Assembly: GCF_009848685.1 (NCBI RefSeq)
Contig: NZ_WXTX01000005.1
Location: forward strand, 186,001-250,000
Source of the DNA: Andreprevotia sp. IGB-42
GTDB lineage: Bacteria; Pseudomonadota; Gammaproteobacteria; Burkholderiales; Chitinibacteraceae
Length of the DNA stretch: 64,000 nucleotides
Direction: 5' to 3'
Shown here: one piece after another, positions 1 through 64,000 of the stretch
Layout of the letters: each line of letters begins with the position of its first letter
How positions within the stretch are numbered: the stretch's first letter is position 1
Position numbers and translations under genes: made by a program
The notes under the pieces: generated by a model
Databases searched by the model: none
The model's input: the letters and a program-made list of their open reading frames with translations, nothing else
What the model was told of the DNA's origin: nothing

Positions 1-278
1 ATCTGGCTTTTTTCCCGCTCGGTGGGGGCGGGTAGTGCCACCACCCGGAACACGCGCGGGCTCACCCGCTCGGTAATCGCCTTGATGGCCCCGCCTTTGC
101 CGGCCCCGTCACGCCCTTCAAACACGATGCATACCTTGAGCCCTTGCTGCTGCACCCACTGCTGCAGTTTCACCAGCTCCACATGCAACTGCTCAAGTTC
201 CCTGGCATATGCCTTGGTGCTGAGTTTTTCCGGGCTGGCGGGGGCTTCTGCGTGCGCTTTCTGTTTCGTTCTGGGCAT
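1..278 (-). CDS. ppk2: polyphosphate kinase 2 family protein, 5' part only
   Basis: This is the first 92 codons of a minus-strand gene that runs off the left edge. PPK2 enzymes transfer phosphate between polyphosphate and nucleotides in the cytoplasm. The visible part has the family N-terminus: a charged lead, the helix ELVKLQQWVQQQGLKVCIVF, then the Walker A loop EGRDGAGKGG (about residues 55-64) followed by IKAITERVSPR and VVALPAPTERE, which is very typical of PPK2. I chose the ATG at 278 because AAGGAA lies at the right distance upstream. The gene is divergent from potE. The catalytic lid and Walker B lie outside the window, so the subclass cannot be given. Confidence 0.9.
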   Translation of the reverse strand, partial: MPRTKQKAHAEAPASPEKLSTKAYARELEQLHVELVKLQQWVQQQGLKVCIVFEGRDGAGKGGAIKAITERVSPRVFRVVALPAPTEREKSQ

Positions 279-425
279 GACATCGTTCCTTGGCTGCTGA
301 CGGGGGTGTTGCTCCATGCTTAATATAGGTTATCCATTTGCAATTTCATTTGCATTGGCGGGTATGCAGGGCTACTACTACGGTAGCTCGCCACCGGGCA
401 AGCCCACTCCCTGATTGGAAGCGCC

Positions 426-1790
426 ATGTCCAGGAAAATGACGGTTACCCAGCTCACCATCCTCACGGCGGTGAACATGATCGGCTCCGGCATCATCCTG
501 CTGCCGGCCAAGCTGGCGCAGGTGGGGACCATCTCCATCACTTCGTGGCTGATCACCGCCGGTGGTTCGCTGGCGCTGGCGTATGTGTTTGCGCAATGCG
601 CACTGTTCAGCCGCAAGGCCGGCGGCATGGGCGGGTATGCGGAATACGCGTTTGGCCGGGGTGGCAACTACATGGCCAACTACACCTATGGCCTGTCACT
701 GGTGATTGCCAATGTGGCCATCAGCATCACCGCGGTGGGGTATGCCACCGAATTGTTCGGCGCCAAACTCAGCCCGCTGGGCGTGGGGCTGGCAACCATC
801 GGCTTGCTGTGGCTGACCACCATCGCCAACTTCGGCGGCGCGCGCATTACCGGCCGCATCGGCAGCGTTTCCATCTGGGGCGTGATCGGGCCGGTGCTGG
901 CTGTTGCCACCATAGGCTGGTTCTGGTTCAGCGGTTCAACCTGGCTGGCGGCGTGGAACCCGCACAACACCCCCATCTTCGAGGCCATGGGCGGGTCGAT
1001 CTCGATCACGCTGTGGGCATTCCTCGGGCTGGAATCGGCGTGCGCCAACTCGGATGCGGTGGAGAATCCCGAGCGCAATGTACCCATTGCCGTGCTGGGC
1101 GGGACCATTGGCGCGGCGGTGATTTACATCATTTCCACCAACGTGATTGCCGGCATCGTGCCCAATGCCGAGCTGGCTGCCTCCACCGCGCCCTTCGGCC
1201 TGACCTTTGCCCGCATGTTCAACCCGCTGGTGGGCAATATCGTTACCGGCCTGATGGTGTTTGCCTGCATCGGCTCCCTGCTGGGCTGGCAGTTCACCGT
1301 GGCGCAAGTGTTCAAAAGTTCGGCGGATGCCGGCTACTTCAGCAATGTGTTCCGCAAGACCACATCCGCAGGCGTACCGATTGCCAGCATGCTGATCCTG
1401 CTGGCGTTGCAAACGCTGCTGGCGCTGTCCACCATCAGCCCGGAGCTGGCCGAGCAATTCAATACGCTGGTCAACGTGGCCGTGGTCACCAATATCGTGC
1501 CCTATGTGATGTCGATGGCGGCCATCATCACCATCCAGAAATTTGCCGATGTGGAACCCCACAAAGCCAGGGTCACCAATATCCTGGCGCTGGTGGCCAG
1601 CCTGTACAGCTACTACGCGCTATACAGCGCCGGACAGGTGCCGATGGTGATCGCCTGCTTCGTGATCTTCATGGGCTGGACGCTGTGGGGCGTGGCCAAC
1701 CTGCGCTTCCTGAAAATGGAGCACGACAAGGATGTCCGTTCGCGGGCGGAAGTCCGTGCACAGCAGGGTGGTACGGATGCGGGCGGCTGA
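426..1790 (+). CDS. potE: putrescine/ornithine antiporter PotE
   Basis: A 454-residue inner-membrane APC-superfamily transporter with about 12 membrane segments. It exchanges putrescine for ornithine or takes up putrescine with protons. Similarity to E. coli PotE is very strong along the whole length as I remember that sequence: VNMIGSGIILLPAKLAQVGT near the N-terminus, SRKAGGMGGYAEYAFG, TIANFGGARITG, LWAFLGLESACAN and VENPERNVPIAVLGGT. The start is ATG 426 with GGAAG upstream. No ornithine decarboxylase gene (speF) lies next to it, unlike the enteric speF-potE operon, so here it probably stands alone. Length matches the family. Confidence 0.93.
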   Translation: MSRKMTVTQLTILTAVNMIGSGIILLPAKLAQVGTISITSWLITAGGSLALAYVFAQCALFSRKAGGMGGYAEYAFGRGGNYMANYTYGLSLVIANVAISITAVGYATELFGAKLSPLGVGLATIGLLWLTTIANFGGARITGRIGSVSIWGVIGPVLAVATIGWFWFSGSTWLAAWNPHNTPIFEAMGGSISITLWAFLGLESACANSDAVENPERNVPIAVLGGTIGAAVIYIISTNVIAGIVPNAELAASTAPFGLTFARMFNPLVGNIVTGLMVFACIGSLLGWQFTVAQVFKSSADAGYFSNVFRKTTSAGVPIASMLILLALQTLLALSTISPELAEQFNTLVNVAVVTNIVPYVMSMAAIITIQKFADVEPHKARVTNILALVASLYSYYALYSAGQVPMVIACFVIFMGWTLWGVANLRFLKMEHDKDVRSRAEVRAQQGGTDAGG

Positions 1791-2062
1791 TGCTGCCGGT
1801 TTGCGGTGCGAAAGAGCGGGGGTGGTCCTACAGGCAGCCATATGCCGCCGGTGTGATCATCCGGGCTCACGGCTGCACGCCCCGTTTGATTGGTTTTTGA
1901 TCACGCTTGCCGGACCCCGATCATTGAGGCAACGGTTTGGAAGCAGCAGGCAAACCCGTTGCTGCGTGATCAGCCAGGCGCGTGAATGCAGGCAAGACGT
2001 TGGACTAACAAGGCACTACACCGTCAGCAGCCAGCAACGGGCATGAGTGGCTGAAGCGGCTG
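1791..2062. other. intergenic, potE/zur convergent gap
   Basis: This 272-bp gap lies between the ends of two convergent genes. Short open frames occur in it, but none has a convincing ribosome binding site or a recognisable protein. I also see no clear terminator hairpin with a T-run. Confidence 0.5.
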
Positions 2063-2542
2063 TTAAAGCCGCTGGCACTCCGGGCAAACCGCCTTGATCT
2101 CTATCCCGGCGCCATCCAGCTCATAACCGGCCTTGTGCACCCAATCGGCCAGCGTGTGGCTCATTTTCGGGTCGTTCACTTCATCCACTGCATTGCAGCG
2201 CGGGCATACCAGCAGCAAGCCATGATGCACATGGCCGTGCTCGTCGCCATGCGCGCTGCAGGCCACGAAGGCGTTGGATACATCCAGCTTGTGCACCAGG
2301 CCCTCGTTCTGCAGGAACTCCAGCGCACGGTATACGGTAGGGGGCGTGGCATTGGCATGCACGGCCTTCATTTCATCCAGCAACTGGTAGGCCTTCACGC
2401 TGTGCTTGTGCTGCAACAGCAAGGTGAGCACCTGGCGGCGTATCTGTGTGAGCCGGCTGCCATTGGCACGGCAGATCTCCTCGGCCTGCGCCAGCCGTGC
2501 GCTGATGTCTGGCGTTATCTCTGTCGGGGTTTCCGGGGGCAT
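2063..2542 (-). CDS. zur: zinc uptake regulator Zur (Fur family)
   Basis: A 159-residue Fur-family repressor. The N-terminal winged helix contains NGSRLTQIRRQVL and PPTVYRALEFLQNEGLVHKL. The C-terminal dimer/metal part has VCPRCNAV and VCPECQRL (two CxxC pairs for structural zinc) and a His-rich segment, HGDEHGHVHHG. The sequence fits Zur better than Fur or PerR (compare AQAEKIC...PPTVYRALDFL in E. coli Zur). I chose the ATG at 2542; an upstream in-frame extension to 2830 is open but has no family similarity. It is divergent from the NicO/DUF1007 pair, which suggests that it controls zinc supply, though I see no clear Zur box in the 314-bp divergent region. Confidence 0.88.
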   Translation of the reverse strand: MPPETPTEITPDISARLAQAEEICRANGSRLTQIRRQVLTLLLQHKHSVKAYQLLDEMKAVHANATPPTVYRALEFLQNEGLVHKLDVSNAFVACSAHGDEHGHVHHGLLLVCPRCNAVDEVNDPKMSHTLADWVHKAGYELDGAGIEIKAVCPECQRL

Positions 2543-2856
2543 GGTGGCTGCTCGTACGCGTTGAAGCGCAAAGCTTAAACCAGCCCCCGGCAGGCGTCGA
2601 ATTTGCGGTGGTGGAGTGCTGGTGCCGCCGGGGCATCGCGGCGTTCCTGATCTCTCCCGTTGCCATGTGCACCAGCCGACCAGATTTGCCGTAACGGCCA
2701 TCAACCCACAGAATGCCGGTGCGGCAATCGTCGTCGCCGCGGTATCTGCCAATCCCATGTTGCTGCCCGCCCTGCGTGCAGTTGCGCCCGGCAGCAGCGG
2801 GCCGATCCGCCTTGCCAGAGCCAGCCACAATCCGCCCGAGTGAGCCAGTGACCGTG

Positions 2857-3984
2857 ATGCAGTTCATTTCCAGCCACCCCCTGCGTGGCATCTGTGGCCT
2901 GCTGCTGTGCCTGGCATGCATTGCCACTGCCGGTGCGGCAGACTACTTCGGCCGCGAGGACGGCCCGTCACCTGCTGCCGTTACCGCCAGCGCCACCGGG
3001 CAGCAACAGGCGCCAGGCGCCGCACACCCCGTTGAACCCCCTTCCGCAGTATCAATACCCGAGCCACTGCGCAGCGCGCTGGCTGCCACCATCCGCTGGC
3101 AGTCGGCACTCAACCGGGAAATCCGCCATGCACTGGCCCGGCAGCCTGATGCGGGCTGGGGCGGCAGCGGCTTGATCGTGTTGCTGTCTTTTGCCTATGG
3201 CGTGCTGCATGCATTGGGGCCGGGCCATGGCAAGGTGGTGATCGGCAGCTATTTCCTTACCCAGCGCGCCCGCATCAGCCACGGCCTGATGATGAGTGGC
3301 TGGGCGGCGCTGGTGCAGGCACTGTCCGCCATCGCGCTGGTCAGCGTGCTGGCCGGGGTGCTGAAAATCAGCGCGCATGATCTGCTGGGCCATGCAGGCA
3401 CACTGGAAGCGGTCAGCTATCTGGCAATCGCGCTCTACGGCGCAGTGATCCTGCGGCGATTGGGCAAGGGGCTGGATAGCTGCGGCCATGACCATCGCGC
3501 TGGCACCCGGCCTGCTCATGCGCTGGTGCCGCCGTTGCGCCGCAAACCCGGCGCCAGGTTACCTGCCAACACGTTCAATACGTCCAACAGGCCCAACCCA
3601 TCATCGGTGCGCTATGCGCTGCCGCAAGCCGTTGCCGCGCCGGCCAGCATAGCCGGTGCCACCGGCAGTACCCTGTTCTGGGCTGGCGCCAGTGTCGGCC
3701 TGCGCCCCTGTGCCGGTGCCATCATCGTGCTGCTGTTCTGCCTTGCCAACGGCAACTACGGCATCGGCATCATTGCCACGCTGGCAATGGGGGCGGGCGT
3801 TGCACTTACCGTATCGGCTATCAGCCTGGGCATGCTTGGCATGCAGCGTACCTTGCTGCGTGGCGGCCGCGGCAAACGCGTGCAGCGCGGCATTGCCTTT
3901 GCCGGCGCGCTGTTGATCATGCTGTTCGGTTTGCTGCAAGCGGTGCTGCTGCTTAGCGGTACCATTACCCCGGTTGCGGCGTAA
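2857..3984 (+). CDS. NicO-family metal transporter, ZevB-like
   Basis: A 375-residue inner-membrane protein with a signal-like N-terminal segment (GICGLLLCLACIATAGA) and about six further membrane helices. The NicO/RcnA/HoxN signature HALGPGHGKVVIGSYFL lies near residue 120, and a short His-containing loop (CGHDHRAG) follows. NicO proteins move nickel or cobalt. The combination NicO plus DUF1007 next to a zur gene matches ZevB/ZevA, a zinc uptake pair described in Haemophilus influenzae, so zinc is the likelier cargo here. The start at 2857 gives a clean signal peptide; the longer open frame from 2713 is Pro/Cys-rich and unlikely. The DUF1007 gene follows after 3 bp. Confidence 0.82.
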   Translation: MQFISSHPLRGICGLLLCLACIATAGAADYFGREDGPSPAAVTASATGQQQAPGAAHPVEPPSAVSIPEPLRSALAATIRWQSALNREIRHALARQPDAGWGGSGLIVLLSFAYGVLHALGPGHGKVVIGSYFLTQRARISHGLMMSGWAALVQALSAIALVSVLAGVLKISAHDLLGHAGTLEAVSYLAIALYGAVILRRLGKGLDSCGHDHRAGTRPAHALVPPLRRKPGARLPANTFNTSNRPNPSSVRYALPQAVAAPASIAGATGSTLFWAGASVGLRPCAGAIIVLLFCLANGNYGIGIIATLAMGAGVALTVSAISLGMLGMQRTLLRGGRGKRVQRGIAFAGALLIMLFGLLQAVLLLSGTITPVAA

Positions 3985-3987
3985 ACC

Positions 3988-4590
3988 ATGCTGGCCCGGA
4001 TCATGCACAACAGCTTGCCCATCCTGTTGTTCACGCTGCTGACTGCACCACTGGCGCGGGCGCACCCGCATGTATGGGCCGTCTACCAGACCGATGTGGT
4101 AATCGGCGCGGACGGCAATTTCAAGCTGCACGAGGCATGGACCTTCGATGAGGCATTCAGCAGCATGCTGCTGGGTGATCTGCGCCCCAAGGCGGATATC
4201 AAAAAGCCGCTCAGCAGCAAGGAGCAGGCCCGCCTGAAAGTCATCGCGTTCGATAATCTTGCCAGGTATGGTTACTTCAACGTGGTGCGCGGCCCACGCG
4301 GCCCGCTCAAGTTCAAGCCGGCTAGCGGCTTCGCTGCCCGGCTGGAGAAGGGCAAGCTCAGCTATACCTTCGTCCTGGAGCCGGCTGATCCGCAGGACGT
4401 GCGCAAGGCGCCACTGGATTTCGGCATCTGGGACGAAACCTTCTACATCGCCATGCAGGCGGCAGGGGACGACACCATCGCCATCCGGCAATCGCCGTTC
4501 AAATGCACGCTGGCCACGCGGGAAGATAAAGGTACGCCGCTGCTGTATGGCATGGTGTTTCCACCGGTTACTCGCCTGACTTGCCGCTAA
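3988..4590 (+). CDS. DUF1007 periplasmic protein, ZevA-like
   Basis: A 200-residue exported protein. The signal peptide (SLPILLFTLLTAPLARA) is followed at once by HPHVWAVYQTDVVIG, the diagnostic DUF1007 start, where the mature N-terminal His-x-His may bind metal. FDEAFSSMLL and DFGIWDETFYIA are also typical of the family. It lies 3 bp after the NicO gene, so the two should be co-transcribed. In ZevAB systems this partner is the periplasmic component of zinc uptake. The family assignment is firm. The substrate is inferred from the neighbouring zur gene. Confidence 0.82.
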   Translation: MLARIMHNSLPILLFTLLTAPLARAHPHVWAVYQTDVVIGADGNFKLHEAWTFDEAFSSMLLGDLRPKADIKKPLSSKEQARLKVIAFDNLARYGYFNVVRGPRGPLKFKPASGFAARLEKGKLSYTFVLEPADPQDVRKAPLDFGIWDETFYIAMQAAGDDTIAIRQSPFKCTLATREDKGTPLLYGMVFPPVTRLTCR

Positions 4591-4797
4591 CTGCCGACAG
4601 CGCGTTTATCCACCACTGGCACGATGTGGTACTACCCAAGTTGAGTGTTTTCATAAGCTATTCGCCCCATTGATGGGGAAGCCAAATGAGTGTGCCGACA
4701 ACGGTGATGAACTGGCTGGATTATTTATCCGGGTAACCAATGAGCATGCGGACTCATTTGGAAAAATATGGCCAGACAGGGTCGGTTTCAGGCCGGA

Positions 4798-5190
4798 TTA
4801 TCGGTAATGAAATTTTCTTTCAGAATCATGAAATCGCAGCACGATAGGGTCTTCCTGTTCGTACAACATATGCGATACGATGATATCAGGAAAGGCGAGT
4901 TTGCTTGAATAGTCATATGATATTCTTACAGCCGGAAACAGCAGGCGGTCCAGACCTTCAGCATATTCAGAACCCAGGTTGCCGATTTGCTCCCCGCTGT
5001 GACAGTCAACGGCATCGTAGCTGAAAAAATCGGAAGAGCCGCCTACAATGGAGCGTTCAAAACATATTCCGGCCTCTGTGAATGCATATGGCGTATGAAT
5101 GTACCAGTAATGAAAGTAATAAATTGACCCCAGTGCCAGAATGCCGGCAGCGATGCAAAAGCCAATCAATTTGCTTCGTTGTTTCTTCAT
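4798..5190 (-). CDS. putative membrane-anchored immunity protein
   Basis: A 130-residue protein I do not recognise. It has a basic N-terminus (MKKQRSK) and one membrane segment (LIGFCIAAGILALGSIYYF), then a soluble domain of about 105 residues that should face the periplasm. Its start codon overlaps the stop of the upstream lysozyme-like gene by 4 bp (ATGA). That arrangement, and a periplasmic domain behind a cell-wall-hydrolase candidate, suggests it protects the cell from that enzyme. Function is inferred from context only. The AT content is higher than in the housekeeping genes around, consistent with acquired DNA. Confidence 0.55.
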   Translation of the reverse strand: MKKQRSKLIGFCIAAGILALGSIYYFHYWYIHTPYAFTEAGICFERSIVGGSSDFFSYDAVDCHSGEQIGNLGSEYAEGLDRLLFPAVRISYDYSSKLAFPDIIVSHMLYEQEDPIVLRFHDSERKFHYR

Positions 5191-6317
5191 TTTCTTAACG
5201 CCCCATCAAGTATATTGCGTTCTGCAAAAATGCGTCTGCCAAATTCAGGAGCCGGCGTGCGGTTTTCTGCGACCGCATTCACAATTTTCTTCAGGAAACT
5301 ATCACCTTTCTTGAAGGCGTCTACCAGCAAGGCACTGCGCAGTTCCGGGCTCCAGCGTTCTGCACCCACATTCATTTGATAAAGTTTTTGCATGTCAGAA
5401 TACATGTTCAAAGCTGCAACTTGTGCGGTGCCTTGATCAGAAACCAGATATTGCAGCAGACCGACATTATCCAGTTTTGTTGCTTCCGCCGGGAATTTTT
5501 CTGGATATTTCAGATAAAGGTCCTTGGCCGTCCGAAATGAGATGTTACCAGGACCGAAGTCGCCAGCAGCACTGTTGCTTGTTCGCTGCCAGAGCGATCT
5601 TTTAGTGTTGTCCGGATCTGATTTTACCAACTGAAGGTAGCCATCTTCAAGCTCCTGGTTGACGTAATCACGCCCATATATCAGTTGCCGATCGAACGGA
5701 AGCAGCTGGTCTTGCGTGTGATCGATGGACTGTTTGAGCAAAGGGTAAGTCAAGCTCGAACGTGTATTGAACTCATCACCAATTGCAGCTGCAATTGCGA
5801 TTGGCGGGATGCCATACTCTTCGCCATATTTCCGGATATGTGGCGCAAGCTGCTTTATTTTATCCGTAGTGGCATTGGATAGGGCGTCATGCCCAGAAGG
5901 CAGGCGATCATAGTTTTCGGCAGGGAAGATCGTTCTGGAACCACTTGACGCACTATTATAAGATTGTGGCTCACCAATGTTCGCCAGCGCTTTGGTACGT
6001 TCGGCCAACTGTGCTCGCGCCCAACTGCCAAAATCGCCGATGTCCATGTCTCCTGCCTGATTGAGCAAGGTTTGCCACCGGTCATGCAGGCCTTGCATGA
6101 TCGCGGAACGCTCCGGGGCTGGCATTGAATCTTGTCGGAGTGCATGCCTGCCTGCTTTGTTGGTCGCGTAATTCTCCAAACCCGCAGGTGTTTCCGGTGC
6201 AGGGACAGTCGGCATGGATTGCAGGCGTTGACCCACATCACTGGGGAAAATTTCAGCATGTCCGCTTTCGTTCCAGCGCTGTAACGGAGGGAAGAAATCA
6301 TTGGTTCGATTCGCCAT
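5187..6317 (-). CDS. lysozyme-like putative antibacterial effector
   Basis: A 376-residue protein without a signal peptide. The N-terminal 120 residues are unrecognised. From about residue 165 it looks like a lysozyme/transglycosylase fold: IRKYGEEYGIPPIAIAAAIG is followed by DEFNTR, where Glu is a candidate catalytic acid, then AAGDFGPGNISFRTAKDLYL, which resembles the G-P-x-Q/N-I-x-x-x-TA motif of goose-type and related lysozymes. I chose the ATG at 6317 because GGAG lies 7 bp upstream; an upstream ATG at 6344 lacks this. The partner at 4798-5190 overlaps by 4 bp. No secretion domain is visible, so delivery (for example by a type VI system) is a guess. Confidence 0.55.
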   Translation of the reverse strand: MANRTNDFFPPLQRWNESGHAEIFPSDVGQRLQSMPTVPAPETPAGLENYATNKAGRHALRQDSMPAPERSAIMQGLHDRWQTLLNQAGDMDIGDFGSWARAQLAERTKALANIGEPQSYNSASSGSRTIFPAENYDRLPSGHDALSNATTDKIKQLAPHIRKYGEEYGIPPIAIAAAIGDEFNTRSSLTYPLLKQSIDHTQDQLLPFDRQLIYGRDYVNQELEDGYLQLVKSDPDNTKRSLWQRTSNSAAGDFGPGNISFRTAKDLYLKYPEKFPAEATKLDNVGLLQYLVSDQGTAQVAALNMYSDMQKLYQMNVGAERWSPELRSALLVDAFKKGDSFLKKIVNAVAENRTPAPEFGRRIFAERNILDGALRK

Positions 6318-6342
6318 CAGGATTCTCCATGAGAAAAAGACC

Positions 6343-7635
6343 ATGCGGTCGCACCCATTTTCTCAAGCATCGGACCACTACGGCACTGATGTAACGGATG
6401 GCCTATCCGTTATCGCAGCAAGCACTGTCGCCGACCCGGCCAGCATCGACGCACAACGCAATCTGCTGGCACAACAGCAAGCCCGGCAACAGCAAACCAT
6501 CGCTGACAATACCGACGCTGCCCTCATGCTGGCAGCCAGTCAACAGCACGATACCGAAACCGCCGGGATTGCCCGGCCAGGCCAGGCACCAAGCGCCACA
6601 TCCATGCCGGACCTTGATGAAACAACCTTGTTGCAGCAGCCTGCAGGCGGCCCAGCGGCGCCAGACATAGCGCAGCAAGCCAGCAGCGCACCACTGATTC
6701 TCAGCCAGGCAGACAAGCCCTCCAGGGATGAGCGGGTTGCGGATGTCCACGCCCAAGCAAAGGGGCTGATTGAGCGCCACCCTTTAATGTCGCTGGATGA
6801 TGGCTTTGCATTACAACAGCGAGCCCCTGCTGTCATCGCAGCGAAGGCTGAACAAGACCGCGTGCTGCCAGAAAATGCGCCGCAGCCCGGCATCGCGCCA
6901 GTCAAGCACGGCCAGCAGGCCGCTGAACAGCCGCACGCCGTTGTGGTAAACCCCGCAGCAAAGCGTAGCGATACCAGGCCTGCCGGCAAATCCGTTGCCA
7001 CTGCGGGCGCCGGGCAACTCGCTGGCAACGCCGGCAAGCCGCTGATCATGCTCAGCGCCAGCAATACCCCGTTCACTGCACTCGCGCGTGCACAGCTCTA
7101 TGCCGCTACCCGGGGACTGAGCGCCACCTATACCCCGGTGGCTGCAGCGCATGGATATGTATTGATGCGGCGTGATGTGCTTGATCCTGGCGCGGCAATG
7201 CTGGAGCGATCAGATCTTGCTGCATTGCCGAGGACTGCAGCACAGGAAGGGGCGGCATCGGATAAGATGGAGGCGTTTTCTGGGGTGGTTGAGCGGGCTG
7301 AGCATGGTGAAGAAGGGGCGGCAGGGCATGTTTCAAACAGTGCAGTTCCCAATGCTCTATTAGCACAGGCTGATCAGCCCCTATTGTTGACTTATACACC
7401 TACCACCAATACGTTGGCGCAGATTCGGAATATGCCTTTCCCTCAGCGCTGGCAGGCAGGAGAGCAGTACGTTCAAGAATTGTATGGATCGGCAGGGCCG
7501 CAGCATTTTGACGTGCCGGCTGGAACATTCAGCGGAGAAAACATTACAGGTGCTGGTAGCCGGTTTGTTGGTGCTCCAGTGCCTACTACTAATGGCGGCG
7601 TTTTGGCTAATGAAGTGAAGACTTATCCCCAATAG
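6343..7635 (+). CDS. polymorphic toxin, C-terminal domain interrupted
   Basis: A 430-residue protein rich in Ala, Gln and Pro. The first 180 residues have no recognisable secretion domain. Residues 181-332 are encoded by a segment repeated at 8672-9129 and include GKPLIMLSASNTPFTALARA and YAATRGLSATYTPVAAAHGY. The variable C-terminus begins near residue 333 and ends at EVKTYPQ followed by TAG. GGVLANEVKTY looks like the E-x-K part of a PD-(D/E)xK nuclease, and the frame clearly continued once (see 7636-7833). The start is uncertain: ATG 6343 lies only 25 bp from the divergent effector gene start and has a weak ribosome site; ATG 6301 is also open. The immunity gene follows at 7844. Confidence 0.6.
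   Translation: MRSHPFSQASDHYGTDVTDGLSVIAASTVADPASIDAQRNLLAQQQARQQQTIADNTDAALMLAASQQHDTETAGIARPGQAPSATSMPDLDETTLLQQPAGGPAAPDIAQQASSAPLILSQADKPSRDERVADVHAQAKGLIERHPLMSLDDGFALQQRAPAVIAAKAEQDRVLPENAPQPGIAPVKHGQQAAEQPHAVVVNPAAKRSDTRPAGKSVATAGAGQLAGNAGKPLIMLSASNTPFTALARAQLYAATRGLSATYTPVAAAHGYVLMRRDVLDPGAAMLERSDLAALPRTAAQEGAASDKMEAFSGVVERAEHGEEGAAGHVSNSAVPNALLAQADQPLLLTYTPTTNTLAQIRNMPFPQRWQAGEQYVQELYGSAGPQHFDVPAGTFSGENITGAGSRFVGAPVPTTNGGVLANEVKTYPQ
6883..7338 (+). repeat. direct repeat, copy 1 (toxin cassette shared region)
   Basis: This is a segment of about 456 bp that recurs in the same orientation at 8672-9129, spaced by 1789 bp at its left edge. Both begin CAGCCCGGCATCGCGCCA and encode the same conserved stretch in front of different toxin C-termini. 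By eye the copies are about 90% identical. This copy lies inside the full-length toxin gene. It would let a displaced toxin tip recombine onto the main gene. Confidence 0.85.
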
Positions 7636-7833
7636 ACAACAGTGCAGGGTAAACCTACGCAGCAATTTTTTCTTTGATTTCGCAAATACAACAGCAAATT
7701 TTCAAAGATAGCTGGCTGAAAAAAAACGTTTCTGGATATGACCCACGTTGGATTTTTTTTGGATGCGGGACCATCCCAAGCGCTTGGATAATACCTGTCG
7801 AACAAAGAAATTACCTACGTGATTCATCATTGA
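7636..7833 (+). pseudogene. decayed C-terminal remainder of the polymorphic toxin
   Basis: Beyond the TAG at 7633-7635 the same protein can be followed through further lesions. TTVQGKPTQQFF continues in the original frame to TGA 7675-7677. SQIQQQIFKDSWL and NVSGYDPRWIF continue in a shifted frame from about 7677. The original frame resumes in a run of eight Ts (7753-7760) with LDAGPSQALG, TAA at 7789-7791, then YLSNKEITYVIHH and TGA at 7831-7833. That makes two nonsense codons and two frameshifts within 200 bp. The pieces join into one sensible soluble domain that ends 10 bp before the immunity gene, as expected for a toxin C-terminus. Confidence 0.65.
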
Positions 7834-7843
7834 GGAATGGATA

Positions 7844-8314
7844 ATGACTCCAGAAGAAGCAGAGCTGGTTAGGAAAAGAAAATCTGGTTTCGATGAATTC
7901 TACCGTGCACTCGTACCTGCGCTTGTAGATTTTATTGGGAGAATGGGTGTCAACCCGGCACATGAAGTACTTAAACATGCGGACCAGTTCTCCTTATGTT
8001 TGGATGACGCATTACAGAGTATGGCCGTAGCTGATGATCAGGACAGGGCTTGGTTGCTGACTCATATTGGCTATTTCATTGGCGAGTACTTCGTGCAGAA
8101 ATATAGTGGCTGTTGGTATGTGAATGAAATATCTGGCTCGCGTTACTTGGGAAGATATGTGGTTGGCCAGTTTGCTGCATTGGAAAATGCCAAATTAATG
8201 CTTGATCCTTTCGAGATCGCGCAAACATACGTTGACGAGACGATTCCTCGGCAACTAGAGCGGTTGCTAAAAGAAGTTGATGCGGAGTTGGTCGGGGGGG
8301 TATCTCCGAAATAA
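7844..8314 (+). CDS. putative immunity protein of the interrupted toxin
   Basis: A 156-residue acidic, soluble, mostly helical protein that I do not recognise. It starts 10 bp after the decayed toxin ends, with GAGGAATGG upstream of the ATG. It has no signal peptide and no membrane segment, which fits a cytoplasmic protector against a nuclease-like toxin. Notable aromatic segments are DFIGRMGV and YFIGEYFVQKYSGCWYVNE. The frame is intact although the toxin is broken. The role is inferred from position in the toxin array. Confidence 0.55.
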   Translation: MTPEEAELVRKRKSGFDEFYRALVPALVDFIGRMGVNPAHEVLKHADQFSLCLDDALQSMAVADDQDRAWLLTHIGYFIGEYFVQKYSGCWYVNEISGSRYLGRYVVGQFAALENAKLMLDPFEIAQTYVDETIPRQLERLLKEVDAELVGGVSPK

Positions 8315-8570
8315 TGAACGGAATCAGGAAAATTCGGGAGGTGGCGGTATTTTGCATATCCGACTTCCATGGCTTAGCCGATCCAGCCTTGTAGGGCAGG
8401 TTATTTTGACCGGCGCAGAATGGTTGTTGATCTGTAACCCTATTTTTTGGGTTACGCCTGTGGCTGTCCCGTACCAAGATACGCCTCGTCCGCAAATCGG
8501 GGCATTGACCCGGTGCAACGCCTTCTTCAATGCCCTTCCACCCGGTTGGCATTGTCGTCTCAGGCCTGTG
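8315..8570. other. intergenic region with hairpin, decayed DNA
   Basis: No gene is evident between the immunity gene and the fghA-like fragment. A hairpin TGTAACCC / loop / GGGTTACG with a T-run in the loop lies at about 8434-8456. Weak similarity to the fghA gene may extend leftwards from 8571 to about 8495 but is not convincing by eye. Confidence 0.45.
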
Positions 8571-8682
8571 GCGTTCACCTGAAAGCCGGCATCCTGACCC
8601 GGGTCTTAGCCTTCCACATCGGCCCCGCCATCGCTGTACAGGCTGGTATCCGGCAGTAATTGCGCCATGCCCAGCCCGGCAT
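8571..8682 (-). pseudogene. fragment of an S-formylglutathione hydrolase gene
   Basis: About 110 bp align without gaps to 11753-11862 inside the intact fghA gene, with about 78% identity counted by eye. Read on the minus strand it gives LGMAQLLPDTSLYSDGGADVEG, a stop, then DPGQDAGFQVNAT, matching [22 protein letters not shown] and [13 protein letters not shown] of FghA (residues 77-111). At about 8672 it runs directly into repeat copy 2. The divergence from the local fghA suggests the fragment came with the cassette from another genome. Confidence 0.75.
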
Positions 8683-9622
8683 CGCGCCATTCAATGCCGG
8701 CCAGCAGGCCGCTGAACAGCGGTACGCCGCTGTTATAAACCCCGCAGCAAAGCGTAGCGATACACGGCCAGCCGGCAAATCCGTTGCCACTGTGGGTGCC
8801 CGGCAACTCGCTGGCAACGCTGGCAAGCCGCTGATCATGCTCAGCGCCAGCAATACCCCGTTCACTGCACTCGCGCGTGCACAGCTCTATGCCGCTACCC
8901 GGGGACTGAGCGCTACCTATACCCCGGTGGCTGCGGCGCATGGATATGTATTGATGCGGCGTGATGTGCTTGATCCCGGCACGGCAACACCGGAGCGATC
9001 GCCTGCCGTAGCGGTGATGGCGTCCGCAGCACAGGAGGGGGCGGCATCGGATAAGATGGAGGCGTTTTCCGGGGCGGTTGAGCGGACTGAGCTTGGTGAT
9101 GAGGGGGCGGCTGGATATGTTCCAAACACACTGCGGGTAACAGGTACTGCCGCCAATCCACGCATGGCTCCATACGCAATTAATGCGGATGGATTGTTCC
9201 GAACTCCAGCAGAGGCTTTAGATTTGGCACGTGCACATGGTGTGTATATTCCTGAAGACATTAATATTGGCTTCATTAATAAGTGGATGCGAGTTGATGC
9301 TGACGCAGAGTATTTTTCGCAAAGCAAGCACTACAAGCCGAACGATTGGATTGAATGGGATGATTTTTATCATCCCGGTACAGGGAAAATTCCTGTCCGT
9401 GTGAATGCGGCGCTGCTAAATAGTGACGAGGCACTCGTTGCCCACTTGTCGCATGAAATGTATGAACTTAACTCTCTCCGGGACATTTTTGAGGCCAATA
9501 GCGGAGCATTGCGGGCGAAGCATCTCGATCAATTGATCGGACCTGGCTGGGCTGGAAATTTGCACGAGCAAGCTTGGGATGTGTCGGATAAGTTGATTTA
9601 CATAATGAGGAATGGGGGCTGA
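8660..9622 (+). CDS. displaced toxin module, repeat region plus new C-terminal domain
   Basis: A 320-residue frame. Residues 5-157 repeat the shared region of the upstream toxin, starting within the sequence after a stray ATG. From residue 158 the C-terminus is new and unrecognised: TPAEALDLARAHGVYIPEDI, then AHLSHEMYELNSLRDIFEAN and LHEQAWDVSDKLIYIMR. The H-x-x-H-E and later H-x-x-A-W-D residues could form a metal site. No secretion N-terminus and no good ribosome site are present, so this is best read as an orphan cassette that becomes active by recombining onto the main toxin gene. A candidate immunity gene follows directly. Confidence 0.6.
   Translation: MRHAQPGIAPFNAGQQAAEQRYAAVINPAAKRSDTRPAGKSVATVGARQLAGNAGKPLIMLSASNTPFTALARAQLYAATRGLSATYTPVAAAHGYVLMRRDVLDPGTATPERSPAVAVMASAAQEGAASDKMEAFSGAVERTELGDEGAAGYVPNTLRVTGTAANPRMAPYAINADGLFRTPAEALDLARAHGVYIPEDINIGFINKWMRVDADAEYFSQSKHYKPNDWIEWDDFYHPGTGKIPVRVNAALLNSDEALVAHLSHEMYELNSLRDIFEANSGALRAKHLDQLIGPGWAGNLHEQAWDVSDKLIYIMRNGG
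8672..9129 (+). repeat. direct repeat, copy 2
   Basis: Second copy of the segment at 6883-7338, about 458 bp, same orientation and same reading frame. Differences are scattered single bases with only a few small length changes. The left border coincides with the end of the fghA-like fragment, and the right border with the start of the new toxin domain. Confidence 0.85.
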
Positions 9623-9623
9623 A

Positions 9624-9914
9624 ATGGGTAACCTAATACCGCTGACTGAGCTTGAGGAGATTTTGAGTCAATATCAAGAGGGGCTGTATACCGATGGTGA
9701 GCTCGTATCTTTTTGTCTTGGGTTAATGGGGAAAGAATCTTCTGCACAAGTCTGGGGGGCATTGCCAGAGTGGGTGAGGAATCGCTTGATTGATCAGCTT
9801 AGAAACTTTTCTGATAGCGATGACATCGTTGCTTTTGGCCGAGGCGATGCACGGGAAATTAAAGCAGAGATGCTCTATGTGAAAGACTGGTTGATGAGTC
9901 GTGGACTTATGTAA
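9624..9914 (+). CDS. putative immunity protein of displaced module 2
   Basis: A 96-residue acidic helical protein (PLTELEEILSQYQEGLYTDG, WVRNRLIDQLRNFSDSDDI). It is not recognised as a named family. It begins right after the stop of the displaced toxin; GGGGG precedes the ATG at 9624. An earlier in-frame ATG at 9612 would overlap the toxin by 11 bp and is also possible. Small size, lack of a signal, and position directly behind a toxin C-terminus point to immunity. Confidence 0.55.
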   Translation: MGNLIPLTELEEILSQYQEGLYTDGELVSFCLGLMGKESSAQVWGALPEWVRNRLIDQLRNFSDSDDIVAFGRGDAREIKAEMLYVKDWLMSRGLM

Positions 9915-9922
9915 TTAATATT

Positions 9923-9952
9923 AATAAGCACTCCAGTAATGGAGTGCTTATT
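9923..9952 (+). terminator. hairpin after immunity gene 2
   Basis: A perfect 13-bp stem (AATAAGCACTCCA, loop GTAA, TGGAGTGCTTATT) lies 9 bp behind the immunity stop codon. The A/T-rich stem ends would act in either direction. It also marks the border to the next displaced toxin module. Confidence 0.7.
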
Positions 9953-10443
9953 GTTCCAAACAAGACTGGCATAGGTAAACCATTTATTGCTCCGTTAGTC
10001 AGAGGAACTCAAGCCCGGATCGTCTCGCCAGGGAATGGGGAGGCGGTTTACGTTTTAGATGAAGTGACAGCGATGCCGCTTCGGGCTGACGGCTTAATTA
10101 CTGGGCCACATGTTGGACGTGGCAAAGGCGTTCTTCCGGAGCCAATAGGTGGGCGAGTACTTGGCGAACATCGTAGGCACTTGATTCCTGAGGGAGGTGC
10201 CGACAATCCCGTGTATGTTAACAATCAATATAATCTTATTTCGGAGGCGCCTTCATAAAATCTTGGTTTGAAGAAGAGTCTTGATCTGCAAGCCAGTAAG
10301 CTTGCAGCGCAAAACCCTCAATCTGTTGTTCGATACATTGCACAGCCTGTTCGGAATGTAGGGCAGTACAGGCCCTTTGTCTCTACCTACTACATAACGC
10401 AAGACGGACAGCTTGTTAGAGCTGTGTCCGTGTTGAATCAATA
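9953..10443 (+). pseudogene. displaced nuclease-like toxin module 3, in-frame stop
   Basis: An open stretch without a proper start (GTG 9944 lies inside the terminator stem) reads NKTGIGKPFIAPLV, then GEHRRHLIPEGGADNP and NNQYNLISEAPS up to TAA 10256-10258. It resumes in the same frame with NLGLKKSLDLQASKLAAQ and ends at TAG 10441-10443. Joined, the pattern H-L-I-P-E ... N-L-I ... L-K-K-S-L-D resembles DNA/RNA nuclease toxin domains with a catalytic His and metal-binding Asn. The single stop in an otherwise intact domain suggests inactivation. A candidate immunity gene follows at 10471. Confidence 0.55.
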
Positions 10444-10470
10444 GTTGTCAGTTTTGGAGGGGTTTCATAG

Positions 10471-10791
10471 ATGAATTCATTAGTTGACAGGCAAGCACTC
10501 ATTGATCAAGAAGTGGTCAACGCATTAATCACTGCAACGCCAGAAACATGGAATTCTGCTAAGATGGTGGTGGAGCGAGAAGAGAGTAACGGCCAGGAAA
10601 AAATGGCGATCTCCATATCAAGCCCAGAGGGGCATGGAGAGATTGTGGGGCCAACGGAAGAAATTTTTTCCAGCCTGTACAAGCTATCTGATCTGTTTCG
10701 AGAGTATGGAAGCATTTGGAGTCGTGCCTTTTATTCTGTAAAGCTGCAGGAAGGTGGGAGTTGGAGGTTCTCAGTTCGTTTTGAGTACTGA
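10471..10791 (+). CDS. immunity protein, possibly YezG/DUF600-like
   Basis: A 106-residue protein with a good ribosome site (GGAGG) before ATG 10471. The order of elements (N-terminal helix ending TPETWNSAKMVVE, central strands, LYKLSDLFREYGSIWSRAFY, and a terminal strand SWRFSVRFEY) resembles the YezG family of immunity proteins that pair with nuclease toxins. It follows the displaced nuclease-like module by 27 bp. Family placement is tentative because the sequence is diverged; an immunity role fits well with position. Confidence 0.5.
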   Translation: MNSLVDRQALIDQEVVNALITATPETWNSAKMVVEREESNGQEKMAISISSPEGHGEIVGPTEEIFSSLYKLSDLFREYGSIWSRAFYSVKLQEGGSWRFSVRFEY

Positions 10792-10843
10792 TTTATTTTT
10801 GTTGGGAAGTTGGTCTCTAGAAACGAGGCCTGTTTTTTTCCAA

Positions 10844-11182
10844 ACTGCTCCGAGAACTAGCTATAACTCAATAGTGAAAAGCGAATCAGGCGGAAATTTG
10901 ATCTTTCATGAGGAATATGGGGGGCATCCTGTGAGCAAGCATATGGGCGCTCTGACCAACAGTTGGTCGACCATTTTGTTGCCGAGCCTCACATTTCCAG
11001 CTCATCCAAGCTTTACGGATTTGGTGGTCGCTGATAAAGCCGCTGGGGAAGTGCTCGTATCCAATCGCCAAAATATAACCAACTGGCTTAACGGAACAGA
11101 TCGCCAGTTGCCGGTATCTGCTCAGCTCAGCTATATGACAGGCCGTATAGTGGGTGCCTCGGTGGCAGCGTGTTTTGGCTGA
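10844..11182 (+). pseudogene. displaced RNase A-like (CdiA-CT type) toxin module
   Basis: About 113 codons without a credible start. LIFHEEYGGHPVSKHMG, then FPAHPSFTDLVVADKAAGEV, NRQNITNWL and the ending SYMTGRIVGASV resemble the bacterial CdiA-CT RNase A domain, where the pattern is G-H-x-x-x-x-H-V-G, S-F-x-D-x-x-x-A-E and I-x-x-W-L. The candidate catalytic His pair is present. The frame is open upstream to 10754, but that part overlaps the preceding gene and is not family-like. No immunity gene follows; a terminator comes within 20 bp. This is the last module of the array. Confidence 0.6.
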
Positions 11183-11199
11183 TCGCTTTTGCAAAGAAA

Positions 11200-11223
11200 A
11201 AGGCAGGCCGAATCGCCTGCCTT
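11200..11223. terminator. bidirectional terminator, toxin array / fghA
   Basis: AAGGCAGGC, loop CGAATC, GCCTGCCTT. A 9-bp stem with A-runs on the left and a short T-run on the right, placed between the convergent ends of the toxin array and fghA. Confidence 0.75.
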
Positions 11224-11244
11224 GTACATGATGCAAAGACGGGT

Positions 11245-12081
11245 TTACCAATGCCCCGCATGAAAGCGCAAATGATCCTCGATACAACTGGCAATGAAGT
11301 AATAGCTGTGGTCGTAACCCGGCTGGCGGCGCAGGGTTAGTGGCCAGTCGCGTTGCCGGGCGATGCTGGCAAAGGCGTCCGGCTGCAGCTGCAGCGGCAG
11401 GAAGTTGTCCTGCTCGCCCTGGTCGATCAGCATGGGGATTTCGCTGCTGGCGGCGGCCAGCAGGTGGCAACTGTCGTAGCTTAGCCAGTTGTTGCGGTCG
11501 TCCCCGAGGTAGTGGGCAAAAGCGTTCTGGCCCCACGGCACCTGGCTGGGGTTGACGATGGGGGCGAAGGCAGAGGCAGAGCTGTAGCGGCCCGGGTTGC
11601 GCAGCGCCACCATCAGCGCGCCATGCCCGCCCATCGAATGCCCGCTGATGGCGCGCTGCGCATTCACCGGGAAGTGCGTTTCCACCAGCGCCGGCAGTTC
11701 TTCCACCACGTAATCGTACATGCGGTAGTGCGCTGCCCATGGCGCTTGCGTGGCGTTCACGTAAAAGCCGGCACCCTGGCCCAGATCGTAGCCTTCTGCA
11801 TCCGCCACGTTATCGCCGCGCGGGCTGGTGTCCGGCAGCACCAGTGCCATGCCCAGCTCGGCCGCCACGCGCTGTGCGCCGGCCTTGGTGGCAAAGTTCT
11901 CGTCGGTGCAGGTCAGGCCAGACAGCCAGTACAGCACCGGTACCTTGCGCTGCGCTGCTTGCGGCGGCAGGTAGATGGCAAAGGTCATGCTGGTGCCGGT
12001 GGCGGTAGACTGGTGGCGGTAGCGCTTGTGCCAGCCGCCAAACGTGCAGTTGCTCGAAATCAGTTCCAGGGTGTCGGCCAT
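11245..12081 (-). CDS. fghA: S-formylglutathione hydrolase
   Basis: A 278-residue cytoplasmic esterase D-type hydrolase. It splits S-formylglutathione to formate and glutathione, the second step of glutathione-dependent formaldehyde oxidation. The nucleophile is Ser149 in GHSMGG; Asp225 (GEQDNFL) and His258 (GYDHSYYF) complete the triad. The N-terminus [17 protein letters not shown] and [20 protein letters not shown] are typical. Length is normal. It lies 5 bp downstream of adhC on the same strand, so the two form an operon. A diverged fragment of such a gene lies in the toxin array at 8571-8682. Confidence 0.95.
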
Positions 12082-12086
12082 GGCGC

Positions 12087-13250
<1,164 letters not shown>

Positions 13251-13317
13251 CTATTTGTTACCAAAGGTCGGATAATCTGGCTAAATGGAAAGATATTTTT
13301 GCTGATGGGTAATAGTG

Positions 13318-14175
13318 ATGGATTGGCTGGGCGTGAGCGAGTTCGTGGCGGTGGTGGAAACGCATAGCTTCACCGGCGCTGCGCAGCGGCTGGGCCTATC
13401 TGTTGCCCAGATCAGCCGGCAGGTGTCCGCGCTGGAACAACGGCTGGCCACCCGGTTGCTGTACCGGACCACACGCAAGGTGAGCGTCACCGAGGCCGGC
13501 CAGCTCTATTACCAGCACTGTCGCCCCTTGCTCGACGGCCTGCGCCAGGCCGAACAGGCATTGGCCCACGCGCTGGACCGCCCCAATGGCCACCTGCGCA
13601 TCACCGCGCCGGTGCACTACGGCGAAAGCGTGATCGCACCGGTACTACACCGTTATCTGCAAGACCACCCGGCAATCACGGCCGAGCTCAACCTGGATAA
13701 CCGCAAGGTGGATCTGGTGGCAGAAGGCTACGATCTGGGCATCCGGTTGGGGCCGATGGATGAATCATCGTTGATGGTAAAGCAGCTGGGCACCCGTACC
13801 CACTACGTGTGCGCATCCCCTGGCTACCTCGCCCGCTTTGGCGAGCCCCATACGCTGGCAGAATTGAAACAGCACCAGTGCCTGGTGGGCACCGTCAACG
13901 TCTGGCGCTTCAAGGAGCCGGATGGCCGCATGCGCGAGATCAGCGTGGCCGGCAAGCTGCGCTGCAATAGTGGTGCCGCGCTGGTCAACGCAGCCCTCAG
14001 CGGCCTGGGGCTGGTGCAACTGCCGGATTATTACGTGCAGCAGCATCTTGCCAACGGCGCATTGCGCGGCCTGCTGGGCGCCTACACCATGACCGACGGC
14101 ATCTGGGCCAACTACCCGCGCAACCGTTTTGTGCCGCTGAAGGTGCTGGGGTTTATCGAGGCACTGCAGCAGTGA
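13318..14175 (+). CDS. LysR-family transcriptional regulator
   Basis: A 285-residue regulator. The N-terminal winged helix-turn-helix contains FVAVVETHSFTGAAQRLGLS and VSALEQRLATRLLYRTTRKV. The C-terminal substrate-binding domain begins near residue 90 with GHLRITAPVHYGE. This is the common AphB/CrgA-like subgroup. I chose ATG 13318; a GTG sits one codon earlier. It is divergent from the adhC-fghA operon with a 106-bp shared region. Control of formaldehyde detoxification is plausible from position only. Confidence 0.88.
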   Translation: MDWLGVSEFVAVVETHSFTGAAQRLGLSVAQISRQVSALEQRLATRLLYRTTRKVSVTEAGQLYYQHCRPLLDGLRQAEQALAHALDRPNGHLRITAPVHYGESVIAPVLHRYLQDHPAITAELNLDNRKVDLVAEGYDLGIRLGPMDESSLMVKQLGTRTHYVCASPGYLARFGEPHTLAELKQHQCLVGTVNVWRFKEPDGRMREISVAGKLRCNSGAALVNAALSGLGLVQLPDYYVQQHLANGALRGLLGAYTMTDGIWANYPRNRFVPLKVLGFIEALQQ

Positions 14176-14283
14176 CCACGCTCACTCCCGGCGATGCCGA
14201 GCTGGAGCTGGCCGTCAGGCAGCTGCACAATGGCTGATCATCTGTGGCGCCACGCCGGCTATCTTCTGAAGCATGCATACTGA

Positions 14284-14628
14284 ATGCCGCCCTTCCTGAA
14301 CCTCAGCGCTACCCTGGCGAGTGCCGCCATTACCTTGTGGGCAGCCCGGCAAAGCCGCTTGCGCCATGCCGCCCGCTTCGGCCCTGCGCCGGCGGCAATC
14401 CGCAAGCTGCAATGGGGCGTTTTCATCGCGCTATTCCTGTTGCCGCCGGGCTTGTACTACCTGTTGCCGGCTGCCTTTCTGGCCGTGGTGGCCTTTGGAG
14501 TGCTGGCGTTGCTGTTGTTCGGTTTTCGAACACGCAGCTGGTCCACCTGGCAGGCACTGCGCGATGGTGCGCTGTGTGCTTTTCTGGCGACTGTGCCTTG
14601 CGGCATCGTGTTGATGATATCTGGCTGA
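14284..14628 (+). CDS. hypothetical small membrane protein
   Basis: A 114-residue protein with three to four predicted membrane helices: LNLSATLASAAITLWAA, GVFIALFLLPPGLYYLLPAA, FLAVVAFGVLALLLFGF and ALCAFLATVPCGIVLMISG, with Arg-rich connecting loops. I recognise no family. The ribosome site is weak, but hydrophobic segments with positively charged loops argue that it is real. It stands alone between the LysR gene and the next unknown gene. Confidence 0.5.
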   Translation: MPPFLNLSATLASAAITLWAARQSRLRHAARFGPAPAAIRKLQWGVFIALFLLPPGLYYLLPAAFLAVVAFGVLALLLFGFRTRSWSTWQALRDGALCAFLATVPCGIVLMISG

Positions 14629-14764
14629 ACAAGGATCACCTGACCAAGCGAGCACGATAAAGGCCCGCAGTTGCCGGGGGTCGCTTCAGGTACATGCCGC
14701 AGCTGCACCGGGGTCATGCCTGTTTTCATGGGGGCGATGGCAACAGTCATCAACACCCGCTACG

Positions 14765-15283
14765 ATGAAGCACTTTCAGAATCAGGACATCGTCATGCTT
14801 GCCAGAGACATCCCCGACCGCCTCAGTGTCAGCGGCGCACCGTATTCCAGCGTGTATCAGCGCGAACCGGGCAGCCGCAGCGACCGTACCCTCTATTGCT
14901 GGTTCAATGTCGAGGATGAAGGCGGGCTGGATGTATCTCCGCATGTCAGTATCCACATCGATGGCAACAACCTGTTCGATGAACTGCACATCAGTTTCTC
15001 GGTGATGTGGGCACCCGGTTTTGGCGGTACAGCCAAGCGTCATAGCCTGTCGTTCTTTTTCACCCTCGACAAAGGCAGGGTGGTGTTCACCAAGGACAAC
15101 AGCAGCGGCTTTGGCCGCAGCAGGCAAGGCGAACTGCTGGATCAGGTCAGCGCCGACAGCATGCCCGCGCTGGTGCGGGACATGACGCAGTTTGCCCAGG
15201 CCTTTGTCAACAAGGCCCATACACCCGGCAGCGGCTTGCCGCAGCCCAAGGTATTCGACAGGGGCTTCCGCTTCATTTTCTGA
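14765..15283 (+). CDS. hypothetical protein
   Basis: A 172-residue soluble protein, not recognised. It alternates short strands and loops (RTLYCWFNVEDEGGLDVSPH, VSIHIDGNNLFDELHISF, SLSFFFTLDKGRVVF) and ends in a helix plus a basic tail (KVFDRGFRFIF). ATG 14765 is the first start. ATG 14795 has AGGA 7 bp upstream and may be the true one, giving 162 residues. A strong terminator follows after 22 bp. No signal peptide is seen. Confidence 0.55.
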   Translation: MKHFQNQDIVMLARDIPDRLSVSGAPYSSVYQREPGSRSDRTLYCWFNVEDEGGLDVSPHVSIHIDGNNLFDELHISFSVMWAPGFGGTAKRHSLSFFFTLDKGRVVFTKDNSSGFGRSRQGELLDQVSADSMPALVRDMTQFAQAFVNKAHTPGSGLPQPKVFDRGFRFIF

Positions 15284-15305
15284 TCGCCGCTGTGCCAGCC
15301 AGGCA

Positions 15306-15336
15306 AAAACCCGCCACGCCGCATGTGGCGGGTTTT
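15306..15336 (+). terminator. rho-independent terminator
   Basis: AAAACCCGCCAC, loop GCCGCAT, GTGGCGGGTTTT. A 12-bp stem with a terminal T-run, 22 bp after the unknown gene. Confidence 0.85.
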
Positions 15337-15875
15337 CCATTTTCCAGCAGCACGAATCAGCCATCTCTCCGCGTGTCAGCAGTTGGTTTTTGCATAAGTT
15401 ATCTGCTTTCAGGTGGAGTGTAATTCTATTCATCCTTTTCTTTCTTACATATTAATTTGCACATGATGTAGAAAAAAATTCAAATAGGCCATGAATTTGC
15501 ATGGAATATTTGGCGTATGGCGATTTTATGCCGATTGTTATTGGGTGATTATTATTACACTGTACGAAATTTATTGCCGGTTTCAGGTGTTGCATCCCGT
15601 CCAGGGCATCCCGGAAAAACTGATCGACCCATGCCGATATACAAATGTTTGATTTAATCAAAAACAAGCCGGATTGCCCGCTGTGGTCGAGGGCGTGACG
15701 GTGCCTTTCCAGGTGGTTATAGGCATCAAGATTTATGTCATATAAACAACAAAAATGTTGGCAAAGTTTAATGACACAAAAAGATTGTTACCGTTTGTCG
15801 TAATATCTTCTGGCTGTTTTCTTACGGGAGAATGGCATCTTTCAAACCAATCACCTATTTCAAGGGATTTTAATC
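15337..15875. other. AT-rich leader region of the microcin-like cluster
   Basis: This 539-bp stretch without a convincing gene is clearly richer in A+T than its surroundings. It must hold the promoter and control sites of the precursor peptide gene. The last bases carry AAGGGAT as ribosome site before ATG 15876. I looked for a Fur box, as found before siderophore microcins, and see only scattered ATT/TAA-rich hexamers (around 15540-15565), not a 19-bp match. No clear -35/-10 pair could be assigned by eye. Confidence 0.5.
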
Positions 15876-16061
15876 ATGCGTTTGCTGTCATTGGATGAAA
15901 TGAATGTTGTTGCTGGTGCTGCTACAGAAGTGCGCTTGTCTTTCGAAGGCCCGGGTACCGACCTGACCATTCCGACTCCGCCGAGCAGCGGTGGCGGCAG
16001 CACCGGCGGCGGCAATACCGGTGGCAACCCGAATGAAGTCAAATATTCGTGGGAAGCATAA
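15876..16061 (+). CDS. microcin-like precursor peptide with double-glycine-type leader
   Basis: A 61-residue peptide. The leader MRLLSLDEMNVVAGA matches class II microcin leaders (compare MRTLTLNELDSVSGG of microcin V and MREISQKDLNLAFGA of E492), with cleavage expected after Gly14-Ala15. The 46-residue core starts ATEVRLSFEGPGTDL, has a Pro turn (IPTPPSS), a Gly/Ser/Thr/Asn-rich linker (GGGSTGGGNTGG) and ends NPNEVKYSWEA. The Gly-rich tail recalls the Ser/Gly tails of siderophore microcins, but the last residue is Ala and a single Lys lies six residues from the end. AAGGGAT sits before the ATG. The exporter and three candidate modifying or processing genes follow on the same strand. Confidence 0.8.
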   Translation: MRLLSLDEMNVVAGAATEVRLSFEGPGTDLTIPTPPSSGGGSTGGGNTGGNPNEVKYSWEA

Positions 16062-16068
16062 GGGGCCA

Positions 16069-16093
16069 TTATCCGGCTGATAAAGCCGGATAA
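16069..16093 (+). other. hairpin behind the precursor gene
   Basis: A perfect 10-bp stem TTATCCGGCT / AGCCGGATAA with a 5-base loop, 8 bp behind the precursor stop codon. It has no T-run, so it is more likely an mRNA-stabilising or attenuating hairpin than a full terminator. Confidence 0.6.
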
Positions 16094-16102
16094 ATGACCG
16101 GG

Positions 16103-16132
16103 TGAAAGGAGCGGCGCAATCCGTTCCTTTCA
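16103..16132 (+). terminator. putative terminator/attenuator between precursor and exporter
   Basis: TGAAAGGAGCGG, loop CGCAAT, CCGTTCCTTTCA, followed by TTTG. A 12-bp stem with one G-U pair. Together with the hairpin just before, it should make precursor mRNA more abundant than exporter mRNA, as is common in bacteriocin operons. Confidence 0.65.
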
Positions 16133-16256
16133 TTTGCAGGTTACATGGCATTCATTGGTTGCCATCAAGTGTGACAGGAATAATCGGCTGTTGCGTTGCC
16201 ATATATCAAGCCAGGCAGCATGGCAGTTAATCTGATGCAGTATGGTTTGGATTGAA

Positions 16257-17495
16257 ATGACGGATCTGTACAGAAAAGAAGCGCTCGAAGGTACCGACTC
16301 GCAAAACCTGGGCTCCATCGTGTTGAGCCGGCCATTCGGGCTTGGCGTACTGGCATCCGCCGCGGTGCTGCTGGTGCTGGTATTGCTGCTGATGATCACG
16401 CTGACAAGCTATACCAGAAAGATTTCGGTATCCGGATCGCTGCAACCGGCAAACGGCGAGCTGAAAATCCTGGCAACGACCAGTGGCGTGGTGATGGAAA
16501 TCAAGGCGCAAGAGGGCGCCAAGGTGGCATCCAGGCAGAACCTGTTCTCCATTTCCAACGAACGGTTTGCCAAAGCCCCGGTGCAGGAATCAATCAGCAG
16601 ATCCGCAGAAGACAAGATATCCAGCCTGAAGAAAGAACAACGGCTGGATGAAGAAACCACGCTGAACAAGAAGAATACGCTGAACGAAAAGCTGGCCGGC
16701 CTGAAAGTGAGCTATGCACTGGTTCAGGAAAAGCGCGAGGTTCAGCAAAGAAAATACGACATCATCAACCAGAATTACAAAAAGCAGGTTGAGCTGAAAA
16801 AAGCCGGCTTCATTTCCGACCTTGGCCTCAAGCAGAAAGAACAGGAACTGATCGATCAGGAGGCATATCTGGTCGATCTGAAGAAGACCGCGCTGGAGCT
16901 GGATGCTGAAATAAAAAGCATGGTGAACCAGGATCTGGCGCTTATTCTCGCCCAGAGGAAGGCACAGGAAGAAATGCTGCGGGTAATCGGGTCGGCCAAA
17001 ACGGATCTGATCCAGAGCGAGGCCAACCAGGAAACCAGCATCGTCGCACCGATGAATGGCGAATTGGTATCGCTGCTGGTCATGAAAGGGCAGTTTGTTG
17101 CGCCGGGGCAGCTGCTGGCCAGCATCTACCCGGATGGCGCCAAGCTCGAAGCCGTTTTATATGTGCCGTCGGCAGGTATCGGTTTTGTGAAGGAAGGTTC
17201 AGTGGTCAACCTAAAATATGATGCATACCCTTATCAGAAATTCGGATCACACAAAGGCCGGGTCAAGAGTATTTCAAAAATCGCCATTGCATCTGCGGAG
17301 CTGAAAAACGAGCTGATCAATCGCGGTTTTTTCTACAAGCTCATCGTCGAGCTGCCGCAGCAAAGCGTGCAAACCTATGGCGTATCCTCGGCATTGCGCG
17401 CCGGCATGGCGGTGCAGGCCGAAATTGAAGTGGAAACACGCAAATTGTATGAATGGATCCTCGATCCGGTTTTCAGTCTGAAAGAAAGCGCCTGA
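16257..17495 (+). CDS. membrane fusion protein of peptide exporter, CvaA/HlyD type
   Basis: A 412-residue inner-membrane protein. MTDLYRKEALEG opens it as in CvaA. One membrane helix follows (residues about 28-52, VLASAAVLLVLVLLLMITL), then a biotinyl-lipoyl half motif (LKILATTSGVVMEIKAQEGA), a long coiled coil (residues about 105-240, rich in E, K, L) and the returning lipoyl half and beta-barrel (SIVAPMNGELVSLLVMKGQF). It bridges the ABC exporter to an outer-membrane TolC. ATG 16257 is preferred over 16242 because it gives the family N-terminus; ribosome sites are weak for both. The ABC gene follows after 1 bp. Confidence 0.88.
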   Translation: MTDLYRKEALEGTDSQNLGSIVLSRPFGLGVLASAAVLLVLVLLLMITLTSYTRKISVSGSLQPANGELKILATTSGVVMEIKAQEGAKVASRQNLFSISNERFAKAPVQESISRSAEDKISSLKKEQRLDEETTLNKKNTLNEKLAGLKVSYALVQEKREVQQRKYDIINQNYKKQVELKKAGFISDLGLKQKEQELIDQEAYLVDLKKTALELDAEIKSMVNQDLALILAQRKAQEEMLRVIGSAKTDLIQSEANQETSIVAPMNGELVSLLVMKGQFVAPGQLLASIYPDGAKLEAVLYVPSAGIGFVKEGSVVNLKYDAYPYQKFGSHKGRVKSISKIAIASAELKNELINRGFFYKLIVELPQQSVQTYGVSSALRAGMAVQAEIEVETRKLYEWILDPVFSLKESA

Positions 17496-17496
17496 T

Positions 17497-19590
17497 ATGA
17501 AACTGGATCTTGGCTTCAGCCCCAGCAAGCATTTGCCCATCATCTATCAATCAGAGGCCTCTGAATGTTCATTGGCCTGCCTGGCGATGGTGGCAAGGTA
17601 TCACCGTTATGATATCGATCTGTATCACATCCGGAAAAAGGTCAATGTAACGCTCAATGGCCTGACCCTGGCTGGCGTGAACAGCGTGGCCATGGATCTG
17701 GGATTCAACAGCCGCGCCATCCGTCTTGATCTGGACGAGTTTTCCGAGGTCAAGCTACCGATCATCCTGCACTGGAACTTCAATCACTTTGTAGTGCTGA
17801 AAAGCATACGGGGTGACAAATATACCGTCCACGATCCGGCCGAAGGCATTGTGGAGTTATCCAGGGACGAATTCAGCAAGAAGTTTACTGGCGTAGCGCT
17901 GGAGCTATTGCCCAGCAGTTCATTTGAAGAGAAGAAAGAGCGGCAGAAAGTATCGCTGAGCTTGCTGATCGGCAATGTGGTAGGCTTGAAGGGCATAGCA
18001 ATCAGGATATTGTTGATTGCGCTGGCACTGGAAATGCTGTCGCTGGTGGTGCCGCTGTTCGGGCAGTGGGTGATTGATAATGTGATTCCAAGCAGTGATC
18101 GCAGTTTGCTGTTGGTATTGAGTTTTGGCTTCTTCATCGTCTGCCTGATGGTAAGCGCAGTCAAATCCATTCGCGACTGGTATATCCTGCATGCCAGTGT
18201 GCATATCAGCTTGCAGTGGTCGGTCAATCTGTACCGGAAGTTGCTCAGCCTGCCGGTCGATTTCTTCGAGAAGAGAAACGCGGGCGATGTGGTATCCAAA
18301 TTTCACTCGTTCAGAAGCATACAGCAAACCATCTCCAGCGCTTTGCTGGGTGCATTGTTTGATGGCGTGATGGCCATCGGCATGCTGATCCTGATGCTGA
18401 TATACAGCCCGTCCCTGACGCTGGTTACCGTTGCATCAACATTGTTGTATATCGTGATACGCAGTGCGCTGATGTCGCCATTACGGCGTGCTACCGAGAA
18501 ATTCATCATCACCTCGGCCAATTCGGATAATCATTTCCTCGAAACGATACGTGGGGTACGCAGCATCAAGATGAACGGCATGAGTGATTCCCGGAAATCA
18601 TCATGGTTCAATCTGGCCGTCGATCTGGCCAATGCGGAAGTAAACTCCAGAAAACTGCAAATTGTTTACGATCTTGTCAACGCGCTGATCTTCGGCATCC
18701 AGGCCATCCTGATCGTGGCCATGGGCGCATTGCAGGTGATGGATCAATTGCTGTCGGTGGGGATGCTGATCGCCTATATCGCCTACAGCAGCCAGTTCAT
18801 TTCACGCGTTGCCTCTTTTGTGGACATGTTTGTGTCGATCAAGATGCTGAGCGTGCATTGCGAGCGGCTGGCCGATATTGCACTGAATGAATCAGAGGAA
18901 TATCAGGAGATCGAGAAAACGGATGTGCGCATCGATTCCTATTCGATCAAGGTCAGGAATCTGGATTTCCGTTATTCGGAAAAAGATGCCGCCATTCTGT
19001 CCGGCATCCATTTCGATGTTGCCGAAGGCGAATCCGTGGCGATCGTCGGCCCGTCGGGCTGCGGCAAAACCACGCTGCTGAAGATACTTACCGGCATTCT
19101 CAAGCCCAGCGCCGGGCAGGTTCTTTTTGGTGATATCGATGCATCCAGGATCAAGCTGAAACAGTTGCGCAGCCTGGTTGCCGTGGTGATGCAGGATGAC
19201 CAGCTGCTGTCGGGATCGATCAAGGACAACATCGTGATGTTCTCGGCCCAATACGATGGCGAACGGCTGATTGAAGTGTGCCAGCTTGCCGGCATCCATG
19301 GCCAGATCCTGGCGATGCCGATGCAGTATTACACGCTGGTTGGCGATATGGGCACCACGCTATCCGGTGGGCAGAAGCAGCGCATCCTGCTGGCGCGGGC
19401 CTTATATCAACAGCCCAAGTTCCTGTTTCTGGATGAGGCAACCAGCCATCTGGATGTGGATAGCGAGCATTGCGTCAATGAATCGATCAAGAAAATGCGT
19501 ATTACCCGGCTGATCATTGCGCATCGGCCAGAAACGATCAAATCGGCAGATCGGGTCATCGATTTAACAGCCGCTAAAAAAAGCCAGTGA
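17497..19590 (+). CDS. C39-peptidase ABC exporter of GG-leader peptides, CvaB type
   Basis: A 697-residue peptidase-containing ABC transporter. The N-terminal C39 domain carries Cys24 in QSEASECSLACLAMVARYH, His97 in HWNFNHFVVL and Asp113 in YTVHDPAEG; this spacing equals that of CvaB. The membrane domain spans about residues 160-430. The nucleotide-binding domain has Walker A GPSGCGKTT, signature LSGGQKQRILLARAL and Walker B FLFLDEATSHLD. It should cut the precursor after Gly-Ala and export the core together with the membrane fusion protein and TolC. All catalytic residues are present, so it looks functional. The gene is nearly fused to its partner (1-bp gap). Confidence 0.95.
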   Translation: MKLDLGFSPSKHLPIIYQSEASECSLACLAMVARYHRYDIDLYHIRKKVNVTLNGLTLAGVNSVAMDLGFNSRAIRLDLDEFSEVKLPIILHWNFNHFVVLKSIRGDKYTVHDPAEGIVELSRDEFSKKFTGVALELLPSSSFEEKKERQKVSLSLLIGNVVGLKGIAIRILLIALALEMLSLVVPLFGQWVIDNVIPSSDRSLLLVLSFGFFIVCLMVSAVKSIRDWYILHASVHISLQWSVNLYRKLLSLPVDFFEKRNAGDVVSKFHSFRSIQQTISSALLGALFDGVMAIGMLILMLIYSPSLTLVTVASTLLYIVIRSALMSPLRRATEKFIITSANSDNHFLETIRGVRSIKMNGMSDSRKSSWFNLAVDLANAEVNSRKLQIVYDLVNALIFGIQAILIVAMGALQVMDQLLSVGMLIAYIAYSSQFISRVASFVDMFVSIKMLSVHCERLADIALNESEEYQEIEKTDVRIDSYSIKVRNLDFRYSEKDAAILSGIHFDVAEGESVAIVGPSGCGKTTLLKILTGILKPSAGQVLFGDIDASRIKLKQLRSLVAVVMQDDQLLSGSIKDNIVMFSAQYDGERLIEVCQLAGIHGQILAMPMQYYTLVGDMGTTLSGGQKQRILLARALYQQPKFLFLDEATSHLDVDSEHCVNESIKKMRITRLIIAHRPETIKSADRVIDLTAAKKSQ

Positions 19591-19655
19591 AACGGTGCTG
19601 GCAAGGCGCGCGAAACGAAGGCAGTGCAAAACGTACGGCAAGCGAGGCTCGGCGC

Positions 19656-19684
19656 CCCCGCGCCATGCTGCCAAGCGGGGTTTT
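19656..19684 (+). terminator. possible terminator between exporter and modification genes
   Basis: CCCCGC, 13-base loop, GCGGGG, then TTTTGTT. The stem is short (6 bp) but GC-only and followed by Ts. If it works, the three genes behind may have their own promoter. Confidence 0.4.
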
Positions 19685-19734
19685 GTTAGCGGTCTTGAGC
19701 AGGATCAATGCAGTTTCTGACAAGGTGGTTTGAT

Positions 19735-21630
19735 ATGTTTGATGCATTTGAAACAGCACGATTTGTATCCAGCGAAAACACACCGCTTTACAAAAACGTG
19801 TTGCCTGAAGAATCCTTCCTGAAGTTCGAGGCCTGCCGGCTAAGCAATGCCAGCGTGGCCTGGATCAATTTTGATCTGATGACCGAGCTGGGCATACCGG
19901 TCAGCACGCCTGCCGAGATCGCTGCGGTAAAGTCAGCGCTACTGGCCTCATTTGCCTACATGATCCCGAACGAGCGTGATGAGCCCGGCGCGTTCGATCT
20001 GGATGACAAGCGCGAATTCCTCGCCGAACGCTATGGCGATTTTGGCGAGCAATGCAATGGTGGCGGTGTGCGTTGTGGCTTGAACGGCAATTTCCAGTCC
20101 AAGGGCATCGGCCGCTCCTTGCTGGCCGGCCGGCAGATGGATTTCTGGCATACCCATGGCGGCGCCACGGTTGAAGAGGGGATTCGGGAGGCCATCTGGA
20201 GCGAGGTCTTCAATCAGGAGCTGCCCTTCGGTGCGGTGCGGGTATTGGCCGTTATCGCAACCGGCAAGCCGACCGCCTATGACTACGGCTTGCTCAGGAA
20301 AGAAGGCCAGGTTGATCCACCGGGTGGCTTGATGATCCGGCAGGCCAACCTGCGGCCGGCACATTATCAGCGGGCGCCTTTTTACAAGCCGCTGAAAGAG
20401 CTGGGCGCCGATTTTGTGCACGATGCTGTCCGCACGGAAAAAGCCATGCTGATGCTTGATAAAGCGCTGGCATTACCCGGTGTGGAGTCATTCGATGCTG
20501 TCATCGCGGCATTGAAAACCACCGCAGAGAAGTTTGCCAGGCAGGTGGCGTATTCAAAGCTGCTGCGGCTGGCGCATGGCTCGCTCACGCAGGGCAATAT
20601 CGATTTCAGCGGCAAATATATCGATTTCGGTACCACAACGGCATTGAGCGGCTACGGCAACCCGATTGTCTCCCGCGGCTTTCCGTCGATCTGGCACGAT
20701 GCGCAGCAGCTGGTCGGCAACCTGACCTCACTCGCTTTCTATGCCAATAAATATCTCAATCCGGATCTGGCAACCGAATTCCCCGCCATCTCCTTCGATA
20801 TCGAGCAACACTATTACGGCATTTACCAGAAGGAAATCGTGCAGGCTACGCTGACCATTGCCGGGTTTCCCTTGTCTATCCTGGTCGATAACGAGCGCCT
20901 GACCGAACTGGGCAATCTGATCCTGACCCTCGCGCGGGAAAACACGCTGGATGGCCAGCCGCTGGGCACCATTCCCGATTCGCTCGGCGGGTGCGATATC
21001 ACTGCCTTCCTCAAGCTGGCTGCCAGTAAAGGCACCGAGCTCGGTGTTGAACAGTGTGCCAGTGATGTGCAGCAATACAAGGATATAGACAGGCTGGTAG
21101 CGCTATACCGCGAGCATTATGCGGATGCCCGGGCGATGATGCTGACACTCGGCGTTGCAGAGCCCGCGTTCAAGCTGCTGCTGCTGGGGCGTATCGACCA
21201 GTTTGCCATCAACCTCTCTGGGCTATACCGCGATCGCTTGCAAGCCGGGATCAATGGCTTGATCGATGCGCATCCCGCCGGGGATGCGCTGTTTGACGCA
21301 ATGACCGCATTTGTTTCCGATGTGCTGGATGAAACCATACGTACCCGGGCATTTTTCAGTGAATTCGAGTGCTTCAAGCAATTCACGACGGTGCAGCAGG
21401 GCTTGGTGTATAGCGCGGAAGTCTACAGTGCGCTGCCCGCGCAGCATGTGGTCCGCTACATCTTTGCCCAAGGCTATTTCCGCGCACAAGCGGCTGAAGA
21501 TGATTTGCGCCTGATGTATCAGGGCAAGGAAATTCGCCCCGTACGCGTCGCTGGCTATTGGGTTGCCGATTTTGATGCGCCTGTTCAGCTAGGCGAGCTC
21601 ATACCGGGCGTTGCGCAAGTCAGTGCCTGA
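19735..21630 (+). CDS. SelO/YdiU-fold protein, MchC/MceJ-like microcin maturation candidate
   Basis: A 631-residue cytoplasmic protein. It is a distant relative of SelO, the pseudokinase that AMPylates proteins. K123-G-x-G and IREAIWSE (Glu152) correspond to the SelO nucleotide Lys and helix-C Glu, with a six-residue insertion between them. HGSLTQGNIDFSGKYIDFG (281-299) aligns with HGVMNTDNMSI-G-TIDYGP: Asn288 and Asp297 are kept at identical spacing, but the Asp before Asn is Gly287. From memory, microcin H47/E492 clusters have a similar large protein (MchC/MceJ) working with an HlyC-like partner to attach the siderophore. ATG 19735 has AAGGTGG 6 bp upstream; 19708 is less likely. Confidence 0.65.
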   Translation: MFDAFETARFVSSENTPLYKNVLPEESFLKFEACRLSNASVAWINFDLMTELGIPVSTPAEIAAVKSALLASFAYMIPNERDEPGAFDLDDKREFLAERYGDFGEQCNGGGVRCGLNGNFQSKGIGRSLLAGRQMDFWHTHGGATVEEGIREAIWSEVFNQELPFGAVRVLAVIATGKPTAYDYGLLRKEGQVDPPGGLMIRQANLRPAHYQRAPFYKPLKELGADFVHDAVRTEKAMLMLDKALALPGVESFDAVIAALKTTAEKFARQVAYSKLLRLAHGSLTQGNIDFSGKYIDFGTTTALSGYGNPIVSRGFPSIWHDAQQLVGNLTSLAFYANKYLNPDLATEFPAISFDIEQHYYGIYQKEIVQATLTIAGFPLSILVDNERLTELGNLILTLARENTLDGQPLGTIPDSLGGCDITAFLKLAASKGTELGVEQCASDVQQYKDIDRLVALYREHYADARAMMLTLGVAEPAFKLLLLGRIDQFAINLSGLYRDRLQAGINGLIDAHPAGDALFDAMTAFVSDVLDETIRTRAFFSEFECFKQFTTVQQGLVYSAEVYSALPAQHVVRYIFAQGYFRAQAAEDDLRLMYQGKEIRPVRVAGYWVADFDAPVQLGELIPGVAQVSA

Positions 21631-21686
21631 TACAGCATTCAGCAGGCGGTATTGGTTAAAGATGGCATGGTCACAGAGGAAGGACA

Positions 21687-22151
21687 ATGTTGCAGATCAA
21701 GTTCGAACCCGATCCATTTGAAGCGGCGGTCAGCCGGCAAGTTGGCATGGCAGCAAAAGTCATGTCGGAAAATCTCAAGTACATGCAATTCCAGTTTGCG
21801 GCTATCCCGCAATGGATACGGATTCCCGTGCTGCATGAGCAATGCAAGTTCTTCTTCGATGGTGGCGGTGATCCGGTGGGCTTCATCACCTGGGCGATGG
21901 TGTCCAGAAAAACCCTGGCCGCAATCACCAGGGACAAGGATTATCTGCTGCATGCCAGCGAGTGGAATGACGGCAACATTGTCTGGGTGATGGATTTATG
22001 TATAAACCGGGGCTATTTCAAGCCGGTATTCGAGCATCTGAAAACCTTCGATTTTGGTGGCAATGGGGTCGGCAGCGAAGGTGGCCATGAGATTTACTCG
22101 GCCAAGCGCAAGCTGGATGGCTCTTTCATAAGAATCAAGAAATGGCGCTGA
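21687..22151 (+). CDS. HlyC-like acyltransferase, MchD/MceI-like
   Basis: A 154-residue protein of the toxin-activating lysine acyltransferase fold. IPVLHEQCKFFFDGGGDPVG, ITWAMVS and EWNDGNIVWVMDLCINRG follow HlyC in order. Asp103 (WVMDL) matches the HlyC catalytic Asp92 region. The HlyC catalytic His23 (S-P-L-H-R) is replaced by Trp43 (IPQWIRIPV). HlyC makes fatty acyl-lysine on RTX toxins, while the microcin homologues act in siderophore-peptide ligation. AGAGGAAGGA before ATG 21687 is an excellent ribosome site. The last 10 bp overlap the next gene, so both are translationally coupled. Confidence 0.75.
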   Translation: MLQIKFEPDPFEAAVSRQVGMAAKVMSENLKYMQFQFAAIPQWIRIPVLHEQCKFFFDGGGDPVGFITWAMVSRKTLAAITRDKDYLLHASEWNDGNIVWVMDLCINRGYFKPVFEHLKTFDFGGNGVGSEGGHEIYSAKRKLDGSFIRIKKWR

Positions 22152-23266
22152 ACTGTACGGTGATCGAGGGGCTGGCGCAGTTTTTGCCAACGCTTGGCCA
22201 ACATGTCGGCGCGGCAAAAATCGTCATCCTCAATACGCAATCGCATGGCGCAGGCAGCGATTACGTGATCATGCGGGAGATCGTGAAATACCTGCATGCA
22301 CAGCATGGGTTCTCTGCCTTGTGCATGGCCAGCGGGCTTTACGATGGCCTGAAAATAGCGCAGAACGCGCCTGCCTTGCCATTGCGTCAGCGCATTGCAG
22401 GCTCGCTGTTCCGCATGTATGCCAACGCGGCGGAGCTGGTTGATCTGTTCGACTATATCGAGCTGCACGAAGGTAGCGAGCACGCGCTGAACCTGAGCGG
22501 TGTCGATGTACCCATGGGCGGGCTTTATTGCCAGCAGCATCTGCTGGCCGAGTTGTGTGATTACCTGGATGTGCAGCAGGTGGATCGCAGTGGCCTGGCT
22601 GATTTCTTTCGCCTATGCCAGGCCTACCTGTCGCTGCAGCCGGTGGATCATCCGGACAGGCAAGCCATCATGGGCGATGGATTTGCACAGCTGGAAAATG
22701 CATTGCGCGGCTTACAGGATAAAGACGCAGCATTCTGGCAACTGATGTTGAGCAATCTGCAAGCCCGCTACCGATACACCGAGCTCGGCCAATCGCGTGA
22801 TCCGCAAATGGCGGAAAACTTCAGATATATCCACGAATCGATGCACGCGGGCCAGAAGATCATCCTGTGGGGGCATGCGTCGCATGGCCTGCCCATGGAG
22901 GGCAATCTGGGCGGCTTCGTCAAATCCTGGTATGGCGATGACGCCTATGTTTGCCATCTGACCGGGCACGAGGGCAGCATGGTCAATTTTCAGACCGGCG
23001 CAAACACGGCCATTGCACCGGCGCCCCAGGGGCATCTGGAGCAGATGTTGTCGTCAATGGGAGTGGAAACCGCGCTGCTGACCGCAGCTTCAGGCACCGC
23101 CAAGGCCTCCGCCGGCAGCCTCATGCTGGATGATGACCTGCAGATTCGCTTGCTGGCGTATGCCACGTCCTGCCCACTGAGCCGGGTGCTATCCGTTGCC
23201 GATGCGCGTGGCCTGATCGATGCGGTGGTGTTCACCAGCAACATTGTGCCCACCGTACAGCATTGA
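22142..23266 (+). CDS. erythromycin esterase-fold protein, cluster partner
   Basis: A 374-residue protein of the EreA/EreC superfamily. The order fits: N-terminal strand IVILNTQSHGAG with His35 at the catalytic base position, YVIMREIVKYLHAQHGFSAL, RDPQMAENFRYI (compare R-x-x-x-M-A-x-N), and KIILWGHASHGLPMEG (compare W-A-H-N-x-H). The Glu three residues before the His in Ere enzymes is Thr32 here, and the Glu of the next strand is also missing, so macrolide hydrolysis is unlikely. It overlaps the acyltransferase gene by 10 bp, so it belongs to the peptide cluster, perhaps as a tailoring or hydrolytic enzyme. A bidirectional terminator follows. Confidence 0.65.
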   Translation: MALNCTVIEGLAQFLPTLGQHVGAAKIVILNTQSHGAGSDYVIMREIVKYLHAQHGFSALCMASGLYDGLKIAQNAPALPLRQRIAGSLFRMYANAAELVDLFDYIELHEGSEHALNLSGVDVPMGGLYCQQHLLAELCDYLDVQQVDRSGLADFFRLCQAYLSLQPVDHPDRQAIMGDGFAQLENALRGLQDKDAAFWQLMLSNLQARYRYTELGQSRDPQMAENFRYIHESMHAGQKIILWGHASHGLPMEGNLGGFVKSWYGDDAYVCHLTGHEGSMVNFQTGANTAIAPAPQGHLEQMLSSMGVETALLTAASGTAKASAGSLMLDDDLQIRLLAYATSCPLSRVLSVADARGLIDAVVFTSNIVPTVQH

Positions 23267-23342
23267 GCCCGCGCATTGCCGGTATCGCCTGCCGTGCATG
23301 CTCCGGAGCTGATGCCAGCGTGCCGGCAGACGGAAATTGAAA

Positions 23343-23374
23343 AAGCCCGCCGCGCATCAGCGCGACGGGCTTTC
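23343..23374. terminator. bidirectional terminator, peptide cluster / glpQ
   Basis: AAAGCCCGCCGCGC, loop ATCA, GCGCGACGGGCTTT. A 14-bp stem with one mismatch, A-run left and T-run right, between two convergent genes. Confidence 0.8.
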
Positions 23375-23403
23375 TGTTGCGGGGCCAGCCAGTTAACGCC
23401 GTA

Positions 23404-24840
23404 TCAGCGCCCCAGCTCCTTCAGGTAGGTCTTGCGTGCAGCCACTGCGGTGCCGGCAAAGTCGCTGAACACACCATCCACCCCAGCGCGGTAGAACGCC
23501 AGGTATTCGGCTGCCGGGTCACCCTTGTAGATGCCGGCCAGGTACTTGGCCTCGTTGCGGAAGGTGAACACGTGCACGAACAGGCCGGCCTTGTGCGCGT
23601 TGGCAATCACGTCGGTCGGGGTGATGGTGTTCACGTCCGCCAGAGAGCCGGTATACGGCGTGCCGTCCGCATTGGTGGCCTTGAACGGATTGATGGTCAG
23701 CTTCATCACTTGCGGCTTCCACGGGCCGATGCCGTCCGCGTAGGTCTTGATTTCCGCCAGGCCTGCCGGGGTCAGCATGTCGCCGAAATAGCGGCCGTCA
23801 CCAGCCAGCGTCCAGCTGTACGGGCGGCCGTCGACGAAGTTGTATTCGTCGTTGGTCTGGTAAACCATTTCGCCGGTCTTGTAGTTGACGTCGTTGCCGT
23901 CAATCAATTGCACCACGCGGGTATTGAGGCCGATCGAGCGCATGTATTTCAGGCTGGCCGGATCAAAACTCTGTACCAGGATGGGCGATGTCCTGGTGTT
24001 GTAGTTGTTGTCCTTGATCAGCTTGACGATGGCATCCTCGAACGGGTGCGCACCACTGCCGCAGCCGTTGGCAATGGCCTGTGCGTTGTTCCAGTACGGG
24101 TTCTTGGCTTCCGGGTAGACCGTCAGCGTGCGGCCGCCAGTGCTCTTGGCCTTGGCGATATCGATGATTTCCTGCAGGGTCAGGATCGGGTTCTTGCCAT
24201 TCTGGTCGGTCGGGCGCTGGTCGCGTGCATCATAGGTGGTGCCGCCAAACCATTGCTTGAGTTCTGCCACGGTAAAGTCGGTAATCGACCAGTCGCCGGT
24301 ATGGTCTTCGCCATCCACAACCAGTGATTTCAATACCGATTTCGGATCTTTCGGGTCGGTCAGGTCGCTCAGGTAGGTAGCGGGGCCGCCGTACTGGGGC
24401 AACGAGTATTTCACCGGCACCTGCACGCCCGGCACCGTGCGCTTGCGCTTGGCGACTTCGGCGTTGGTTGCGGCCACGGTGCTGATATTGGTGTTATCGC
24501 TCAGCCATGGGTTGTGGCGCGCCACCAGCACGCAATCCTTGCTCAGGTGGACGTCCTCTTCCAGCGAATCGGCACCGGCGTCGGCTGCGCCTTCGTAGGC
24601 CGGGCGGGTTTCTTCCGGGTACAGGCCCGGCAGGCCGCGATGGCCAATCACCAGCGGGGCGTTGCCATCCACGGTCTTGAACGGTACGGGCGTCGGCGTG
24701 GGGGTCGGTACCGGCGTGGGCACCACATTGTTGTCATCGCTGCCGCCGCAGGCGTTCAACAGCAAAACGCTTGCCAGCAGGCTGACACCCAACAGCGGGC
24801 GCAATGCTTTGCCTGAATTCGGTGTGATCATGTGTGTCAT
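23404..24840 (-). CDS. glpQ: glycerophosphodiester phosphodiesterase lipoprotein
   Basis: A 478-residue exported enzyme that splits glycerophosphodiesters to glycerol-3-phosphate and alcohol. The signal ends in the lipobox VLLLNAC (Cys at about residue 31), followed by a Pro/Thr/Val linker (PTPVPTPTPTPVP). The GDPD domain starts with IGHRGLPGLYPEETRPAY, where His-Arg and Glu are catalytic. SLEEDVHLSKDCVLVARHNP supplies the metal-binding Glu/Asp and second His, and YPEAKNPYWNN and GVDGVFSDFAG are late motifs. It is longer than enteric GlpQ (about 360 residues) owing to the linker and internal loops. No glpT lies nearby. Confidence 0.9.
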   Translation of the reverse strand: MTHMITPNSGKALRPLLGVSLLASVLLLNACGGSDDNNVVPTPVPTPTPTPVPFKTVDGNAPLVIGHRGLPGLYPEETRPAYEGAADAGADSLEEDVHLSKDCVLVARHNPWLSDNTNISTVAATNAEVAKRKRTVPGVQVPVKYSLPQYGGPATYLSDLTDPKDPKSVLKSLVVDGEDHTGDWSITDFTVAELKQWFGGTTYDARDQRPTDQNGKNPILTLQEIIDIAKAKSTGGRTLTVYPEAKNPYWNNAQAIANGCGSGAHPFEDAIVKLIKDNNYNTRTSPILVQSFDPASLKYMRSIGLNTRVVQLIDGNDVNYKTGEMVYQTNDEYNFVDGRPYSWTLAGDGRYFGDMLTPAGLAEIKTYADGIGPWKPQVMKLTINPFKATNADGTPYTGSLADVNTITPTDVIANAHKAGLFVHVFTFRNEAKYLAGIYKGDPAAEYLAFYRAGVDGVFSDFAGTAVAARKTYLKELGR

Positions 24841-24943
24841 CTCGGGTTGGGGGAGACAACCATCATTGATCAGCAGGATGACGCACTCATGAAAGCCGGC
24901 GATCTCGCCCCGGTATGGCGCCGCCGGTCGTGATTACCCCGAA

Positions 24944-26620
24944 TCAGGCAGGCTGTGCACGCCATGCATGCAATGCCTGTACCACATCCGTAATGACGGA
25001 CTGCCAGTCTCCCGGGGCAGGCTGGCGGAACAGGCGTGCAGCCGGGTACCACGGGCTGTCATCGCGTGCCAGCAGCCAGCGGAAGTCCGGTGCCACCGGC
25101 AGCAACACCCATACCGGCTTGCCCATGGCACCGGCCAGGTGGGCGACGGCGGTATCCACTGAAATCACCAGATCCATGCCGGCAATCAAGGCGGCGGTAT
25201 CGTCAAAATCACTCAGTTCGCCCGCATGATTATGCAGTGGCAACTGGCTGGTAGCAGCGCCATCGGCATCACGCACCCGGTCTTGCAGGCAGTGGAATTC
25301 CACACCGGGCAGGGCCAGCAATGCCCCGAGCTGGCTGAGCGGGATGCTGCGCGCGTAATCGTCCTTGTGGGTGGGGCTGCCACTCCACACCAGACCCACG
25401 CGTCGTGTTTTGTCTGGCCGTTCGCCCAGCCGTGCTGCCCATACTGCCTGATTGGGCGCGCTGGCCTGCAGATACGGAATGGCGGCAGGAATGGTCTCCA
25501 GCGTGGTTCCCAGCGCCAGCGGCAGGCTCATCAGCGGACAGTGGTAGTCGTGATCGGCAAAGCTGGCTTCTTCCTGAACCACCACGTTGATGCGGGCGGG
25601 CAGCGAGCGCATCAGCGTGGCGAGCGGGCTCTTTACTTCCAGCGTGACGTGCGCACCGCGTTCAGCCAGCAGCAATGCATAGCGGCAAAACTGGATGGCA
25701 TCGCCAAAGCCCTGTTCGGTATGCAGCACGATGCGTTTGCCAGCCAATGGCTGCAGGCCATCCCAGCGGGGTACTGCAAAGCGCGCTTGCTCCACTGCAC
25801 GCTGGCCCAGCTGCAGGCGCGCTTCATAGCGTTGCCAGCCTTCGGCAAAGTGGCCCAGTTGCAGCTGGGTCAGGGCAATTGCCCAGTGCACATCGGCATC
25901 ATCGGGCTTGAGCGCAAGTGCACGCTGGTAGCTGGCAAGTCCCTCGGCATGCCGGCCCAGATCGCACAGCGCGTTGCCATGGCTTAGCCATAACGCCGGG
26001 TCGGTGTCTTGCCGTGTCAGCGCGGCCGCATAGCTTTGCAATGCCGCATCGTATTGATTCAAACCGCGCAGTACATGCCCGCGCGTTTGCCACGGGCCGG
26101 CAGCTTGCGGTGCCAGTCTGATGGCGGCATCGCATGCGGTCAGCGCGGGTGCGAACTCGCGCGCTTCCCACAGTGCCGCTGCCAGGTTGGCGTGGCCATC
26201 CGCATCATCCGGTACCAGCGTAACGGCACGCTGGTGGCTCTCTATCGCCGCCGGATACTGCCTGAGCGCGGTCAGCAGGTTGCCCCGGTTGCTCCATGCC
26301 TGGGCAAAGTCAGGCGCAATGGCTACGCATTGCTCGCACGCGGCCAGCGCGCCCTGCAGATCGCCCAATTCCCGCAGCGCATTGCCCTGGTTCAGCCAGG
26401 CATCGGGCTGCGCGTTGTTCAATTGCAGCGAGGCACGAAAGCCATCCGCAGCAGCGGCGTAGTTGCCCTGTTGCAAATCGGTGGTAGCCAGCAGGGTTCG
26501 CGTGGACCAGTGTTGCGGGTGTTGCTGCAATACCTTGCGATAACCGGCAGCGGCGGCAGCCAGATCGCCCGCTTGATGGGATTGGAAAGCTTTCGATAGA
26601 ACGGCATTCAGATCGGTCAT
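24944..26620 (-). CDS. TPR protein with GT9-like glycosyltransferase domain
   Basis: A 558-residue cytoplasmic protein. Residues 1 to about 300 form eight or so tetratricopeptide repeats (for example AYRKVLQQHPQHW-like units, DAWLNQGNALRELGDLQGAL, WSNRGNLLTALRQYPAAI). The C-terminal half has the pattern of heptosyltransferase-like GT9 domains in TPR fusions: GKRIVLHTEQGFGDAIQFCRY, VGLVWSGSPTHKDDYARSIP, LVISVDTAVAHLAGAMGKPV and WVLLPVAPDFRWLL. Such proteins often glycosylate surface structures or flagellin. I chose ATG 26620, which follows AAGAGA; the open frame upstream to 26887 has no TPR pattern. Confidence 0.85.
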   Translation of the reverse strand: MTDLNAVLSKAFQSHQAGDLAAAAAGYRKVLQQHPQHWSTRTLLATTDLQQGNYAAAADGFRASLQLNNAQPDAWLNQGNALRELGDLQGALAACEQCVAIAPDFAQAWSNRGNLLTALRQYPAAIESHQRAVTLVPDDADGHANLAAALWEAREFAPALTACDAAIRLAPQAAGPWQTRGHVLRGLNQYDAALQSYAAALTRQDTDPALWLSHGNALCDLGRHAEGLASYQRALALKPDDADVHWAIALTQLQLGHFAEGWQRYEARLQLGQRAVEQARFAVPRWDGLQPLAGKRIVLHTEQGFGDAIQFCRYALLLAERGAHVTLEVKSPLATLMRSLPARINVVVQEEASFADHDYHCPLMSLPLALGTTLETIPAAIPYLQASAPNQAVWAARLGERPDKTRRVGLVWSGSPTHKDDYARSIPLSQLGALLALPGVEFHCLQDRVRDADGAATSQLPLHNHAGELSDFDDTAALIAGMDLVISVDTAVAHLAGAMGKPVWVLLPVAPDFRWLLARDDSPWYPAARLFRQPAPGDWQSVITDVVQALHAWRAQPA

Positions 26621-27087
26621 GAGTCTCTTGCAACTGGGCGTTATGCCGTCGGGCATCGTGAACAGCGGGGGTGCTTGGCCGGGGTCAGTGCTGCCGGGTG
26701 GCCATTTTTGCAGTGGCGGCCAAAGGTATTGCTTCAGGCGGGGGAAAGCCATGGCTGGCAGCAGCGGATTGCCGAGGATCTGCTTCGGTCCCCTTGGGGG
26801 GCTTGCGCAGGCCCGAAAATGGCAACCAATTATAGGCCAGAATTTCTTTGTTCTGGCTGTCCGGCATTGAAACCGCGGCAAGTACACACCGGGTATGGCG
26901 CAGGCATGGCAATGGTTGTCTTTGCCGGCTTACAAGGGCGCAGTGATCCGAGGCACCAAACCGGCCCGACAGCAACTATACTTACGGTCAGATCGAACGC
27001 CCCATGCCGGAAAGACCGGTATGTAACCTTGCGGCACCCTTGGTGCGCACCTTGATGGTGCCAACCGCAATAGATGCCGGAGCCTGA
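26621..27087. other. divergent intergenic region
   Basis: 467 bp between two divergent genes. Open frames run through it on both strands, but none has family similarity or a good ribosome site. It should hold both promoters. I see no repeat or RNA structure that stands out. Confidence 0.45.
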
Positions 27088-27696
27088 GTGAAAATGCATT
27101 TCCATGCCCCAACCGGGCGTTGCCTGGGCGCAATGGCCGGCGCCATCCTGTTGATGCTGGCCGTTTTCCTGAGCTTGGGCGCATTCCTGAGTGGCGTCCC
27201 GCATGTGGGACCGATGGAGCTGGCCTGTGCGGGTGGCGTACTGGTGTTTGGCTGTTGTATCGCCGGACCGCTGTGGTGGCGTAATGTACAGTTGCTGCGC
27301 TACCACGCTGCCGATACCGGCAAACGGGTGCCGTTGCTGGCTTGGGATGGCACGCAATTGCAATACCAGTCGGTATTCAGCGTGCCTTGGCAGGCCATAA
27401 CCGGCATGCAGGTGGTCAGCAGCGGGCGGAACAATGCCCGTTTCAATCTCATCGTACTGTCCGTTGCAGATGCCGCCGCCTGGCAGCTGACCGGGGCATT
27501 GCCGATCGACCTGGTCCACTACCGCAAGATCCGGCAAAGGGTGGATGCCACCTTGTGGGCACTGGGCAATACCTTGCTGCTGATCGATCTGGCCGATTTC
27601 CGGGCGCAGGATGCCGCGGAGCTATACCCGCAAATGCAACAGGCCTGGCAGGCCGCGCTTGCCGCCAACGCGCATCCGGAGATAGCCATGCACTGA
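27088..27696 (+). CDS. hypothetical membrane protein with cytoplasmic domain
   Basis: A 202-residue protein with two N-terminal membrane helices (GAMAGAILLMLAVFLSLGAFL and ACAGGVLVFGCCIAGPLWW), then a soluble domain of about 130 residues. This order (two helices, a basic WWRNVQLLRY, then strands such as VPLLAWDGTQLQYQSVFSV and WQAITGMQVV) looks like small PH-domain-like membrane proteins, but I cannot name a family. It is convergent with the sulP gene with 17 bp between the ends. Confidence 0.6.
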   Translation: MKMHFHAPTGRCLGAMAGAILLMLAVFLSLGAFLSGVPHVGPMELACAGGVLVFGCCIAGPLWWRNVQLLRYHAADTGKRVPLLAWDGTQLQYQSVFSVPWQAITGMQVVSSGRNNARFNLIVLSVADAAAWQLTGALPIDLVHYRKIRQRVDATLWALGNTLLLIDLADFRAQDAAELYPQMQQAWQAALAANAHPEIAMH

Positions 27697-27713
27697 TGCA
27701 GAACGGGCTGTGC

Positions 27714-29405
27714 TTACCCGGGTAGCCCGCCTGCTTCTTCGCGGTAGGCTTGCACGGCCGCCTGGCGTGATGGATAAAAGCGGACGCCGGTGCTTTCCGG
27801 TGTGATCAGGCTGCTGGCCATCCATTCATGCAGTTGCGCGGTGCGCCCGGCCAGCACCAGGGTGATGCCTTGCCCGGACAGACTGCGCTGCAATGTTTGC
27901 ACCGCCAATGCGCCGGTCAGATCGATTTCCGCAATCGATACCGCATCGATCACCACCCAGCGCGGCGCCTGTTCCGCCACCAGCGCCTCGAGCCGGCGGC
28001 GGAAATAATCAGCGTTGAAGAACGTCAACGGTGATTCAAAACGGTAGATCAGCAAGCCCGGCACCGCATGCGCATCCGGGTAATGCGCCAGCTCATACAG
28101 GCCGCCTTGGCCGTCGATCACGCCAAACAATTGCTCGGACGGGCGGGCCATCTGCGCCAGGAAACGCAGCAGCGCCAGCCCCACCGCCATCAGGATGCCC
28201 GGCATCACGCCAAACAGCACCACGCCGATCAGCGTGGCCAGCGCAATCTTGAATTCGGCCCGGCTGTAGCGGCGCAAACCCAGCAAGCCATCCATGTCGA
28301 TCAGGCTGAGTGATGCTGCAATCAGGATCACGCCCAGCGCGGCAATCGGCAGTGCTGCTAGTGCGTCGGTGAGGAACAGCAGCGACAGCAGCAGCGCCAA
28401 TGCCGCCACCACCGCCACCATGCGGGTTTGCCCGCCAGCGGCATCGGCCACCACCGTGCGCGAGCTGGATCCGCTCACCGCAAAACCCTGGCTCAGGGCA
28501 CTGGCAATATCCGCTATCCCCAGCGCCAGGAATTCCCGGTTGCTGTCTACCTCGTAGCGGTTTTTTGCCGCGAAGCTGCGGCTGGTCAGCATGCCGCTGC
28601 TGAACGACACCAGCGCCAGCGCTGCGGCTGCCGGTACCAGCGTGCCCAACAGTTCGTGCGGCAGGGTTGGCGTGATCCACACCGGCAGGCCGGATGGCAA
28701 GGTGCCGATCACAGCCACCCCGTGCGCTGCCAGCCTCAGCACGCTGCTGGCAATCGTCACCAAGGTGAGTGCAATCAGCGCGGCCGGCCCGCGTGGCCAG
28801 CGTATTTTCAGCGGCATGTAGATCAGCAATGTTGCCGCGCTCAATGTCACTGTCGGCCAATGCATCTGGCCCAGTTGCGCAAACAGCGAACCCAGCCGGC
28901 CGATCACATCGCTACCGCCGAGGGTAAGCCCGCTGACCTTGCCCAATTGGCTGATCACGATATTGATCGCCACGCCGTTGAGCAAACCGGTCAGGATGGG
29001 GCGGGACAGGAAATCAGCCAGGAAACCCAGCCTGAAACGGCTGGCCAGCAGGCAGAAGCCGGCTGTGAGCAGGGTCAGTGTCACCGCCAGTGCCTGGTAC
29101 GCTGCGCTGCCTGCCCCGGCCAGCGGCATCAGCGTGGCGGCAATCATCGCGCAGGTGGCGGCATCCGGCCCCACGATCAACTGGCGAGATGACCCGACCA
29201 GCGCATACACCAGCATGGGCAGGATGGAACTGTAGATGCCGGCAATGGGGTTGAATCCGGCCAGCTGCGCATAGGCAATGCTTACCGGCAATGCCACCGC
29301 CCCCACGGATATGCCTGCCATCAGATCGGTGCGCCAATGCTGGCGTGGGTAGCGGGCAAGCTCGGCCAGGCCGGGCAGCCAGCGGGTGAGGGCATCGGGC
29401 AGCAT
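27714..29405 (-). CDS. SulP-family anion permease with STAS domain
   Basis: A 563-residue inner-membrane transporter for sulfate or a related anion. The N-terminal SulP motif region reads MAGISVGAVALPVSIAYAQLAGF and PIAGIYSSILPMLVYALVGSS, where Q/A-rich helices form the anion site. The membrane part ends near residue 420. The C-terminal STAS domain (about 440-555) has WVVIDAVSIAEIDLTGALAV, with the usual Asp-Ser/Thr switch position. Length fits the family. The substrate cannot be told from sequence: SulP proteins also carry bicarbonate, nitrate or dicarboxylates. Confidence 0.9.
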   Translation of the reverse strand: MLPDALTRWLPGLAELARYPRQHWRTDLMAGISVGAVALPVSIAYAQLAGFNPIAGIYSSILPMLVYALVGSSRQLIVGPDAATCAMIAATLMPLAGAGSAAYQALAVTLTLLTAGFCLLASRFRLGFLADFLSRPILTGLLNGVAINIVISQLGKVSGLTLGGSDVIGRLGSLFAQLGQMHWPTVTLSAATLLIYMPLKIRWPRGPAALIALTLVTIASSVLRLAAHGVAVIGTLPSGLPVWITPTLPHELLGTLVPAAAALALVSFSSGMLTSRSFAAKNRYEVDSNREFLALGIADIASALSQGFAVSGSSSRTVVADAAGGQTRMVAVVAALALLLSLLFLTDALAALPIAALGVILIAASLSLIDMDGLLGLRRYSRAEFKIALATLIGVVLFGVMPGILMAVGLALLRFLAQMARPSEQLFGVIDGQGGLYELAHYPDAHAVPGLLIYRFESPLTFFNADYFRRRLEALVAEQAPRWVVIDAVSIAEIDLTGALAVQTLQRSLSGQGITLVLAGRTAQLHEWMASSLITPESTGVRFYPSRQAAVQAYREEAGGLPG

Positions 29406-29467
29406 GATCAGCCAGTATACAAGCGGGGCTTAACGATAGCGCAAAGCGCGTATGCAGGTTGCATCCA

Positions 29468-30757
29468 TCATTCAAACACCACGTCGCAGCGGTAATACGC
29501 CCGCATGAACTCCGGCGTATCGCGCACCCACACATCGCGGTTGTTCAGGTACTTGTATCTATAGTCATCCCTGATCAATGCAAACGTAGTCTGGCGCGCG
29601 CACGCCGGGGTACCTGCCAGCTGTTTGATCGCCGCATCGCGCGCATTCACCTTGCTGGCAAAGTCCACATACAGCGGGTAGGTATGCAAGGGAAATGCTA
29701 GCCCGAGCGTGAACAGCAACAAAGCCGGAATGCGTGCACGCGGGTACTGCTGCAGTGCCTGGTAAATGCCTTCCACCACCAGCCCCAGCATGATGGCCCA
29801 AGCCAGCAGGAACGCACGCGCTTCGGTATAAGGTGCGGCCACTACTGAGCCGGAAACCAGCAGCGCCGGCAACAGCATCAGGAAGAAACGCTTGCGGTCA
29901 TCCACCCGCCGCCACAGGAACACCCCGGCAATCAGCGCAGCGATGAACAACGGCGACGTCGTGGAAAAGAAGCGCCCCTGCACGTTGTACAACCTGCCCA
30001 GGTAGTAGACCAAGTCAGTGCTGCCCACGCCGATACTCTTCAGGTAGTAGGCACGTCGTACCGCTGTGGAGGGCGCGGTGATCAACAGCAGCCAGCCAGC
30101 GGTGAGCGCAGCCATCGGCAGCAGTGCCAGCAGATTGGCCCGTTTGTTCTTCAACCACCAGAACGAAACCAGCATGTAAATCAGGATGCCGACAGCGGTA
30201 TTCTCAAACGACAAGCCTGCCAGCAAAGCAACAATGCTGACCAGCGCCAGCCTGGCCTTGCTGGCAACGAACGAGGCAATGGCTTCATCATCGCGATAGA
30301 AGAACAGGCACAGCAGGCTGATCATCACCGGTTGCAGATAGCCGGCGTGCACCGTACGCCAGAAAAACACCTCGTAGCCGGGCCACAGCGCAAAGATGAT
30401 GCAGATCGAAATGGCGGTTTTTTCCAGCAGCGCCTTGCGGCCATACAGGCCGCAAACCAGCAGGTTGAGCAGCAGGAAGGTCAACACTGCTGCAATCAGG
30501 AACCAGCTGCCCGGCAAGCTCAGCCAGAAGATCGCCAGTTGTTCGCCCAGCCGCGCATTCCACGTGCTGATCTGCGCTTGCGAGCGCTCGGCTATCCAGA
30601 CCAACCGGCTCAGGATCCCCTCGTCGCCAAACTGGCGCGTCAGCGCGTAGTCCTCGCCATTGAGCGGGGAGATGGCGAAGATGGCGGCATACAGCGCCAC
30701 GGTCAGTACGGATAGCGCAGCAAGCGCGTATCCCCACCAGGTATTTTTCTGGGTCAT
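29468..30757 (-). CDS. polytopic membrane protein, DUF6056-like
   Basis: A 429-residue protein with about 11 membrane helices and a C-terminal soluble tail of about 75 residues. The N-terminus has a helix followed by a periplasmic loop with the acidic motif PLNGEDYALTRQFG, and WTVH-like FFWRTVHAGYLQPVMISLL sits in the next part. This resembles DUF6056 and other GT-C-like proteins encoded with surface polysaccharide genes. Enzymatic activity is not proven by any motif I can see. ATG 30757 (MTQKNTWW) is preferred; ATG 30790 is also open. It stands alone. Confidence 0.65.
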   Translation of the reverse strand: MTQKNTWWGYALAALSVLTVALYAAIFAISPLNGEDYALTRQFGDEGILSRLVWIAERSQAQISTWNARLGEQLAIFWLSLPGSWFLIAAVLTFLLLNLLVCGLYGRKALLEKTAISICIIFALWPGYEVFFWRTVHAGYLQPVMISLLCLFFYRDDEAIASFVASKARLALVSIVALLAGLSFENTAVGILIYMLVSFWWLKNKRANLLALLPMAALTAGWLLLITAPSTAVRRAYYLKSIGVGSTDLVYYLGRLYNVQGRFFSTTSPLFIAALIAGVFLWRRVDDRKRFFLMLLPALLVSGSVVAAPYTEARAFLLAWAIMLGLVVEGIYQALQQYPRARIPALLLFTLGLAFPLHTYPLYVDFASKVNARDAAIKQLAGTPACARQTTFALIRDDYRYKYLNNRDVWVRDTPEFMRAYYRCDVVFE

Positions 30758-31247
30758 CGGGACTGCCGGTAGATATTGGGCGGGGCACATGGGTTGCAGT
30801 GTCGCGGGTGGATAGGAACAAGTGCACCTGATCCGACCATGCGGATGGCGACGGCAGACTAATTCGCCATATCGGCGCTGTCAAACTGCAGTCAGCATAC
30901 GCAGGGTTCTATCATCCTGCGCATTTCATCCCGGTTTTGCCTGTCCATGCTTGTTTTCGCACATCCTGCAGGATGGGCTGTTGATCTCCGCGCAGTTTGC
31001 GCAAATGGCGCACGCGCGGTGATGCAGTTTCCCGTGGCCGAGCACATGCGTGCCCGTCAGGCGTAGCCCGCCAGCCCGCGTGAAAGCGGCTGTTGCCGCG
31101 CTGAAGCCTGTTCGCGTTACGTCGCCTGCCCGTCATGGCACGCGCCTTGCTCATTCCCTGCCTATCAAGATGCCGTGGTCATGGTGACCGGGCAATCACT
31201 ACGCCGCCGGGCCATGTACCCGGCGCTATTCAGGGAAGCCCCGTTTC
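30758..31247. other. intergenic region before RND operon
   Basis: 490 bp without a credible gene. It holds a 14-bp perfect palindrome CATCCTGCAGGATG at 30962-30975, a possible operator, with a half site ATCATCCTGC near 30911. The efflux operon promoter should lie here. AGGGAAG (31233-31239) precedes the RND start. Confidence 0.45.
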
Positions 31248-34200
31248 ATGTGGATCGTCAATATCGCGCTGCGGCGGCCGTATACCTTTCTGGTTGCTGC
31301 GCTGCTGATCCTGCTGGCTACGCCCTATGTGCTGCGCAATACCCCGACCGATATCTTCCCGGAAGTCGATATTCCCGTCGTCAGCATCGTGTGGTCGTAC
31401 AGCGGCTTGTCTGCACAGGAGATGGCCGCCCGCATCGTTACCCCGGTGGAGCGCAACCTCACCACCACCGTCAACAATATCGAGCATATCGAATCGCAGT
31501 CGCTGGGCGGCATCGGCATGATCAAGGTGTTTTTCCAGCCGGGCGCCGATATTTCCACCTCGCTCACGCAGATCGTCGCCAGCACCAACTGGAGCATGCG
31601 CTCGCTGCCGGCCGGTATCACGCCACCCATCATCATCAAGTATTCCGCTGCCAGTCTGCCCATCCTGCAGATCGGTCTGGGCAGCACCACGCTGTCCGAT
31701 ACGGAAGTATCCGATCTCGCCTTCAATACGCTGCGCCCCAAGCTGGTCACGATACCCGGCGTGGCGGTGCCTGCGCCCTATGGCGGCAAATCACGGTTGA
31801 TCGCGGTGGATGTCAATGGCGGGGCGCTCAAGGCGCGTGGCCTGACCGCCGTGGATGTGGTCAACGCCATCAGCGCGCAGAACCTCACCTTGCCCACCGG
31901 CACTGCCAAGATCGGGGAAACCGAATACAACGTTGCGCTGAACGGCGCGCCGCGCACATTGGCGCAGATCGGCGAAATCCCCATTCGCACCGTGAACGGC
32001 GCTACCACCTATGTGCGTGATGTGGCGCAGGTGCGTGATGGCGCCGGCCCCCCCACCAATATCGTGCGCCAGGACGGCGAGCGTGGCGTGCTGGTCAGCC
32101 TGCTGAAAAACGGCGGCGCCTCCACGCTCGACATCGTCAGCGATGCGCTGGCGGTGCTGCCCAAGGCGGCAGAATCCATGCCGGCCGAACTCAAGATCAC
32201 CACCCTGTTCGATCAATCGCTGTTCGTGAAGGCCGCCATCCATTCGGTGGTGGTGGAAGGGCTGATTGCCGCCTTGCTCACCGCGTTGATGATCCTGCTG
32301 TTCCTTGGCAACTGGCGCAGCACTGCCATCATCGCGTTGTCGATTCCGCTGTCCATCCTGTCTTCCTTGCTGCTGCTGCATATCAGCGGGCAAACCATCA
32401 ACCTGATGACGCTGGGCGGCCTCGCCCTGGCGGTCGGCATTCTGGTGGACGATGCCACCGTCACCATCGAGAACATCGAGCGCCACCAGCACCTGGGCAA
32501 GGCGCCCGTACAGGCCATCCGCGATGGTGCAGCGGAGATTGCCACGCCTACCTTCGTGGCAACGCTGTGCATCTGCATCGTGTTCGTGCCCATGTTCTTC
32601 CTCACCGGCGTGGCGCGCTTCCTGTTCGTGCCGCTGGCGCTGGCGGTGGTATACGCGATGCTGGCATCGTGGGTGCTCTCGCGCACGCTGGTGCCCACGC
32701 TCGCCTTGCTGCTCACGCCGCGCCATGGCAAGCCTGCCAAACCGCCGGGCCGCTGGATGCGTATCCATCTGGCGTTCGATGCCGGCTTCACGCGGCTGCG
32801 CGATGGCTACGCCACCGTGCTGGCATCGGTGCTGCAGCACCGCCGCGCATTCGGTGGCGTGTTCCTCGGTTTCTGCCTGCTTTCCGGTGCGCTGTATGGC
32901 GTGCTGGGGCGCGATTTTTTCCCGGTCGTGGATGCGGGCCAGCTGCGCCTGCACGTGCGTGCACCGGCCGGCACGCGGCTGGAAGAAATGCCGCGCCTGA
33001 TCGACCGTATCGAGGCGCAAATCCGCCGTGCCATTCCGCCAGATGAAATCAAGACCGTGCTCGACAACATCGGCGGTCCGTATACGCCGGTGAATACCGT
33101 CTACAACAACGCCGGCACCATCGATTCATCCGATGCGGAAATCCTCATTTCGCTGGTGCCGGGCAAGCGCGGCAATACGCGCGATTACATCGCTGCGCTA
33201 CGCGCCGAGCTGCCGCGTTCGTTCCCCGGTGTGGAGTTCTTTTTCCAGCCGGCGGACATGGTCAGCCAGACGCTCAATTTCGGTTTGCCCGCACCCATCA
33301 ACATCCAGTTCATCGGCAACAAGGTGAGCGAGAACCATGCGCTGGCCAGTGAGCTGGTGCAACGCATCCGCCAGGTGCCCGGTGCAGTGGATGTGCTGAT
33401 CTACCAGCGCATGAACCGCCCGGTGCTGGCGCTGGAAGTGGACCGTACCCGGCTGCAGCATGTGGGGCTGACCATGCGCGATGTGGCGCAGAACATCATG
33501 ATCCCGTTGTCGTCCAGCTTCCAGACTGCACCCACCTACTGGCTGAACCCGCAAAACGGCAATACCTACACGCTGGCCGTGCAGCAGCGCCAGCACGAGC
33601 TCGATTCCATCGACAGCCTGTTGCAATTGCCGATAGGCAACGGCGATAGCCAGCAATTGCTCGGCAACCTGGCCACCGTACAGCCGGCGGCGCAGCAATC
33701 GGTGGTATCGCGCTATGACATCGCACCGGTGATCGATATCTATGTCAGCGTGCAGGGGCGTGATCTGGCCGCGGTCTACGCCGATATCGAACCGCTGCTG
33801 AAGGAACTGGGCACACGCATCCCCAAGGGCACCGACTTGAAAGTACGCGGCCAGGTCAGCACCATGCACAGCTCGTTTGTCGGCCTCGGTATCGGCCTTG
33901 CGGTAGCCATCGTGCTGGTATACCTGCTGATCGTCGTCAACTTCCAGTCGTGGCTGGACCCGCTCATCATCATCACCGCGCTGCCCGCTGCACTGGCCGG
34001 CATTGCCTGGCTGCTGTTCCTCACCGGCACACCGCTGTCGGTGCCCGCGCTGACCGGCGCCATCATGACGGTAGGGGTGGCTACCGCCAACAGCATCCTG
34101 ATGGTGTCCTTCGCGCGCGAGCGGCTGGCCGCCGGCGTGCCACCCGTGTATGCGGCGCTGGAGGCCGGTATTACCCGGCTGCGCCCGGTATTGATGACGG

Positions 34201-34457
34201 CAGCGGCGATGATCGTCGGCATGATCCCGATGGCGCTGGGCCTGGGCGACGGCGGCGAGCAGAACGCGCCGCTGGGCCGTGCGGTGATCGGCGGGCTGCT
34301 GTTTGCCACGCTGTCCACGCTGCTCTTCGTGCCGGTGGTCTTTGCCGCCGTGCACCGCCGCCTGCAACTGCGCACGCACGGCGCGGATGCGCACCGCCAC
34401 ACGCCATCGCATCCATCGCCCCATCCAGGCCTGCCTGGTTTCTCAGTCAGCGTCTGA
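31248..34457 (+). CDS. RND-family efflux transporter, inner-membrane pump
   Basis: A 1069-residue proton-driven pump with 12 membrane helices and two large periplasmic loops. The N-terminus MWIVNIALRRPYTFLVAALL and DIFPEVDIPVVSIVWSYSG are typical of HAE-1/AcrB-like members that lie in RND-MFP-OMF order. The proton relay pair is in GGLALAVGILVDDATVTIEN (Asp401-Asp402), and the conserved late motif is TVGVATANSILMVSFA. The C-terminal tail is His/Pro-rich (HRHTPSHPSPHPG). It should expel drugs or other small molecules with its partners downstream. Substrates are unknown. Confidence 0.93.
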   Translation: MWIVNIALRRPYTFLVAALLILLATPYVLRNTPTDIFPEVDIPVVSIVWSYSGLSAQEMAARIVTPVERNLTTTVNNIEHIESQSLGGIGMIKVFFQPGADISTSLTQIVASTNWSMRSLPAGITPPIIIKYSAASLPILQIGLGSTTLSDTEVSDLAFNTLRPKLVTIPGVAVPAPYGGKSRLIAVDVNGGALKARGLTAVDVVNAISAQNLTLPTGTAKIGETEYNVALNGAPRTLAQIGEIPIRTVNGATTYVRDVAQVRDGAGPPTNIVRQDGERGVLVSLLKNGGASTLDIVSDALAVLPKAAESMPAELKITTLFDQSLFVKAAIHSVVVEGLIAALLTALMILLFLGNWRSTAIIALSIPLSILSSLLLLHISGQTINLMTLGGLALAVGILVDDATVTIENIERHQHLGKAPVQAIRDGAAEIATPTFVATLCICIVFVPMFFLTGVARFLFVPLALAVVYAMLASWVLSRTLVPTLALLLTPRHGKPAKPPGRWMRIHLAFDAGFTRLRDGYATVLASVLQHRRAFGGVFLGFCLLSGALYGVLGRDFFPVVDAGQLRLHVRAPAGTRLEEMPRLIDRIEAQIRRAIPPDEIKTVLDNIGGPYTPVNTVYNNAGTIDSSDAEILISLVPGKRGNTRDYIAALRAELPRSFPGVEFFFQPADMVSQTLNFGLPAPINIQFIGNKVSENHALASELVQRIRQVPGAVDVLIYQRMNRPVLALEVDRTRLQHVGLTMRDVAQNIMIPLSSSFQTAPTYWLNPQNGNTYTLAVQQRQHELDSIDSLLQLPIGNGDSQQLLGNLATVQPAAQQSVVSRYDIAPVIDIYVSVQGRDLAAVYADIEPLLKELGTRIPKGTDLKVRGQVSTMHSSFVGLGIGLAVAIVLVYLLIVVNFQSWLDPLIIITALPAALAGIAWLLFLTGTPLSVPALTGAIMTVGVATANSILMVSFARERLAAGVPPVYAALEAGITRLRPVLMTAAAMIVGMIPMALGLGDGGEQNAPLGRAVIGGLLFATLSTLLFVPVVFAAVHRRLQLRTHGADAHRHTPSHPSPHPGLPGFSVSV

Positions 34458-34490
34458 ATCCCGTTAGCGCACCTACATCGAGCACGCACC

Positions 34491-35912
34491 ATGAACGATA
34501 CAACCACCAGCGTCAACCTCGCGCTCAACGACGATACCGGCAACAACCCGGCAGCGGCACGCACCGTGCGCAATGCGCGCCGCGTGGCCGTGGCGCTGCT
34601 GCTGTTGCTGGGCATCGGCGGCGTGGCCCGCGCCATCAGCAATCAGGCAGACAGCAAGCTGCTGGCGCAGAAAACCGCCGAGCAGGCCCGCCGCACCGTG
34701 CAGGTTACCGAGCTCAAGCCCGGAGAGGCCATCAGCAAGCTCACGCTGGCCGGCACCCTGCGCGGGCGTGAAGAAGCGGTGATCCATGCCCGCACCAATG
34801 GTTACCTGAAGGCGTGGTACAAGGATCTGGGCGAGCACGTGAAGCAGGGAGAGCTGCTGGCGGAGATCGATACCCCGGAAATCGATCAGGAGCTAGGGCA
34901 GGTGCGCGCCACGCGTGACCAGATCCGTGCCCGCCAGGCACTGGCCGAATCATCGCTGGCGCGCTGGCAGGGCCTGCGCGAGCGCGATGCCGTATCGCAG
35001 CAGGAGCTGGATGAACGAAGCACCGCGTTGCGCCAGGCGCAGGCCGATCTCGCCGCCGCTAATGCCAATGTGCAGCGGCTGGAGCGGCTGGGCAGCTTCA
35101 AGCAGCTGCGCGCGCCGTTCGATGGCATCGTGGTGCGCCGCAATGTGGATGTGGGCACGCTGATTGCCGCCGGCACCAGCCGCGAGCTGTTTGCGCTGGC
35201 GCAAACCGGCCAGTTGCGTATCCAGGTGGCCGTGCCGCAGGCGCTGGCGCAAGGCATCACCGTCGGGCAGGACGCCGCCGTGGTAGTGCCCGAGTGGCCG
35301 GGCAAGCCGTTCCGCGGCACGGTCACGCGCACCGCAGGCGCCATCGATGCCGCCACGCGTTCGATGCAGATCGAAGTGGCCTTGCCCAACCCGGATGGCA
35401 AGCTGCTGCCCGGTGCGTTTGCCGAAGTGCGCCTTACGCTCGCCAGCCCCAAAAAACCGCTGGTCCTGCCGATCAACACGCTGACCTTCGATGCCGATGG
35501 CGTCAGCGTGGCGGTGGTGGGCAAGGATGGCGTGGTGGCGGTGCGCCCGATCAAGATCGGCCGTGATTTCGGCAAGAACGCAGAGATCCTCGATGGCGTG
35601 AAACGCGGTGAGCAGGTGGTGGTCAACCCGCCGGACGCATTGTTGGCTGGTGATACCGTCAGCACCATCGCTTGGGTGGCACCGGGCAAGGATGGCAAGC
35701 CGGATACCGGCAAAGGCAGCGAAAAGGCTGGTAAAGCAGGTGCCGGCCCCGCCGCCGGGAAGGCAGACCCCGCCGCAGGCAAAGCGGATGCAGCAGGCAA
35801 GCAGGGTAAACCGGAAACTGCCGGCAAAACCGAACCCGCCGCAGGCAAAGGGGGCGATGCTGCGCCTGCCGAATCACCCGCCATGGCGGCCAAGAGCGGA
35901 GGCAAGGCGTGA
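34491..35912 (+). CDS. RND efflux periplasmic adaptor subunit
   Basis: A 473-residue membrane fusion protein. One N-terminal membrane helix (VAVALLLLLGIGGVARAI) precedes the lipoyl half TNGYLKAWYKDLGEHVKQGE. A coiled hairpin follows (residues about 130-195), then LRAPFDGIVVRRNVDVGTLI and beta-barrel/membrane-proximal domains. Unusual is a 76-residue tail (398-473) of repeated A-G-K-P-type units such as KAGKAGAGPAAGKADPAAGK; it is low-complexity and strongly basic. The gene ends with a 4-bp overlap into the outer-membrane factor gene. Family assignment is firm; the tail's function is unknown. Confidence 0.93.
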   Translation: MNDTTTSVNLALNDDTGNNPAAARTVRNARRVAVALLLLLGIGGVARAISNQADSKLLAQKTAEQARRTVQVTELKPGEAISKLTLAGTLRGREEAVIHARTNGYLKAWYKDLGEHVKQGELLAEIDTPEIDQELGQVRATRDQIRARQALAESSLARWQGLRERDAVSQQELDERSTALRQAQADLAAANANVQRLERLGSFKQLRAPFDGIVVRRNVDVGTLIAAGTSRELFALAQTGQLRIQVAVPQALAQGITVGQDAAVVVPEWPGKPFRGTVTRTAGAIDAATRSMQIEVALPNPDGKLLPGAFAEVRLTLASPKKPLVLPINTLTFDADGVSVAVVGKDGVVAVRPIKIGRDFGKNAEILDGVKRGEQVVVNPPDALLAGDTVSTIAWVAPGKDGKPDTGKGSEKAGKAGAGPAAGKADPAAGKADAAGKQGKPETAGKTEPAAGKGGDAAPAESPAMAAKSGGKA

Positions 35913-37384
35913 CGATACAGCGCGTGATGCCCCAGCTGTCCTTGCTGGCACTGCTGGGGTTGGCTGCCTGCGCCAGCGGGCCGGATTATGTACGGCCGGT
36001 GGCCGCCAGCGCCGCACAATGGCAAAGCCCCTTGCCTTGGCAGGGTAGCCAGCCGGCAGATGCCTTGCCCAAGGGGGCGTGGTGGCAGGTGTTCGGCGAT
36101 GCGGCGCTCAACCAGCTGGAAGATGCGGCACTGGCGGCCAACCAGAACCTCAAGCTGGCGACGGCACGGCTGGCACAGGCACGCGCCAATGCGCGCGCAG
36201 TCGATGCCAACCTGTGGCCCACGGTGGACCTGAGCGGGCGTGGCGCGCGCCAGCAAACGTCCGCCAACCGCCCCGCATCCACCAATGACGGCAAGGCCAC
36301 CAGCACTACGCAGAACGATTTCATCATTGGCGCCACCGTTGCCTATGAGGTCGATCTGTTTGGCCGCATCAACCGCGAAGTGGAAAGTGCCGCAGCCAGC
36401 AGCCAGCAGGCCGAGGCCGATTTCGAGAACGTCCGCCTGCTGTTGACCGCAGAGGTGGCCAGCAACTGGTTTGCGCTGCGCGCGCTCGATACCGAGCTGG
36501 ATGTGCTGAAGCAGAGCCTCACCTTCCAGTCGCGCGCGGTCGATCTGCTGGCCGCCCGGCATGAAAAAGGCGCTGCATCCGGGCTGGATGTGGCGCAGCA
36601 AGAAGCGCAGCGTGACAACACCCGCACACAGATCGACCTGATTACCCGTCAGCGCCTGTTGCTGGCCAACAGCCTGGCTACGCTCACCGGCCAGCCGGCA
36701 CCGGCTTTCCAGCTGCCGGCCAGCCCGCTGGCACTCGGTACCGCAGGTAGTGCACTCCCGGCCATCCCGCTGGGCCAGCCGGCCAGCTTGCTGGAACGCC
36801 GCCCGGACATCGCCGCGGCTGAGCGCGGCGTGGCAGTCGCCAATGCCCTGATCGGCGTTGCCGATGCCGCGCGTTTTCCCAGCCTCAAGCTCAATGCCGG
36901 TGGCGGCTGGGATAGCCGTGAATTGTCATCGCTGATTTCTGCACCCAGCGTGTTCTGGGCACTGGGTGCGGGCCTTGCCTATTCGGTGATCGATGGGGGC
37001 CGCAATGCTGCCCGGCTCGATGCCGCGCGCGCCAATCACGAAGCCGCAACGGCCGCCTACCGGCAAAGCGTGCTGCGTGCGTTGCAGGAGGTTGAAGACA
37101 GCCTGGCGTCGCTCACCACGCTCAAGAGCGCTGCCGCTCATGCGCAAACCGCCACCACCAGCGCCGAGCATGCGCAGGCCATTGCCACCGACCGCTACCG
37201 TGGCGGTATCGCCAGTTATCTGGAAGTGGTCACCGCCAGCCAGAACGCGCTCAACAATCGCCGGCAACTGGCGCAATTGCAGGGGCAGCAACTGACCAGC
37301 ACCGTGCAGTTGATCAAGGCGCTGGGCGGCGGCTGGCAAAATCCGCAACAGCTTGCCGCACAGGCCGTACCGCAATCGCAGTAG
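35909..37384 (+). CDS. NodT-family outer-membrane efflux lipoprotein
   Basis: A 491-residue TolC-like channel. The signal ends in a lipobox (LLGLAACASGPDYVRP, Cys near residue 18), and the P-D-Y-x-R-P start is diagnostic of NodT/OprM proteins. Two tandem OEP repeats follow: WWQVFGDAALNQLEDAALAANQNL and PASLLERRPDIAAAERGVAVANALIGVA. It is the third gene of the efflux operon, overlapping the adaptor by 4 bp. A terminator hairpin follows at 37419. Confidence 0.94.
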   Translation: MTIQRVMPQLSLLALLGLAACASGPDYVRPVAASAAQWQSPLPWQGSQPADALPKGAWWQVFGDAALNQLEDAALAANQNLKLATARLAQARANARAVDANLWPTVDLSGRGARQQTSANRPASTNDGKATSTTQNDFIIGATVAYEVDLFGRINREVESAAASSQQAEADFENVRLLLTAEVASNWFALRALDTELDVLKQSLTFQSRAVDLLAARHEKGAASGLDVAQQEAQRDNTRTQIDLITRQRLLLANSLATLTGQPAPAFQLPASPLALGTAGSALPAIPLGQPASLLERRPDIAAAERGVAVANALIGVADAARFPSLKLNAGGGWDSRELSSLISAPSVFWALGAGLAYSVIDGGRNAARLDAARANHEAATAAYRQSVLRALQEVEDSLASLTTLKSAAAHAQTATTSAEHAQAIATDRYRGGIASYLEVVTASQNALNNRRQLAQLQGQQLTSTVQLIKALGGGWQNPQQLAAQAVPQSQ

Positions 37385-37418
37385 CCGGGTTGCGTGCAGT
37401 GCAAGCGTACATGCAACA

Positions 37419-37440
37419 ACAGCCCGCTTGCGCGGGCTGT
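37419..37440. terminator. bidirectional terminator, efflux operon / ribH
   Basis: ACAGCCCGC, loop TTGC, GCGGGCTGT. A 9-bp stem between the convergent stop codons of the outer-membrane factor gene and ribH. Confidence 0.7.
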
Positions 37441-37445
37441 CTGCG

Positions 37446-37970
37446 TTATTGCTGGTGGTGCACCAGTGGCAATGCGTTCAGGCTTTGCAAGGTGGCAAGG
37501 CACGCTTGCGCTACCTCGGTGCCTTTCTTCACGAAATGATCGGTGAAAAAGCGCAGGTGATCATCGTGCTCGTGAAAATCGCGCGGTGTCAGCACCGCTG
37601 AAAACACCGGTACATCGCTATCGAGCTGGATGCGCATCAGGCCATCGATCACTGCGGATGTCACGAACTCGTGCCGGTAGATGCCGCCATTGACGATGAA
37701 GCCGCAGGCAATGATGGCATCATAACGGCCACTTTGCGCCAGCCGCCGCGCGTGCAGCGGAATCTCGAACGCACCGGGCACATCGAATTGATCCACCTGC
37801 GTTGCCGGTACACCATTGCGTGCCAGCTCGGCCACGATGGCACGCGTGGATTGGCCAACGATGTCCTGATGCCAGGATGCAGCAACAATGGCAATGCGGG
37901 TGCCGCTGGATGGAGAAGTGGGGATGTCTACCTCGCGCCTGGTATGCGCGGGGGAATACGGCTGATTCAT
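37446..37970 (-). CDS. ribH: 6,7-dimethyl-8-ribityllumazine synthase, RibH2-like
   Basis: A 174-residue cytoplasmic enzyme that condenses 5-amino-6-ribitylaminouracil with 3,4-dihydroxybutanone phosphate, the penultimate step of riboflavin synthesis. IAIVAASWHQDIV, FDVPGAFEIPLHARRLAQSG and ACGFIVNGGIYRHEFVTSAV carry substrate contacts. VFSAVLTPRDFHEHDDHLRFF replaces the usual PVxxGVLTT-xxQAxxR region, as in the decameric RibH2 type of Brucella. It stands apart from other rib genes and is preceded by an FMN riboswitch, so it is shut off when FMN is plentiful. Confidence 0.9.
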   Translation of the reverse strand: MNQPYSPAHTRREVDIPTSPSSGTRIAIVAASWHQDIVGQSTRAIVAELARNGVPATQVDQFDVPGAFEIPLHARRLAQSGRYDAIIACGFIVNGGIYRHEFVTSAVIDGLMRIQLDSDVPVFSAVLTPRDFHEHDDHLRFFTDHFVKKGTEVAQACLATLQSLNALPLVHHQQ

Positions 37971-38060
37971 GGATTTCCTCGGTGAAACGGATCACACCAG
38001 AATCAGGGCACGCGAAAGCACGGCAGCCACGCCGCAGCGCAGTCACCGGTAATTCGCGAT

Positions 38061-38203
38061 CTCTTTCATCCGGACTATCACCGTCGGCCCTGGTATCGCA
38101 CCAGATCTGCTGACCCTGTCACCCACACGCAGGCAACAGGCGCTCGCGGGCTTCTGCTTGCGCAGTTACCGCCGGTGGGGAATTGCACCCCGCCCTGAGA
38201 ACG
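38061..38203 (-). ncRNA. FMN riboswitch (RFN element)
   Basis: On the minus strand the leader of ribH has all conserved blocks of the FMN aptamer in order: TCTCAGGGCGGGGTGCAATT, CCCCACCGGCGGTAA, GCCCGCGAGC, GGGTCAGCAGATCTGGT, CCAGGGCCGACGGT and ATAGTCCGGATGAAAGAGA. The closing helix pairs CTCTTTC-side with the GAGAACG side. It lies 91 bp before the ribH start codon, enough for an expression platform. Confidence 0.96.
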
Positions 38204-38378
38204 CTGCCAATCAATCGATTGGAAGTTCTATGGTAGCAATTTTTAGATTGCATGGATATATGTGAGGTGTGCTTTATGAGCAAACCATATCCACTTGCCA
38301 GTACAGGCGGTTGGTATCGGGCGGCAGGTGGCAGCAATTTGGTGGTTTTACGTGGCGTGTGGCCAGATCTGATGGGCA

Positions 38379-39275
38379 TCAGTCCGGTGTTGCTGCTCGT
38401 GCCGCGTGGTACAACCAGTCGCAAAACGCCTGCACCGCCGCATCGTTGCCGCTTTTGTCCGGCACATAGGCAAAGTAGCGCCAGCTGTTGAGCCGTGGCC
38501 CGTCGAACGGCAGCACCAGCCGGCCTTCGGCCACGTCATCCGCCACCAGCAAGGTTGGCCCCATCGCCACGCCGAGGCCGTCCAGCGCTGCCTGCAGGGT
38601 CAGGTAGAAATGCTCCAGCGTCAGCGATTGGGCGGGCTGCAATGCTGGTGCCCCGGCGGCATCCAGCCAGTCGCGCCACACATCCGGCAGCGTGGCGGTG
38701 TGCAGCAGGGTGTGGTGCTGCAGGTCGCCAACCGTTTCCAGTGGCTGGCGCGCCAGCAGGGCCGGGCTGCATACCGGCAGGCGGTCTTCGGTCATGAACT
38801 CGTGGCCGGTATGGCCTTTCAGCGTTTGCGGCCCACCGCGGATGATCACGTCGTAGGCATCGCCCAGCGATGGGATCGGGTCATTCGAGGTGGAAATGCG
38901 CACTTCCACCTGCGGATGCGCAATCTGGAACAGCGACAGCCTTGGTATCAGCCAGCGCAGCGTGAACGTGGCAGGCGCATTCACCCGCAGCAAGCGTGCT
39001 TCGCGCTGCGCCAGTTGCCGGGCGGTAGCAGCCTCGATGCGCTCGAATGCCGGTGTGATCTCGGCCAGGTAGCTGGCACCCGCTGCGGTCAGCAGCACGC
39101 GCCGGTTCAGCCGCTCGAACAGCGGTTTGCCCAGCCAGTCTTCCAATTGGCGGATTTGCCGGCTGATTGCACCATGCGTCACGTGAAGCACATCGGCTGC
39201 AGCGCTGAAGCTTTGTAGCCGGGCGGCGGCTTCAAACGCGCGCAGTGCGTTCAGCGGCGGTAGCTGTCGTTTCAT
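38379..39275 (-). CDS. LysR-family regulator, GcvA-like
   Basis: A 298-residue regulator of the GcvA/AmpR subgroup, as shown by MKRQLPPLNALRAFEAAARL at the N-terminus. The helix-turn-helix continues FSAAADVLHVTHGAISRQIR and LEDWLGKPLFERLNRRVLLT. The effector domain runs from about residue 90. ATG 39275 gives the exact family start; a much longer open frame reaching 39734 is antisense to purA. It is divergent from purA with a 126-bp shared region. The target is unknown. Confidence 0.9.
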   Translation of the reverse strand: MKRQLPPLNALRAFEAAARLQSFSAAADVLHVTHGAISRQIRQLEDWLGKPLFERLNRRVLLTAAGASYLAEITPAFERIEAATARQLAQREARLLRVNAPATFTLRWLIPRLSLFQIAHPQVEVRISTSNDPIPSLGDAYDVIIRGGPQTLKGHTGHEFMTEDRLPVCSPALLARQPLETVGDLQHHTLLHTATLPDVWRDWLDAAGAPALQPAQSLTLEHFYLTLQAALDGLGVAMGPTLLVADDVAEGRLVLPFDGPRLNSWRYFAYVPDKSGNDAAVQAFCDWLYHAARAATPD

Positions 39276-39401
39276 TCGTGTGAGTTTTCCTGACGTATGG
39301 CTGCACGATAAATCGTTTGTTCCGGCCGGGGAAGCCCCGTAACTTCCATCTGCACCAACACCGGTGCGCGCAGGGTCAATCGGGCAGCGGAGGGAACAGG
39401 T

Positions 39402-40688
39402 ATGGGCAATAAAGTCATCGTGATCGGCATGCAGTGGGGCGACGAAGGCAAGGGCAAGATCGTCGATGTGCTCAGCCAGCACGCAGACCGCGTGGTGCGC
39501 TTCAACGGCGGCCATAATGCCGGGCATACGCTGGTGGTAAATGGCCAGAAATGGAAGCTGGCCTTGCTGCCCTGCGGTCTGCTGCACGGCAAGCCCGGGG
39601 TGATCGGCAATGGTGTGGTGATCGATCCGCATGCGTTGCTGGCAGAAATCGACCGCATCACCGCGCAGGGTTGCGTGGTCAGCCCCGCCAATCTGGGCAT
39701 CTCCGCCAATGCGGTATTGGTGTTGCCGGTGCATCGTGCGGTGGAAGCCGCAGATGAGGCGCGCCGCGCACAGCCCATCGGCACCACCGGCCGCGGCATC
39801 GGCCCGGCGCTGGAAGACAAGGTGGGCCGCCGCGCGATACGCATTGCCGATCTGGCCGAGCCGGATACGCTATCCATGAAAGTGGATGAGCTGGTGGCCC
39901 ACCACAACGCCCGCCTGCGGGGCCTTGGCCTGCCGGAGTTCGATCCCGCCGTCTTGCTGGCAGATTTGCTGGCACTGGCGCCGCGCATCCTGCCATATGC
40001 CACATCAAGCTGGCAGCAGCTCGATGCGGCTGACCAGCGTGGCGAGCGCATCCTGTTCGAAGGCGCACAAGCCATGCTGCTGGATGTCGATCACGGCACC
40101 TATCCGTTTGTCACCTCATCCAATGCGGCTGCCGGGCAGGCAGCGATTGGGTCTGGCTTGGGGGCTGCCAGCAGCGCGCATGTGCTCGGCATCAGCAAGG
40201 CCTACGCAACCCGCGTCGGTGCCGGGCCGTTCCCCACCGAGCTGGCGGGCGAGCAGGGCGATCTGTTGCGCCAGCGCGGCGCTGAATACGGCACCAATAC
40301 TGGCCGGCCACGCCGCTGCGGCTGGCTCGATATCGCGCTGCTGCGCCAGAGCATCAAGACCGGCGGAGCGCACAGCCTGGTGCTGACCAAGCTGGATGTG
40401 CTCGATACCCTGGCGGAAATCCGGATCTGCACCGGTTACCGCATCCATGGCGAGATCAGCGATGCCTATCCGGGTAGCGCAGCCGCGCAGGCACAGGCCG
40501 AGCCCGTTTACGAAGTGGTGCCCGGTTGGCAACAATCCACCATGGGCATCCGCAGCTGGGATGCACTGCCGGTTGCTGCGCAAAACTACATCCGCCGCAT
40601 CGAAACGCTCACCGCTACGCCAGTCTCGATGATCTCCACCAGCCCGGAGCGCGATGACATGATCGTGCTGGCGCAACCCTTCGGCTGA
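39402..40688 (+). CDS. purA: adenylosuccinate synthetase
   Basis: A 428-residue cytoplasmic enzyme that joins IMP and aspartate with GTP, the first committed step to AMP. The signature [12 protein letters not shown] (GTP loop with catalytic Asp) lies at residues 11-22, followed by [12 protein letters not shown] (catalytic His), [33 protein letters not shown] and [17 protein letters not shown] precedes the ATG. The usual betaproteobacterial context (hisZ-purA) is absent; it sits between a LysR gene and the Ku gene. It could therefore be a second copy, which cannot be judged from this window. Confidence 0.95.
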
Positions 40689-40821
40689 GCTGAGCGGCGC
40701 TGTCGGCATTGTCTGATGCGCCGCTGCCTGCAGCACCACGCCAGCAAGCGGCGTTGGCCGATAGGGCGCCGTGTGCAGCCGGGGTAGCGTAAAGCGATCA
40801 CCGGTTCATGGATGCATAGCG

Positions 40822-41778
40822 ATGGCACGCGCAATCTGGAGTGGCGCAATCAGCTTCGGGCTGATCTTTATCCCGGTCAGCCTGCTCTCGGCCGAAGAGC
40901 CGGACGAGCTGGATCTCACCATGCTCGATTCGCGCGATTTCTCGCCGGTGGGCTTCAAGCGCTACAACAAGCGCACCGGCAAGGAAGTAGCGTGGGACCG
41001 CATCATCAAGGGCTACGAATACGAGCCGGATCAGTTCGTGGCGCTGTCCGATGCGGATTTCCGCGCCGCCAACGTCAAGGCCACGCAGACCATCGACCTG
41101 CTTTCCTTCGTTGCCGCAGATGACGTCGAGCCCATGTATTTCGAAAAACCGTATTACCTCACCCCCGCCAAACGCGGCGAGAAGGTGTACGCGCTGCTGC
41201 GCGAAGCACTGCGCCGCTCCGGCAAGGTCGCGGTGGCGCAGATCGTCATCCGCGTCAAACAGCACCTGGCGCTGATCTCGCCGGTGGGCGATGCGCTGGT
41301 GCTCAATACCGTGCGCTACGGCGAGGAAATACGCGGCACCGATGCGCTCAAGCTGCCCGGCAGCATCGAAGACGCCGGCATTGCCGAGAAAGAAGTGAAG
41401 ATGGCCATGGCACTGATCGACGGCATGAGCGAGGACTGGCAGCCACAGCGCTACCAGGATCGATACCGGCACGACCTGTTGGCATTGATCGACGAGAAAA
41501 GCCGCAAGCACCAGACGCATGACCTCACACCGGACGATGCGCAAGAGGATGAAGCACCCGCCTCGGCCGAGGTGATTGACCTGATGGACCTGCTGAAAAA
41601 AAGCCTCTCTGCCGCGCCCACCAGTGCAGCAAGCGGGCGGGCACCGGCTGCTAAAGAAAGTACAGCCAAGGCCAAGGCGGCCAAGCCTGCTGTCAGCAAG
41701 GCCGGCAAAACCACGCCCGCCGGCAAGGCCAGATCAGCCAGCCCGGCACCCGCCGCCAGCCGTCGCAAACAGGCCTGA
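40822..41778 (+). CDS. ku: Ku DNA end-binding protein
   Basis: A 318-residue bacterial Ku, which forms a ring on DNA double-strand ends and recruits LigD for non-homologous end joining. The start ARAIWSGAISFGLIFIPVSL and HQ-variant KRYNKRTGKEVAWDRIIKGYEYEPDQFVAL are diagnostic. YFEKPYYLTPAKRGEKVYALLREALR follows in the core. The C-terminal tail after residue 260 is Lys/Ala/Ser/Pro-rich, as in Ku proteins that bind DNA with a basic tail. ATG 40822 starts exactly at the family N-terminus. ligD follows after 12 bp. Confidence 0.96.
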   Translation: MARAIWSGAISFGLIFIPVSLLSAEEPDELDLTMLDSRDFSPVGFKRYNKRTGKEVAWDRIIKGYEYEPDQFVALSDADFRAANVKATQTIDLLSFVAADDVEPMYFEKPYYLTPAKRGEKVYALLREALRRSGKVAVAQIVIRVKQHLALISPVGDALVLNTVRYGEEIRGTDALKLPGSIEDAGIAEKEVKMAMALIDGMSEDWQPQRYQDRYRHDLLALIDEKSRKHQTHDLTPDDAQEDEAPASAEVIDLMDLLKKSLSAAPTSAASGRAPAAKESTAKAKAAKPAVSKAGKTTPAGKARSASPAPAASRRKQA

Positions 41779-41790
41779 TTTGGAGGTGCC

Positions 41791-44538
41791 ATGCCGCTTG
41801 ATCGCTACCACCAGAAACGCAATTTCACCCGCACACCGGAGCCTGCCGGCAGCGTGGGCGCATCCGGCCAGCAACTGCAGTTCGTGATCCAGAAACACGC
41901 CGCGCGCCGGCTGCATTACGATTTCCGGCTGGAGCTCGATGGCGTACTGAAAAGCTGGGCAGTTCCCAAGGGCCCCAGCCTGAACCCCGCCGACAAACGC
42001 CTTGCCGTGCACGTGGAAGATCACCCGCTAGACTATGGTCGCTTCGAGGGCACGATACCGCCGCATCAATACGGCGCCGGCCATGTCATCGTCTGGGATA
42101 GCGGTAGCTGGACGCCGCTGGGTGATCCGCATGCGGGCTACCGCAAGGGGCATTTGCGCTTCACGCTGCATGGCCACAAGCTGGCCGGCGAGTGGTCGCT
42201 GGTGCGCATGAAGGCACGTGAAGATGGCGACGACAACTGGCTGCTGCTGAAGGCAGACGACGCTGAAGCCCGCCATGGTGATGATGCGGACATCACCGCA
42301 GCACATACCCGCAGTGTGCTCAGCGGCCGCGATCTGGATGATGTTGTCGCAGGCAAGAAAGGCCGCAAACCCGAGGCCGCCAGCAGCAGCGCTGCAGCGC
42401 CAGCGGGGCAATCAGGCACAGGAACGAAAACGGCGGCAGCAAACACAAGCCGCGCCAAAGCTGCCCGCACGGAGCGCAGCGCACCACCTGTACAACCCGC
42501 ACAGCGCACCCGCAAACAGGCGCACACCGCCTTGCCCGCCACACTGCAGCCGCAGCTCGCCACCCTCTGCAGCTGCGTGCCGGATGATGAGGACAACTGG
42601 CTGGCCGAAATCAAGTTCGATGGCTACCGCATCCTTGCGCGTTGCGGGGAGGACGGCGTGCAGCTGTACAGCCGCAGCGGCAACGACTGGACGGGCCGCA
42701 TGCAACCAGTGGCAGACGCACTGGCCACGCTGGATCTGGCCGGCAGCTGGCTCGATGGCGAAGTGGTGGCCGTCGATGAATCCGGGCAGATCCGCTTCCA
42801 GCTGCTGCAAAACGCGTTTGCCGGCGAGGGCGGCAAAATCGGCCGGCTGATCTACTACGTGTTCGATGCGCCGTGGCTGAAGGGCAAGGCACTGGCAGCG
42901 CAACCGCTGCAGCAGCGCAAAAGCGCGCTGGCCGCCGTGCTGGCAGGGGCCGATGCGGCATTGCCCATCCGCTACAGCGATCACCTGTCCGGCCAGTTGC
43001 AGCAAAGCTTTGATCACGCGTGCCGGCATGGGCTGGAAGGGCTGATCCTCAAGCGTGCGGACAGCAGCTATCACCCGGGGGCGCGCAGCCGAGACTGGCT
43101 CAAGCTCAAGTGCCAGCACCGCCAGGAATTCGTCGTCGGCGGCTATACCGATCCGGCCGGCAGCCGCAGCGCGCTGGGCGCATTGCTGCTGGGCGTGCAT
43201 GAGGACGGTCAGCTGCGCTACGCCGGTCGTGTCGGCACCGGCTTTACCGAAAAACGTTTGGCCGAACTGCTGGCCAGGCTGCAGCCACTGCAACGCAAGG
43301 CTGCGCCATTCGCCCGGCCGCCATCCGGCGGCACATTGCGCGGCGTGCATTGGGTGAAACCGCAACTGGTGGCCGAAGTGCGCTTTGCCGAGTGGACCGA
43401 GGATCATCTGGTGCGCCAGGCGGCATTTCTCGGCCTGCGCGATGACAAAGACCCGGCCAGCATCGTGCGCGAATCTGCATCTTGCGCATTGCCCGATGAA
43501 CACACCCGCAAGCAGGCAAAGGCAGCAGCTACGGATACCAAGCCGGCTGTGGCGACCAGATCGGCCACACAAGATCCTGCAACTGCCCGTGGCAAGCAAA
43601 CATCCGTGCAAAAGAAGCCCGCATGTGCAGCGCAGACAGAAACCGCCGAAGTGGCCGGGGTGCGTATCTCGCACGCATCCCGCATCCTGTTTGCCGATGC
43701 CGGCATCACCAAGGGTGATCTGGCGCGCTATTACCAGCAGGTGGCGGACTGGATCGTGCCGCAGCTGGACGATCGGCCGGTTTCACTGGTGCGCTGCCCG
43801 GAAGGTGCCGCGCATGCATGTTTCTTCCAGCGTCACCTCACACCCACTTTGCCCGGCATGATCAAGGGCGTGGAGATCGTCGAAGCCGGTAGCGGCAAAA
43901 CCGCCACGTATATGGAGGTGGATACGCTCGCCGGCATCGTCAGTCTGGTGCAACTGGGCGTGCTGGAATTCCACACCTGGGGTGCGCGCGCGGATGCGCC
44001 CGATCAGCCAGACCGCTTCATCCTCGATCTGGACCCGGCCCCGGACGTGGTCTGGCCCACGGTGATCGAAAGCGCGCACCTGGTACGCGGGCTGCTGGAC
44101 GAACTTGGCCTGCAATCCTTCCTCAAGACCTCCGGCGGCAAGGGCTTGCATCTGGAAGTACCACTGGCGCGCACGCACAGCTGGGATACGGTCAAGGATT
44201 TCAGCCACGCCATCGCCGATCATCTGGCGCGCGTGCTGCCTGCACGCTTCATCGCCAAAAGCACCAAGGCCAGACGCAACGGCAAGATCTATGTGGACTA
44301 CCTGCGCAACAGCAAGAGCGCTACCGCCATCGCCGCATACTCCAGCCGCGCCAGACCGCAGGCGCCCGTGGCCATGCCCATCAGTTGGGATCAGCTCGAT
44401 GGCTTGCACAGCGCCGCCGACTTTACCGTGCAGAACACGCCGGATTACCTCGCCAGCCGGGAGCAGGACCCTTGGCAGGATTACGCACGCGCCGCGCAGC
44501 GCATCACCAGGCAGATGCAGAAAAAGCTGGGGATGTGA
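41791..44538 (+). CDS. ligD: multifunctional DNA ligase D
   Basis: A 915-residue NHEJ enzyme with three domains in the order phosphoesterase, ligase, polymerase. The phosphoesterase (about 10-190) has KHAARRLHYDFRLELDGVL, HVEDHPLDY and GTIPPHQYGAGHV, with the metal-binding His/Asp. The ligase has the adenylated Lys275 in AEIKFDGYRIL, then WLDGEVVAVD and GLEGLILKRADS. The polymerase (from about 625) has FILDLDPAPDVVW with Asp746 and Asp748, FLKTSGGKGLHLEVPL and IYVDYLRN. Ala/Thr/Lys-rich linkers separate the domains at about 195-255 and 575-620. GGAGG sits before the ATG. It forms an operon with ku. Confidence 0.96.
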   Translation: MPLDRYHQKRNFTRTPEPAGSVGASGQQLQFVIQKHAARRLHYDFRLELDGVLKSWAVPKGPSLNPADKRLAVHVEDHPLDYGRFEGTIPPHQYGAGHVIVWDSGSWTPLGDPHAGYRKGHLRFTLHGHKLAGEWSLVRMKAREDGDDNWLLLKADDAEARHGDDADITAAHTRSVLSGRDLDDVVAGKKGRKPEAASSSAAAPAGQSGTGTKTAAANTSRAKAARTERSAPPVQPAQRTRKQAHTALPATLQPQLATLCSCVPDDEDNWLAEIKFDGYRILARCGEDGVQLYSRSGNDWTGRMQPVADALATLDLAGSWLDGEVVAVDESGQIRFQLLQNAFAGEGGKIGRLIYYVFDAPWLKGKALAAQPLQQRKSALAAVLAGADAALPIRYSDHLSGQLQQSFDHACRHGLEGLILKRADSSYHPGARSRDWLKLKCQHRQEFVVGGYTDPAGSRSALGALLLGVHEDGQLRYAGRVGTGFTEKRLAELLARLQPLQRKAAPFARPPSGGTLRGVHWVKPQLVAEVRFAEWTEDHLVRQAAFLGLRDDKDPASIVRESASCALPDEHTRKQAKAAATDTKPAVATRSATQDPATARGKQTSVQKKPACAAQTETAEVAGVRISHASRILFADAGITKGDLARYYQQVADWIVPQLDDRPVSLVRCPEGAAHACFFQRHLTPTLPGMIKGVEIVEAGSGKTATYMEVDTLAGIVSLVQLGVLEFHTWGARADAPDQPDRFILDLDPAPDVVWPTVIESAHLVRGLLDELGLQSFLKTSGGKGLHLEVPLARTHSWDTVKDFSHAIADHLARVLPARFIAKSTKARRNGKIYVDYLRNSKSATAIAAYSSRARPQAPVAMPISWDQLDGLHSAADFTVQNTPDYLASREQDPWQDYARAAQRITRQMQKKLGM

Positions 44539-44587
44539 CGGTCAGGCTCGCAACGCCGGGGTAGGGTGCATCCGCATCCGGTTGCAA

Positions 44588-44620
44588 AAAGGCCGCTCTG
44601 CCTTCCGGCAAGCGGCCTTT
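44588..44620 (+). terminator. terminator of the ku-ligD operon
   Basis: AAAGGCCGCT, 13-base loop, AGCGGCCTTT. A 10-bp stem 49 bp behind the ligD stop. Confidence 0.7.
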
Positions 44621-44678
44621 GCGTGTGGGCGCCCACATTACGAGCCCTGCTGTAGCCTCTGATGGAAACGGCAAGTAG

Positions 44679-45233
44679 TTACTGGTGGGACTTTGCCAAC
44701 TGTTTGATATGGCTTTGATGCTGCTTCAGCGTCGGCAGCGTCTGATTGGCAAAGTTCTTCACGTTGCCATCCTTGCCTTCCGCGCCCTGCTTGGTGAACA
44801 GCGCTACCGCTTCATCGTGCGCCTTTACCTGGCCTTCGATGTAGCTTTTATCGAATGCGCTGCCGGTCAGGCCACCCAACTTCTGCAATTCGGCCTGCTG
44901 CGCGTCATCCGGATCACGCGGCGGGGTCTTGTTTTTCAGCGCCGCAATGGTGTTGAGCTTGGCATCCGCAGCGGTGTGGTCTTTCAGCATGCGGTTGGCA
45001 AACGCCCGCACATCCGCATCCTTGCTGATCTGCAGCGCGAGCTTGGCTGCGGCGATTTCCGCGGCGCCAGCATGCCCGGCTTTATCGATGAATTCTTCGT
45101 CCGCATTGGATAGCTTCGATGGCACGACATCCTTGGCTGCGGGTTTGACCTCCACCACGGCGGCGATGGCGGGGGCGCCGGCAAGCAGGCTGCCGAGCAG
45201 CACTGCGGAGAGCAGGGAAGTGGTCTTGGGCAT
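44679..45233 (-). CDS. DUF4142 exported protein, copy 1
   Basis: A 184-residue periplasmic protein. Signal SLLSAVLLGSLLAGAPAIAA, then a four-helix ferritin-like DUF4142 domain: DEEFIDKAGHAGAAEIAAAK, FANRMLKDHTAADAKLN and HDEAVALFTKQGAEGKDGNV, ending TLPTLKQHQSHIKQLA. ATG 45233 follows GAAGGAG, an excellent site. Such proteins are linked to stress responses, but no activity is known. A second copy lies at 48930. Confidence 0.9.
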   Translation of the reverse strand: MPKTTSLLSAVLLGSLLAGAPAIAAVVEVKPAAKDVVPSKLSNADEEFIDKAGHAGAAEIAAAKLALQISKDADVRAFANRMLKDHTAADAKLNTIAALKNKTPPRDPDDAQQAELQKLGGLTGSAFDKSYIEGQVKAHDEAVALFTKQGAEGKDGNVKNFANQTLPTLKQHQSHIKQLAKSHQ

Positions 45234-45342
45234 CTGGGCTTCTCCTTCAGACGGGTTCATCGGGCAGGGTTCATCGGGCCAAAGTTCATCACACAAAGGC
45301 ACACGGGCGGCACCTCATGGCACCGCCCGTGCAGATCAGTGC

Positions 45343-45840
45343 TTATTCCCAGTACGGGGTCGTGCCGTAGTAGGCATGAACGTCCTGGCCCCACTGATGG
45401 TCGGCCACGCTCGGCCAGTGGTCCTTGTCGAAGCCCGGGGCGCCTTCCAGGCGGTCCTTGTCGGCATCCAGCACGAACTGCTTGTTGTCGGTATCCAGTT
45501 CCAGTGCGTTGAACGGCACCGCAAACAGCTTGTCGCCAATGCCGAGGAAGCCGCCGAACGACAACACCGCATAGGCCACACGGCCGCGTTCCACGTCCAG
45601 CATCAGGCCCTTCACTTCGCCCAGGTTTTCACCGGCGCGGTTCACCACGTCGTTGCCTTCCAGCGTATCGGCCAGCATCAGGTACGGGCCAGGGCCTTCA
45701 CCACGGGTCAGCGCATCCTGCGAGCCGATGATGCGTGCACCGCCGCGGTTCTGGCGAGTGCCGATTTCATCCGGAAACTGGGCATTGATACCTGCGGTGG
45801 ACTTGCCGGCATTGGAAACAAACGGATCGAGATTGGCCAT
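45343..45840 (-). CDS. PRC-barrel domain protein
   Basis: A 165-residue soluble protein. The PRC-barrel lies at about residues 50-125: LMLADTLEGNDVVNRAGENL, GEVKGLMLDVERGRVAYAVL, SFGGFLGIGDKLFAVPFNAL. The last 40 residues (GFDKDHWPSVADHQWGQDVH) recur in general-stress PRC proteins of many proteobacteria. A GGAGAACGACC site precedes the ATG. A G/C-rich hairpin at about 45302-45333 separates it from the DUF4142 gene. The likely role is an envelope or photosynthesis-unrelated stress protein, inferred. Confidence 0.87.
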   Translation of the reverse strand: MANLDPFVSNAGKSTAGINAQFPDEIGTRQNRGGARIIGSQDALTRGEGPGPYLMLADTLEGNDVVNRAGENLGEVKGLMLDVERGRVAYAVLSFGGFLGIGDKLFAVPFNALELDTDNKQFVLDADKDRLEGAPGFDKDHWPSVADHQWGQDVHAYYGTTPYWE

Positions 45841-46106
45841 GGTCGTTCTCCTTGGTTTGCGCTGCCGGCATCGGGGCTGGCTGGCGCATGGGTAAGTAAC
45901 AACACGATCAGATTAGCGTTATGCCCGGGTCGCCTGCAGTGGTGGCATGCCCGTTATCGGGTAGGAATTACAGTCGTTGGCGTGTCGGCAGCGGGGCTGA
46001 TGTTGCTGCAGGTGGATGGTTGCCGAACCTGCTGCAAAGAAATGGGGGGCAAACGCGCAAAGCCTGTAATGGCCACGGTTGCGGCGTGTAGCCGTGATTG
46101 ACGGGT

Positions 46107-47042
46107 TTAGTAAGGAATGGCAGCGTGGCTTTCCGCCGGTACCTGCAGCAAGCGGGGTATTTCCGCCGCCAGCTCTCGCGCCAGATAGCCCAGCGGGCCC
46201 TGCCGCTGCGCCTGGCATTTACCGGCCTGGCCATGCAGCCACGTTGCCCAGGCCAGTGCCTGTTCCACATCGGCACCGCGTGCCAGCAAGCCGCCCACCA
46301 GTCCTGCCAGCACATCGCCGGAACCGGAAGTCGCCAGCCCCACATCGCCATCATCCAGTCGCCACAGCCGGCCATCCGGGCTGGCGATATGCGTGCTGCC
46401 GCCCTTGAGCGCCAGCGTGGCGCTCCACGCATTGGCGTAGTGCAACGCATGGCTGGCCGCATCGTGTTCGATGTCTGCCTTGGCATGGCCAGTCAGATGC
46501 GCCATTTCGCCTGCATGCGGTGTCAATGCCAGCGGCCCGCCCAAGTCGGGCTGTGCCGGTAAAGCATCCATGGCGGTGGCATCGAGCACCAGCGGCACCA
46601 CTGGCCACGCTTCGCGCAGCAGCGCTACCAGGTGGCTGGTGGCCACGCCCTTGGGCATGCCGGGGCCGATCACCGCTGCATCCACCATGCCGATTGCCTG
46701 TTGCAGGCTTTTCGCCGCATGCAGCGTGATGCCGCCACGGCTGGTCTCGGGAATGGCAATCACCCGTGCTTCCGGCATGGCAATGCCTATCGCGGTGGCC
46801 ACGCTGGCCGCAGTGGCGATCACCAGCTTGCCGGCGCCGGCGCGCAAGGCGGCGGTGGCTGCCAGTACTGCCGCACCGGGCGTCTCTGGCGAACCGGCAA
46901 CAATCAATATGTGCCCGCGGCCGGCCTTGTCGGCATCGGCTGCCGGTTGCGGCAATGGCCATTGCGCCAGCAATGCCGCGTTGATTACGCACGCCGCGTC
47001 CCGGCTGGCACAGGGTGGCAATAGCACCGGGAATGACGTCAT
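46107..47042 (-). CDS. nnrD: ADP/ATP-dependent NAD(P)H-hydrate dehydratase domain protein
   Basis: A 311-residue YjeF C-terminal-type repair enzyme that turns damaged NAD(P)H hydrates back to NAD(P)H. HILIVAGSPETPGAAVLAAT, GAGKLVIATAASVATAIG, VIGPGMPKG, LVLDATAMDALP, ALTPHAGEMAHLTG and TSGSGDVLAGLVGGLLARG follow the ribokinase-like fold; Asp in GSGDVLAG is catalytic. There is no N-terminal epimerase domain, so an NnrE partner must lie elsewhere. Its ATG (47042) overlaps the stop of the phosphatase gene by 4 bp, so the two are co-translated. Confidence 0.9.
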   Translation of the reverse strand: MTSFPVLLPPCASRDAACVINAALLAQWPLPQPAADADKAGRGHILIVAGSPETPGAAVLAATAALRAGAGKLVIATAASVATAIGIAMPEARVIAIPETSRGGITLHAAKSLQQAIGMVDAAVIGPGMPKGVATSHLVALLREAWPVVPLVLDATAMDALPAQPDLGGPLALTPHAGEMAHLTGHAKADIEHDAASHALHYANAWSATLALKGGSTHIASPDGRLWRLDDGDVGLATSGSGDVLAGLVGGLLARGADVEQALAWATWLHGQAGKCQAQRQGPLGYLARELAAEIPRLLQVPAESHAAIPY

Positions 47043-47812
47043 GATTTCGGTGCTGCCGGCATGTCGGGTGCGCTGGTTACCGGCGCGCCCGCCTGCTGCA
47101 GCGGCACCACGAAGTTGCTCAAGTCCAGCACCAACTTGCCATGCCGGCCTGCAGCCGGATCGAATAGATAGGAGGTAATGCTGCAGTTCGGTACATCGCC
47201 CAGCTTGTCGATCGCTAGGATCTGCGCCTCGTCCATGCGCTCCAGCAGGTAGCGCAGGCAATTGACGATCACCTGGTGCGCCACGATCAGCACTCGCTCC
47301 TTGCGGTGATCGCGCGTCAGCGTGTCGATCAGGCTACGCAAGCGCAGGATCACGTCGCACCAGCTTTCGCCACCGGGCGGGCGGAAGTAGAACTTGCCCA
47401 CATGCGCACGCTGCTCGGCCAATTCCGGGTATTGCTCGGCGATGCCGCTGCGCGTCAGCCGGTCCAGGATGCCGAACTCCTTTTCGCGCAGCCGCTCGTC
47501 AGCCACGAATGTCAGCGCTTCACGGCGGATGCCGGCCGCTGCCAGTACCCGTTCCGCGGTGGATCTGGCGCGCAGGTAGGGCGAGGTCAGCACCACCGTG
47601 GGCTGGGCACTGGGTGGCTGGCCGCCAAACCAGCCGCCCAGTGCATCTGCCTGCTGCTGGCCCAGTGCGGAGAGCGGTACGTCCATGTCCCGCTCGGCCA
47701 CGTCAATGCGTGGCAGGCTGGCGGCCTCGGCCAGATCACGCGCCACATTGCCGGCGCTCTGGCCGTGCCGCACGATCCACAGGGTATCCGGCCATTTCTG
47801 TTCGGCGTCCAT
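47039..47812 (-). CDS. histidine phosphatase family protein
   Basis: A 257-residue phosphoglycerate-mutase-like phosphatase. The phosphohistidine motif is LWIVRHGQSAGN (His near residue 15). VVLTSPYLRARSTAERVLAA, ADERLREKEFGILDRLTRSG and VLIVAHQVIVNCLRYLL contain the other phosphate-binding Arg, Glu and His. ATG 47812 follows GAGGCAGC. It overlaps nnrD by 4 bp. The substrate is unknown; broad phosphomonoesterases and fructose-2,6-bisphosphatases share this pattern. Confidence 0.88.
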   Translation of the reverse strand: MDAEQKWPDTLWIVRHGQSAGNVARDLAEAASLPRIDVAERDMDVPLSALGQQQADALGGWFGGQPPSAQPTVVLTSPYLRARSTAERVLAAAGIRREALTFVADERLREKEFGILDRLTRSGIAEQYPELAEQRAHVGKFYFRPPGGESWCDVILRLRSLIDTLTRDHRKERVLIVAHQVIVNCLRYLLERMDEAQILAIDKLGDVPNCSITSYLFDPAAGRHGKLVLDLSNFVVPLQQAGAPVTSAPDMPAAPKS

Positions 47813-48039
47813 TGCTGCCTCGCTGCATCTGGGGGATCGCCTGATTATTGCGGCAAGCAGGCATCGGCCATGGTGAGGCAGCAGCGGCTTTTCATGTAGG
47901 CCGCAACTGATTTGTTGCCCGGCGCCGGGCCGGCCGGCTTCGGGTTGAAGCTTATTGTGCGGCCATGCTGATGACCTATGCTTACAACCATGTCTGACCG
48001 CGCAGCACCGTGCTGCCGGCATGCAAAGGAGCAAGCAGC

Positions 48040-48855
48040 GTGCGTATGGTCAGAACCTCAGCCGGCCACAGCTCGGCAAGCAGGTGGCAGCGGGGGCTGG
48101 CTGTGCTGCTGTGCGCAGCGGTTTTGCCGGTGCAGGCGGCATCGCCGGTGGCGCTGATGTCCTTCCCTGGCTTTACCAACGAGGACGGGACCGGTTTCTA
48201 CCCGGATCTGGTGCGCGCGCTGTACGGCGATGAGGTCGACGTGAAGGAAAGCCTGTTCCCGCCCAGCCGTGCGTTGTGGATGTTCGATACCCACCAGACC
48301 GATGTGCTGTTTGCCATCCCGGTATGCCGCTGGAAGGATGCGCATTTCCTCAGCATCGGCCTGCACGATTACGAAGTGTTCGTGGGCCCGGTTGGCCAGC
48401 CGCTGCCCAAGCCCGGCGACAGCCTTGCCGGTAAATCCATCGCCGTGGTGCAGGGGCTTACCCACACGCTGCGCAAGCGCCACCCGGAGTGGCAATGGTA
48501 TGACACGCTCAACTACCAGCAAGCCATGCGCATGTTGATGGTGGGCAGGGTTGATTATGTATATGGCTACGCCTTCCTGATGGATCAGACCATCAATCAG
48601 CTCAAGCTGGGCAAGACGCTGCGCTACGATCTGGGCAAGGTGTTCGATCAGACCATCCCCGCGCTGGCACTGCATGCCGATGCCCGGGGCGTGGCGGAAG
48701 CGCGCAAGCTGGAGGGGCGGCTCAAGGCGATGATCGCCAGTGGCGGCTACAGGAAGCTGATGCAAAGCTACAACTATCCGCTGTGGTATTACCAGGATGG
48801 TCTTGCCGGCCAGATCACGCTGACGCGCCAAGCCGATTGCCCGCAGCAGGATTGA
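48040..48855 (+). CDS. periplasmic substrate-binding-like protein
   Basis: A 271-residue exported protein of the type 2 periplasmic binding fold. The signal is LAVLLCAAVLPVQAA. SFPGFTNEDGTGFYPDLVRALYG, VLFAIPVCRWKDAHFLSIGLHDYEVF, GKSIAVVQGLTHTLRKRHPE and LMVGRVDYVYGYAFLMDQTI fit solitary amino-acid-binding-like proteins in betaproteobacteria. I chose GTG 48040 because AAGGAG lies 8 bp upstream; ATG 48046 is too far from it. No ABC permease genes are adjacent, so it may be a sensor-type or orphan protein. Confidence 0.75.
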   Translation: MRMVRTSAGHSSASRWQRGLAVLLCAAVLPVQAASPVALMSFPGFTNEDGTGFYPDLVRALYGDEVDVKESLFPPSRALWMFDTHQTDVLFAIPVCRWKDAHFLSIGLHDYEVFVGPVGQPLPKPGDSLAGKSIAVVQGLTHTLRKRHPEWQWYDTLNYQQAMRMLMVGRVDYVYGYAFLMDQTINQLKLGKTLRYDLGKVFDQTIPALALHADARGVAEARKLEGRLKAMIASGGYRKLMQSYNYPLWYYQDGLAGQITLTRQADCPQQD

Positions 48856-48929
48856 CGGCACGGGGGCACTGGGCTCCCGCAATGCACGCTATCGCAATCT
48901 CCAGCCATCCATGCCGTTCCGGTGGTTGC

Positions 48930-49511
48930 TCATGGCTTTGCATCGGACAATGCCTGTATCCGCTGCTGATGCCGCTGCAGCATGGGCAGCGCATCTGCAG
49001 CCAGTTGCTGCAGGTCGGCATCCTGCCCGTGCGCTGCTTCCTTGCTGAAGAGAGCAATCGCCACCGCATGGCCGTTGCGCAGCGCGGCGATATAAGCGTC
49101 GTCGAACGCGGTATCCGGCAGTTTCTCCAGCCGCAGCAATGCCTTGCGCTGCGCATCGTCCGGTTCGTGCGGGGGCGGTGTTTTCTTGGCGCTGGCCAGT
49201 GTTTCCAGCTTGGCATTGGCAGCGGTGTGGTCATCCACCATCTGGCGCGCAAACGCTTTGATGTCCGCACGCTGGCTGCGCTTGAGTGCCAGCCGCGCCG
49301 CTGCCAGTTCGGCCACACTGGCCTGGCCAGCCTGGCGGATGAAGGCTTCATCGGTGGCTGAAAGCGCACCGGCTGCAGGGCGCTCCGCCACAATCTCGCT
49401 GGCCCGGCTGGCTACGTCATCGACTGCCTGCGCGGTACTGCTTGCCAGCAACAGGCTGATGGCCAGCGCGGGGAAAGAAGCGGCAGCAAGCCAGTGGGGC
49501 AGGGGGCGCAT
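48930..49511 (-). CDS. DUF4142 exported protein, copy 2
   Basis: A 193-residue relative of the protein at 44679. Signal LAAASFPALAISLLLASSTAQA, then DEAFIRQAGQASVAELAAAR, FARQMVDDHTAANAKLETLA, KKTPPPHEPDDAQRKALLRL and LPMLQRHQQRIQALSD. The shared K-T-P-P-x-x-P-D-D-A-Q segment shows close paralogy with copy 1. ATG 49511 follows GGAG by 7 bp. It is a single gene. Confidence 0.88.
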   Translation of the reverse strand: MRPLPHWLAAASFPALAISLLLASSTAQAVDDVASRASEIVAERPAAGALSATDEAFIRQAGQASVAELAAARLALKRSQRADIKAFARQMVDDHTAANAKLETLASAKKTPPPHEPDDAQRKALLRLEKLPDTAFDDAYIAALRNGHAVAIALFSKEAAHGQDADLQQLAADALPMLQRHQQRIQALSDAKP

Positions 49512-49735
49512 CGCGGATCTCCATGACAGCGCCGCAGGCCGTGCGGCACGGAAGTCACCATCGGGCTGCTTGTTGCCACACGGCGCAATGCCTGATGGCA
49601 TGGCACAGTGTAGAGCCGCCGGCCTGTGCGCATTGCCATCAAGCGGCGGGGCCTTGTGTAGGCGCAGCGCTCCTTTGCATTTGCTACCCGCGTTTACCCC
49701 TTCAAGCTGCCAATCGCCGGCCGGATAAAAACACG

Positions 49736-49757
49736 AAGGCCGGCAAAAGCCGGCCTT
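49736..49757 (-). terminator. terminator behind the 244-residue exported protein
   Basis: AAGGCCGGC, loop AAAA, GCCGGCCTT, 22 bp beyond the minus-strand stop at 49780. Confidence 0.8.
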
Positions 49758-49779
49758 CCGTCCGAGATGCCTGCCAGCA

Positions 49780-50514
49780 TCAATTTCTTGGCAGATTGCC
49801 CGACGATTCCTTGAAGTAGGGCTGGCTGGTGGTGCCGCCGCGGATATCCGTCACGGTGCTGCCGGTGGCATCGAAGTACACGGTGATCACGTACAACGTG
49901 GTGGATGAACCGGGAACCGGGCCATTCCAGTTGAGGCGTTTCAGGTTACCGTTGTTGATGGACACGGTATACGCAGGGTCATTGGTGCAGCCGATGATGT
50001 TTTTGACCTGATCCAGCGACATACCCAGCGCAATGGCATCGTACTTGGTGGTGTTGAAGTTGGATGAACCACATTTGCTGGTGACGCCGCCCGCCTGGCC
50101 ACCGAAGAAATAGCGGGTCAGCGCAACCTGCTTGCCGTTGGGCAGCACCAGCGTACCGCTGTTGGGGCTGCTGAAAGTCAGCGTGATATTGCCAACATTG
50201 GCATTCACCACCGTGGGGCTCTGATAGTTGCCATTCAGGCTTTGGCCGCCACCGTACTGCTGCCACACACCCACATAGGTATTGTCGTTGACCATCTGCG
50301 TGGGGCCGGATGCATACCAGATTGCCTTGCCGTTATCGTCATACATGAAGCCGGCCATAAACATCTTGCCGTCCTGTACTTCGATGGTGAAGCCACGCCC
50401 ACCCTCTGCCGCATTCCACCACCAGCCGGTTTCCGGCGTGGCCAGTGCAGGCGCTGCACAAAGCAGCAGAAGCAAGCTGGAGAACAATTTGAAGCAATGC
50501 CGCGCGAAAGCCAT
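49780..50514 (-). CDS. exported protein with WWN-repeat-like and BLIP/SmpA-like domains
   Basis: A 244-residue periplasmic or secreted protein. Signal FSSLLLLLCAAPALA. The first mature part GWWWNAAEGGRGFTIEVQDG, MFMAGFMYDDNGKAIWY is a repeat known from many betaproteobacterial exported proteins. From about residue 150, YDAIALGMSLDQVKNIIGC and VYFDATGSTVTDIRGG fit the SmpA/BLIP fold. ATG 50514 follows AGGAG. The function is unknown. Confidence 0.8.
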   Translation of the reverse strand: MAFARHCFKLFSSLLLLLCAAPALATPETGWWWNAAEGGRGFTIEVQDGKMFMAGFMYDDNGKAIWYASGPTQMVNDNTYVGVWQQYGGGQSLNGNYQSPTVVNANVGNITLTFSSPNSGTLVLPNGKQVALTRYFFGGQAGGVTSKCGSSNFNTTKYDAIALGMSLDQVKNIIGCTNDPAYTVSINNGNLKRLNWNGPVPGSSTTLYVITVYFDATGSTVTDIRGGTTSQPYFKESSGNLPRN

Positions 50515-50902
50515 TGAAGCCAACTCCTGAATGGGACGATATACCCGAAGGCACCGCTGACCGGGCCGGTCGTGGCGAGGTACGGCGATGCTGCATGATG
50601 GGGTGCTGGATGTGGTGCAGATATTTGCAGCACAGCAATCCGCATGTGTTGTGTGCAACGCGCATTATGCCAGCAAATCCGGATATCACTTTCTTTGTTT
50701 GAAATTGAAATATCAGAATTTCTTTAAGTACAGTCAGCTTAACCTTGCTTTACTGGGTGCGCGGTGGCGTTTGTTGGCGGGCTTGGTGTGCGTGAGGGTG
50801 AGGACGATGCCGCGAACAAGCGCTTGCCTGTGGTGGATGAAACAGGACGAGTGCGGTGGGGGGCGCTGCTGGATAGGCATGGCGTGCAGTGGCGTGCAGT
50901 AC
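50515..50902. other. intergenic region
   Basis: 388 bp with no convincing gene on either strand. Open frames crossing it continue into the ssrA gene and have no family similarity. It should contain the promoter of the minus-strand exported protein. Confidence 0.5.
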
Positions 50903-50942
50903 AAAAGCAAAGAGCCCTGATTGCTCAGGGCTCTTTGCTTTT
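50903..50942 (-). terminator. ssrA terminator
   Basis: An 18-bp stem AAAAGCAAAGAGCCCTGA / TCAGGGCTCTTTGCTTTT with loop TTGC, directly behind the 3' end of ssrA on the minus strand. Confidence 0.92.
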
Positions 50943-50944
50943 TT

Positions 50945-51308
50945 TGGTGGAGACGGCGGGAGTCGAACCCGCGTCCGAAAGCCCTCCACGAAGGGTTCTA
51001 CATGCTTAGCCTGGCCAATTGGATTTAACCTTCAACACGCCGACCGGCGGGCTTGTCTCGGGCGAGTCACCTTGCGTTTAACCCCTGACCAAGTGACCCG
51101 GCCAAGGGCGATCCCAACTTAATGACTCTGCTGCCAGTTACCTGGCCTACCCATTGGGAGAGATAGTGCAGAGTCCAGCGCGATTAAGCAGCTAGAGCGT
51201 AAGTTTCGTCGTTTGCGACTAACTGTTTTCAGTTGTTTTACGGGGTAGACTGAAACCCCGGCATGCCCCCACCCGCTTTGAAACCCCCGTCGAAACCATG
51301 GCGTCCCC
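50945..51308 (-). ncRNA. ssrA: transfer-messenger RNA
   Basis: About 364 nt. The 5' end GGGGACGCCATGG pairs with the 3' end CGTCTCC-ACCA to form the acceptor stem. GGGAGTCGAACCCGCGTCC (plus strand) is the T arm. The reading frame at 51184-51216 encodes ANDETYALAA and stops with TAA; the resume codon is GCA. The pseudoknot region lies between. It rescues stalled ribosomes and tags the nascent chain for proteolysis. Confidence 0.97.
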
Positions 51309-51323
51309 GGATGTAGCAAATCC

Positions 51324-51329
51324 ATTATA
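51324..51329 (-). promoter_or_regulatory. -10 box of ssrA
   Basis: TATAAT on the minus strand, 15 bases before the mature 5' end; the primary transcript would start about 7 bases beyond the box and be trimmed by RNase P. No good -35 box is seen at 16-18 bp. Confidence 0.6.
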
Positions 51330-51560
51330 CCCCGCTTGAGGCCTCCCGGTCGAATCCGTGCTTGGTACAAGTGGCATCCAGCCATCGTGACGGCCGGCAA
51401 GCCGCTGTCTGCGCTGGCAATACATGGGTTCGTGGCAGATGATCACGCATCCGGCATGGCCTGGAATACACAGGCCATCCGCGCAGGCCTGCCACCTCGC
51501 TTTACACCAGGGCAGTCCATCAGCCCCGCGCGCAGCGGATCGGCCCATCTGGCCATGCAA

Positions 51561-51582
51561 AAGGCCGACTGCTGTCGGCCTT
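51561..51582 (-). terminator. terminator of SQRA protein gene 1
   Basis: AAGGCCGAC, loop TGCT, GTCGGCCTT, shortly beyond the minus-strand stop. The same sequence with other loops follows genes 2 and 3. Confidence 0.85.
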
Positions 51583-51604
51583 CATGTGCTGCGAGGATGG
51601 CTGC

Positions 51605-51868
51605 TTATTGCAGCGGCACTACCGCGCGTTGCGAGTAATCCACCAGCGAGGTGCCTTGTGCAGTGTCGAAGTTGGTCAGTGCGGGTGCATCGAGCTTGGC
51701 ACGTTGCGAGAACTGCACCAGGCCCTGGCCTTCGGTCGGGGTGGCTACGGCTGCGGCAACCGGGGTGGTGGCGCGTTGCGAGTATTGCACTAGGCCATCG
51801 GCAGCGCTAGCGGCGCCAACGGTGGCAAACAGGGCAATAGCGGCGAGGGTAGAAGTGAACTTGGTCAT
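51605..51868 (-). CDS. small secreted SQRA-repeat protein, copy 1
   Basis: An 87-residue exported protein of a family I do not know. Signal peptide MTKFTSTLAAIALFATVGAASA, then a 65-residue mature chain with three repeats of the form L-V-x-[FY]-S-Q-R-A: LVQYSQRATTPVAAAV, LVQFSQRAKLDAPAL and LVDYSQRAVVPLQ. Gly/Thr/Gln-rich linkers join them (ATPTEGQG, TAQGTS). No Cys is present. GAAAGGAAAC precedes the ATG. It is monocistronic with its own terminator. Two paralogues follow on the same strand at 52290 and 53453. Confidence 0.8.
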   Translation of the reverse strand: MTKFTSTLAAIALFATVGAASAADGLVQYSQRATTPVAAAVATPTEGQGLVQFSQRAKLDAPALTNFDTAQGTSLVDYSQRAVVPLQ

Positions 51869-52011
51869 GATGGTTTCCTTTCTGTCTTGTGGTCAGAGAT
51901 CGCGGCGGCGAGGGAAACGGCTTTTAACCGGTTGGCTGGCTGTCGCGCTGAATGTCACTGCTGTTTGAGCTGTGCTGCATCCATGACTGAATCATATGGG
52001 TTGATCATGCT

Positions 52012-52058
52012 TTGATAAACCGCTGATTCGTGTATTTATTGTTTCTTATATGTTGATA
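52012..52058 (-). promoter_or_regulatory. conserved 47-bp element before SQRA gene 1
   Basis: Begins TTGATAAA, has TTGTTTCTT at position 27 and ends TTGATA (plus-strand reading). It matches the elements at 52696 and 53861 without gaps and lies 144 bp before the start codon of copy 1. Its constant place suggests a promoter or operator. Confidence 0.65.
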
Positions 52059-52249
52059 ATTGCACGCCCAGATTGCAATGCACCATTACTAAACGATCTA
52101 TCGGCAAGCTGGTTGATACCAAAGTGTGACCACTCATCGGTCAACGTGCGGATGCGATGGGCCGTTCAATCTTTTGCACCGCATGCTCCAGCTTGGACGT
52201 AGGCCCGGCTCACCCGGCGCTGTTGATGATGGGCTGACAGGCATTAAAA

Positions 52250-52270
52250 AAGGCCGACGATGTCGGCCTT
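52250..52270 (-). terminator. terminator of SQRA protein gene 2
   Basis: AAGGCCGAC, loop GAT, GTCGGCCTT, 20 bp beyond the stop of copy 2. Confidence 0.85.
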
Positions 52271-52289
52271 CTGGCGTAGCTGCGAACGC

Positions 52290-52556
52290 TTATTGCAGCG
52301 TCGGCATCACTGCGCGTTGCGAGTAATCCACCAGCGAGGTGCCTTGTGCGGTGTCGAAGTTGTTCAGTGTCGGTGCATCGAGCTTGGCACGTTGCGAGAA
52401 CTGCACCAGTCCCTGGCCTTCAGCCGGGGTAGCGGTGGCTGCGGCAACCGGGGTGGTGGCGCGTTGCGAGAACTGCACCAGGCCATCAGCGGCATTGGCA
52501 GCGCCAAAAGTGGCAAACAGGGCAACAGCGGCGAGGGTAGAAGTGAACTTGGTCAT
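52290..52556 (-). CDS. small secreted SQRA-repeat protein, copy 2
   Basis: An 88-residue paralogue of the proteins at 51605 and 53453. Signal MTKFTSTLAAVALFATFGAANA, repeats LVQFSQRATTPVAAAT, LVQFSQRAKLDAPTL and LVDYSQRAVMPTLQ. It differs from copy 1 at about ten positions and has one extra residue near the end. The coding part is conserved, while the leader behind GGTCAG differs from that of copies 1 and 3. The 47-bp element lies 140 bp before the start. Confidence 0.8.
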   Translation of the reverse strand: MTKFTSTLAAVALFATFGAANAADGLVQFSQRATTPVAAATATPAEGQGLVQFSQRAKLDAPTLNNFDTAQGTSLVDYSQRAVMPTLQ

Positions 52557-52695
52557 GATGGTTTCCTTTCTGTCTTGTGGTCAGTTGCAGCAGTTGCGCG
52601 GAAACGGCGGTTGGCCGGGTAGCGCTGTGCTGAAGATGCCGTTCGCCGTTGGGCTAGGCGGCACCGTTGAGATCACTTTATGCCCATATGATTTG

Positions 52696-52742
52696 TTGAT
52701 AAACGGTAATTTTGTGGATTATTTGTTTCTTTATGGTTGATA
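52696..52742 (-). promoter_or_regulatory. conserved 47-bp element before SQRA gene 2
   Basis: Same pattern as at 52012: TTGATAAA at the left, TTGTTTCTT in the middle, TTGATA at the right end, all at equal spacing. Confidence 0.65.
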
Positions 52743-53084
52743 AAGCGATATGCCAAATCGGTTTAGCTGATTTGCCAGATGCATAAATCGCTGCAGCCCT
52801 TTAACCGCGCGGCTTGCAGCGGGGGTGCCTGGGTTTGCGTCGCGGGCCGGATGCTACGGCCGGCTGCGCGGGCACAATTCACAGTGTGTGGCGAGGAACT
52901 TGCCGCATCCCCGACGTACGCTGCAATGACCTTTTTTGCTGGCCGAGCAGCCTGTTCCTCGTCCAGAAGTTTCCAGGAAAGAGGCTGACTTGATCATGCT
53001 CTCAAAGGTGGCGTTCAGGGATGGCTGGAATCCATTGCTCGCGCCCGGGATGTGCGGGAAGCCATGGACAAGCAACTCTATTTT
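52743..53084. other. region beside the gyrB fragment, origin unknown
   Basis: No gene is recognised. On the minus strand the frame of the gyrB fragment stays open here and would read FPHIPGASNGFQPSLNATFE and SASFLETSGRGTGCSASKKG, which does not look like GyrB. It may be the remnant of another inserted gene. The upper-left part (52743-52860) is GC-rich and featureless. Confidence 0.4.
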
Positions 53085-53390
53085 CAACTGTTCGGCGTTC
53101 ATTTCACCCAAGCCTTTATAGCGCTGGATGCTGATGCTGCGGCGTCCTTCATTCAGCAGCCAATCCAGCGCCTCCATGAAGTGCTTCACGCCTTGCTCCT
53201 GTTCGCCGCGCTTGATCTGCGCATCTGGCTCGGTCAGGTCTAGCAGCAGTTTGGCGGTGTTGATCAGCTGGGCGTAGTCGCCCGAGCGTACAAAGGCGTC
53301 GTCGATATGCTGGATATGCGTTACGCCATGCTGGCCGCGGGTGATGTCTTCACTGCCCAGCTCTAGTGGTGCATCCTGGCTCAGATAAAC
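53085..53390 (-). pseudogene. gyrB fragment
   Basis: On the minus strand 102 codons read as the TOPRIM-distal part of DNA gyrase B: LSQDAPLELGSEDITRGQHG, THIQHIDDAFVRSGDYAQLI, VKHFMEALDWLLNEGRRSIS and IQRYKGLGEMNAEQL. In real GyrB the next residues are a Trp-Glu-Thr-Thr-Met-Asp-Pro block; here the similarity stops exactly after EQL. The left part and the rest of the gene are absent. The fragment sits between SQRA copies 2 and 3, flanked by the terminator of copy 3. Confidence 0.8.
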
Positions 53391-53392
53391 CA

Positions 53393-53416
53393 AAAGGCCG
53401 ACTGACGTCGGCCTTT
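53393..53416 (-). terminator. terminator of SQRA protein gene 3
   Basis: AAAGGCCGAC, loop TGAC, GTCGGCCTTT, 37 bp beyond the stop of copy 3 and touching the gyrB fragment. Confidence 0.85.
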
Positions 53417-53452
53417 GCGTGTACTGCCGGATGTGCCCGGCGTTGCCAGTGC

Positions 53453-53716
53453 TTACTGCAGCGGCATCACGGCGCGTTGCGAGAACTCCACCAGTGATGT
53501 GCCTTGGGCAGTCGCAAAATTACCTGCTGCCGGGGCATCGAGGCGGGCACGTTGCGAGAACTGCACCAGGCCCTGGCCTTCAGCCGGGGTGGCTACGGCA
53601 GCAGCAACCGGGGTGGTGGCGCGTTGCGAGTATTGCACCAGGCCATCAGCGGCATTGGCAGCACCAACGGTGGCAAACAGGGCAACAGCGGCGAGGGTGG
53701 ATGTGAACTTGGTCAT
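53453..53716 (-). CDS. small secreted SQRA-repeat protein, copy 3
   Basis: An 87-residue paralogue. Signal MTKFTSTLAAVALFATVGAANA; repeats LVQYSQRATTPVAAAV, LVQFSQRARLDAPAA and LVEFSQRAVMPLQ. The 130 bp before the gene (53717-53846) are nearly identical to those before copy 1 (51869-51996), so these two arose by a recent duplication that included the leader. The 47-bp element lies 145 bp upstream, next to a divergent LysR gene. Confidence 0.8.
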   Translation of the reverse strand: MTKFTSTLAAVALFATVGAANAADGLVQYSQRATTPVAAAVATPAEGQGLVQFSQRARLDAPAAGNFATAQGTSLVEFSQRAVMPLQ

Positions 53717-53860
53717 GATGGTTTCTTTTCCTGTCTTGTGGTCAGAGATCGCGGCGGCGAGGGAAACGGCTTTTAACCGGTTGACTGGCTGTCGCGCTGA
53801 ATGTCACTGCTGTTTGAGCTGTGCTGCATCCATGACTGCATCATAGGCTCGGGCTATTTG

Positions 53861-53907
53861 TTGATAAATATGTGTTTTGTGGATAAATTGTTTCTTGTGA
53901 ATTGATA
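53861..53907 (-). promoter_or_regulatory. conserved 47-bp element before SQRA gene 3 and lysR
   Basis: TTGATAAA ... TTGTTTCTT ... TTGATA with the same spacing as at 52012 and 52696. It lies between SQRA copy 3 and the LysR start codon at 53920 (12 bp away), so it may serve both directions. Confidence 0.65.
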
Positions 53908-53919
53908 GTCGAGGCGGTC

Positions 53920-54819
53920 ATGGATACTTTGCTCAGCATGCGTGTGTTCAATCAGGTAGCCACACAAGGCAGTTTCGTCGGTGCGGCAACGCGGCTGGGG
54001 CTGTCCACCGCCATGGTCAGCAAACATGTGAAACATCTGGAGCAGCATCTGGGTAGCAGGCTGCTCAACCGCACCACGCGCCACCTCAGCCTGACCGGCC
54101 CGGGCGAAGTGTATTTCGAGCGTTGCCAGCAGGTATTGTCCGAACTGGACGAACTGGAAACCAATCTGCGCCAGACCACCGTCAAGCCGCGCGGCACGCT
54201 CAAGATCAGCGCGCCGGTCACCTTCTGCGTGAATTACCTCGGCCCGGTGATGGTGGACTACTACGAGCGCTATCCGGACATGAAGGTGGATCTGCACCTG
54301 ACCGACCGCGTGGTGGATCTGGTAGAAGATGGCTTCGACATGGGCATCCGCATCTCGGCAGAGCCCAATCCATCGCTGGTGGCGCGGCGGCTCAGCCCCA
54401 TCAAGCTGCGGCTGGTGGCGTCACCGGCCTACCTGGCCAAGCACGGCACACCGCAAACGCCGCAGGATCTCACCAATCACCCTTGCATTACCTATACCTA
54501 TTCCAACCACGGTACCGCGTGGCAGTTCGACGGGCCGGAAGGCAAGGTCACCGTCAACGTACACCCGCGCTTGCGCGTCAACAATGCTGATATGGCCACG
54601 CGCGCCGCGTTGGACGGGTTGGGGCTCACGCTGCAGCCCACCATCCTCACCCAGCAGCACCTGCGCTCCGGTGATCTGGTACCGCTGCTATGCGATTACC
54701 CGCGCCCGGATATCTGGCTGTACGCGGTCTACCCCAACCGTACCCACCTGACGGCCAAGGTGCGCACCTTCATCGACCTGCTGGTAGAGCACTTCGGTGA
54801 AAACCCGCCGTGGAACTGA
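53920..54819 (+). CDS. LysR-family transcriptional regulator
   Basis: A 299-residue regulator. The helix-turn-helix has FNQVATQGSFVGAATRLGLS and MVSKHVKHLEQHLGSRLLNR, and the effector domain begins PRGTLKISAPVTFCVNYLGP. Subgroup is CrgA/AphB-like. ATG 53920 with GAGGCGG upstream gives the usual M-D-x-L start. It is divergent from SQRA gene 3 across the third 47-bp element, which makes it a candidate regulator of the SQRA genes. That link is inferred. Confidence 0.9.
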   Translation: MDTLLSMRVFNQVATQGSFVGAATRLGLSTAMVSKHVKHLEQHLGSRLLNRTTRHLSLTGPGEVYFERCQQVLSELDELETNLRQTTVKPRGTLKISAPVTFCVNYLGPVMVDYYERYPDMKVDLHLTDRVVDLVEDGFDMGIRISAEPNPSLVARRLSPIKLRLVASPAYLAKHGTPQTPQDLTNHPCITYTYSNHGTAWQFDGPEGKVTVNVHPRLRVNNADMATRAALDGLGLTLQPTILTQQHLRSGDLVPLLCDYPRPDIWLYAVYPNRTHLTAKVRTFIDLLVEHFGENPPWN

Positions 54820-54846
54820 GCATGCTGGCGCATTATGGGCAAGGGC

Positions 54847-55365
54847 TCAGCGCAGCGCGGCCATGCCGTCGCCCCAGGCCTGCAGCCATTGCGGCAACGG
54901 CGGGGATACTTCATTGTGGCCGGCCAGCGCCATCAGCTCCGCCGACGGCACCGATCCACCGGCACGGCGCAAGAAGCGCGCGCGGATCACCGCGACTGCA
55001 TAGGTTTCCTCGCCCACCACGAAGCGCTGCTCTAGGTACACGGATTTTTCATCCCAGCCCAGTACCGTGGTTTCCACCTCGAAGCGCTGCCAGCACTTGA
55101 GCGATTTGCGGAACTGCATGGTTTCCATGGCAACTACCGGATACCATCTGGCCGCCTGAATCTTGTCATACAACCCCGAGCGCAGCATCAGGTCGGTACG
55201 CGCCAGGTCCAGCAGGGTGAAATAGCGGCCGTTGTTCACGTGCATGAACACGTCCAGATCGTTCGGCAGTACGATCAATGGCGTGCGGCAGGGGCCCATC
55301 AGATCGCAGGCGGGGCGCTTTCGCCAGGTCAGCAGCAGCCAGATCAGGCGCAGGTACAGGTTCAT
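54847..55365 (-). CDS. hotdog-fold acyl-CoA thioesterase family protein
   Basis: A 172-residue protein similar to THEM6/4HBT-type thioesterases: an N-terminal hydrophobic helix (LYLRLIWLLLTW), then LPNDLDVFMHVNNGRYFTLLDLAR, where the Asp-x-x-x-H-x-N-N-x-x-Y/F motif is the active site, MQFRKSLKCWQRFEVETTVL and SVYLEQRFV. ATG 55365 is chosen from the family start; the ribosome site is weak. Probable hydrolysis of acyl-CoA; substrate unknown. Confidence 0.82.
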   Translation of the reverse strand: MNLYLRLIWLLLTWRKRPACDLMGPCRTPLIVLPNDLDVFMHVNNGRYFTLLDLARTDLMLRSGLYDKIQAARWYPVVAMETMQFRKSLKCWQRFEVETTVLGWDEKSVYLEQRFVVGEETYAVAVIRARFLRRAGGSVPSAELMALAGHNEVSPPLPQWLQAWGDGMAALR

Positions 55366-55446
55366 TGTTATCGTACTCGGTGAGGCGTGTTCGCCGTTAT
55401 CGCAAGCTTGCCGGGGCGACGTCAATCAAGAAAATCGGGAGGCACC

Positions 55447-56430
55447 ATGTTTGAAGCGATCTGGCTCAACAAGGATGCGGCAGGTTTCAGTGCTGCGCTC
55501 ACCACGCTGGATGATGCATTGCTGCCGGCAGACGGCATCACCGTGCGGGTGGACTATTCCACCCTCAACTATAAGGATGCGCTGGCCATCAGCAATAGCG
55601 GCGCGGTGGTGCGCAGCTGGCCGATGGTGCCGGGTGTGGATGCTGCAGGTACCGTCATCGCATCGGATCATGCCGGCTTTGCCGAGGGCGATGCGGTGAT
55701 CTTCAATGGCTGGGGTGCCGGTGAAACGCGCTGGGGCGCGCTGGCGCAAAAGGCCCGGTTACCGGCCGAGGGCATGATCAAACGCCCGGCGGCATTCAGC
55801 GCCCGCCACGCCATGGCGCTGGGCACCGCCGGCTATACCGCCATGCTGTGCGTGCAGGCGCTGGAAAAACACGGCGTGCGGCCTGATGCCGGCCCGGTGC
55901 TGGTCAGCGGCGCCACCGGCGGCGTGGGCTCGATTGCCATCCTGCTGCTGGCGCAACGCGGCTATGAAGTCACCGCGCTGACCGGCAAGCCGGAATCGGT
56001 GGATTACCTGCAGCAACTGGGCGCCGCACACATCCTGGACCGGCGCGATTTTGCCGCCGCAGGCAAGCCATTGCAGAAAACGCTGTGGGCTGCCGCCATC
56101 GATACCGCTGGCAGCCACACGCTCGCCAATGTGTGCGCGCAATTGCAGTACGGCGGCATCGTCGCCGCCTGTGGCCTGGCCCAGGGCATGGATCTGCCCG
56201 CCACCGTGGCGCCGTTCATCCTGCGCGGGATTACCCTGGCCGGCATCGATAGTGTCTTTGCCCCGCAGGCAGTGCGCCAGCAAGCATGGGATGCGCTGGC
56301 GGCGGAGCTGGATCCGGCAAGGCTGGATGCGGTACTGAGCGAAATCGGCCTCGCCGAAGTCATCGGCGCGGCCGGCGAGATCATTGCCGGCCGGCATACC
56401 GGGCGCTATGTGGTGGATGTAAACCGCTGA
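55447..56430 (+). CDS. acuI: acryloyl-CoA reductase/YhdH-type quinone oxidoreductase
   Basis: A 327-residue medium-chain dehydrogenase/reductase without zinc. RVDYSTLNYKDALAISNSG, MVPGVDAAGTVIASD and WGAGETRWGALAQKARLPAE are diagnostic of the YhdH/AcuI family. The nucleotide motif is SGATGGVGSIAILLLAQRGY; FILRGITLAGIDSVFAP follows late. It reduces acryloyl-CoA or similar enoyl compounds with NADPH. GGGAGG sits before ATG 55447. Divergent from the thioesterase gene. Confidence 0.88.
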   Translation: MFEAIWLNKDAAGFSAALTTLDDALLPADGITVRVDYSTLNYKDALAISNSGAVVRSWPMVPGVDAAGTVIASDHAGFAEGDAVIFNGWGAGETRWGALAQKARLPAEGMIKRPAAFSARHAMALGTAGYTAMLCVQALEKHGVRPDAGPVLVSGATGGVGSIAILLLAQRGYEVTALTGKPESVDYLQQLGAAHILDRRDFAAAGKPLQKTLWAAAIDTAGSHTLANVCAQLQYGGIVAACGLAQGMDLPATVAPFILRGITLAGIDSVFAPQAVRQQAWDALAAELDPARLDAVLSEIGLAEVIGAAGEIIAGRHTGRYVVDVNR

Positions 56431-56451
56431 GCGTGCCCGCCGCGCTGCCGC

Positions 56452-57126
56452 TCAGGCCGGCAGGTGCGCCAACAATTCCAGCGGATGCTCGATCTTGAAA
56501 TCGGCGCCCCATGCGTGCGGCGTATCGGTTTCGGCGATATAGCCATAATTGGCCAGCACCGTGGTCATGCCCACCTTGCGGCCGGCTTCGATATCGCGCT
56601 CGGCATCACCCACATACAGGCAGTATTCCGGGGCGATGCCCAGTGCCGCGGCGGCATGCAGCATGGGGGCAGGGTCCGGCTTGGGGGCGGCGGCAGTGTC
56701 GCCTGATACCACCACGGCGGGCGCTACCGGCAATGGCAGGTGCGGCATCAGCAGCTCGGTATATTTGCCCGGCTTGTTGGTGATGATGCCCCACGCCAGG
56801 CCGCGATCGGCAATGGCCTGGATCAGCTCGGCCACGCCGTCGAACAATACCGTACCCTGGTGCGGTGCAGCTTCGTAATGCGCAAGGAAGCGCACGCGCA
56901 AGTCCAGGAAGGTGGCATCCAGCGGGGTTACGCCGAAACCCAGGCCGATCAGGCCACGCGCGCCATGGCTGGCAATCGGGCGGATCGCGGTATAGGGCTG
57001 CACCGGCAGGCCTTCCTCGGCCAGCAGCTTGTTGAGTGCGGCGCCCAGGTCTGGCGCGGTATCGGCCAGTGTGCCGTCCAGATCGAACAGCACCGCCTTG
57101 ATCAGGGTGGGATGGGGGGCGTTCAT
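56452..57126 (-). CDS. gph: phosphoglycolate phosphatase-like HAD hydrolase
   Basis: A 224-residue HAD phosphatase. The nucleophile motif is [22 protein letters not shown], motif II is [10 protein letters not shown] and motif [21 protein letters not shown] and [14 protein letters not shown]. It removes 2-phosphoglycolate formed by DNA repair, or a related phosphate ester. Its ATG at 57126 overlaps the ubiG stop by 4 bp. The ubiG-gph order is common in betaproteobacteria, so a role coupled to quinone synthesis is only positional. Confidence 0.9.
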
Positions 57127-57836
57127 AGCGGTTTCCTGCATGCCACCAGGTAATTCACGTCGGCATCGTCGCCCAGTGCGTAGTGCTGGTTGATCGGGTT
57201 GTATGAAAGGCCGGTCAGTTCGATGGTTTCCAGGCCCACCGCACGCGTCATGCGGGCCAGTTCGGATGGCTTGATGAACTTCGCGTAGTCGTGCGTGCCA
57301 CGCGGCAACAGGCCCAGCAGGTATTCAGCACCCAGCACCGCCAGCGCATAGCTCTTGGGGTTGCGGTTCAGCGTGGAGAAAAACACCCAGCCGCCCGGCT
57401 TCACCATGCGCTCGCACGCCGCCACGATACTGGCAGGGGAGGGCACGTGTTCCAGCATTTCCATGCACGTCACCACGTCGAAGCTGGCCGGTGCTTCTTC
57501 GGCCAGTGCTTCGGCGGCAATGCAGCGGTAATCCACGTTCAGGCCGGATTCGAACAGATGCAGCTTGGCCACTTTCAGTGATTTCTCGGCCAGGTCGATG
57601 CCGGTCACCTGCGCGCCCGATTGTGCCAGCGCTTCGGCCAGTATGCCGCCACCGCAGCCCACATCCACCACCCTAGCGCCCTGCAGCGCCGCATGCCCGG
57701 CGATGAAGCCCAAGCGCAGCGGGTTGATCTGGTGCAGTGGTTTGAATTCGCTGTTCTTGTCCCACCACTTGTGGGCCAGTGCGGAGAATTTGGCCAGTTC
57801 GGCCTGATCGGCATTCAGGGTTGCAGCTTCGGTCAT
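57123..57836 (-). CDS. ubiG: ubiquinone biosynthesis O-methyltransferase
   Basis: A 237-residue SAM-dependent methyltransferase catalysing both O-methylations of ubiquinone synthesis. [20 protein letters not shown] and [15 protein letters not shown] are the UbiG N-terminus, [19 protein letters not shown] is the SAM loop, and [15 protein letters not shown] and [14 protein letters not shown] follow. Length is normal. Overlaps gph by 4 bp. Confidence 0.96.
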
Positions 57837-57946
57837 GGCGACGTATCAAAACAAGGATAGGCCGACAGTTTACCCCGCCAGCCGCCCCGGCTGAATGCCC
57901 ATCTGGCGTTTGCGGTGTGTGCGTTCTGCCGTTCTGGCCTGGCAGA

Positions 57947-58519
57947 TCAGGTCAGCAGCCTGATGATGGCATCGGGGTGCAATGCCCAGCCGGCAAACCC
58001 GGCAATGCCGAACAGCGTGCCACCACCGCCAAACAGCCAGGCCAGCGCCAGCATCCAGCGCTTTTCGGTCAGTGCGGCCATGGCGGCAACGGCCATGGCA
58101 ATGGACAGTAGTGCGTCGGATAAATCGAACTGGTCATCGCGGTAACCCAGGTCGTCGTATTCCTTCTCGAAGCCGCGCGCCTTGTCCATCAGTGCATCGC
58201 CATCGTGCGCCAGCTTGCTGATCCTGGTTTCGAACTGGCTGATCAGCGGGGCGATCTTCTGCGCGGCATCGCTGTCGGCCTGGGCGCTGGCAAGGCGCGC
58301 ACTGGTCAGCCCCTGTTCCTCGATATAGCTTTTCAGCTTCTTGGCCTGGTATTCGTTCCAGGTATCCAGCGCATTGGCCTTGGCCACCTGCATCGCCTGC
58401 ACGATGTTGTCGTCCTTGATCTTGCCCAGTGCCATGCATACGGACAGGATGACAACGGTAACGGCCACCAGGCTGTTCAGGCGGGATTTCTGTTCTGCTG
58501 CGGGTAGTTCGATATCCAT
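57947..58519 (-). CDS. DUF4337 membrane protein
   Basis: A 190-residue protein. One N-terminal helix (SLVAVTVVILSVCMALGKIK), then a long helical region with the family motif IVQAMQVAKANALDTWNEYQ, KLKSYIEEQG, and two C-terminal helices (ALLSIAMAVAAMAALTE and WMLALAWLFGGGGTLFGIAG). The order fits DUF4337. The function is unknown. It lies between ubiG and the deaminase gene on the same strand and may be in one operon. Confidence 0.85.
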   Translation of the reverse strand: MDIELPAAEQKSRLNSLVAVTVVILSVCMALGKIKDDNIVQAMQVAKANALDTWNEYQAKKLKSYIEEQGLTSARLASAQADSDAAQKIAPLISQFETRISKLAHDGDALMDKARGFEKEYDDLGYRDDQFDLSDALLSIAMAVAAMAALTEKRWMLALAWLFGGGGTLFGIAGFAGWALHPDAIIRLLT

Positions 58520-58562
58520 GGGGCAAGCTCGCGAGTTCAGGGGGGGCGAGCTTGCCGGTGAA

Positions 58563-59870
58563 TCACGCGCTGATGCGGTTTTTCCAGTGCTGGGCCCGGG
58601 CTGCCACTTGCGGCAGCCTGATACGCGTCAGTTCGCCATCGGCCAGTTGCAGCTCGCCATTGATCCAAACGTGGCTGACCTGGTTTCGGTCTACAGCGTA
58701 AACCAGATGCGATACCGGATCGAAGCACGGTTGCGTGCCCAGCGCAGACAGATCGACTGCTATCACATCCGCCGCCTTGCCGGCTTTCAGGCTGCCGATG
58801 TGCTCTTCCCAGCCCAGCGCGCGTGCACCGTGGATGGTGGCCATTTCCAGTGCCTGCCACGCTGGCAGCGCCTCCGGGTTACCGCTCTGGCCCTTGGCCA
58901 GCAGCGCTGCCAGGCGCAGCTCGGCAAACATGTCCAGCTTGTTGTTGCTGGCCGCGCCGTCGGTACCGATACCCACATTGATGCCGGCCGCCAGTTGATC
59001 GGCCACCCGCGCAAAACCGGACGCCAGCTTGAGGTTGGATGCCGGGTTGTGCGAGATATGCGCGCCGCGCCGCGCCACCAGCCCAATCTCGGCATCGCTC
59101 ATATGCACCATGTGCGCGGCCACCAACTGGCCGGACAGCAGCCCGAGGCCAGCCAGCCGTTCCAGCGGGCGCACGCCATGCTCTTTCAGGCTGCCAGCGA
59201 TTTCATCCTGCGTTTCGTGGATATGGCAGTGAATGCCGATGCCCAGCTCGTCCGCCAGCGTGATCACGCGGCTGAAGGTGGCATCGCTCACCGTGTACGG
59301 CGCGTGCGGCGCCAGCGTGAAGCCCACCAGCTGCTCGCCCTTGAATTCATCGATGCACGCCAGTGCTTTCTGGATATACGCATCCGCACCGGATGCATAC
59401 GGAGTGGGAAACTCCAGGATCGAGCAGCCCACCATCATGCGGAAACCGCTGGACAGCGCTGCGCGCGCGACCGCACCGTGGTGGAAATACATGTCGTTGG
59501 CACAGGTGGTGCCGCCGCGGATCATCTCGGCTATGGCCAGCTGTGTGCCATCGAATACGAATTCGTCGCTGACGTGTTTGCCCTCGGCCGGCCAGATATG
59601 CTCGTTCAGCCACGTCATCAGTGCCAGATCATCGGCGTAGCCACGCAGCAGGGTCATTGCCGAGTGCGCATGCAGGTTGATCAGCCCTGGCAGCAGTGCG
59701 TGTTCCGGTAGCTGCACCACTTCGGCATCCGGATAACGCGCGCGCGCATCGGCGGCAGGCAGCACGGCGGCAATCTCGCTGCCAGTGATGACCAGCGCAT
59801 GGTTGGCAAGCACGGTACGGTCTTCAACGGGGATCAGCCAGCGCGGCTGCAGGATCGTGGTGCGTGACAT
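58563..59870 (-). CDS. mtaD: TRZ/ATZ amidohydrolase, methylthioadenosine/adenosylhomocysteine deaminase type
   Basis: A 435-residue zinc-dependent deaminase. HALLPGLINLHAHSAMTLLRGYAD contains the first H-x-H zinc pair, HYHF-like IHCHIHETQDEIAGSLKEHG the third His and Glu, VAAHMVHMSDAEI the fourth, and VGIGTDGAASNNKLDMFAEL the catalytic Asp region. Such enzymes deaminate 5'-methylthioadenosine or S-adenosylhomocysteine. In betaproteobacteria the gene commonly precedes ubiG, a major SAH producer, which fits the layout here. Confidence 0.9.
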   Translation of the reverse strand: MSRTTILQPRWLIPVEDRTVLANHALVITGSEIAAVLPAADARARYPDAEVVQLPEHALLPGLINLHAHSAMTLLRGYADDLALMTWLNEHIWPAEGKHVSDEFVFDGTQLAIAEMIRGGTTCANDMYFHHGAVARAALSSGFRMMVGCSILEFPTPYASGADAYIQKALACIDEFKGEQLVGFTLAPHAPYTVSDATFSRVITLADELGIGIHCHIHETQDEIAGSLKEHGVRPLERLAGLGLLSGQLVAAHMVHMSDAEIGLVARRGAHISHNPASNLKLASGFARVADQLAAGINVGIGTDGAASNNKLDMFAELRLAALLAKGQSGNPEALPAWQALEMATIHGARALGWEEHIGSLKAGKAADVIAVDLSALGTQPCFDPVSHLVYAVDRNQVSHVWINGELQLADGELTRIRLPQVAARAQHWKNRISA

Positions 59871-60013
59871 GGCGGCGTGTATCTATCTATTCAGTAGTAG
59901 AAGGGCAGACAGCAAGCGCAGCCCGCAGGCTACTTTTGCATCAGGCACGAGCAGTGTGGCGTGGCAAGGCCCGGAAATCAAAGGCATGAAGCAAAACCGG
60001 CCGCAGAAATGCA

Positions 60014-60039
60014 AAAAGCCGACCTTTCGGTCGGCTTTT
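60014..60039 (-). terminator. terminator of the small lipoprotein gene
   Basis: AAAAGCCGACC, loop TTTC, GGTCGGCTTTT, beyond the minus-strand stop at 60057. Confidence 0.9.
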
Positions 60040-60056
60040 ACAACGCTCGCTGGCTA

Positions 60057-60254
60057 TTACTGAGCAGCGGAAGCGTCGGAAGCAACAGCTTCCGAAGCAG
60101 CAGCTTCAACCGGAGCGGAAGCAACTTCCGAAGCAGCAGCTTCAACCGGAGCGGAAGCTTCAACAACAGCCGAAGCTTCAACAGGAGCTTCAGTCTTGGA
60201 GCAAGCAGCCAGGCCAAGAGCGATCAGAGCAGCAACGAGCAGAGTCTTGTTCAT
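60057..60254 (-). CDS. small repetitive lipoprotein
   Basis: A 65-residue lipoprotein. Signal MNKTLLVAALIALGLAAC with lipobox L-A-A-C (Cys18), then a tail made almost only of Ala, Ser, Glu, Val and Pro in repeats such as VEASA and VEAAASE (SAPVEAAASEVASAPVEAAA). The repeats are also exact on the DNA level (GAAGCAGCAGCTTC units). It resembles Neisserial-type small surface lipoproteins of low complexity; no activity can be inferred. AGGTAATTACA precedes the start. Confidence 0.8.
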   Translation of the reverse strand: MNKTLLVAALIALGLAACSKTEAPVEASAVVEASAPVEAAASEVASAPVEAAASEAVASDASAAQ

Positions 60255-60460
60255 TGTAATTACCTTTAGAAATGTAAGTTGGGGCCAAAAACACTAAGCA
60301 ATCGACCATTGATCGATCGCTTGAAATTCGAGCAGTTGACATCACTGACGACCGACGGGGCGAATTCTAACACGTTCTGTCGGAAAAACTAGCGGATTTG
60401 CCAGCTGATGGTGCGTTGCGGCGGCTTCAATTGCAACCGATTGTAAACACCGCGCCCCGC

Positions 60461-60967
60461 CTAGATTTCCAGCCTGCGCCAAGCGCTGGCAGATTCGCTG
60501 ACCTCTTGTAAATATTGACTTTTTTGTTGCAAAAACGCGACGGTAGCCCCATCGCTGCCCGCATTGCCACGTGGCCAATCGTTGTGATGGCGCAGCAGAT
60601 AATGCTGCTTGTCGGCCAGGGTAAACATCTGTTCGTCAGCGCGCACATCCTCGTGCAGCAAAAGCAGCTGCATCTGGTGGCCAAAGCGGTCATTGAGCTG
60701 CAGAAAGCGCGGTGCATCGCTGGCAATGTATTCTGGCTGGCGGGCAATCAGTGTCAGCGTGCCGCCTCCGCTCAGAAACGTCCACAGCAATTCACCGTTG
60801 GCACGGCTGCCCAGATCGGTAGCACGGAAATCATGCTCGTACAGGAACAGGCTGCGGCGCGCGGTGGCCAGCAAGCTGGTGAAGCCGCTGCGGTAGTCGC
60901 TATAGCTGTCAAAGCGGACTGGCGGATCAGCCGGCCACGTGAAGGTAGCCGTAGTCGTAGCATTCAT
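60461..60967 (-). CDS. DUF7931-like hypothetical protein
   Basis: A 168-residue soluble protein. PPVRFDSYSDYRSGFTSLLA, RSLFLYEHDFRATDLGSRAN, LTLIARQPEYIASDAPRFLQ and QYLQEVSESASAWRRLEI suggest a phospholipase D-like half domain without HKD motifs, as in a betaproteobacterial family of unknown function. It overlaps the end of the ribosomal oxygenase gene by 41 bp in another frame, so it is translated from the same mRNA. ATG 60967 is chosen from the codon pattern; longer frames read antisense-like sequence. Confidence 0.7.
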   Translation of the reverse strand: MNATTTATFTWPADPPVRFDSYSDYRSGFTSLLATARRSLFLYEHDFRATDLGSRANGELLWTFLSGGGTLTLIARQPEYIASDAPRFLQLNDRFGHQMQLLLLHEDVRADEQMFTLADKQHYLLRHHNDWPRGNAGSDGATVAFLQQKSQYLQEVSESASAWRRLEI

Positions 60968-62045
60968 ACAGTGTGTCCAGCACGGTGTCGTCGTAATCGC
61001 CCGGCGGCAGCGCGCGGGCATTGGCCAATTGTTGCAGCACCGACATTGCCTCGGCCGCGCATTCCAGCAATTCGCCATTGATATAGATATGCTCGGCATC
61101 GAACAGCATCTGGCTTTTCAGATCGAGCGCGATGCCATGTTCGGCAACGGCCTCGGCAAAGTCATCGAAATCCAGTGCGTCGTCCGGTGCCTCGTACACC
61201 ACGTGCGATTTGGGCTCGGTGAAGTATTCGCCGATGAAGCGCTGCACGGTGGCATCGTCCCAACTGATTTGCTGCAGCATCGCCTGGATGCTGCCGACAA
61301 AATCGGCATCAATACGTGCCGGTGTCGCGGTGGCAGCGCGGCCCGGATCGCTCAGCATGCCATCCAGTTGCAGGTTATCCCCGAGGAATTCCAGGAAGCG
61401 ACTAGCAACTTCCTGCGTTTTGGGAGCGCGGAAGCCGATCGAATATGTCATGCCCGGGTCGAGCGCCACACCGTGGTGTGCATACTTGGGCGGCAGGTAC
61501 AGCATGTCGCCATGTTCCAGCACCCATTCCTGCTCGGACTGGAAATCCTTCAAGACGCGGATCGGCGCATCCTCGACAAAGTTGCCTGCATCGTCGCTGG
61601 AGATCTGCCAGCGCTTGCGCCCGCCTACCTGTAGCAAAAATACATCATATGAATCGTAGTGCGGCCCCACGCTGCCGCCGGGCGGCGCGTACGAGATCAT
61701 CAGGTCGTCCAGCCGGGTATAGGGCAGGAAATTGAAACGGTATAAAAGTTCGGAAACATGGTCCACATGCTGGTTCACGTTCTGTACCAGTACGGTCCAG
61801 TCCGATGCCGGCAAACGGTTGAAACGCGTGGGCCGGAACGGGCCATGCTCCATGTGCCAGCGGCCATCGCGGCATTCGATCAGCCGGCTTTCCACGTCGT
61901 CGCGCACCGCCAATTCGATCAATCGTGTCAGATCGATCAGCTCCGGGAAATCAGTCACAGCCTGACGGATCAGCAGTGGCTTTTTTTGCCAGTATTCGTC
62001 CAGAAATTGTTGCGGGCTCATCCCGCCAAGCAGTTGTAGTGACAT
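60927..62045 (-). CDS. roxA: ribosomal protein L16 arginine hydroxylase (YcfD/RoxA)
   Basis: A 372-residue Fe(II)/2-oxoglutarate oxygenase of the JmjC-cupin type that hydroxylates an arginine of ribosomal protein L16. FLDEYWQKKPLLIRQAV is the N-terminal signature. PGGSVGPHYDSYDVFLLQVG gives iron ligands His129 and Asp131, and LPPKYAHHGVAL the third (His190 or His191), a spacing equal to YcfD. GRKRWQI binds the co-substrate. The C-terminal winged-helix part runs to residue 372. Confidence 0.92.
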   Translation of the reverse strand: MSLQLLGGMSPQQFLDEYWQKKPLLIRQAVTDFPELIDLTRLIELAVRDDVESRLIECRDGRWHMEHGPFRPTRFNRLPASDWTVLVQNVNQHVDHVSELLYRFNFLPYTRLDDLMISYAPPGGSVGPHYDSYDVFLLQVGGRKRWQISSDDAGNFVEDAPIRVLKDFQSEQEWVLEHGDMLYLPPKYAHHGVALDPGMTYSIGFRAPKTQEVASRFLEFLGDNLQLDGMLSDPGRAATATPARIDADFVGSIQAMLQQISWDDATVQRFIGEYFTEPKSHVVYEAPDDALDFDDFAEAVAEHGIALDLKSQMLFDAEHIYINGELLECAAEAMSVLQQLANARALPPGDYDDTVLDTLYECYDYGYLHVAG

Positions 62046-62123
62046 CGCGCTATACAGAAGAAAAAATCAGAAAAGAATTTGAAACACAGTGCCTCCATTA
62101 TCGCACCAACCGAGGAGACGCCG

Positions 62124-62597
62124 ATGTTGAATCCTGGCCTCGCAGCACCCGATTTCGAATTACCCGATGCCCGCATGGAAATGGTACGGCTTGGCGACTT
62201 CCGCGGCCGTCATCATGTGGTGCTGTATTTCTTCAATCGTGATCACTCGCCCGGCGGCGTGATCGAGGCGGTGGAATTCAGCGATCGTACCTCCGTGTTC
62301 AGGCAGCACGATACCGTGGTGCTGGGCGTGAGCCTCGATGACTGCATGGCGCACGAGATTTTTTGCGACGAAGAGGGCATCGAGTTCGACCTGCTCTCCG
62401 ATCCGGAGGGCGAAGTCAGCCGGCTTTACCATGCAGTAAAAGAATGGGAAGTGCAGGGCATGGTAAAATTCGGCGTTGAGCGTTCGACCTTCGTGATCGA
62501 CAAGGACGGCGTGATCCGCCATGCGCTGTATCACGTCCAGCCCAAAGGGCACGCTGCGGAAGTGCTCTCTCTCGTCAAACAGCTAGGAAAATCTTAG
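62124..62597 (+). CDS. peroxiredoxin (BCP-like) without peroxidatic Cys
   Basis: A 157-residue thioredoxin-fold protein of the AhpC/BCP family. LNPGLAAPDFELPDARMEMV, VVLYFFNRDHSPGGVIEAVE, TVVLGVSLDDCMAHEIFCDE and ERSTFVIDKDGVIRHALYHV are typical, but the peroxidatic Cys of the T-P-G-C motif is Gly45 (codon GGC) and the Thr three residues before it is Ser42. Only Cys at about 74 and 81 remain. Peroxidase activity by the normal route is therefore unlikely. ATG 62124 follows GAGGAG. slyD starts directly behind the stop. Confidence 0.85.
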   Translation: MLNPGLAAPDFELPDARMEMVRLGDFRGRHHVVLYFFNRDHSPGGVIEAVEFSDRTSVFRQHDTVVLGVSLDDCMAHEIFCDEEGIEFDLLSDPEGEVSRLYHAVKEWEVQGMVKFGVERSTFVIDKDGVIRHALYHVQPKGHAAEVLSLVKQLGKS

Positions 62598-63077
62598 ATG
62601 CAAATCGCCAAAAACAGCGTCGTCACGCTCCATTACGAAATGTTCGATGTCGAGGGCAAGCTGCTCGACAAGACCGAAGAACCGATCGCCTACCTGCATG
62701 GCGGTTACGACAATATCCTGCCATTGGTAGAGGAAGCGCTGGAAGGCAAGACTGTTGGTGATGTGGTTGAAGTCTCCATGGAAGCCGATGATGCATTCGG
62801 CGAATACGAGCCGGAACTGGTGCGCCAGGAAGAGCGCAGCGTGTTCCCGATGCCGGTTGAAGTGGGCCTGATGTTCGAAGGTGAAGACGATGCCACCGGC
62901 GAAGTGCTGCTGTTCCGCGTCACCGAAATCGACGGCGACAAGGTGACCGTGGATGGCAACCATCCGTTTGCCGGCATCAAGATCGTGTTCAAGGCCACCG
63001 TGAGCGAAGTGCGTGCTGCAAGCAAGGAAGAACTGGATCATGGCCATGTGCACGGTGCACACGGCCATCACCACTGA
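62598..63077 (+). CDS. slyD: FKBP-type peptidyl-prolyl isomerase SlyD
   Basis: A 159-residue cytoplasmic chaperone and prolyl isomerase. NSVVTLHYEMFDVEGKLLDK and PIAYLHGGYDNILPLVEEAL form the FKBP core; the insert-in-flap domain (about 70-125) holds DDAFGEYEPELV and FPMPVEVGLMFEG. The metal-binding tail is short: HGHVHGAHGHHH. It lies directly behind the peroxiredoxin gene and ends the operon at a strong terminator. Confidence 0.95.
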   Translation: MQIAKNSVVTLHYEMFDVEGKLLDKTEEPIAYLHGGYDNILPLVEEALEGKTVGDVVEVSMEADDAFGEYEPELVRQEERSVFPMPVEVGLMFEGEDDATGEVLLFRVTEIDGDKVTVDGNHPFAGIKIVFKATVSEVRAASKEELDHGHVHGAHGHHH

Positions 63078-63140
63078 TACGACACGATGATCGGTAAGGT
63101 TGGCGCGCATTTCATGCGCTGATCACACCGTCCGTAAGAA

Positions 63141-63168
63141 AAGAGCGCCTGGGGGCGCTCTTTTTTTG
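63141..63168 (+). terminator. terminator of the peroxiredoxin-slyD operon
   Basis: AAGAGCGCC, loop TGGG, GGCGCTCTT, followed by a run of Ts. Confidence 0.9.
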
Positions 63169-63301
63169 TAAAAAATATTCGTTGCGCGTCAACCGTTTGA
63201 GCGTGTGTTGCGTTGCCTGCAATGTTTCATTCATCTGCGTTTGTTTTTTCTGTAACAAACCGCCTCTAGGCTGCCGCCTCGTTACCCCAACGAGGTCCGA
63301 C

Positions 63302-64000
63302 ATGAAACGCCTTATCCTGAGCGCGCTGGCTTGCAGCGTACTGGCCGCCTGCAATTCCAGCGACAGCAGTTCCACGCCCACCCCGGCTCCCACCACCGCA
63401 CCGACTGCAGCACCAGAGACGCAAGCGAAGAACGTGATCTTCTTCCTGGGTGACGGCATGGGCATTGCCACCACCACCGCAGCGCGCATCTATGCAGTCG
63501 GTGAAGATGGCGAGCTGACCATGGATACGCTGCCGGAAAGCGCCTTTATCAAGACGTATTCCAATGATGCGATGGTGACCGACTCGGCCCCCTCGATGGC
63601 TGCCTACATGACCGGCGTGAAGATGAACAACGAAGTCATCTCCATGAGCCCGGAAACCAAGGCCATGGATCCCACCAAGGATCTGACCAGCAACTGTGGC
63701 AGCGGCAACGGCAAGCCGGTGGAAACCATCCTGGAAATCGCCAAGGCACAGGGTCTGTCCACCGGTGTGGTCACCACCACCCGCGTCACGCATGCCACAC
63801 CGGCTGCAACCTATTCGCACGTTTGCCACCGCGATGCGGAAAACGATATCGCCGCGCAGTTCGTGCCGGGTGGTGCCGGTTTCAACAGCAAGCTGGGTGA
63901 TGGCGTCGATGTATTGCTGGGCGGCGGCCGCCAGTTCTTCCAGACCGTTGCCGCGGGCGGCAAGCGTGCCGATAGCCGTGACCTGATTGCAGAGCTCAAG
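63302..64000 (+). CDS. phoA: alkaline phosphatase lipoprotein, 5' part
   Basis: The first 233 codons of a gene running off the right edge. Signal with lipobox SVLAAC (Cys17), a Ser/Thr/Pro linker, then the alkaline phosphatase core: NVIFFLGDGMGIATTTAARI (metal Asp) and MVTDSAPSMAAYMTGVKM, where Ser in T-D-S-A-P-S is the phosphorylated nucleophile. VVTTTRVTHATPAATYSHV follows with metal-binding His. The enzyme releases phosphate from esters at the cell surface. CGAGGTCCGAC precedes the ATG. I see no clear Pho box upstream. Confidence 0.93.
   Translation, partial: MKRLILSALACSVLAACNSSDSSSTPTPAPTTAPTAAPETQAKNVIFFLGDGMGIATTTAARIYAVGEDGELTMDTLPESAFIKTYSNDAMVTDSAPSMAAYMTGVKMNNEVISMSPETKAMDPTKDLTSNCGSGNGKPVETILEIAKAQGLSTGVVTTTRVTHATPAATYSHVCHRDAENDIAAQFVPGGAGFNSKLGDGVDVLLGGGRQFFQTVAAGGKRADSRDLIAELK

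Follow-up and report, generated by a model that had tools for sequence, protein, structure and literature searches.

Genes of the locus

Three small, mutually similar genes lie close together in strain IGB-42, a bacterium that grows on chitin (PMC8802321) and was later named Andreprevotia ripae (PMC7171219), and their products raise the question of what these proteins are and what controls them. In the window, that is, the whole stretch of 64,000 nucleotides analysed, the ORFs of all three paralogs were found on the minus strand where an earlier note had placed them. The coordinates of the genes (copies 1–3) and of the associated features are given in Table 1.

Table 1. Coordinates of the genes and regulatory features of the locus in the window.
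Feature	Position	Strand	Description	Evidence
Copy 1	51605..51868	−	87-aa exported protein, three SQRA repeats	ORF, repeat test, dN/dS
Copy 2	52290..52556	−	88-aa exported protein, three SQRA repeats	ORF, repeat test, dN/dS
Copy 3	53453..53716	−	87-aa exported protein, three SQRA repeats	ORF; arrangement shared with 7 other genomes
LysR-type transcriptional regulator	53920..54819	+	299 aa, divergent from copy 3	Pfam domains, PDB match
Operator-like element, copy 1	52011..52059	−		Weight matrix score 64.3; genome pattern search
Operator-like element, copy 2	52695..52743	−		Weight matrix score 70.5; genome pattern search
Operator-like element, copy 3	53860..53908	−	Between LysR gene and copy 3	Weight matrix score 64.3; genome pattern search
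Possible promoter, copy 1	51991..52018	−	TTATCA-16-TATGAT, overlaps operator end	Consensus scan only
Possible promoter, copy 3	53840..53867	−	TTATCA-16-TATGAT, overlaps operator end	Consensus scan only
Leader/ribosome-binding segment, copy 3	53724..53745	−	CTGACCACAAGACAGGAAA(A/G)GA; equivalents at 51875-51896 and 52563-52584	
Hairpin terminator, copy 1	51561..51582	−		Pattern search
Hairpin terminator, copy 2	52250..52270	−		Pattern search
Hairpin terminator, copy 3	53394..53415	−		Pattern search; terminator scan

A search of the complete genome (4,706,501 bases in 52 contigs) revealed a fourth copy (G000:C45:51988-52248) on the same contig, approximately 186 kb away, with 92% identity to copy 3. 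Weak matches to the SQRA proteins elsewhere in the genome (L005–L008) were attributed to chance. The copies differ mostly at third codon positions, with dN/dS values of 0.11–0.23 among the four (0.17–0.23 for copy 1 against the others), and hence the ORFs are almost certainly real genes and not chance reading frames; the same ratios indicate that all four are under purifying selection. Copy 3 occupies the ancestral position, divergent from a gene for a LysR-type regulator, and copies 1 and 2 are located behind it in the same orientation. The duplication with conservation on which the earlier note had based a need for dosage is thus borne out by the fourth copy and by purifying selection, while amplification for dosage itself is only plausible. 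Each copy stands alone and possesses its own upstream element, so the proposed monocistronic organization is likely. The nearly identical terminators are also present, as AAGGCCGACN3-4GTCGGCCTT, with three matches in the window and none in 100 shuffles.

Probable export signal and repeats

Read by eye, the signal peptides proposed for the three proteins look Sec-type. They consist of MTKF, a hydrophobic stretch and ANA or ASA followed by AD (in copies 1–3, MTKFTSTLAAVALFATVGAANA|AD), and in the orthologs n-, h- and c-regions with A-x-A are likewise visible by eye. Export of the SQRA proteins past the inner membrane is highly probable. The mature protein of A. ripae is predicted to comprise about 65 residues, including 8–9 Gln and no Cys, His or Trp. 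Secretome data for IGB-42 grown on chitin, GlcNAc and glucose are already public (PXD025087; PMC8802321); the predicted tryptic peptides are LDAPALTNFDTAQGTSLVDYSQR, LDAPTLNNFDTAQGTSLVDYSQR, LDAPAAGNFATAQGTSLVEFSQR and LDAPAADNFATAQGTSLVEFSQR for copies 1, 2, 3 and 4, respectively, and the predicted mature N-terminal peptide is ADGLVQYSQR.

Each of the window proteins contains [GS]-L-V-x-[FY]-S-Q-R-A three times, and all nine units fit the pattern [LV]-[VL]-x-[FY]-S-Q-R-A, in agreement with the count of three repeats per protein made earlier. The best-triple self-similarity scores of copies 1–3 (101–105) exceed those of shuffled sequences (mean 26–30, maximum 44–51). Triple repeats above chance were obtained for four of the five species tested (copies 1–3, A. 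lacus, genome G029 and Amantichitinum); the A. chitinilytica protein, with two diverged units only, scored no higher than its shuffles. The consensus is a 12-residue motif, [GS]-L-[VA]-Q-[FY]-[SA]-x-R-A-[VT]-x-P, recurring about every 20 residues (repeat-motif peptide GLVQYSQRAVTP). In 29 units chosen by eye from this family and the second family described below, position 5 is always aromatic and position 9 always Ala, and Pro at position 12 (24/29), Arg at position 8 (23/29) and Gly at position 1 (22/29) are less strict. In A. lacus, every one of the three units has another residue in place of the SQRA Arg (FANSAV, FAHSAV and YSQSAV); the Arg is missing from the A. chitinilytica units as well, and the residues flanking the unit differ from species to species.

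AlphaFold, run on a six-sequence alignment, did not yield a confident fold for the SQRA protein (mean pLDDT 48, pTM 0.17; the low-confidence model is helical, with no strands), and with such values a fold cannot be claimed. The pLDDT is compatible with disorder without proving it, and may reflect only the small alignment. A fold search from this model was dropped, the model being too poor.

Distribution of the family

The earlier note knew of no such protein family, and database searches give the same picture. Profiles of Pfam-A and NCBIfam gave no match to the SQRA proteins above the curated cut-offs (the best score, 12.5 bits for Anti-TRAP, was considered a chance match), no PDB chain was found by sequence profile at E up to 1, and a literature search returned nothing on these proteins. 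A profile search of 43 genomes of the family found SQRA genes in eight, belonging to three genera: A. ripae, A. lacus, A. chitinilytica, Amantichitinum ursilacus, Silvimonas amylolytica, S. terrae and the genomes G004 and G029, which group with Silvimonas genomes at the genus level. No relatives were found in 369 class-level genomes, where the single match (L068, E 7e-4) was rejected as a methyltransferase-like ORF. A pattern scan of 84,980 species with copy 3 as the query, which detects close relatives only, gave 155 pattern matches and no relatives. Since the genes are missing from most other members of the family, a general role in the use of chitin is not supported.

The LysR-adjacent gene is reduced to about 50–54 aa in S. 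terrae, S. amylolytica and G004 with most repeats gone, which shows that they can be dispensed with at this position. In A. chitinilytica, a shortened second copy of 67 aa with one repeat lies beyond the LysR gene (L034:5263-5466, +); it has an altered operator and is possibly decaying.

Divergent LysR-type regulator

The protein encoded next to copy 3 has the full-length LysR architecture, with both the HTH_1 domain (PF00126; 3.3e-18, 65.8 bits against a cut-off of 26.6) and the LysR_substrate domain (PF03466; 1.9e-47, 161.8 bits against a cut-off of 28). The regulator and the operator described below constitute the strongest evidence on this system, and both were absent from the earlier account, as were the fourth copy and the relics between copies 2 and 3. 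Orthologs of the regulator with 67–86% identity occur in exactly those eight of the 43 family genomes that carry the small gene, and the pair is always divergent; this co-occurrence is given without a probability because the genomes, coming from three genera, are phylogenetically dependent. The outer neighbors of the pair vary by genus (in A. ripae, acyl-CoA thioesterase and AcuI; in Silvimonas, cobalamin genes, by eye; in the remaining genomes, other genes), and the LysR gene and the small gene can therefore be regarded as a conserved unit. The LysR paralogs L080–L084, with about 50% identity, are divergent from unrelated genes or from no gene at all, and lack a convincing element; a score of 17.7 at L083, downstream of that LysR gene in its reading direction, was taken as chance.

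Target genes of LysR regulators are usually divergent. As a kind of system, a LysR regulator paired with a divergent target is known; it is the target proteins that are new. The best PDB sequence match of the regulator was 3hhg (E 3.6e-49), and the best NCBIfam model was YafC, at 225.9 bits below its cut-off of 470; AaeR (166.7 against 425) and TtdR (170.2 against 398) also remained under their equivalog cut-offs. The protein 3hhg, from N. meningitidis, is named CrgA (PMC6422896), and it shares the full-length architecture with YafC, AaeR, TtdR and the regulator described here. In contrast to the CrgA-type regulators, the divergent gene here encodes a small exported repeat protein. At alkB2 in P. 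aeruginosa, footprinting of CrgA revealed two sites (GGGA-N3-GGC... and AGC-N5-A-N5-CGA) (PMC6422896), and the element described below resembles neither.

Operator-like element and transcription signals

Every copy is preceded by an element of about 49 bp, TTATCAACCAnnAAGAAACAATnnATCCACnAAAnnnnnGTTTATCAAC, which contains no clean T-N11-A dyad and features TATC-like boxes approximately 20 bp apart ahead of all targets. In the whole genome, the pattern of the full element matched only at the four paralogs, and the reversed-pattern control gave no matches. Exact matches to the core TTATCAAY-N5-RGAAACA number 10 across the 43 family genomes, and by position all 10 sites lie upstream of SQRA genes or of second-family genes. 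With one mismatch, other members were recovered together with unrelated sites at a chance-like frequency. These observations point to the element as the binding site of the LysR protein, and it is likely that all four copies are under the control of this regulator.

It is rather improbable that the element belongs to another factor or was merely inherited by duplication, with the LysR gene being an uninvolved neighbor. Copies 1, 3 and 4 do share long upstream identity, and so recent duplication accounts for a part of the upstream similarity within A. ripae; however, the element persists across genera and before the second family, although the surrounding DNA and the encoded proteins have diverged, and regulator and element co-occur.

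The leader segment was found among the 43 family genomes only at the four copies, at the A. lacus ortholog and in one unrelated match with three mismatches. The leaders of copies 1 and 3 (51879-51996 and 53728-53845) are 97% identical over 118 bases, more than the coding regions, which suggests recent gene conversion or a constraint on the leader. Rfam gave no match to the leader RNA and its fold z-score was −0.37, which ruled out a riboswitch-like structure. An upstream mini-ORF (ATGGATGC...) was also considered and rejected, as its frame and stop vary across species.

Second family of exported repeat proteins

The second family (L091–L099) was found in Silvimonas and Amantichitinum and comprises proteins of 105–127 aa with internal repeats and a signal peptide of the form MNKFA...SAQAAD. 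It resembles the SQRA family in this signal peptide, in the tandem duplication seen in Amantichitinum and in the common operator core, and one of its units, AQFAFRAVTP, is equal to the SQRA-family motif. In contrast to the SQRA family, its main repeat is W-Q-x-A-A-x-A-x-Q-N-[FY]-x-x-Q...Q-P-G-R, its genes are located away from the LysR gene and it is absent in Andreprevotia. The element precedes all second-family genes with scores of 24–47, its distal half being changed to GGTAGTTTTTCTAC, and it is thus kept despite the divergence of the proteins. A class-level search for the second family, on a sample with no positive control, found no relatives.

The genomes with the shrunken LysR-adjacent gene (S. 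terrae, S. amylolytica and G004) have mostly lost the repeats at that place but keep them in the second family, which may functionally replace this gene. The Amantichitinum genes L092 and L096 (G006:C2:429086-430043) form a tandem pair 634 bp apart, an arrangement that parallels the triplication in the window.

Proposed mechanism and alternative explanations

The SQRA proteins are best described as exported repeat proteins of an apparently new family that is limited to one clade and under a LysR regulator. As a whole, the best explanation, to which we give about an even chance, is a multivalent repeat protein that is exported, probably disordered, switched by the LysR regulator and amplified for dosage. 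It builds on the genes, their repeats, the selection acting on them, the pairing with the regulator and the specificity of the element, all of which are established at the level of sequence. The LysR protein would bind the element of about 49 bp before each of the four genes and, with a small-molecule co-inducer, would switch the gene set jointly. The products would cross the inner membrane via Sec, and the signal peptide would be removed after A-x-A, leaving Cys-free chains of about 65 residues that are probably disordered. The three 12-residue motifs may then act as repeated contact points and make the protein a multivalent binder, be it periplasmic, surface-bound or extracellular, and the gene copies of A. 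ripae would have been multiplied for dosage. The disordered multivalent binder is a tentative proposal, somewhat short of an even chance; multivalent binding together with its partner is speculative, and any named partner or process is unlikely to be correct.

A broader reading is doubtful: clade-specific multivalent exported proteins of chitin-degrading soil bacteria might serve, under one dedicated LysR regulator, as a previously unrecognised matrix, adhesion or communication system, acting extracellularly by way of the 12-residue motif. The corollary that this regulator governs only short-repeat secreted proteins, in two families with one operator core, is held at the same low level. On the preferred reading, three anonymous ORFs would become a defined regulon in which a single regulator acts through a single operator on two families of small exported repeat proteins, so that the function of the repeat proteins is made testable. 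The SQRA family would represent a young, lineage-restricted secreted family with duplication and internal repeats, in which the control element is fixed.

Among the alternatives on function, a small periplasmic stress protein is unlikely but fares best. Here, the LysR protein would sense a reactive or toxic compound and induce an abundant envelope protein, in the manner of other small exported proteins that stress induces; a dedicated LysR regulator with nearest relatives of the CrgA/YafC/AaeR type suits inducible expression, but the element is not common to any stress gene and the repeat architecture is left unexplained.

The earlier note had also considered a protease-processed peptide. A protease acting after export would cut near the repeats and free three related signal or weapon peptides, and the three near-identical units per protein, the several copies and the small exported product agree with such a precursor. 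However, the unit surroundings vary and the Arg residue is lost in A. lacus, so that a trypsin-like cut at Arg is not a common feature; when Arg, the one residue examined, was considered as a per-repeat cleavage site of a RiPP or pheromone, it was not conserved. The flanks hold no conserved gene for a protease, exporter, modifying enzyme or immunity protein, and beside the small gene, the LysR gene alone is conserved across genera. The peptide precursor is accordingly given little credence.

Curli CsgA, FapC and other functional amyloids of bacteria are exported chains of short imperfect repeats, a trait shared with the SQRA proteins, and the least probable alternative is that the L-V-Q-[FY]-S-Q stretches stack as strands between Pro-gated linkers into a surface-matrix polymer that builds extracellular fibers or coats chitin: the regular aromatic/Gln repeats, signal peptide, copy amplification and chitin-degrading soil hosts would fit, but the SQRA units are shorter and Pro-ended and have no sequence match to CsgA or FapC, genes for a chaperone, a nucleator or outer-membrane secretion were not seen in the flanks, the low-confidence model predicts helices and not strands, and most other family genomes, including those of other chitin degraders, lack the genes.

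Other sequences around the locus

Between copies 2 and 3, a fragment of the gyrB 3′ end (53088-53345, −) has 93% identity to the gyrB gene of contig C3 and matches GyrB_insert (1.5e-20); it is regarded as a relic. The piece beside it (52945-53053, +) is a second relic: contig C49 ends in a large ORF for a repetitive secreted protein, haemagglutinin/CdiA-like by eye (L032), and the relic shares 78% identity with a portion of that ORF. An exported ORF at 49780-50658 (−; TGWWWNAAEGGRGFTIEVQ), which had no match in NCBIfam, resembles an ORF located beside the LysR gene in A. lacus (L044:3466-5289, TGWYWNPAEGGRGYAIEVQ).
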